DNA of 25,245 nucleotides, from the IMG/VR virus record IMGVR_UViG_3300017987_001920, positions 1-25,245 of that record. One strand, given 5' to 3'. The position numbers were made by a program, and so were the translations under genes. The DNA comes from a virus. The number at the start of each line of letters is the position of its first letter. Position 1 is the first letter of the stretch. Of the stretch, positions 1 to 25,245 are shown in pieces. The notes below the pieces were generated by a model, which was not told where the DNA came from, did no database searches, and saw only the letters and a program-made list of their open reading frames with translations.

Positions 1-626
1 ACCGGAGCAAGGTTATTAAGGTATTCTATATACCGCTCAATGTTCGCCGGTTCGTCACTAAATCCTTTATGGTTGACCTCTCCCAAATCTACAACCTGTC
101 TCCGAATGAGATTTAAAAGAGCCATCGGTGCATGAACTGAAGTAAAAGGTTCGGTGATAAATGTATAAGGATTATTGTTAACAATAGATCCCGCGCCAAT
201 AACATAAGCCCCTTCGGATAGAAAATCTACCCCAGGAAATTCTTTAAGATTTTTCCGGATCTTAAAATCAGGTGGTTTCCTTAAATATATGTGTATCCCG
301 CCCCCGCCGGTACGCACTAAAGTAGCCTTTTTCTGTAGATTCTCAATCTCAGGTATTTTGGATTTTATCTCACTCCAGACCTGGCGCCCTTGCATGTTAC
401 GAGGGTCAAGGTCAATAATCAAATCATCCGCTTTCAGTCTTACTCCAAACTGACCGTACGGATATTTCATTTGATTAGGAGATAGATCTACATTTGCCTC
501 TTTCCATTTCAGGCCACTTAAAGGTCGCTTGTCTTCAGCCGTAGCAAAAGTAGCGTATCCCGCTTGAGCATATACTTCGAGACAACTAATTAGTGTCGAA
601 GGGATGTTCGCTATTTTCTTTTGCAT
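1..626 (-). CDS. Prim-pol type DNA primase/polymerase, N-terminal part (C-terminus cut by window edge)
   Basis: Reading leftwards from the ATG at 626 gives 208 codons without a stop before the window ends. The sequence has the layout of the bifunctional primase-polymerase (AEP/prim-pol) domain: an acidic metal-binding pair in LIIDLDP (residues 69-75), a Gly-rich histidine motif GGGGIHIYL (107-115), and a third acidic residue in PGVDFLSEGAYVIGAGS (131-147). In this family the domain primes and extends DNA, usually fused to a helicase; the helicase part, if present, lies outside the window. The start is set by AGAAGGAG upstream and by an in-frame TAG seven codons before the ATG. It overlaps the end of the preceding helix-turn-helix gene by 41 nt, so the two are probably translated together. 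Role as phage replication protein is inferred from family and position; domain assignment is confident. Confidence 0.88.
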   Translation of the reverse strand, partial: MQKKIANIPSTLISCLEVYAQAGYATFATAEDKRPLSGLKWKEANVDLSPNQMKYPYGQFGVRLKADDLIIDLDPRNMQGRQVWSEIKSKIPEIENLQKKATLVRTGGGGIHIYLRKPPDFKIRKNLKEFPGVDFLSEGAYVIGAGSIVNNNPYTFITEPFTSVHAPMALLNLIRRQVVDLGEVNHKGFSDEPANIERYIEYLNNLAP

Positions 627-792
627 GGCATTTAGCTCCTTCTAAGTATTTATTGACGTCCTCTTCCAAAAACCTTTTCCTACAACCCACTTGGTAGTAA
701 GTCAGTTTTCCCTGTTTACAGTACCGATTAACCGTTACAGGGTGTACTTTCAGTCGCTTTGCCACTTCTTTCATTGTCAGAAACTCTGTCAT
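586..792 (-). CDS. Small helix-turn-helix DNA-binding protein (excisionase/MerR-like)
   Basis: A 68-residue protein. Residues 4-52 (FLTMKEVAKRLKVHPVTVNR, then YCKQGKLTYYQVGCRKRF and a short helix ending in a KYLEG-type turn) match the excisionase-family helix-turn-helix: a helix with KEVAKRL, the recognition helix with HPVTVNRY, and a wing with YQVGCRKRF. Such proteins bind DNA and act as excisionases, repressors or replication accessory factors. Its place directly before the prim-pol gene suggests a replication or regulatory role, since no integrase is visible. The start at 792 has a near-perfect AAAGGAGGTGA ribosome binding site. It overlaps the upstream 57-residue gene by 65 nt and the downstream prim-pol gene by 41 nt. 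Confidence 0.82.
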   Translation of the reverse strand: MTEFLTMKEVAKRLKVHPVTVNRYCKQGKLTYYQVGCRKRFLEEDVNKYLEGAKCHAKENSEHPFDTN

Positions 793-901
793 TTTTCTTC
801 ACCTCCTTTACGTGTTTGTTTGGCTTACGTTTCTTTCCACGTTTGATCTTAAAATTATTTTCTCTACACCATTTATCAATCTCTTCTCTCATGCTCCCCA
901 T
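728..901 (-). CDS. Small basic protein of 57 residues, unknown function
   Basis: A very basic, lysine-rich peptide (run RGKKRKPNKHVKEVKK at residues 21-36), without a recognised family. A longer reading of the same frame is possible, but the ATG at 901 is preceded by AAAGGGGAG at normal spacing and begins just after the TAA of the upstream dehydrogenase/acyltransferase gene (903-905), so I chose it. It overlaps the following helix-turn-helix gene by 65 nt. The tight packing supports a real, translationally coupled gene, but its composition gives no function beyond possible nucleic acid binding by charge. Confidence 0.55.
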   Translation of the reverse strand: MGSMREEIDKWCRENNFKIKRGKKRKPNKHVKEVKKNDRVSDNERSGKATESTPCNG

Positions 902-902
902 A

Positions 903-2042
903 TTACTCCCCTTTATTCTTTCCGTGCGCATGAGCCGGATTTCCGTACCATTTTTCACCGTCAGGTATATCGCGTGTAACAACAGACCCGGCGCCTACTA
1001 ACGCATTCTCTCCAATTGTTACGCCGGGAAGTATGATCGCACCCATCCCGATCGCCGCGCCTTTCTTAACGAGAATAGTTCCCCACTCTTTTCTATCACT
1101 CGGCGGGTACTTATCGTTACTGAATGTCACCTTTGGCGCGATAAAAACGTCATCCTGGATCGTTACGCCTTCCGGGATAAACACCATTGCGCCTATCCGG
1201 ACGTTATTACCGATCCTGACGTTATGACCGATCTCTGATCCTCCGCCTACTGAACAGCCTTTGCCTATCTTAGCGGACGAGTAAATATTACAGTTCCCCC
1301 AAACTTTTGTGTTCCTTCCTATATTATAGGCTTCACGAAGAAGCGGAGTATCCATCTGTTTGAGAAGGATCTCCATATCTTCAACCGTACAATGACCGCC
1401 GACGAATTTATCGAATGGCCATAGAAGCGGCTGAAGAAGTTTTAAATTATCACCGCCTAATTTCTTGAGTCCTTCGTTCCTGGTGTTTTCAAAGTCCGTG
1501 ACGACTTTGTAATAATCAACACCAAATTTTTCACAGATCGCTTCCTGTTCTTTTGCAAAAGCGATATAGACCCCATACCGTGAAAGCGCGAGAAGTTTCG
1601 CGAGTTCGGTACATTTTGTGTCCGGAAGAGTTTTGCATACAATTCCGGCTCTAAAAAAATAATTTGAAAGTTCCTGGGCCTCGTAATGATAGCCATTATC
1701 GAAGGAAAGATATTTTACATAAGTAAGAAGTCCCTCTTTCATCTTCGGGTGTTTACCTCTTACGGGACTATGAAACGCTTTACCATCGATCTTTTCTGTG
1801 GTACCGACAGGGACACTCGAATGAATGACCGTAAACTTCGGAGTACATTCAGCGATATAATCATTGACGATGTCAACGAAGTCTTCGCAGTCCGGGATAC
1901 ATATGTTCAATAGATCCACTTTTGGCAACTCTTTTTCGCCTTCACGAATATCGTACGAAAAAACCTTATTTCCGTATTTGTCTTTCAGGACCTCATGTAA
2001 CGCGCTCCCGATTTCTCCCATGCCGATAACCAATGTTTTCAT
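903..2042 (-). CDS. Fusion: nucleotide-sugar-dehydrogenase-like Rossmann domain plus left-handed beta-helix N-acetyltransferase
   Basis: 379 residues in two parts. Residues 1-240 start with a Rossmann dinucleotide motif (VIGMGEIGSAL, GxGxxG at 7-12) and carry HSSVPVGTT (74-82) and FVGGHC (213-218), features of the UDP-sugar dehydrogenase family, though shorter than a complete enzyme. Residues about 244-370 are hexapeptide repeats (IGKGCSVGGGSEIGHNVRIG and following) ending in VGAGSVVTRDIP, closely like WbpD/WlbB UDP-amino-sugar N-acetyltransferases, with the extra loop at TFSNDKYPP. These families build surface polysaccharide sugars. In a phage this suggests modification of host surface glycans or of a phage glycan, which is inference. 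The start has AAGGAGG six nt upstream. The upstream neighbour is the J-domain gene, 9 nt away. Confidence 0.85.
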   Translation of the reverse strand: MKTLVIGMGEIGSALHEVLKDKYGNKVFSYDIREGEKELPKVDLLNICIPDCEDFVDIVNDYIAECTPKFTVIHSSVPVGTTEKIDGKAFHSPVRGKHPKMKEGLLTYVKYLSFDNGYHYEAQELSNYFFRAGIVCKTLPDTKCTELAKLLALSRYGVYIAFAKEQEAICEKFGVDYYKVVTDFENTRNEGLKKLGGDNLKLLQPLLWPFDKFVGGHCTVEDMEILLKQMDTPLLREAYNIGRNTKVWGNCNIYSSAKIGKGCSVGGGSEIGHNVRIGNNVRIGAMVFIPEGVTIQDDVFIAPKVTFSNDKYPPSDRKEWGTILVKKGAAIGMGAIILPGVTIGENALVGAGSVVTRDIPDGEKWYGNPAHAHGKNKGE

Positions 2043-2051
2043 TTTTCCTCC

Positions 2052-2351
2052 TTAAAAACTTGTAGTTGCAGATGTAGTAGAGCCCCCATAGCTCCAACCG
2101 TATGTATACCGGACAACAATTTGTGGCTCCTGGTGCGCTTTAAGTTTCCGGTCATATTCTTCTTTATGTTTTATAAGAAAATCTTTTGCCGCGTTGATCT
2201 CTTGCATTTTCCGGAGATCGCCTCCCTTATCCGGATGATGTTTAAGCGCCAACGATCTATACGCCTTTTTGATCTCTTCCCTGGACGCAAAATCTTTAAG
2301 TCCCAGGACCTTATAAAGATGTATCGATACTTGTACTGGCAATTTACTCAT
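2052..2351 (-). CDS. J-domain (DnaJ-like) co-chaperone
   Basis: 99 residues. Residues 10-62 form a J domain: [20 protein letters not shown], then [14 protein letters not shown] with the essential HPD triad at 39-41, then [10 protein letters not shown] in helix III. The remaining tail is short and rich in Gly, Ser, Thr and Tyr ([17 protein letters not shown]), with no zinc-binding or substrate-binding domain of a full DnaJ. J domains stimulate the ATPase of host DnaK, so this protein probably recruits the host Hsp70 to a phage process such as replication complex remodelling or capsid folding (inference). The gene starts in a 4-nt ATGA overlap with the stop of the preceding 57-residue gene. Confidence 0.88.
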
Positions 2352-2521
2352 CCGTAATTCCTTGTTTCTTTTTCAACGTGAATGTTTCCGTATTCCCGGA
2401 CACTAATTACATGTTTAACATGTTGTAACGGCCCTCCGGCTATTCTGAATTTTGCATAGATAATAACTTCGTCCCCGGATTCAGTATCGAGAATCGCTAC
2501 GGGTTTTTTATTTTTCTCCAT
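2348..2521 (-). CDS. Small protein of 57 residues, unknown function
   Basis: A 57-residue protein with no recognised family; it looks like a single small beta-rich domain (alternating hydrophobics in [19 protein letters not shown] and [18 protein letters not shown]). The start at 2521 is chosen because AAGGAGAG lies just upstream; a longer frame would begin inside the GIY-YIG gene without such a site. It overlaps the GIY-YIG gene by 14 nt and its TGA overlaps the ATG of the J-domain gene (ATGA), which fits a tightly packed operon. Confidence 0.6.
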
Positions 2522-2789
2522 GTCTCTCCTTACATATAGGGCATAGCTGTTTATGATTATGTCTGTTTTTATATTTTCGTTCGAGCGTACTTGCCTCATT
2601 CCTGGTCGCTACTTCAGCAAGGACAAATACCTGGACTTCTATTCCCGCGGCAAAAACAGCGCGCATAAGAGAGGCGCCATGTCCCCTTTTATGTCTGCGG
2701 ATACGTTTTTTCAGATTATTTGTGATCCCCAGATAATGACGAACTCTCTTATACGGCTGATTAAAATGTATGAGATAGACTATGTGCAT
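2508..2789 (-). CDS. GIY-YIG family nuclease-like protein
   Basis: 93 residues holding the whole compact GIY-YIG fold: VYL at 4-6 and HYLGIT at 18-23 stand for the two halves of the name motif; the catalytic-type Arg follows in NNLKKRIRRH, then HGASLMRAV, and the metal-binding Glu in ASTLERKYKNR. A final CPIC near the C-terminus (Cys-x-x-Cys) may bind metal. Stand-alone proteins of this size occur in many phages and bacteria; biochemical roles are mostly undefined, and homing, repair or recombination are possible. It lies 17 nt downstream of the 3' end of the tRNA-Pro gene on the same strand, with AAAGGATAA as ribosome binding site. Confidence 0.83.
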   Translation of the reverse strand: MHIVYLIHFNQPYKRVRHYLGITNNLKKRIRRHKRGHGASLMRAVFAAGIEVQVFVLAEVATRNEASTLERKYKNRHNHKQLCPICKERHGEK

Positions 2790-2806
2790 TATTTATCCTT
2801 TAAATA

Positions 2807-2884
2807 TGGTCTGGGGGACAGGATTTGAACCTGCGACTTCCTCATTCCAAGTGAGGAGCTCTGACCAGACTGAGCCACCCCCAG
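2807..2884 (-). tRNA. tRNA-Pro, anticodon UGG, CCA encoded
   Basis: A complete cloverleaf on the minus strand. The acceptor stem CTGGGGG/CCCCCAG has seven Watson-Crick pairs, followed by discriminator A and a genomically encoded CCA. The D stem is GCTC/GAGC; the anticodon stem CCTCA/TGAGG carries the loop CTTGGAA, giving anticodon UGG (Pro, CCA codons); the T stem GCAGG/CCTGT has a TTCAAAT loop. The major capsid gene uses CCA for five of its nine prolines by my count and no CCC, which fits a codon-usage role. It is transcribed downstream of rtcB and a structured RNA, so it needs processing from the same transcript. Confidence 0.95.
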
Positions 2885-3048
2885 ACTATTTAGTGACGAT
2901 TGTAGGCGTTACGGTTGACAGCCGTATGGCTACTCTGGACGCCTCGTTAGTTCGTTGCGATCCTCAAGGCTTATAGTGGCTGTCAGCCACGTCCCCGCAC
3001 GCTTAGCGAATCGTCTGACCCTTTGTAGCAGACGAACTCTTCGTCACT
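2885..3048 (-). ncRNA. Candidate structured RNA between rtcB and tRNA-Pro
   Basis: No gene fits this 163-nt stretch, but it is rich in complementary segments. An 8-bp stem (2892-2899 with 3041-3048) closes the region. Inside are a 7-bp hairpin TCGTCTG/CAGACGA (3011-3017 with 3029-3035 region), a 15-nt palindrome GTGGCTGTCAGCCAC (2976-2990), a 6-bp stem AGGCGT/ACGCCT (2904-2909 with 2939-2944) enclosing another small hairpin, and a possible long-range pairing of AGTTCGT with ACGAACT that competes with the first hairpin. It does not match a class I recognise and has no hammerhead core. The strand is assigned from its neighbours; the closing stem would form on either strand. Confidence 0.5.
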
Positions 3049-4208
3049 TAACCTTTTACAACAGCAAGTGGAAGGAGTTTAACCTTGATATTAACAAGAT
3101 CCTGCTGTTCCTCCATTACTGTATCAATATCTTTATACGCCCCGCTCGCCTCGTCAAGATCTTTGACTGATCGAATAGAGTGTAAAATACCTTGATCGTC
3201 TAACTTCTTTGTTTCTTCTTCGAGAGATAAGTTCTTTTGCGCGAACTTACGCCCCATCTTACGCCCGGCGCCATGAGAGCACGACATAAAAGATTCAGGA
3301 TTTCCACGTCCCTCAACCACATAAGAAGCTGTTCCCTGTGACCCCGGTATCAAGCCAAGCTCTCCCGCTTTTGCGGACGTCGCCCCTTTTCTATGCACCA
3401 TGACATTTTTATTAAAGTGATGTTCCATTGTTGCATAGTTATGGTGTATATTGATCTCCTCGAAAAAAGTACAGTTTGTTTGTACCGCAAATATGCTCTT
3501 AATAATGTTCATCATCGCTTTCCTGTTTGCCAGGGCGAATGCTAAACACTGGTTCATTTCAGTCATGTATCTCACGCCCTCTTCACTATCTAAAGGAAGG
3601 AACGCAAGATCATACGCTTTCGGAACGATTGAATACCATTTTTCATTGAGCTTTTTAGCAATGTTATTATAGTGGTTTGCTACTTTCAATCCGATGTTAC
3701 GACTACCACTATGTATCATTATCCAAATGTCACCGTCGAGGCTATCTTTTTGGATTTCAATAAAATGGTTTCCGCCGCCGAGTGTTCCTATTTGTTTACA
3801 TGCCGAATCAAATTCACGATCTACAATAGGAGCGTCAGCCTCTTTAAACATTTCCTTCGGCATCCAATCTTGATGAGCTTCTTTATGATGATTAAAACCT
3901 ACCGGAACAGTCTTGCGTATCTCACCCAGGATAGCTTTTAAATCGTGCATGGATAAATCTACAATGCTCGTCTGTACGGCAATCATTCCACAACCTATAT
4001 CTACACCAACAGCATTAGGTATTACAACTCCCTTTGTCGCAATAACCCCACCAATCGGCATACCATAGCCTTCGTGAGTATCTGGCATAAGAGCAACGTG
4101 TTCATGTAAAAAAGGAAGCATTGAAAGGTTTTGTGCTTGAGCGATTGCTCCTGGTTCCGGGCTATTACACCATGATTTTATAATTCGACCACCTTCAAAA
4201 TATCTCAT
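3048..4208 (-). CDS. rtcB: RtcB family RNA ligase
   Basis: 386 residues, near full length for RtcB (E. coli about 408). All signature blocks are in order: LMPDTHEGYGMPIGG (40-54), AVGVDIGCGM with the metal ligands D70 and C73, GGGNHFIEI (H148), IHSGSRNIG (H166), and SCSHGAGR with H312, the residue that becomes guanylylated in this family; the end AYKDID...LLPLAVVKG is also typical. RtcB uses GTP and Mn2+ to join RNA 3'-phosphate or 2',3'-cyclic phosphate ends to 5'-OH ends. Targets here could be cleaved tRNA (a tRNA-Pro lies just downstream) or the ends made by the hammerhead ribozymes of this phage; which one is inference. Start has GAGGAG and overlaps a 38-residue gene by ATGA. Confidence 0.96.
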   Translation of the reverse strand: MRYFEGGRIIKSWCNSPEPGAIAQAQNLSMLPFLHEHVALMPDTHEGYGMPIGGVIATKGVVIPNAVGVDIGCGMIAVQTSIVDLSMHDLKAILGEIRKTVPVGFNHHKEAHQDWMPKEMFKEADAPIVDREFDSACKQIGTLGGGNHFIEIQKDSLDGDIWIMIHSGSRNIGLKVANHYNNIAKKLNEKWYSIVPKAYDLAFLPLDSEEGVRYMTEMNQCLAFALANRKAMMNIIKSIFAVQTNCTFFEEINIHHNYATMEHHFNKNVMVHRKGATSAKAGELGLIPGSQGTASYVVEGRGNPESFMSCSHGAGRKMGRKFAQKNLSLEEETKKLDDQGILHSIRSVKDLDEASGAYKDIDTVMEEQQDLVNIKVKLLPLAVVKG

Positions 4209-4321
4209 CTTTTTCTCCTCTTTCTAATTTGAAATTTTAACTCACACCACAAACACCACAGCCATTTGTAAGGATTGAATTTTGATACACGCCAAAAATC
4301 TTTCAAACGATCAAACTTCAT
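4205..4321 (-). CDS. Very small basic, Trp-rich protein (38 residues), unknown function
   Basis: Begins MKFDRLKDFWRVSKFNPYK, continues with a short Trp-rich stretch containing CLWC (Cys-x-x-Cys), and ends in a basic tail KRRKR. It is joined to both neighbours by 4-nt ATGA overlaps: its ATG (4321) overlaps the stop of the 96-residue gene and its TGA (4205-4207) overlaps the rtcB start. AGGAGAG stands at the proper distance upstream. The double overlap and ribosome binding site make a real gene likely. The family is unknown; it may be membrane associated given Trp and basic residues, but this is weak. Confidence 0.6.
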   Translation of the reverse strand: MKFDRLKDFWRVSKFNPYKWLWCLWCELKFQIRKRRKR

Positions 4322-4608
4322 TTATCTCTCCTATAATATCCCCGCTGTGTATGGATTCGAGGATTCCGAAAAATCTTTGTGAGTGTTTCCATTGAAACGT
4401 TCCGACGAAAAAGTTGAGTCTTTCCTTTTTTCGGATGGTCTATACAGGTCCCCACTGTCATTGTAGTATAGTAAACGTTTATCCTGGCCTTTCCTTTTTT
4501 AAAACTGACCATTTTTATCTTAGGCTGATGATCTATTTGACGCCAACCTTCCACGTCAGCAAGGGAAGCAATAGAATCCAAAGCCTCTAAGGCGTCATAA
4601 ATATTCAT
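4318..4608 (-). CDS. Hypothetical protein, 96 residues
   Basis: No recognised family. The sequence has a helical N-terminus (YDALEALDSIASLADVEGW), a basic beta-rich middle (KIKMVSFKKGKARINVYYTT), and a C-terminal section resembling small DNA- or RNA-binding modules only in charge. The ATG overlaps the TAA of the upstream lysozyme-like gene by one base (TAATG), with GGAGGGGAG upstream, so it is translationally coupled. It lies in the operon driven by the promoter at 5094-5122. A role cannot be assigned. Confidence 0.75.
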   Translation of the reverse strand: MNIYDALEALDSIASLADVEGWRQIDHQPKIKMVSFKKGKARINVYYTTMTVGTCIDHPKKGKTQLFRRNVSMETLTKIFRNPRIHTQRGYYRRDK

Positions 4609-5027
4609 TATTTTCTCCCCTCCTCTAAAAAGAACTTCACGTTCTTAAGCCAGTTTTTATTCAGACCTTTCGGGTCGTTATCCGCTCCGATAGGGCAATA
4701 CCGGGACGCTAAAAATTCCAGGTATGTATCGAACTGTTTATGTCCATAGTCTGCATAGCGGGCGCGATTGTTGCGCACTGTATTGAAACAAATGCGACGG
4801 GCTTCTGCCGGCGTGTCGTAAGAACATGATCTGATACCATAGAGGTATTGAGCTTCACTTCCGCCTTCCGCTTTATAGATAGCATTGACAATCTCTTCGT
4901 CGGAATACGGAACAGATTTTTTAGGCTGTCGATCGTTCCACATTTTTATGGCGTGCCATCCTACCACCGCCCCGGCGCTCTGCGCCAGAAAACATAAAAC
5001 GATAGACAAAATAAAAACTTTTTTCAT
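4608..5027 (-). CDS. Secreted lysozyme-like protein, putative endolysin
   Basis: 139 residues from the ATG at 5027, preceded by AGGAAAG. Residues 1-22 form a Sec signal peptide or signal anchor (MKKVF, then hydrophobic ILSIVLCFLAQSAGA). The mature part contains IVNAIYKAEGG (46-56) with a possible catalytic glutamate E54, YGIRS, ARRICFNTVRNNRARY (76-91), FLASRYCP and a final DPKGLNKNWLKNVKFFL block. I recognise this pattern from phage and bacterial lysozyme/transglycosylase-like proteins, but the activity is not proved by the motif. Two Cys pairs (69/80 and 111) suggest an extracytoplasmic place. As first gene after a strong promoter, early export of a wall-cleaving enzyme or a role in lysis are both possible. 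Confidence 0.62.
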   Translation of the reverse strand: MKKVFILSIVLCFLAQSAGAVVGWHAIKMWNDRQPKKSVPYSDEEIVNAIYKAEGGSEAQYLYGIRSCSYDTPAEARRICFNTVRNNRARYADYGHKQFDTYLEFLASRYCPIGADNDPKGLNKNWLKNVKFFLEEGRK

Positions 5028-5093
5028 TCTTTCCTGCTTTATAGTTGAGGATTTTTCGATGTGCTCTGAAAAGTGTCCAATGTCATAATTGCG

Positions 5094-5122
5094 AGTATAC
5101 ATCAAAAATATCCAAGTGTCAA
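5094..5122 (-). promoter_or_regulatory. Sigma70-type promoter of the lysozyme-rtcB-tRNA operon
   Basis: On the minus strand the -35 box is TTGACA (5117-5122, consensus), the spacer is 17 bp, and the -10 box is TATACT (5094-5099, five of six consensus). The expected start point is near 5087, about 60 nt before the ATG at 5027. The upstream flank (5123-5160) is very AT rich with A/T runs, like an UP element. It begins the leftward operon that contains rtcB and the tRNA. Confidence 0.9.
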
Positions 5123-5171
5123 ATATTTTTTCAATTTTATTTTTTATTCCGTTTGTATCTTATTGTTCGGT

Positions 5172-5369
5172 TTATTTACATTTAGGGCAGTTTCCTTTGA
5201 TACAATGGAAACATTTACCCTGATTTTCCTGAATCTCAGCCTTATTGAGCGTCAGACCACAGCATTTGCACCGGGCCAAGACCCCTTCTCGCTGAAAATA
5301 ACGGCTCTGGAGCTCTCTGAGACGGTCAATATAGCTCATTTTGCGCAACTGTTCGATTGACTGATACAT
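5172..5369 (-). CDS. Small zinc-ribbon-like Cys-rich protein
   Basis: 65 residues from the ATG at 5369, chosen because AAGGAGG stands upstream; the frame is open further upstream but runs into the hammerhead and 21-nt repeats. The first half is helical (MYQSIEQLRKMSYIDRLREL). The second half has ARCKCCGLTL, KCFHC and NCPKCK: three Cys-x-x-Cys-type knuckles expected to bind one or two zinc ions. Such small zinc ribbons often bind nucleic acid or proteins; no specific role is known. Last gene of the ribozyme-containing operon. Confidence 0.72.
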   Translation of the reverse strand: MYQSIEQLRKMSYIDRLRELQSRYFQREGVLARCKCCGLTLNKAEIQENQGKCFHCIKGNCPKCK

Positions 5370-5381
5370 AACTGCCTCCTT

Positions 5382-5431
5382 TATTTGTCCCAAAATACCG
5401 GGTATTTGTCCCGGATTCCCGGGTATTTGTC
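5382..5431 (-). repeat. 21-nt tandem repeat between hammerhead and start codon
   Basis: TATTTGTC occurs at 5382, 5403 and 5424 with an exact 21-nt period on the plus strand. The first two full units end in CCGGG and differ only in their centre; the third copy runs into the stem II and core of the hammerhead at 5429. Short CCCGG/CCGGG hairpins can form near the ribosome binding site of the 65-residue gene. Confidence 0.7.
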
Positions 5432-5491
5432 TCATCAGTATATAGGTAATAAACCTATATAGACGTCCCGGACCGCCCGGGACGTTTCGAC
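5429..5491 (-). ncRNA. Type II hammerhead ribozyme (HHR3)
   Basis: Minus-strand RNA in order: stem II strand GTC (5489-5491); GAAA (5485-5488); stem III ACGTCCCGG with CCGGGACGT, 9 bp, loop GCGGT; cleavage base C at 5462 after GU; stem I TATATAGGT with ACCTATATA, 9 bp, loop TTATT; core CTGATGA (5432-5438); stem II strand GAC (5429-5431). Every conserved core position is present. Stem II is GAC/GTC, whereas the other two intact copies use GGC/GCC, a compensatory change. Predicted cleavage lies between 5462 and 5461, giving a 2',3'-cyclic phosphate upstream and a 5'-OH downstream. It sits between the stop of the 116-residue gene and the 65-residue gene. Confidence 0.94.
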
Positions 5492-5499
5492 ATTGGAGG

Positions 5500-5850
5500 C
5501 TAAACTTCTACTTCATATAGTCGAACGCCTTCATAATCCCAACCCCGGGACATCATTTCTTCGGCCTCTTCGACTGTGATAAGTTCTACCTTAAATATTT
5601 CATTGACAATGTCAATGTACCGCTGTTGCGCTTCCTTTTCATTATCAAATATTTCCGGGTCCCCGGGCATTCCACCGGCTTCGCGCTGTATAATATATCT
5701 TGTCTCAGACATAAATCCAACGCTCGCCACATTCCATAACGACCCTATCGTGCTTATAACAAGCTGTTTTTGTTCTTCCTGGTCAATCACATTACCATCA
5801 ATATCCTGTGTTCGTAATTCGATCGCCACTACATACTTTTTTGTCTTCAT
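5500..5850 (-). CDS. Hypothetical protein, 116 residues
   Basis: No recognised family. The N-terminus KKYVVAIELRTQDIDGN reads as a beta strand pair; the rest is acidic (pattern FDNEKEAQQRYIDIVNEIF, then TVEEAEEMMSRGWDYEG), suggesting a small alpha/beta acidic protein. AGGAGGCAA six nt before the ATG is the same ribosome binding site motif seen for the other genes of this operon. Its ATG overlaps the stop of a 50-residue gene (ATGA) and its TAG is followed 8 nt later by hammerhead HHR3. It would be on the same ribozyme-bounded RNA unit as the 50-residue gene. Confidence 0.78.
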   Translation of the reverse strand: MKTKKYVVAIELRTQDIDGNVIDQEEQKQLVISTIGSLWNVASVGFMSETRYIIQREAGGMPGDPEIFDNEKEAQQRYIDIVNEIFKVELITVEEAEEMMSRGWDYEGVRLYEVEV

Positions 5851-5999
5851 CTTTTTGCCTCCTGTTTTTTGGTGTTCTCTTTCCGTTTCACGCTGTAATA
5901 GATTGCGTACAACTTTGACATGCTCATCAGGTGAAACTTGCGCCCGTCATTCGGATAGCGCTTTTTTAAAAACCTATACACTTGAATTGTTGACGGCAT
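5847..5999 (-). CDS. Small basic protein of 50 residues, unknown function
   Basis: Begins MPSTIQVYRFLKKRYPNDGR, then has a helix with MSMSKLYA and a basic end (KRKENTKKQEAKR). The ATG at 5999 is preceded by AAGGAAGTG and the TGA overlaps the next ATG (5850) by four bases, so coupling to the 116-residue gene is likely. It lies downstream of the degenerate hammerhead HHR4. No family is recognised. The overlap and ribosome binding site are the main support. Confidence 0.62.
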   Translation of the reverse strand: MPSTIQVYRFLKKRYPNDGRKFHLMSMSKLYAIYYSVKRKENTKKQEAKR

Positions 6000-6039
6000 T
6001 TATCCACTTCCTTTTTGACTTCCTTTACTCGATTGGCTT

Positions 6040-6134
6040 CCCTCTTCAGTGAATGCGTAGCCAACGCACCCAGACGCCGACGGGCGAGCCTGTCGCCCCG
6101 GGACCCTGCAACCCGCAGGGGTCGGCGTTTCTGG
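6040..6134 (-). ncRNA. Degenerate or variant type II hammerhead ribozyme (HHR4)
   Basis: Minus-strand order: stem II side GCCA; GAAA (6128-6131); stem III ACGCCGAC with GTCGGCGT, 8 bp, closing a 39-nt insert with two own hairpins (CCCTGC/GCAGGG and GGGCGA/TCGCCC); cleavage base C at 6073 after GU; stem I TGGGTGCG with CGCATTCA, 8 bp with two G-U pairs; core CTGAAGA (6043-6049). Core position 7 is A instead of U, a position known to tolerate change, but the first stem II pair is G-A and only two more pairs follow, so activity is doubtful. It begins directly at the TAG of the 169-residue gene, as HHR1 does at its own upstream gene. Confidence 0.66.
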
Positions 6135-6644
6135 CTATTCCATAAGCCGGGCCCACTCGTCGGACCATTCCCAATTAGTCCAATAACTGTCGGAATTGTC
6201 TCCGCCTATGTCATACGCTTCCCGGTCGACTTCGTCGGTCGCCTTGTGCAAACATTCATCACTACAATAATATGCTTGACCCCCGCCTATGCAATAGCCT
6301 TCTTGCATAACTTTTCCGCATTCGTCGCAAATACGAATGAAGTCACTTTCCTCGATTTCGTTCTCGGTCTCTTCTTTGATGTCGTCAACTTCTGATTGTT
6401 CGTAATACTCGCCGTCAATCTCTTCCAGTTCTGCGCCGTCAAGCCAATCACTGAACCCGCAACGGTACGCGATAGGGTCGAGTTCTTCCAATACGCGCGA
6501 CGCGTCAAAAGTAATCGACCCGATACGGATTTCTCCGCTTACCTCGTCGAGCATTTCGTCATAGCGCTTGTTAGCGTTTACGGGCGTCAATTCTTCCTTG
6601 ACGCGCTCCTCGACTCTTTTGTCAAATAATTCTTGCCTCGTCAT
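6135..6644 (-). CDS. Acidic hypothetical protein with a C-terminal zinc-finger-like motif
   Basis: 169 residues, very acidic (many Asp and Glu throughout). The first part is helical (ELFDKRVEERVKEELTPVNA). Near residues 105-135 there is ICDECGKVMQEGYCI, then GGGQAYYCSDEC: two Cys-x-x-Cys-type pairs separated by about 20 residues, typical of a small zinc-binding knuckle found in phage proteins of unknown role. The start at 6644 has AAAGGAGGCAA upstream. It lies between HHR1 (upstream) and HHR4 (directly at its stop). Acidic phage early proteins sometimes act as DNA mimics or host inhibitors; here that is only speculation. Confidence 0.8.
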   Translation of the reverse strand: MTRQELFDKRVEERVKEELTPVNANKRYDEMLDEVSGEIRIGSITFDASRVLEELDPIAYRCGFSDWLDGAELEEIDGEYYEQSEVDDIKEETENEIEESDFIRICDECGKVMQEGYCIGGGQAYYCSDECLHKATDEVDREAYDIGGDNSDSYWTNWEWSDEWARLME

Positions 6645-6678
6645 GTCTTTGCCTCCTTTGTTTCCTGTCGTTTTGTCT

Positions 6679-6733
6679 GCCTCATCAGTGGCCCGGAAAC
6701 ACCCGGACCAGACGCCCCGGAGGGCGTTTCGGC
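6679..6733 (-). ncRNA. Type II hammerhead ribozyme (HHR1)
   Basis: Minus-strand order: stem II GCC (6731-6733); GAAA (6727-6730); stem III ACGCCC with GGGCGT, 6 bp, loop TCCG; cleavage base C at 6711 after GU; stem I TGGTCCGG with CCGGGCCA, 8 bp with one G-U pair, loop of six; core CTGATGA (6682-6688); stem II GGC (6679-6681). All core bases match the hammerhead consensus. Cleavage is predicted between 6711 and 6710. The ribozyme starts at the base after the TAG stop of the 112-residue gene (6734-6736) and ends 35 nt before the next ATG at 6644. Confidence 0.95.
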
Positions 6734-7072
6734 CTATTTACCACGGAAAGCGTCCAATAACTGAGCGGACGCCCGCGAGACTTCGCCGTCTTTAAACTCC
6801 ACAAAAAGACCGTTCGGGAAGTAGTATTGTATTACTTCTTTGCCTTCTTCGTCCTTTGTTACCTGTGCGATCATGCCCGCACTTGTGCCGTACCCGCTCC
6901 CCGCGGTCGCGTACACCGTGAAGACGTCAGCGTCTTTGTCCTCGTAATAACTGCCCTCGACCCTTACGCCGGACCGCCAACCGTTACAGCGTGTCGTTAT
7001 ACCGCTTGTCTTGTGCCCGAGCCTTGACGCTTCTGACCTGTTTCCCTGAACTGTTCCTCTAAACTGTGCCAT
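6734..7072 (-). CDS. Conserved phage protein of unknown function, 112 residues
   Basis: The N-terminus (MAQFRGTVQGNRSEASRLGH, then KTSGITTRCNGW and GVRVEGSY) and the middle GSGYGTSAGMIAQV match a small protein I know from many phages and prophages, without known function. It is predicted as a compact beta-rich protein. The start has AAGGAGGCAACAAA, identical to that of the upstream 157-residue gene. It is flanked on both sides by intact hammerheads (HHR2 upstream, HHR1 directly after its TAG), so cleavage would release it on a 443-nt unit (7153-6711). Confidence 0.85.
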   Translation of the reverse strand: MAQFRGTVQGNRSEASRLGHKTSGITTRCNGWRSGVRVEGSYYEDKDADVFTVYATAGSGYGTSAGMIAQVTKDEEGKEVIQYYFPNGLFVEFKDGEVSRASAQLLDAFRGK

Positions 7073-7120
7073 TTTGTTGCCTCCTTCGGGGTCTGCTGAC
7101 CCTCATTTGTGTTGTGGCTT

Positions 7121-7177
7121 GCCTCATCAGCGCGCCAGTAGCCAACCGACGCGGACCCCGCAAAGCGGGGTTTCGGC
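7121..7177 (-). ncRNA. Type II hammerhead ribozyme (HHR2)
   Basis: Minus-strand order: stem II GCC (7175-7177); GAAA (7171-7174); stem III ACCCCGC with GCGGGGT, 7 bp, loop TTT; cleavage base C at 7154 after GU; stem I CGCGTC with GGCGCG, 6 bp with one G-U pair, 11-nt loop; core CTGATGA (7124-7130); stem II GGC (7121-7123). All core bases are conserved. Cleavage is predicted between 7154 and 7153. It lies directly after the stop of the 157-residue gene (TAA, 7180-7182), about 50 nt before the ATG at 7072. Confidence 0.95.
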
Positions 7178-7179
7178 CC

Positions 7180-7653
7180 TTAAAACTCGGTATTTTCGAG
7201 TTTGTCAAGGTGTTTCCGGCAGAGATATTGAGACGGGCCGCCGTCCCGGTCCGCGGTGTTATAGATTACGAACTCAGCCGGACAGTTGTGCCCCTCTTCC
7301 GCGCACTCGTCGCAGGTGTAGCCCTCTTCCCTGTCTACCTCCTCCCAATGGGTGAGCGCCCCGTCTATCGCGCTGAACAGTTGCCAAAACTGCCCGGCGC
7401 TAAAGGTCTGCACCTCTCCGGCGTGGCCGTATTCCTCCAATATCCGCGCGTGTGCTTCCTCTTGATAGATAGCGCGTGCCATGTGGACGCTAAACGTCCC
7501 GCGTTTGTTATCAAACACTAAACTATAGAAATTTTCAAGGTCAACACCTTCCCGGTCGAAGTAGTCGCAAGACTCGACTATGTCGGTGCTAAACCTTTGC
7601 GCCTCGGCGCAGGTGTCGCGGTGTGAACAGTTTTTGCAAATCGTATCAGCCAT
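7180..7653 (-). CDS. Cys-rich hypothetical protein, 157 residues, first gene of the ribozyme operon
   Basis: Begins MADTICKNCSHRDTCAEAQ, a short Cys cluster (C6, C9, C15 and a later C in VESCDYF) that looks like a metal-binding or Fe-S-type motif. The C-terminal third has GYTCDECAEEGHNCPAEF and YLCRKH, a second cluster. The middle is helical (HMARAIYQEEAHARILEEYG). No family recognised. The ATG at 7653 is chosen over more upstream in-frame ATGs because AAAGGAGGCAACAAA precedes it. It is the first gene after the promoter at 7798-7825, with a 138-nt leader that contains a GCGCC/GGCGC hairpin. Confidence 0.8.
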   Translation of the reverse strand: MADTICKNCSHRDTCAEAQRFSTDIVESCDYFDREGVDLENFYSLVFDNKRGTFSVHMARAIYQEEAHARILEEYGHAGEVQTFSAGQFWQLFSAIDGALTHWEEVDREEGYTCDECAEEGHNCPAEFVIYNTADRDGGPSQYLCRKHLDKLENTEF

Positions 7654-7797
7654 TTTGTTGCCTCCTTTTTTGTTGCCGTTCATGTCTTTTTGCCTTTTTG
7701 GCAAGCTGTATTTTCTCTTCTCCTCATTTGGTGCGCCTTTCCGGCGCTTCGCTTCTCTGTTTTATTTGTTCTTATTTGTCGAGTATCTCTATAATCA

Positions 7798-7825
7798 ATT
7801 ATACACTAAAATAGCGAAATGTCAA
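7798..7825 (-). promoter_or_regulatory. Consensus sigma70-type early promoter (leftward)
   Basis: On the minus strand: -35 TTGACA (7820-7825) and -10 TATAAT (7798-7803), both perfect consensus, separated by 16 bp. Transcription should start near 7791 and run into the ribozyme-containing operon. The AT-rich flank upstream and the perfect inverted repeat starting at 7864, about 40 bp behind the -35 box, are likely places for UP-element or regulator contacts. Confidence 0.93.
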
Positions 7826-7863
7826 GTATTTATTTGAATATTTGTTTTGTTGTGTATATTTAA

Positions 7864-8020
7864 ATGTGTAATGATTACGAATGAGAAGTCATATAAGTAT
7901 TTTTGAGAGGTATGTATATACCTATAGGGTGTATGGTACATCATCCAACGGCGGAGGGTCTAAAGGTGGGAGAGTGTTCAAAGAAAAGTTTCCGTGTTCT
8001 CATTCGTAATCATTACACAT
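7864..8020. repeat. Perfect 24-bp inverted repeat around a 109-bp segment
   Basis: The 24 bases at 7864-7887 (ATGTGTAATGATTACGAATG plus four) recur as exact reverse complement at 7997-8020. Each arm contains the near-palindrome GTAATGATTAC, so an arm could itself bind a dimeric regulator. The enclosed segment has no gene but holds the palindrome AGGTATGTATATACCT. Confidence 0.95.
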
Positions 8021-8024
8021 ATCG

Positions 8025-8144
8025 ACATTTGAAACATCCCTTTGACCTGTTGTATATGTTAAGTTATGACATGATACCGGGCACACGTTGAGCGGTTGTA
8101 TCGTTGTATTATCACATCATGTCAATACTTAACATTTGAAACAT
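8025..8144. repeat. Imperfect 20-bp inverted repeat and 13-bp direct repeat
   Basis: Arms 8056-8075 and 8116-8135 are reverse complements in 18 of 20 positions (ATGTTAAGT...GACATGAT). ACATTTGAAACAT occurs at 8025-8037 and again at 8132-8144 in the same orientation. The arms overlap or touch the second copy, so this is a compact array of paired sites. Confidence 0.85.
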
Positions 8145-8288
8145 GGGGAGAGGATGACATCATACACCATGACGGCGGGCGCTCGCTCCTTATGGATTAT
8201 TTTACACCCCCACCCCCCCTTAAATTTTTGGCGTGGCGAACCCTCCACCGCCACGCGCGCGAATTTAAAATAGTAAATAAGTCTCTCC

Positions 8289-8420
8289 ATCCTCTCGCTC
8301 ATAAAAATCCAGGTATCCTCTCACTCACAAAATCTCTTAATGATCTACCCGGGCATTCAACTTCCGTCATAGACGTCACCCCACCGGGTCAAAGATTCCG
8401 ACCACTTCCGTCATAGATGT
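8289..8420. repeat. Two pairs of short direct repeats
   Basis: ATCCTCTCGCTCATAAAA (8289-8306) and ATCCTCTCACTCACAAAA (8315-8332) differ at two positions. ACTTCCGTCATAGACGT (8360-8376) and ACTTCCGTCATAGATGT (8404-8420) differ at one. They lie 40-180 bp upstream of the late promoter at 8464 and may be activator sites. Confidence 0.8.
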
Positions 8421-8463
8421 AATTTTTCAATTAACTTAATATAGAATAAAAATTTTAAAAAAT

Positions 8464-8492
8464 TTGACAAAAGGGTATATATCATGTATAGT
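8464..8492 (+). promoter_or_regulatory. Late promoter, sigma70-like, with TATAGT -10 box
   Basis: TTGACA (8464-8469), 17-bp spacer, TATAGT (8487-8492). The predicted start near 8499 leaves an 88-nt leader before the ATG at 8587. The same -10 sequence and spacing occur at 15364-15392 before the capsid gene, unlike the two leftward promoters, so a shared late control is possible. An AT-rich stretch precedes the -35 box. Confidence 0.88.
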
Positions 8493-8586
8493 TAACGTGT
8501 ATAAGGAATTAGCATAAATTTTTAGACAGTTAAGCTGTTCAGGCGTTAATATCATCAGACATTCACAAACCCACAAGGAGGGAAAC

Positions 8587-9405
8587 ATGGCAGAAAAATC
8601 ATGGAAAGACGGAACGGGCGAAAGTCCAACACCCGTGGCGGATAGAAAGGAAGATTTGCTTCACTATCCGTTTCTTATCAGAGTCTTGGTGACGTTCACC
8701 AAACTCAACGATCAATCAAAAGAGACGAAGTACAAAGAAGAAGTTATTTTCAAGCTCGATCAGCATTCAGCGAAAATGCCCTGGTATGTTCTCAGAAATT
8801 ACACTGTTCCAAAATATCTCGTTGACAGATACGGACCAGAAGAAGTAGGTTGGCAGAGAATTTATGAGATAAAAATTCTCAAGCTCATCAACAGGAACGA
8901 TCCGAACGACATAACGGACATACCTTTGAGGGTGATGACGTTGGAACAGCTCGCGAAGTATTGCAAGAAGTGGGACCTCGGCGTAGATGTTTATGAATTT
9001 TATTCCGTCGAAAAGGCGCGTGAAATGGTGGCGCTCAGGGAGGAAGATGAAAAGGGTTATCAAAAACATCTTGCGGAGTATAGAGAGGGTAAACAGCGAT
9101 CCTATCCGGAACTGGACAAAATGCGCGGCGACGGTAAAGCAGAAGTCGCTGACACTGATGAGTTTCTCGAATTGGAATCGAAGACTGAGGAAGAATCGCT
9201 TCCAAAAAAGAGCAAGCCGTCAGAAGTGGCAGAGCCGTCGGAAGTAGAGAAAGAGCTTCTGAAAGGGAAAGGCGCGACAGGTCCTACAACGGGCGCGGCG
9301 CCGATAGTTTCGGGCGCGGGGACAGTAAACACGCCGAGCGTTCCAGGGGGCCCGGCAGAAGAGAAAAAGGAAAGTAAACCAGGCGATCCGTTCGCGGGAA
9401 TATAA
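8587..9405 (+). CDS. Hypothetical protein, first gene of the late operon
   Basis: 272 residues. The first 160 look like a folded alpha/beta domain (HYPFLIRVLVTFTKLND, then WYVLRNYTVPKYLVDRYGPE and VGWQRIYEIKILKLINR, and TLEQLAKYCKKWDLGVDVYE). From about residue 180 it becomes low complexity: Glu/Lys/Ser-rich, then Gly/Thr/Pro-rich (TGPTTGAAPIVSGAGTV), ending PGDPFAGI. No family recognised. AAGGAGG stands six bases before the ATG. A terminator-like hairpin follows, so it may be more abundant than the genes behind it. A packaging or virion role is suggested only by its place before the terminase genes. Confidence 0.82.
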   Translation: MAEKSWKDGTGESPTPVADRKEDLLHYPFLIRVLVTFTKLNDQSKETKYKEEVIFKLDQHSAKMPWYVLRNYTVPKYLVDRYGPEEVGWQRIYEIKILKLINRNDPNDITDIPLRVMTLEQLAKYCKKWDLGVDVYEFYSVEKAREMVALREEDEKGYQKHLAEYREGKQRSYPELDKMRGDGKAEVADTDEFLELESKTEEESLPKKSKPSEVAEPSEVEKELLKGKGATGPTTGAAPIVSGAGTVNTPSVPGGPAEEKKESKPGDPFAGI

Positions 9406-9432
9406 ATGAGGAGAGCTCCGGTTCAAGCCGGC

Positions 9433-9463
9433 AAAGGAGGGGCAGAGCCTCCTTTCATTTTTT
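9433..9463 (+). terminator. Intrinsic terminator after the first late gene
   Basis: AAAGGAGG (9433-9440), seven-base loop, CCTCCTTT (9448-9455), then CATTTTTT. An 8-bp stem with a T tract is a classic Rho-independent terminator; since terminase genes lie downstream without a new promoter, it is probably leaky. The stem also hides an AGGAGG. Confidence 0.78.
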
Positions 9464-9477
9464 AATAAGGAGAGAAG

Positions 9478-9918
9478 ATGACTGATCCTTTTGCTCCTCA
9501 GCCTGTCGAGACAAAAGAACTCACGGATGAGGATATATATTTTACCAAAGTAGACCGACGCGGGAACGTCACGAAGTTCAAGATGGAATCGGGGGTGCCT
9601 GTCAAAGTTGAGGATCTTGGTAATGTAAAGGACATCTTCACGACAGCGATACACGAAGCGGCAATGCTTACTCCGGAATCTTTGAAGACTCTTGATTTTG
9701 GAGGAATGTCACACATAAAAATAGCCGCAATAAAAATAGCGGTCTTCGCCGCGGCCGGGGACTTGAAGTCAGCTCAAGAACTTTTTGATCGCGTCCTGGG
9801 TAAACCAAAACTCATATCTGAAAATACAAATCTCAACCTTACGATCGATGATGTTTTAAATGGTATTCAGGGAAAGAAAGGGGAGGTTATCGATGTCGAA
9901 CATCATGTCGAAGATTGA
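9478..9918 (+). CDS. terS: Probable small terminase subunit
   Basis: 146 residues directly upstream of and overlapping the large terminase gene by 26 nt. The N-terminal third is acidic; the centre is helical (SHIKIAAIKIAVFAAAGDLK), and the motif SAQELFDRVLGKPKLI (about residues 101-116) resembles the helix-plus-DRV-GKP pattern found in small terminase and related phage packaging proteins. Small terminase recognises phage DNA and regulates the large subunit. The assignment rests on position and this weak motif rather than a clear DNA-binding domain. Confidence 0.6.
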   Translation: MTDPFAPQPVETKELTDEDIYFTKVDRRGNVTKFKMESGVPVKVEDLGNVKDIFTTAIHEAAMLTPESLKTLDFGGMSHIKIAAIKIAVFAAAGDLKSAQELFDRVLGKPKLISENTNLNLTIDDVLNGIQGKKGEVIDVEHHVED

Positions 9919-11497
9919 TTACCTTCGTGACAACTTGCCTGAATATGCTCAACGGTTTATCAGGATCCGTCCTAAATCTGGAGGAAGGACCGTTCCTCTG
10001 GTTTTTAATAAAGCCCAGATGATGTTACATAATTTTATTGAGGACATACGTAAAGCGGGACAGCTCGTTCGTGTATGTGTTGTGAAAGGAAGACAGCAAG
10101 GCGTCAGTACATACACGGCCGCGCGTTTCCTCCACAAAGCGTCACTCAATTTGGGTGTGAGTGTTTTTATACTCGCGCATATTTCAAAGTCTACTGATTA
10201 TCTTTTCGATATGGTGAAAAGAATGTATAGTAATTTACCTGATCCCCTGCGGCCCGGCATAGAACGATCCAATAAAAAAGAATTAAAATTCGGACGGATC
10301 GATTCAGAATATGGTCTGGGTACCGCGGGGGCACAGGACGTTGGGAGAGGGATGAACCCGCAACTTCTTCATTTGTCAGAAGCCGCGTTCTATGGGAACA
10401 CGGACGATCTGTCAACCGGTCTTATGCAAGGAGTCGCGACAGATTTAAAAACGGAAATTATCATGGAGTCCACCGCGAATGGTGTGAACAACATGTTTTA
10501 TAATCTCTGTATGAAAGGGACCGATCCGAACGCACTTACTCGATACAAAACACTTTTCATTCCCTGGTACATACAGGATGAATATAGAGAAACCCCTCCC
10601 TCACGATTTAAGCCTACGACAGAAGAACTGGAACTCATGGAGATCTACAACCTGAAAATTGACCAGATCTTCTGGCGTAGGCGAAAATTGGAGGATGAGT
10701 ATAATGGAGATCTATGGAAATTTTTACAGGAGTATCCATGCTGTCTGGCGGAAGCGTTCCAGTCAACAGGGAACACGCTTATCAAGCCGGAGTATGTGGC
10801 TACTGCGCGGAAAAATCAAGCGTACTTTGACGCTTTCGCTCCTATGGTTATGGGAGTGGATGGAAGTGGAGAAGGTGCTGACCGCACTGTCCTCGTTGTC
10901 CGTCAAGGACGACGAATTGTTGAATACGAAGTATACACGGACCCGGTCAAGCCAATGCGGCTTGCGGGAATCGTCGCGCAAAAAATAGATCAACTTGGAT
11001 TAGATATGGTTTTTCTCGATGTTGCTTATGGATATGGCTGTCGAGATCGCCTGGCGGAAATGGGTTATGGCGCGAAGACGATGGCCGTTCCTTTTGGGTC
11101 CGGAGCTCTTATGCCGGAACTGTATCGAAACAAGCGCGCGCAGATGTATGGATTTATGAAAGATTGGTTTGAAGAGGGAGGAGTGAGTATACCGGACGAA
11201 GACATATTCGCAAGAGACCTGCTCATGGTACCAGGATTTGAAAGAACAACGTCGCGTGGATTACTCACTCTCCCTCCGAAAGAAAAGATTAAAAAAGATA
11301 ACGACGGGATCTCTCCGGACATCGCGGACGCTATGGCTTTGACCTTTGCTTTTCCAGTTAAGGCAAGGACCACTGCTTCGCGGATCCAGGTGGCAACACC
11401 TTCGGTTGTCCGGGCTCGTAGTCCTTTTAGAACGCGGAGACTCGCGGAAAAATTTGTTCGTCGGGATAAGCCGAGTGAACTGTATATTAAAAATTAA
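9893..11497 (+). CDS. terL: Terminase large subunit (ATPase-nuclease)
   Basis: 534 residues from the ATG at 9893, which has GGGGAGG six bases upstream; an upstream in-frame ATG at 9860 has no such site. ATPase: Walker A-like KGRQQGVST (65-73), Walker B LLHLSEAAF (158-166) with the DE-type acidic pair replaced by SE, and the coupling motif MESTANG (191-197). Nuclease: GVDGSGEGADRTV with D323, VFLDVAYG with D376, and DIADAMAL with D476 give the three acidic metal ligands. It cuts concatemeric DNA and pumps it through the portal into the prohead. Overlaps terS; a GNAT gene follows 12 nt later. Confidence 0.95.
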   Translation: MSNIMSKIDYLRDNLPEYAQRFIRIRPKSGGRTVPLVFNKAQMMLHNFIEDIRKAGQLVRVCVVKGRQQGVSTYTAARFLHKASLNLGVSVFILAHISKSTDYLFDMVKRMYSNLPDPLRPGIERSNKKELKFGRIDSEYGLGTAGAQDVGRGMNPQLLHLSEAAFYGNTDDLSTGLMQGVATDLKTEIIMESTANGVNNMFYNLCMKGTDPNALTRYKTLFIPWYIQDEYRETPPSRFKPTTEELELMEIYNLKIDQIFWRRRKLEDEYNGDLWKFLQEYPCCLAEAFQSTGNTLIKPEYVATARKNQAYFDAFAPMVMGVDGSGEGADRTVLVVRQGRRIVEYEVYTDPVKPMRLAGIVAQKIDQLGLDMVFLDVAYGYGCRDRLAEMGYGAKTMAVPFGSGALMPELYRNKRAQMYGFMKDWFEEGGVSIPDEDIFARDLLMVPGFERTTSRGLLTLPPKEKIKKDNDGISPDIADAMALTFAFPVKARTTASRIQVATPSVVRARSPFRTRRLAEKFVRRDKPSELYIKN

Positions 11498-11509
11498 GGA
11501 GCTGTTTGT

Positions 11510-11947
11510 GTGAAAATACGACCTATGGAAGAAAGAGATTTCGCGATCGGTGTTGAGTTGATTTCTCAGTTCAATACCGAGTCTCTTGGTGAGTATGGCA
11601 ATTATTTGGAATTGGACAGATTAATGGAAATATTCCGAAAAATATGGCATACTTCTTTTGTAGTGGAAGTAAATGAAAAAGTGGTAGGGTTGTTTGTCGG
11701 TCATATTGTCCAGGACTTTTGTAGTAAGCGGCCGGTATATGAAGAGGTTGTTTGGTACGTTAGTTTAGGGTTTCGGAAATATGGGCTGAAACTTTTTCAT
11801 CATGTGCAGGACTGGTGTAAAGCACAGGGTATTGAGCGTATGACAGTTTGTTGTATGCACAACAGTAAGACAGAGAAGCTCTTTAGGTTATATGATAGAC
11901 TTGGTTTCAAATCTATGGAAACAAGATTTATCAAAGAGCTTAATTAA
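11510..11947 (+). CDS. GNAT-family N-acetyltransferase
   Basis: 145 residues starting at a GTG (11510) with AAGGAG upstream. N-terminal MKIRPMEERDFAIG is the first strand and helix of the acetyl-CoA-binding GNAT fold; later FVVEVNEKVVGLFVGHIV, VWYVSLGFRKYGLKLFHHVQ and the final RLYDRLGFKSMETRFIKEL (motif of the last GNAT helix-strand) fit the family. The usual R/Q-x-x-G-x-G/A acetyl-CoA loop is replaced by FRKYGLKL, as seen in phage GNATs. Substrate unknown. It sits between terminase and portal, a place where such genes recur in T7-like phages; a role in modifying a virion or host protein is inferred. Confidence 0.83.
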   Translation: MKIRPMEERDFAIGVELISQFNTESLGEYGNYLELDRLMEIFRKIWHTSFVVEVNEKVVGLFVGHIVQDFCSKRPVYEEVVWYVSLGFRKYGLKLFHHVQDWCKAQGIERMTVCCMHNSKTEKLFRLYDRLGFKSMETRFIKELN

Positions 11948-11962
11948 AAAAGGGGGTTGGTT

Positions 11963-12262
11963 ATGCCATTATTTACAGCAATCGGAACAGCGTTGGGGGC
12001 TTCGGCGGCCACAGCGTTTAGTGTTGGTGTAGGAGCGACGGCTGTAGCGGCCGGAGCGGGAGTTGCCGCGTATGGAGCGGCCGGTGGTTTTGATTCAAAG
12101 TCGGGGGACAGTCGAGTACAGGTATCGACAGACACCGGTACGTTGACTGATGAAGAGGCAATGACAGACGCAAGAAAAAGAGCATATAGGTCCGGGATCC
12201 TTTTTACTTCACCAACAGGAACGGGCTCGAATCCTGAAACGGCGAGTGCTCGTTTAACATAA
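11963..12262 (+). CDS. Small conserved phage protein before the portal gene
   Basis: 99 residues. The first 50 are Ala/Gly/Val rich (TALGASAATAFSVGVGATAV) and could form a membrane or packed helix; the rest is hydrophilic and ends GILFTSPTGTGSNPETASA, a pattern I associate with small genes upstream of podovirus portals. The ATG at 11963 is preferred over a TTG six bases upstream because AGGGGG lies before it. Function is unknown; assembly role inferred from position. Confidence 0.72.
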   Translation: MPLFTAIGTALGASAATAFSVGVGATAVAAGAGVAAYGAAGGFDSKSGDSRVQVSTDTGTLTDEEAMTDARKRAYRSGILFTSPTGTGSNPETASARLT

Positions 12263-12274
12263 AGGTGGTGACAA

Positions 12275-14053
12275 ATGGCGGATAAAATACAAGAGAACGG
12301 TACGTTACTCGAAAAACTAAAACGAGCTCGTACCGGTTATCAAACAGCGAAGGTGAATTTTAATAATCAATATTCACAACTCTCTGTTTATTTTTATCAG
12401 ATTCAATCTGATTATCAGGTCTATACACCACAGATAATTCAGGGGCAGTTTGAAAACGACGGAAACATTAATGATAACGCCGGCGCACGTAGCGCGAAAC
12501 TTATGGCGTCCGCGTTAATGGGAATGACCTGGAAAAATGAAAAAGGAACTTTTAGGATTATTCCTTCAAAAATGCTTCCGGATAATAAAGGGGTGAAAGT
12601 ATATTTTGATTGGCTGACAACAGGACTTGCTACATATATGGAACGGCCGAAATCACGACTTACCGCTTCATTGTTTAAAACGATTCTTGAAATGGTTGTG
12701 TATGGTACTTCCGGAATGGTCGCACAAAAAGGAGACTATTCCAGTCCTCTCAGTTATTTCAATAAATCGATTCTTTCCTTTTATATCGGATATGATAAAA
12801 ATGGAGAGATCCGGGAGCTGTTTATCGATTACAATTTTTCTGCGGAAGAACTTTGGGATCGATATGGAGCGGCCGCCGGGGCTCAGGTAAAACAGGCTGT
12901 TCAAAATAACGATCATACAAAACGCTTTGTTGTATGTGAAGCTATTCGTCCGCGGTCCCCGGAACAGACACGTAATAAAAAAGGGAAGATGGGAATGCCT
13001 TATTCGGCGGATCTTTTTATGCCGAACGAAAACAAGTATCTTGAATCTGGGGGATATGAGTCTTTACCACTCAAGGTTCTTTTCTATGATAAACTGGAAT
13101 ATGAATCTTATGGTCGTGGCCCAGGTATGGACGCACTGCCAACGGTTGTCCAGAAAAATATAGCGAATGAGATCTTGGCGCTTGGCGGAGAGTTAACAGC
13201 TCAACCCGCACTTGGTATGTTTGATAATGGGTCTCTCGCCGGTTTGGCTGTAGATCTTTCTGGTGGTGCATTGAATGTGTTCAATGTATCCGGGACCATA
13301 CCAACAGAGAAACCTATCTTTCCATTATTTGAGGTAGGAGATCTTCGCGTGATGTATGAATGGGCTAAACAACTTGATGAAAATATCGCGGGTTATTTTC
13401 TTTTGGATAAACTATATGATCTTCAGACAAAACAGCGGATGACTTTAGGAGAAGCTATCATGCGTGAACAGATAAGATCTGACGCGCTTTCTCCTATATT
13501 TACACAGATCATGTCTTTTCTGGAAGAGATAATTACTCGTTCCGTAGATATTTTATATGGAATGGGGTTAGCGGGAGTCGCGGATCCAAATGATAAAAAC
13601 AATCCGCAAGTTAAAGAACTTCTCAAAAACGGGATACAGCCAGTACAGATTCCGGCAGAGGTTTTAAAAGCGCAGATGAGCGGAATGGATTGGTATGATA
13701 TTGAGTTTATTTCTCCGGCCGCCAGGATAATGAATAACGAAGAACTTGCAAGTACCTTGAAGTTTATTTCTGTTATGGGAGAAGCCGGAGCAATAAGCCC
13801 GGAATTTATCGATGTTATTGATCCTGATGGAACCGCTGAGAAATTGAAAAGACTAACAGCTACGGATTCAATCGTAACACGAACACCGGAAGAACGAAAA
13901 ATGATCCGTAAGAATAGAGCCGCGGCACAGATGGAAATGGCTAAGATTGAGGCTAATGCAAAAGTAGCGGCCGCCAATCAAGCTAATGCGCAAGCGGCCG
14001 CCGCGCAGAGCGGAGCTGTTCGTAATATGGCAGAGGTAGGAGCCGGACAATAA
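12275..14053 (+). CDS. Portal (head-tail connector) protein, T7 gp8-like
   Basis: 592 residues, the usual size for T7-type portals (about 535-600). Early residues have DNAGARSAKLMASALMGMTW, typical for this family; then TGLATYMERPKSRLTASLFK, FYIGYDKNGEIRELFIDYNF, YGRGPGMDALPTVVQKN and the long helix AKQLDENIAGYFLLDKLYDL with MTLGEAIMREQIRSDAL follow in family order. The C-terminus is an Ala/Gln/Asn-rich helix (AKIEANAKVAAANQANAQAA). Twelve copies form the ring through which DNA enters and to which the tail tubular protein attaches. Start has AAGGTGGTGA. Confidence 0.95.
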   Translation: MADKIQENGTLLEKLKRARTGYQTAKVNFNNQYSQLSVYFYQIQSDYQVYTPQIIQGQFENDGNINDNAGARSAKLMASALMGMTWKNEKGTFRIIPSKMLPDNKGVKVYFDWLTTGLATYMERPKSRLTASLFKTILEMVVYGTSGMVAQKGDYSSPLSYFNKSILSFYIGYDKNGEIRELFIDYNFSAEELWDRYGAAAGAQVKQAVQNNDHTKRFVVCEAIRPRSPEQTRNKKGKMGMPYSADLFMPNENKYLESGGYESLPLKVLFYDKLEYESYGRGPGMDALPTVVQKNIANEILALGGELTAQPALGMFDNGSLAGLAVDLSGGALNVFNVSGTIPTEKPIFPLFEVGDLRVMYEWAKQLDENIAGYFLLDKLYDLQTKQRMTLGEAIMREQIRSDALSPIFTQIMSFLEEIITRSVDILYGMGLAGVADPNDKNNPQVKELLKNGIQPVQIPAEVLKAQMSGMDWYDIEFISPAARIMNNEELASTLKFISVMGEAGAISPEFIDVIDPDGTAEKLKRLTATDSIVTRTPEERKMIRKNRAAAQMEMAKIEANAKVAAANQANAQAAAAQSGAVRNMAEVGAGQ

Positions 14054-14066
14054 AGGAGGCACCAAC

Positions 14067-14399
14067 ATGGCAGAGGATAAAAAAGACAAACAACCTTTTA
14101 GCAGAGCGAGTGTAGCTCAGAAAAGAAAAGAAGCTCTGGAAGAATATGAAAAAAAGGTTGACGAAATGCGTAAGACGCTTGAGTCTGTGGCTTCAACACC
14201 TGAAGGGGAAAAGTTTTTTAGGTATCTTTTTCTTCTATGCGGAGGTGACACAGATTCCGTTCGACGTACAAAAGAAAATCGGATTGATACGGAAGAAACA
14301 CTTTTGGTATTAGGTGCTAAAAGTGTGTATGAGAGGATACGCTTTGGATTATCTTCTGATACGATAGCGAAGATTGAAAGACATAATTGGGAACAATAA
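14067..14399 (+). CDS. Bbp19-like small phage structural protein
   Basis: 110 residues. N-terminal half is a charged helix (KRKEALEEYEKKVDEMRKTL). The segment LESVASTPEGEKFFRYLFLL followed by CGG and GAKSVYERIRFGL matches the pattern of the Bbp19-like domain found next to portal or scaffold genes in podoviruses (the phrase TPEG-x-x-F-x-x-x-L is the core). Role in the virion is not established. Ribosome binding site AAAGGAGG; it ends inside the leader of the scaffold gene. Confidence 0.65.
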   Translation: MAEDKKDKQPFSRASVAQKRKEALEEYEKKVDEMRKTLESVASTPEGEKFFRYLFLLCGGDTDSVRRTKENRIDTEETLLVLGAKSVYERIRFGLSSDTIAKIERHNWEQ

Positions 14400-14416
14400 T
14401 AAAAGGAGGAACCAAC

Positions 14417-15358
14417 ATGACAGGACCCGGAGCAGGATCTACAGGCGGAGCAGGATCTACAGGCGGCGCACCTATAGGTGCCGCGCCAACAGGTGCAACA
14501 GGCGCAACAGGAAAAATAGACCCTCGTTTACAGACAGGAGGAACAGGACCGTCAGGTCCAAAGAATAAAGATTTTATTATTCCGGATCGCTATAAGAATG
14601 AGCCCTGGGCTAAAGAGGTCAAAGATTTTAATGACCTATGGCACCGTATGGCGAGCGCTCAGAAACTTATAGGAAAGGATAAGATCCCTCTTCCCGGTGA
14701 GAACGCTACACAAGAAGAGCTTGACTCTTTTTATTCTAAACTTGGGCGTCCTGAAACTGCGGACGGATATGAGTTTAAAAGTTCTGAGAACACCAAAGAC
14801 ATTCCTCGTAATAAAGAAATGGACAGCAAGATGAAAAACATCTTGTTCAAATACGGCCTCCCTAAAAAAGCCGCTGAAGGAATAGTCTCAGAATACGAAG
14901 AGGTTGTTTATGATCTAACCAGACCCGCGGTTGAGGCAAGTGCGAAACAGAATGTTGATTTTCAAAAACTCGCGGATGAAGTTTTAGGTGAGGACAAAGC
15001 GGCCGCGATGAATGCTTTTATGAGTGTAATGCGAGAAGCTCTGGGTGAAAAAGCCTATTTGGCTGATAAGATAAAAGGAATGTCAAACGATGAGTTGCTT
15101 CCTCTTATTGTTTTTGGGAAACATATTTATGATACCTATTCTGGAGAAAGTAGGGTCATAAATAGGCCCGGGCCTAAAGGCGATTTGACCGGAGATTTAA
15201 GGTCTGATTTTCAGACGTTATCTCAGCAAAAGCGCATGATAAAAGCTGATAAGAATATGCCTGAGCATATTAAAAAGATGAAACTTTCTAATATCAATAC
15301 ACAAATGATGAAAATAGGAAATCAAGCAGACGAAAAAGGAATTAACCTATTTTCGTAA
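14417..15358 (+). CDS. Scaffolding protein with collagen-like N-terminus
   Basis: 313 residues from the ATG at 14417, which has AAAAGGAGGAACCAAC upstream; a longer frame would start within the preceding gene. The first 45 residues are Gly/Thr/Ala repeats (GAGSTGGAGSTGG, then GATGATGK). Later parts are charged and helical (WAKEVKDFNDLWHRMASAQK, VNLGRPETADGYEF-like region, ADEVLGEDKAAAMNAFMSVM), with IYDTYSGESRV and a basic C-terminus (MPEHIKKMKLSNINTQMMKI). The ELDSFYSKLGRPETADGYEF region is widespread in phage scaffolds. It guides capsid shell assembly and is expelled. Placed between portal and capsid, as in T7 gp9. Confidence 0.88.
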   Translation: MTGPGAGSTGGAGSTGGAPIGAAPTGATGATGKIDPRLQTGGTGPSGPKNKDFIIPDRYKNEPWAKEVKDFNDLWHRMASAQKLIGKDKIPLPGENATQEELDSFYSKLGRPETADGYEFKSSENTKDIPRNKEMDSKMKNILFKYGLPKKAAEGIVSEYEEVVYDLTRPAVEASAKQNVDFQKLADEVLGEDKAAAMNAFMSVMREALGEKAYLADKIKGMSNDELLPLIVFGKHIYDTYSGESRVINRPGPKGDLTGDLRSDFQTLSQQKRMIKADKNMPEHIKKMKLSNINTQMMKIGNQADEKGINLFS

Positions 15359-15363
15359 AATAT

Positions 15364-15392
15364 TTGACATTAGAAAAAATATAAGGTATAGT
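15364..15392 (+). promoter_or_regulatory. Capsid gene promoter with TATAGT -10 box
   Basis: TTGACA (15364-15369), 17-bp spacer, TATAGT (15387-15392), right after the scaffold stop. A start near 15399 gives a leader of about 106 nt before the capsid ATG. It would give extra transcripts for the most abundant virion protein. Confidence 0.88.
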
Positions 15393-15398
15393 TGAGGT

Positions 15399-15504
15399 AA
15401 ATTATAACGTCCGTAACAGAGCGGGTATCGGCGTCGCCGTCCGACTTAAACGGGTATCGTTAATAGAGTAAATTTATTGACTAACCCTAATAAGGAGGAA
15501 TATC
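15399..15504 (+). promoter_or_regulatory. Structured leader of the capsid gene
   Basis: The leader holds TAACG near 15404 that can pair with CGTTA near 15460, CCGT with ACGG, and an inner CGGCG/CGCCG hairpin around 15429-15440; the sequence CGGGTATCG appears twice. It may stabilise the message or control translation. Ends in AAGGAGG for the capsid gene. Confidence 0.45.
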
Positions 15505-16461
15505 ATGGCGAGAAACGATTATGCGGGCGTGGAAACAGTCCTTAAAGATGATTACCTCGGTAATCTGTTGAAAATTCCACAGCAAGAAGAGACACGGCTT
15601 TTCGGCGGCTTCTATCCAGAAGTTACGGTCGAAGGCAAACAGCTCTATATTGACGGGATCGCTCCTGTTGATTATAGGGTGGACAATTCCTATAATGCCA
15701 ATTCCCAGGGTGTTTCGGCTAACTACTTCCGTAGAAAGCTCGACACCGACAGGATGATTATAGAGGTTGATTACGACGAACACTGGTTCCGTAAGACGAC
15801 TTCTTCCAATCCATCCGCTCTTATCACAGAGGAAATGATGAAAGCGTCTTATCGTTTTCTTGATAAGGTAGGTATAAACGCCGCGGTTGCGACGGTATAC
15901 TACGGGGAAAAAGGCGATACAGCTCTGTCTTTCGCGAATGATGGTGGTCTTACCCTGGACGCAACGGGTGGTATCACGATCGATCTTCTGAGAAAGATAA
16001 ACCACAGGTTCACCGGTACGGAAGTTGTATCTCCAAACGGGATGAACAATGTGAAGTTTGTCATCACGGAAGATGAGCAGTATGACATGGGCGGTATTAC
16101 ACAGTTGACATCGTGGCAATTCCAGTCTGTGTATCCTTCAAACGCGATGGCTATGCCTAATGAGTCTGGTTTCGGTAGACAGCTTGGTATGATGAACGTG
16201 ACGTTCGGAGCCCAGGCCGCAACCGGAAAGATGTTGAATGAGGCTTCCGGAACGAGAGACTGTCTCGCTATGGCGAACAGTGCGCTTGTTTATGGTATGG
16301 CAAGCGATGGCGTACAGTTTGAGATCATACCGCTTAAAGAGACTAAGATCTCTACCGTAAGGTTGAGACTTACTCTGACCGCGGGTGCTGTGAGAACGAA
16401 CGGTAACAATGTTATCAAGTTCCAGACCACAGTGAAAGATCCATCTGTATTTTATGCTTAA
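15505..16461 (+). CDS. Major capsid protein
   Basis: 318 residues with its own promoter, AAGGAGG ribosome binding site and terminator, as expected for the most abundant protein. The sequence has an N-terminal region (ETVLKDDYLGNLLKIPQQEE), a beta segment EVTVEGKQLYIDGIAPVDYR, a long helix EEMMKASYRFLDKVGINAAV, NPSALI, GMNNVKFVITEDEQYDMG, and FQSVYPSNAMAMPNESGFGR; the order fits HK97-fold capsid proteins of podoviruses, an assignment based also on position after scaffold. Proline codons favour CCA, read by the tRNA-Pro of this phage. No cleavage signal is seen. Confidence 0.88.
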   Translation: MARNDYAGVETVLKDDYLGNLLKIPQQEETRLFGGFYPEVTVEGKQLYIDGIAPVDYRVDNSYNANSQGVSANYFRRKLDTDRMIIEVDYDEHWFRKTTSSNPSALITEEMMKASYRFLDKVGINAAVATVYYGEKGDTALSFANDGGLTLDATGGITIDLLRKINHRFTGTEVVSPNGMNNVKFVITEDEQYDMGGITQLTSWQFQSVYPSNAMAMPNESGFGRQLGMMNVTFGAQAATGKMLNEASGTRDCLAMANSALVYGMASDGVQFEIIPLKETKISTVRLRLTLTAGAVRTNGNNVIKFQTTVKDPSVFYA

Positions 16462-16469
16462 TAGATAAC

Positions 16470-16494
16470 AGGCGGGAGCGTGTCGCTTCCGCCT
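16470..16494 (+). terminator. Terminator hairpin after the capsid gene
   Basis: GGCGGGAGCG pairs with CGCTTCCGCC (10 bp, one G-U), loop TGT, with an outer A-T pair; the downstream side is AT rich (TTAGTTATTTATAT) but lacks a pure T run. Likely a partial terminator that keeps capsid message abundant. Confidence 0.72.
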
Positions 16495-16514
16495 TAGTTA
16501 TTTATATAAAATAA

Positions 16515-17501
<987 letters not shown>

Positions 17502-17533
17502 AAGTTCAACCTTAACAATAGGAGGAAAATAAA

Positions 17534-18043
17534 ATGGCTGTAGTCGATTTAACAACGTATAAGACGACCGACAACACTCCGATTGACGCTGTAGTTGTAG
17601 CTGGCGCTGATTGTCTTGAAGTGATCGCGAAAGCGAACATAACAAGCGGAGACAGTGCGACGTCGATTTACCGGATCGCCGAGATACCTTCTAACTATGT
17701 TCCGGTTGGCGGAGAAATTACTTGTGACGCGCTCACAGGTTTGGACGACGTTGACCTGGGTCTCTATGAGACTGAGGAACATGGCGGAGGAGTTCTTGAT
17801 GTTGACGCGCTTGTTGATGGTGGAGATCTTACCAGTGCTCTTGCACCTGGTAGCGGGCTCAGCCCGATTTCCGCTGTCACTATCGCCAATCAGGACGCGG
17901 CTCTTCATTCACTTGTAAGTGATGTTTGCAGTGAAAGACAGAGCTACGTGCTTGCTTTGACGATAAACAAGGACGCGGCCGCGACAGGTGTTGTGTGCGT
18001 AAAACTTCGCCTTGTCCGTAGAGAACTGAAAGCGGCGTCTTAA
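17534..18043 (+). CDS. Probable virion-associated protein, 169 residues
   Basis: A beta-rich protein: VVDLTTYKTTDNTPIDAVVV, IYRIAEIPSNYVPVGGEITC and GVVCVKLRLVRRELKA alternate hydrophobic and polar residues; the middle has an acidic part (GLDDVDLGLYETEEHGGGVL). Two possible Cys pairs. Not a family I can name; proteins of this size and location (after capsid and fibre, before tail tubular genes) are often decoration or head-completion proteins, so that role is inferred. Strong AGGAGG ribosome binding site; followed by a hairpin. Confidence 0.7.
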   Translation: MAVVDLTTYKTTDNTPIDAVVVAGADCLEVIAKANITSGDSATSIYRIAEIPSNYVPVGGEITCDALTGLDDVDLGLYETEEHGGGVLDVDALVDGGDLTSALAPGSGLSPISAVTIANQDAALHSLVSDVCSERQSYVLALTINKDAAATGVVCVKLRLVRRELKAAS

Positions 18044-18079
18044 TAAGTTCCAAAGGGAGAATGTCTGATGTCATGTTGG

Positions 18080-18105
18080 GCGGAGGAGCCGAAAGGCTCT
18101 TCCGC
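18080..18105 (+). terminator. Strong GC hairpin between virion and tail genes
   Basis: GCGGAGGAGCC pairs with GGCTCTTCCGC (11 bp, one G-U pair) around a GAAA tetraloop, followed by TTCTCCCC and an A run. It looks like a transcript-stabilising or weakly terminating hairpin; the downstream T run is poor. Confidence 0.6.
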
Positions 18106-18128
18106 TTCTCCCCAAAAAAGGAGAAGGT

Positions 18129-18779
18129 ATGAGTGTAGCCAATGCAAAAACTGACATCGTTAATTTAGCCTTTGATATTATTAAGACAGAAAACATTAAC
18201 GATGTAGAAGTACCCGGGGATGATAAAGCGGCGGTAGTTGCTGATAGATGGTATGACGATCTGCGGCAGACAGCTTTAGAGGGATTTCCCTGGGTTTTTG
18301 CGTCTACAAGAAAAGCTATTCCCCTTAATGCTACCGCGCCTGATTTCGGTTTTGATGACGCATATGTGCTTCCCGCAGATTATATTTCTTTAAGTTTTAT
18401 TAAGTATTGGGACTATCCTCTTTCAAAATGGAACTATATGATAGAGAATGGAAACCTTTATATTGATAACGGAGGTGCAGAGTCTTTAGATATTGGATAT
18501 GTTTTCGATCAGACTGAAGTGACAAAATTCAGTCCATCTTTTAAAATCTATTTCGCTTATTGTATAGCGGAAAAAATTGTTTTTAAACTTACCGGTAATG
18601 TCGCCTTGCAAAAGCGAGTGCAGGATGGAAAAAAAGTAGCACAGGTAGAAGCTAAAGCAAATAACGGGAAGGTTAACCCCCCGGTAGCGTATAGACAGAG
18701 CAAATTGCTTCAGGGACGGAGGCTCTACGGAGGATCCCGGACAACCGGTTTATACACGGGGCAAAATGGCAGGACTTAA
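18129..18779 (+). CDS. Tail tubular protein A (T7 gp11-like)
   Basis: 216 residues, near the typical length of gatekeeper proteins (about 195-220). The N-terminal helices NAKTDIVNLAFDIIKTENIN and DDKAAVVADRWYDDLRQTAL, then EGFPWVFASTRKAIPL and FDDAYVLPADYISLSFI are characteristic of tail tubular A: in T7 it forms a dodecameric ring between portal and nozzle. FAYCIAEKIVFKLTGN followed by a basic C-terminus also fits. The start has AAGGAGAAGGT; the gene overlaps the next by 14 nt. Confidence 0.92.
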   Translation: MSVANAKTDIVNLAFDIIKTENINDVEVPGDDKAAVVADRWYDDLRQTALEGFPWVFASTRKAIPLNATAPDFGFDDAYVLPADYISLSFIKYWDYPLSKWNYMIENGNLYIDNGGAESLDIGYVFDQTEVTKFSPSFKIYFAYCIAEKIVFKLTGNVALQKRVQDGKKVAQVEAKANNGKVNPPVAYRQSKLLQGRRLYGGSRTTGLYTGQNGRT

Positions 18780-21762
18780 TCTTCCTATATATGATTTTCG
18801 TAATGGGATCTTGACGCCTAAATTAATGGGGCGTCCAAATTTGGATCTCTATAAAAGCGGTGTTTTGACCGGTGATAATTTTTTAACTCAGTTACACGGA
18901 CCTACCGAATATCGTCCAGGATTTTTATATTCCCGAACTACTCGAAGAAACAACGTAGCTCATTTTATTCCTTTTACTTTTTCAGACGATCAAGCATATA
19001 TACTTTCTTTTACAGAAGGGTACATGCGTATTTTTACTAACGGTGGTGTAGTTACCGAAGACGCGTTGGATATTAGCGGTATAACTCAAGCATATCCGGG
19101 AGTCTTAACAGTAGTAGGACATTCTTATGTAAATGGGGATGAGGTTTATATTGACGGCTGTGTTGGTATGGATGAACTTAATGGTCGTTTTTTTCTTGTG
19201 GCCAGTTCTCCGGATCCGGGAGTTTCTGAACGTAATTGGACTTTTTCCAATGGAGCAAACTATACCTATAATGCCGCATTGATAGAGGTAACTGGTGGTG
19301 TCGCAAAACTGGTGAACGTACCTCCATATTCCACTGCCGATCCTACGATAGAAACTAAAACTGGTTTCGCTTTTATTGCACCTTTAGATGAGTTTGTGGA
19401 GACCTCTACAAAACCGGCCAATACTGAAATTACTTATATTCTTTCGACAGATAATGGATTGAACTATCAATATTGGGATGGCGCTTCATGGGTAGCCAGT
19501 GACGGCACGTATGCACAGAGTAATACTGCGGCAACGATCCATGCAAATATAGCGTCTTTTTCTGGAAGTGGTACTTTGAAGGTCAAGGCTTTTTTACATA
19601 CTTCAGATAGCGCGGTTACTCCGCAGTTGAATAACATTAAGGTGTCTTTTACAGCACCCGCTTCAAACACTTTTACATTGACAGATCAGGACGGAAATCC
19701 TATTGACACCTCAGCCTTTGACGCATATGTGGGAAGTGGTACAGTTGCACGGGTATATGAGATAGAGTCGCCATATGAAGAAGCAGATCTTAAACAGTTA
19801 AAGTTCGCTCAGAAAGCGGACGTTATGTATATAGATCACCCATCTTATGCGCCTCGAAAATTAATTCGATATGGGGACGGAACATGGACGCTTGGTACAT
19901 ATGAACGTACCGCGGATCCTTTTGACCAGGGGACAATAACTAATATATCTAATGCCAGTCCAGGACAGGTGACAACCAGTAACGAGCATAATTTGATAAC
20001 AGGAGATTCTGTATTGTTGGAAGATATTACCGGAATGACGGAATTGAATCACATTCTTTTTACTGTCACTAAAATCGATGATTATAATTTTACTATTGGT
20101 GTGGATACGACAAGTTACTCTCCCTACGTATCTGGAGGGGTATCTTTGCTTGATGGAAATGCTCCGGCCGCTGTAGGGTTTTATGGCGGGCGTCTTTTTC
20201 ATGGTGGTAGTTTAAATGATCCAGATTATATTTTTGGGTCTATGTCTCCGGATCTAACGGATGGATCTACTCGATATGATAATTTTACGGTAGGGAGTAG
20301 TGATGACAATGCGGTTTGGTATCCTTTAACTTCTGCGTCCACTTCTTCTGTTGATAGGGTAAGATTTTTTGCAGGGACCCGTCAGTTCTTGGCGGTAGGG
20401 ACTTATGCCGGTATGTTGAAAGTTAACGGAGGATCTGATTCTGTTCCTATCTCTGGGACAGCTATTGAATCTTTTCCTGTTGATAGTTTTGGTGTAGCGG
20501 ATATGATGCCTGTAAATTTTGGTACCGATATTTTATATGTTCAACGTGGTGGTGAAGTAGTTTTCAGTTTTAAATATAATATTATCAATGATGGTTTTAA
20601 ATCGAAAGACGAAACCATACAATCAGATGAAGTCGCTGAAAATGGAATTATTCAAATCGCGTATCAGCAGGGAAATCCGAATCAGATTTGGGGAGTTACA
20701 AATGCCGGACGATTATTAACTTTTGTGTATAATGCTGATGAAGGAATCTCTGCCTGGAATCGACAGATCATCGCCGCGGAAGGAACTGTTTTAACTGTAG
20801 CCGGTCAACCGCAAGAGGATAATAAAGATAGGGTATGGATTGCAGTTGAACGTGAAGTTGATGGGGTTACACGTCGATACGTTGAGTACCTGGCAAAAAA
20901 TCCTCGAATACCAGAACGAACAGATATTTATTCCGGGGACTCAGCTGACGATAAAAGTGCGGATGATTTGAAATATAGAAACCTTATGTTTTATGCTCAG
21001 AAACGTCAAGTACATTTAGACAGTGCTCTTGAATTAGATACTACTGTAGAAGATATAGATGTCACTCCGGCCGCTGTGACTGGTACTGATATTGATTTTG
21101 GATCCAGTGCGTCTATATTCAGCTCTTCAGATATAGGACGTAGGATTGTTGTGAAACATCTTACTGGTACTGAACAGGGAATCGCCGAGATAACTGAGTA
21201 TGTCTCTGAGACATTAGTTAGATGTAAAATTTTACAGGATTTTGAAAGCACTGATACAATCGCAAGAGGTACTTGGTATTTTACTCAGGACACCATTTCG
21301 GGTCTTGGACATTTAGAAGGAGAGACAGTTTCGATAATAGCTGATGGAGGTATCCATCCAGACTGTGTTGTAGAGGACGGAGGGATTACATTAGACTATC
21401 AGGTAACTTATGCAATTGTGGGTCTTTTTTATTACGGTCGAGTTCAGACCATGCCTTTAGAGCTTTTATTGTCCACTGGTATAACACCTGGAAAACTGAA
21501 ATCAGTGACAAAAATTAATTTAATGTTCCGGAAAAGTATGGGCGTTTCTTATGGGACAGATCCGTATAATATGCAACGCATTGCTTTTAGAAGAGGCGAT
21601 CAATATACTGATAGACCTCCTCTTCTTTATACTGGAGTTCGTGAACAAAGTGGTTTTGATTTGTACGCTGAATGGCGTACTATGTGGGTTATTCAGACCG
21701 TTCCGTATCCATGTACTTTGGTCTCTTTGATAATGGATATGGACGTTAGTGAGGAGACATAA
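18766..21762 (+). CDS. Tail tubular protein B / nozzle (T7 gp12-like)
   Basis: 998 residues, longer than T7 gp12 (about 794). The start PIYDFRNGILTPKLMGRPNL and LHGPTEYRPGFLYSRTTRRN (recruits the first ring) and FIPFTFSDDQAYILSFTEGY are hallmark motifs of the nozzle family. The middle holds inserted repeats and beta domains (including AYPGVLTVVGHSYVNGDEVY and the Ig-like region around 220-300), which may explain the extra length; YVEYLAKNPRIPERTDIYSG-like and TMPLELLLSTG lie in the C-terminal part. It forms the hexameric nozzle below gp11. Overlaps gp11 by 14 nt, stop 1 nt before the next ATG. Confidence 0.93.
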   Translation: MAGLNLPIYDFRNGILTPKLMGRPNLDLYKSGVLTGDNFLTQLHGPTEYRPGFLYSRTTRRNNVAHFIPFTFSDDQAYILSFTEGYMRIFTNGGVVTEDALDISGITQAYPGVLTVVGHSYVNGDEVYIDGCVGMDELNGRFFLVASSPDPGVSERNWTFSNGANYTYNAALIEVTGGVAKLVNVPPYSTADPTIETKTGFAFIAPLDEFVETSTKPANTEITYILSTDNGLNYQYWDGASWVASDGTYAQSNTAATIHANIASFSGSGTLKVKAFLHTSDSAVTPQLNNIKVSFTAPASNTFTLTDQDGNPIDTSAFDAYVGSGTVARVYEIESPYEEADLKQLKFAQKADVMYIDHPSYAPRKLIRYGDGTWTLGTYERTADPFDQGTITNISNASPGQVTTSNEHNLITGDSVLLEDITGMTELNHILFTVTKIDDYNFTIGVDTTSYSPYVSGGVSLLDGNAPAAVGFYGGRLFHGGSLNDPDYIFGSMSPDLTDGSTRYDNFTVGSSDDNAVWYPLTSASTSSVDRVRFFAGTRQFLAVGTYAGMLKVNGGSDSVPISGTAIESFPVDSFGVADMMPVNFGTDILYVQRGGEVVFSFKYNIINDGFKSKDETIQSDEVAENGIIQIAYQQGNPNQIWGVTNAGRLLTFVYNADEGISAWNRQIIAAEGTVLTVAGQPQEDNKDRVWIAVEREVDGVTRRYVEYLAKNPRIPERTDIYSGDSADDKSADDLKYRNLMFYAQKRQVHLDSALELDTTVEDIDVTPAAVTGTDIDFGSSASIFSSSDIGRRIVVKHLTGTEQGIAEITEYVSETLVRCKILQDFESTDTIARGTWYFTQDTISGLGHLEGETVSIIADGGIHPDCVVEDGGITLDYQVTYAIVGLFYYGRVQTMPLELLLSTGITPGKLKSVTKINLMFRKSMGVSYGTDPYNMQRIAFRRGDQYTDRPPLLYTGVREQSGFDLYAEWRTMWVIQTVPYPCTLVSLIMDMDVSEET

Positions 21763-21763
21763 T

Positions 21764-22183
21764 ATGAGTTTATTATTAGCAGGGGCGGCGATAAGTGCGG
21801 TTGGCCAGATCTATTCGGGGATTACATCTGCGACGGCGGCCAATCGGCGAGCGTCAGATTTGCGACTCGAAGGAGATATTTATGCGGCTGAATCTTTAAG
21901 GACCGCTAATATTATTGAAGAAGAGGGTCAAAAATTTGCGGCGTCTCAGTCTCTTCAATATATAGGAGCGGGAGTACAATTAGGAGGATCAGCACTTATA
22001 ACAATACATCAGACGAAAAAATACGCAGAAGCGGAAGCAAACGCTGTTCGAGCGCAAGGAAAAGCTAAACAAGATCTGGCGTATGAGTCCGCTGATGTTA
22101 CCGAAAATGAAGGACGAGCGTCTCTTATAAGCGGGATTATTGGGGGAACAACTTCTTTTTTAAACGTATTGGGTGAGAAATAA
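21764..22183 (+). CDS. Internal virion protein, T7 gp14-like position
   Basis: 139 residues from the ATG at 21764, which has GAGGAG upstream; it begins 1 nt after the stop of the nozzle gene. N-terminal hydrophobic stretch (LLLAGAAISAVGQIYSGITS) and later helices (YIGAGVQLGGSALITIHQTK, then AEAEANAVRAQGKAKQ) with a hydrophobic end (SLISGIIGGTTSFLNVL). The pattern of a hydrophobic N-terminus, charged helices and an Ala/Gln-rich middle is typical of small ejection proteins that form a channel across the host envelope in T7-like phages. Identity by position and composition. Confidence 0.75.
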   Translation: MSLLLAGAAISAVGQIYSGITSATAANRRASDLRLEGDIYAAESLRTANIIEEEGQKFAASQSLQYIGAGVQLGGSALITIHQTKKYAEAEANAVRAQGKAKQDLAYESADVTENEGRASLISGIIGGTTSFLNVLGEK

Positions 22184-22192
22184 AGGGGTAAA

Positions 22193-23674
22193 ATGGGTAA
22201 GATTAATGAGTATCAGCGAAAACAATTAGTATCGAGTGCGGTAGGAACCGCGCCTGTAGATCGTTCAGGACAGGTGATAGGGGGAGCAATAAATCAGTTA
22301 GGCTCTACTATTACTGCGGAAGCCCGAAGACGGGATACCTATGATACTATACAGGCTAATTCCGCAGTTATGGAGTTTGGTTTGGCTTTTCAGCGTTTGA
22401 GTTCCGCGGAACAAGCGCGTATGTCAGCTAATCCCGCCGGATACGCCGATAAGATAATGGAAGATGGTACTGAACTTGTTAATACTTTTTCTGAGAATAT
22501 TCAAGACGAAGGTGTTCGTGAAAAGTTTTTGGAAAGTGCTAATACTATTTTACGTGCCGGAGTTTTTCAGGCTGAAAAATGGGCTGAGCAGAAAAAAGTT
22601 TTGAATGTAAAAGCGTCCGCTGAGAAATCGATCAGTATGGGAACTATAATGACCGGTCAAGCTAACGGGGTGGAACAGCTTAAACAGAGCATAGCAACAG
22701 TTAAAGAAATGGCGCTTACTGAAGTACCTCCGGAGATCATGTCGACCAAAGACGCGGAAGAATATATCTCTAAAAATATGGGAGGAGTGCTTGATACTTA
22801 TTTTGTTAATCAGGCGTACGATAATCCGGAACAACTTGAGCAAGATCTTCTGGCGGGTAAGTATGATGATGTTGAATATTTCACTCAAGAAATGAAAGAT
22901 AAATATGTTAAAGCGGCGAGAGCCCGGGTAAAACAGGTAGACTCTGAAGTTAAGGCCGCTCAGACAGAAAACTTTGGTCAGCTATCTCTTCAGTTTATGG
23001 AGGGTAATCTATCTCTTGCGCAGGTTGACGCGGCCTGGGCCGCGCGAGATACAAACCCCATGCAAAGTATTACAACTGGACAAAAAGGAAGACTTTATGA
23101 TGGTATTATAAAACGTATGGATCGTGAAGCAGGAAAGATAAAATCAGCTCATCCTAATGCGGCGCAGTATATAGATCTTGTTTATCGAACTTTTGATAAT
23201 AGAGTGGATCAGGCCCAGGCATTAGAAAAAGTTATTGACGTATGGGCTGATGACGAAGCGTCTCCGGATGAACTTAAATTTTTATCTAACCTTAAAGCCA
23301 ATCTTCAAGAGGTACATACCGCTCAGAAAGCGGATGGATGGTTTAAGGGAGTACAGACTATAAGTAATAAAGTATATAGAATGTGGTCGGATCTTAAACA
23401 TGGGTCATCTAAAGAAGCGGATTATTTACGAGACCTTGTGCTTCAGGCTCAAACAGGAATACCGGCGGAAGTTGCGACTAAAAATGTTGTGGATAAAATG
23501 AACCGAGATAAAGTTCTTGACGATAATCCGAATCTTATCACTTACGAAGATCCGGTAATGGCGTCTTATGAGCAACAGGCATACAATCAGCTGAAAGCCA
23601 ATGGGTATAAGGTAGATGATAAAAGAGTAAAAGCGTTGGCAGAAGCGCTAAGGAATGCAGATGGCAGAAAATAA
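22193..23674 (+). CDS. Large internal virion protein, T7 gp15-like position
   Basis: 493 residues, almost entirely helical by composition (many Ala, Glu, Lys, Gln: INQLGSTITAEARRRDTYDT, SSAEQARMSANPAGYADKIM, AEKWAEQKKVLNVKASAEKS). Regions with heptad-like spacing suggest coiled coils. Its size, order after the small hydrophobic protein and before an even larger one match the internal core (ejection) proteins gp15 of T7-like phages, which enter the host periplasm with the DNA. No enzyme motif seen. Start AAAGGGGTAAAATG; overlaps the next gene by 14 nt. Confidence 0.78.
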   Translation: MGKINEYQRKQLVSSAVGTAPVDRSGQVIGGAINQLGSTITAEARRRDTYDTIQANSAVMEFGLAFQRLSSAEQARMSANPAGYADKIMEDGTELVNTFSENIQDEGVREKFLESANTILRAGVFQAEKWAEQKKVLNVKASAEKSISMGTIMTGQANGVEQLKQSIATVKEMALTEVPPEIMSTKDAEEYISKNMGGVLDTYFVNQAYDNPEQLEQDLLAGKYDDVEYFTQEMKDKYVKAARARVKQVDSEVKAAQTENFGQLSLQFMEGNLSLAQVDAAWAARDTNPMQSITTGQKGRLYDGIIKRMDREAGKIKSAHPNAAQYIDLVYRTFDNRVDQAQALEKVIDVWADDEASPDELKFLSNLKANLQEVHTAQKADGWFKGVQTISNKVYRMWSDLKHGSSKEADYLRDLVLQAQTGIPAEVATKNVVDKMNRDKVLDDNPNLITYEDPVMASYEQQAYNQLKANGYKVDDKRVKALAEALRNADGRK

Positions 23675-25245
23675 TGTAGATCTCTTAGAAATGTTTGGCC
23701 CTCCGGATAACGGAACGGTTACACAAAATGAAGACGGTACAGAAACCGTCTCCAATGTAATTACGTCTACGCCGGATCAGGTAGATCTGGGTGCGATGTT
23801 TGGGGAGCCAGACGCACTTCCGGAAGGATCTATATTATCTGATATTCCTGAATTAAGGGCCGCTCCTAATTATGGAAAACGGGCAGATGGTACGAATAAA
23901 GGCCGTGGATTTTTAGGTGAGTTAAAAACTTCGGATGGGAAAGTGGCTACGGAACTATCTATAGGGGTTGAGTTCGATGGAAAACCGGAACGAGAGATCC
24001 CATTATTAGTTCCTACGTTGACTCAAGATGAAGTGGACAGTCTTTTGGCCGGGAATGCCCCATCTGACGATATTATAATGAAAGCTGTTACTCATGCGCG
24101 GGGTCGTATAGCGGAAGGTAAATCTGTTTTTGCTGAAAATGAAATGCCAGTTTCAAACTTAGAAGCGTTTCAAAAACGTGTTGAAATGTTCACTGATGAT
24201 CTTATGGTTGGGGTATATGGGAGAGATCAACTTCAGGAATTTCAGGAGAGCGCAAAGAAAATAGATTTTTTTATGAGTCGAGCACCGAGGATCGCTTTAA
24301 TGTATGTAGCACCTTTATATGCAGTGGCATATGAAGCTCTTGACCAGGGAAAAAATGTTTTGGTTAGTCAGCTAAAAGGGGAGAAATATGATCCTCTGGA
24401 AAGAAGGATATTATCTGAACTGTTGCCAGATAGCGTACCAGGACCGGTAAAAATTCTTTCGAGTTTGGGAGAGACTCTTGTAGATATTGCATTGGTAGGC
24501 GGTGCTATGAATGCGGCTAAGCAGGGAACATTAGGCTCGGCTGTGAAAGAGATAGTAATTAAAATGCAAAGACAAGGGATTGATATATCTAAAGGACGTA
24601 TTCCAACAAAACAAGAGATTGCTCAGGCGGCCAAAGGTACTACTTTAGAGAAGACAATAAAAGCCTGGTGGCGCGCGAAAAAAATCGATCTTGGTAAGTT
24701 GATGAAAAAACAGATAAAAGGTCCTCAAACAATTAAAGGCCCAGTTAATAATAGTGACATAGAAATTCTTACACCATTACCAAAAGATATAGCTCCTCAG
24801 ATTGTTCGAGACGCAACTGGAAAAGCTATTGTCTTGAGTGGGGAGGCTATAGATAAGGCAGTAAAGATAGCGGCTCAGGGAGATAATTTAGATGAAGCGA
24901 TCGCTAAGATAGCTCCTGTTTCTAAAGAAGAAGTTACTGTCTCTCCGGAAGACGAAAAAATGTATTTGAAAGAAATACGAACTGAAATTTCTGATGGAGA
25001 GCCTGGGTATCGAATGCCTGTTGAGAACGGAGTATGGATGAGTGTGGGCTCTACGTATCCTGAATATTTTAAAAACAAAGGATATACCAAATCTTTTGCT
25101 CTTAATGCTATCGATAAATATTTGAATGGAGACGCTTTGGGGTCTCGTCAAGAAGAATTTATTAATGATATGAAAGAGGCCATACCAGATAAGGCTGTTC
25201 GAGATCTTCAATTTGAAAGAGAAGATCAGGCTTTGGCCAAAGCTC
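23661..25245 (+). CDS. Very large internal virion protein, T7 gp16-like, N-terminal part (cut by window edge)
   Basis: 528 codons open to the right edge. The ATG at 23661 is chosen because AAGGA stands six nt before it; an ATG six nt upstream (23655) is the alternative. Early residues repeat a motif (VDLLEMFGPPD and VDLGAMFGEPD). The segment NYGKRADGTNKGRGFLGELK, then SIGVEFDGKPEREIPLLVPT with LTQDEVDSLL, is a domain I know from many phage virion proteins. Later it has SRAPRIALMYVAPLYAVAYE, a hydrophobic helix, and ALVGGAMNAAKQGTLG. The C-terminal part is missing. Ejection-protein role is inferred from order and length. Confidence 0.85.
   Translation, partial: MAENNVDLLEMFGPPDNGTVTQNEDGTETVSNVITSTPDQVDLGAMFGEPDALPEGSILSDIPELRAAPNYGKRADGTNKGRGFLGELKTSDGKVATELSIGVEFDGKPEREIPLLVPTLTQDEVDSLLAGNAPSDDIIMKAVTHARGRIAEGKSVFAENEMPVSNLEAFQKRVEMFTDDLMVGVYGRDQLQEFQESAKKIDFFMSRAPRIALMYVAPLYAVAYEALDQGKNVLVSQLKGEKYDPLERRILSELLPDSVPGPVKILSSLGETLVDIALVGGAMNAAKQGTLGSAVKEIVIKMQRQGIDISKGRIPTKQEIAQAAKGTTLEKTIKAWWRAKKIDLGKLMKKQIKGPQTIKGPVNNSDIEILTPLPKDIAPQIVRDATGKAIVLSGEAIDKAVKIAAQGDNLDEAIAKIAPVSKEEVTVSPEDEKMYLKEIRTEISDGEPGYRMPVENGVWMSVGSTYPEYFKNKGYTKSFALNAIDKYLNGDALGSRQEEFINDMKEAIPDKAVRDLQFEREDQALAKA

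Follow-up and report, generated by a model that had tools for sequence, protein, structure and literature searches.

Type II hammerhead ribozymes between the genes of a phage operon and their probable role in message processing

Three canonical type II hammerhead ribozymes and one variant lie between the genes of a minus-strand operon in a viral DNA stretch of 25,245 nucleotides (IMG/VR record IMGVR_UViG_3300017987_001920), hereafter the window. In our reading, to which we assign a probability of about 0.8, these ribozymes act on the polycistronic early mRNA of a tailed phage while it is being made, cutting it behind nearly all of its cistrons to yield mostly single-gene, hairpin-ended mRNAs, with stability and translation uncoupled between neighbors. 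This reading draws on the sequence and structure of the ribozymes, their covariation and placement, and their wide recurrence. Cleavage in infected cells, stabilization of the messages, and uncoupling are what these observations would lead us to expect.

Results

Hammerhead elements in the window

The window was searched with a descriptor consisting of GAAA, a stem III closed by A15.1-U16.1, H17, stem I, CUGANGA, and a stem II of at least 2 bp. Exactly three intact copies were found, all on the minus strand (Table 1), and the same descriptor gave no match in 60 dinucleotide shuffles of the window. The fourth element was recovered only when the stem II pairing was relaxed, and the relaxed descriptor had a background of 0.05 matches per shuffled window. 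An earlier note on this DNA, made from the letters alone, had described three intact elements and one variant between genes of the minus strand, and the search confirmed them at the same positions.

Table 1. Features of the window and their positions
Feature	Positions	Strand	Details	Evidence
Promoter-like site	7798..7825	-	TTGACA-16-TATAAT; upstream of operon	12/12
Operon gene 1	7180..7653	-	end of stop to G12 of hammerhead 1: 6 nt	ORF; no Pfam or PHROG match
Hammerhead 1, type II	7112..7178	-	G12 7174, C17 7154, CUGAUGA from 7130	RF02276, 36.8 bits, E 3e-4; descriptor
Operon gene 2	6734..7072	-	unknown function; end of stop to G12 of hammerhead 2: 4 nt	phrog_5927
Hammerhead 2, type II	6671..6734	-	G12 6730, C17 6711, CUGAUGA from 6688	RF02276, 52.7 bits, E 2e-8; descriptor
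Operon gene 3	6135..6644	-	unknown, zinc-finger-like cysteines; stop 4 nt before G12 of variant	phrog_9294/30009
Variant hammerhead	about 6033..6135	-	G12 6131, C17 6073, CUGAAGA from 6049	relaxed descriptor
Operon gene 4	5847..5999	-	50 aa; stop overlaps next start	
Operon gene 5	5500..5850	-	116 aa; end of stop to G12 of hammerhead 3: 12 nt	
Hammerhead 3, type II	5421..5492	-	G12 5488, C17 5462, CUGAUGA from 5438	RF02276, 31.6 bits (narrow 111-base search), E 3e-5; descriptor
Operon gene 6	5172..5369	-	65 aa, cysteine-rich protein; last of series	
Promoter-like site	5094..5122	-	TTGACA-17-TATACT; past operon, before next transcription unit	11/12
RtcB RNA ligase	3048..4208	-	about 1 kb downstream of operon, beyond second promoter-like site	PF01139, 373.5 bits
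tRNA-Pro(tgg)	2807-2884	-	directly after rtcB	

All four copies possess CUGANGA, GAAA, and the A15.1-U16.1 pair, and H17 is C, not G, in each of them. In hammerheads 1-3, the descriptor and the folds indicate that stems I and III are closed by loops, while stem II is open. Stems I and III are also present in the variant, where stem III is lengthened by two hairpins and stem II starts with an A11.1/G10.1 mismatch followed by two G-C pairs. The core of the variant reads CUGAAGA, and position 7 of the core is variable in hammerheads. The same A11.1/G10.1 combination was seen again in viral contig L387 (817-4540, plus strand), where nine copies form an independent series; this recurrence suggests that the variant is a natural recurring form rather than a product of decay. 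Nevertheless, the cleavage activity of this core variant is only putative.

The Rfam model Hammerhead_II (RF02276), proposed earlier as a check, gave a graded result. At the cut-off of 37 bits, hammerhead 2 passed, hammerhead 1 fell just under, and hammerhead 3 was below; a search at the variant gave no match. Weak Rfam matches to CRISPR-DR41, L20_leader, and mir-17 in the window were below their own cut-offs and were set aside. In minimum-energy folding, hammerhead 1 did not stand out (z -0.5), and the variant adopted a structure other than the hammerhead.

Potential pseudoknots of 4-6 bp between loop I and the 3' tail are present in all four copies, a feature added to the earlier reading. 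The pairs are UGGCU/AGCCA in hammerhead 1, UGUUU/AGACA in hammerhead 2, and UAUU/AAUA in hammerhead 3, and the best of the four is that of the variant, in which 6064-6059 (UUGGCU) can pair with 6038-6033 (AGCCAA). The predicted cut sites are 7154/7153, 6711/6710, and 5462/5461, and the variant would be cut after 6073; these positions, already named in the earlier note, are correct. Immediately past hammerhead 3, at 5398-5423, there are short GC-rich inverted repeats (CCCGGGAATCCGGG, CCGGGACAAATACCCGG).

Organization of the operon and the predicted processing

The operon comprises six small genes on the minus strand (7653 to 5172) and is bracketed by the two promoter-like sites; a terminase gene is located nearby. 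A hammerhead-like element fills each of the four non-overlapping junctions, in agreement with the gene-by-gene placement on one transcript claimed before, and the four elements flank single genes on one strand. The sole junction that carries no ribozyme is 5850/5847, where the genes share an ATGA overlap. An AGGAGG was said to follow each element; this does not apply to the variant junction, where the ribosome-binding sequence of the next gene is AAGGAAG-like.

Hammerheads cut between C17, on the stem III side, and stem I, leaving a 2',3'-cyclic phosphate and a 5'-OH. The nascent message of the operon would be cut just past the stop codon of almost every gene. Because the cut falls between the two stems, each product would keep one of them: the stem III hairpin, carrying the 2',3'-cyclic phosphate, would close the upstream message a short way beyond its stop codon, and the stem I hairpin, bearing the 5'-OH, would form the very beginning of the downstream message. 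This 5' end would lie about 65-95 nt before the start codon of the downstream gene. The cut would block re-initiation from the upstream gene, and the hairpin-protected ends would make the stability and translation of each message independent of its neighbors. If cleavage is confirmed, the operon messages of such phages would in practice be single-gene, and expression data would have to be read differently.

Anchoring to the upstream stop codon

Of the 290 non-redundant viral copies listed, 195 have the end of the upstream stop codon 3-8 nt ahead of G12, a position within or against stem II. This spacing is tight even where the gap on the 3' side is loose: the 5' slack has a median of 0 nt, is at most 4 nt in 85% of cases, and does not correlate with the 3' gap (rho 0.02, p 0.71). 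Plain compaction of the gap, considered as the cause of the stop proximity, is not supported by this pattern. Since the spacing from the stop is tight and independent of the next start, the ribozyme behaves as if appended to the 3' end of the upstream gene, and it does more than fill a short gap.

The nine-copy series of L387 adds a second relationship to translation. In this contig, CUGAUGAGGG is found 16-20 nt before the next start, and the starts lie 16-20 nt after CUGA; therefore, a ribosome-binding site is located inside the ribozyme. It is likely, as judged from the sequence, that the UGAGGG of the ribozyme serves as the ribosome-binding sequence of the next gene, and the predicted cleavage would free it.

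These placements raise an alternative to plain processing, namely a ribozyme gated at the stop codon. As an appendage of the upstream gene, it would have its stem II and GAAA covered by a terminating ribosome and would cut only when free of ribosomes; in some phages, UGAGGG would be the Shine-Dalgarno sequence of the next gene and be freed by the cut. The frequent stop just before G12, the tight 5' slack beside a loose 3' gap, and the ribosome-binding site within the L387 ribozymes are all consistent with it. However, the anchoring is weaker in the Arquatrovirinae phages described below, where the stop is within 10 nt of G12 in only about 16 of 56 copies, and the stop before hammerhead 3 of the window is 12 nt away. 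Moreover, placement cannot separate gating from a need for a 3' end close to the stop. We consider such gating unlikely. The broader proposal, that phage hammerheads in general are stop-anchored, ribosome-gated scissors that cut a gene off once its ribosomes are gone, with the cut in L387 also freeing a ribosome-binding site, appears doubtful to at least the same degree. If true, it would amount to a protein-free reading of translation coupled with gene-by-gene mRNA processing. In the openly licensed papers searched, no phage hammerheads anchored to stops or overlapping Shine-Dalgarno sequences were found.

Series in viral contigs and cultured phages

Processing into single-gene messages is consistent with the arrangement of the ribozymes in other viruses. 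Among the matches listed, 261 of the 290 non-redundant viral copies lie between two co-directional ORFs. Exactly one ORF is present in 102 of the 154 listed intervals between neighboring same-strand ribozymes, compared with 4.2% in a shifted-interval null; in each of the 102, the ORF begins past the first ribozyme and its stop lies just ahead of the second. It is common for a contig to have 4 to 10 copies, and a genome may hold up to about a dozen. The earlier note had taken a gene-by-gene series to be unusual. This view is not supported, since clusters have been in the literature since 2011 (PMC3088659) and series of this kind, with 4 to 12 members, are common. Two contigs that are identical to the window over 5400-7200 have the same series.

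Intergenic DNA of Streptomyces phages, among them Puginator and Paedore, matches hammerhead 2 of the window at 84-87% identity over 55-66 nt. DNA similarity from this hammerhead and from contig L020 led to six cultured phages of the Arquatrovirinae (L411-L416), in which Rfam detected type II hammerheads in Amethyst (8), Alvy (11), Spernnie (9), Puginator (10), Paedore (12), and Andris (9). All of the copies share a strand and fall within the final 12 kb of genomes of about 50 kb, and the Rfam type II search of the six genomes found none outside this region. Most of the annotated intergenic gaps that measure 55 nt or more contain such a ribozyme, and the ribozymes themselves are absent from the annotation of the records. 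Covariation was examined at one junction that is orthologous in six cultured Streptomyces phages: 95% of the cells were paired, and 15 cells were compensatory versus 5.2 in shuffles (0/500). Sliding the partners at this junction caused a clear drop in pairing.

The copies might instead be selfish or decaying modules that spread between phage genes and bring the phage no benefit. Near-identical copies within single phages (L012, L094, and L100) would fit this explanation, as would the facts that relatives can be without hammerheads and that the flanking genes are not constant. However, the compensatory changes at one orthologous junction of divergent phages, together with the stop-anchored placement in the sense orientation, argue for long-term selection on both structure and position. 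We regard selfish spread as improbable.

The phage relatives of operon gene 2 (46-59% identity) had no hammerhead within the fetched flanks, indicating that the series is dispensable for this gene family. A tie of the ribozymes to particular gene families was rejected on this ground and because the flanking genes are mostly small and unassigned. The commonest assigned upstream neighbors are anti-restriction proteins (phrog_7245, 2059, and 14321; 5/68), which fits the ardA link of Perreault et al.

RtcB and circular products

RtcB ligates exactly the types of ends that hammerheads produce, and the window encodes an rtcB gene on the same strand near the operon (Table 1), the most suggestive of the neighboring genes. 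A phage RtcB might accordingly join the cut, gene-length RNAs into circles in a retrozyme-like manner. Haloviruses of the HF1 group have both a hammerhead and RtcB (PMC7230728), and Perreault et al. considered that circular products might form, although they found none (PMC3088659). Against this role, rtcB was found in only 1 of the 99 other hammerhead contigs listed, and a hammerhead was found in the flanks of none of seven contigs with RtcB relatives. In addition, a promoter-like site lies between rtcB and the operon, and the adjacent tRNA-Pro gene suggests tRNA repair. We consider circle formation very improbable, and RtcB as a general partner of hammerheads was rejected on the contig count, though its enzymology fits the ends. 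With the tRNA gene next to rtcB, an ordinary tRNA-repair role is available for the ligase; rtcB and tRNA-Pro(tgg) are a possible tRNA-repair pair.

Pairing beyond chance

In the IMG/VR scan, the pattern fixed only the core and stem II and left stems I and III free. It found at least 119 stretches, compared with 7 in the whole collection for a reversed control pattern. Among the 404 unique matches listed in the viral and genome scans, stems I and III were both formed in 332, against 5 of 2020 sequences with shuffled inner letters, and the varying stem positions used all pair types. Loop I could pair with the tail over 5 bp or more in 40% of the 358 non-redundant copies listed, versus 14% with swapped tails. 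The earlier claim of type II hammerheads with compensated stems is thus supported by Rfam, by the descriptor with its shuffled controls, by the collection-wide stem test, and by covariation at one junction. Chance or terminator-like hairpins that merely resemble hammerheads, an explanation prompted by the GC-rich hairpins between genes at each element, are refuted by the empty shuffles, the stem test, and the six-phage covariation, and no terminator-like site was called at the minus-strand ribozyme hairpins.

An insertion of a single U, placed between CUGANGA and stem II (CTGATGATGGC or CTGATGATGCC), recurs at many loci, for example L412:12760-12811, L005:8484, and L051:9641. Several of these copies still score above the Rfam cut-off.

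Discussion

Type II hammerheads with a pseudoknot, and their clusters flanking single prophage genes, were described by Perreault et al. in 2011, with examples at the ardA locus of A. tumefaciens, in C. scindens, and in A. caulinodans (PMC3088659). Three tandem prophage loci cleave in vitro, the A. tumefaciens locus cleaves in E. coli, and single-gene messages or circular products were proposed (PMC3088659). The window resembles these clusters in the ribozyme class, the pseudoknot, the series around small genes of one transcript, and the proposed processing into single-gene mRNAs. Therefore, its series belongs to an already known kind. The A. tumefaciens series tested contains three ribozymes, whereas the window operon contains four and the cultured phages up to 12. 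The placement relative to stop codons was found here and is absent from the main text of that paper (PMC3088659).

The window copies share with RF02276 the core, three stems, an open stem II, and the pseudoknot tail; they depart from it in the two scores below the cut-off and in the core mismatch of the unmatched copy at 6131. HHphage of haloviruses HF1 and HF2 is likewise a hammerhead between phage genes, and phages of the HF1 group encode RtcB. A 5' transcript end has been mapped near the HHphage cut. Unlike the window series, HHphage is a single variant with a core insertion, located upstream of a helicase gene in viruses of an archaeal host. The Arquatrovirinae series are similar to that of the window in that, within one arm of the genome, most wide gaps contain a single ribozyme, but these series comprise 8-12 copies, their stops are often more distant, and the phages are unrelated to that of the window.

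The placement between co-directional ORFs, the one-ORF intervals, the stop anchoring, and the unannotated series of 8-12 copies in six cultured Arquatrovirinae are new here. In the openly licensed papers searched, we did not find the scale, the one-gene rule, the stop anchoring, the Shine-Dalgarno overlap of L387, or the cultured phages. A review in 2017 called the role of hammerheads in prokaryotes open and noted that they flank small ORFs (PMC6155905). With the cultured Streptomyces phages and the placement rule, this question can be addressed experimentally in a laboratory host such as S. lividans, through point mutations and the mapping of RNA ends.

Two other features were observed on the plus strand of the window. 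A strong hairpin at 16411-16506, at the end of the ORF 15505-16461, coincides with a weak L20_leader match and is possibly a terminator. A repetitive stretch at 17050-17133, within the ORF 16530-17501, may encode a collagen-like repeat.
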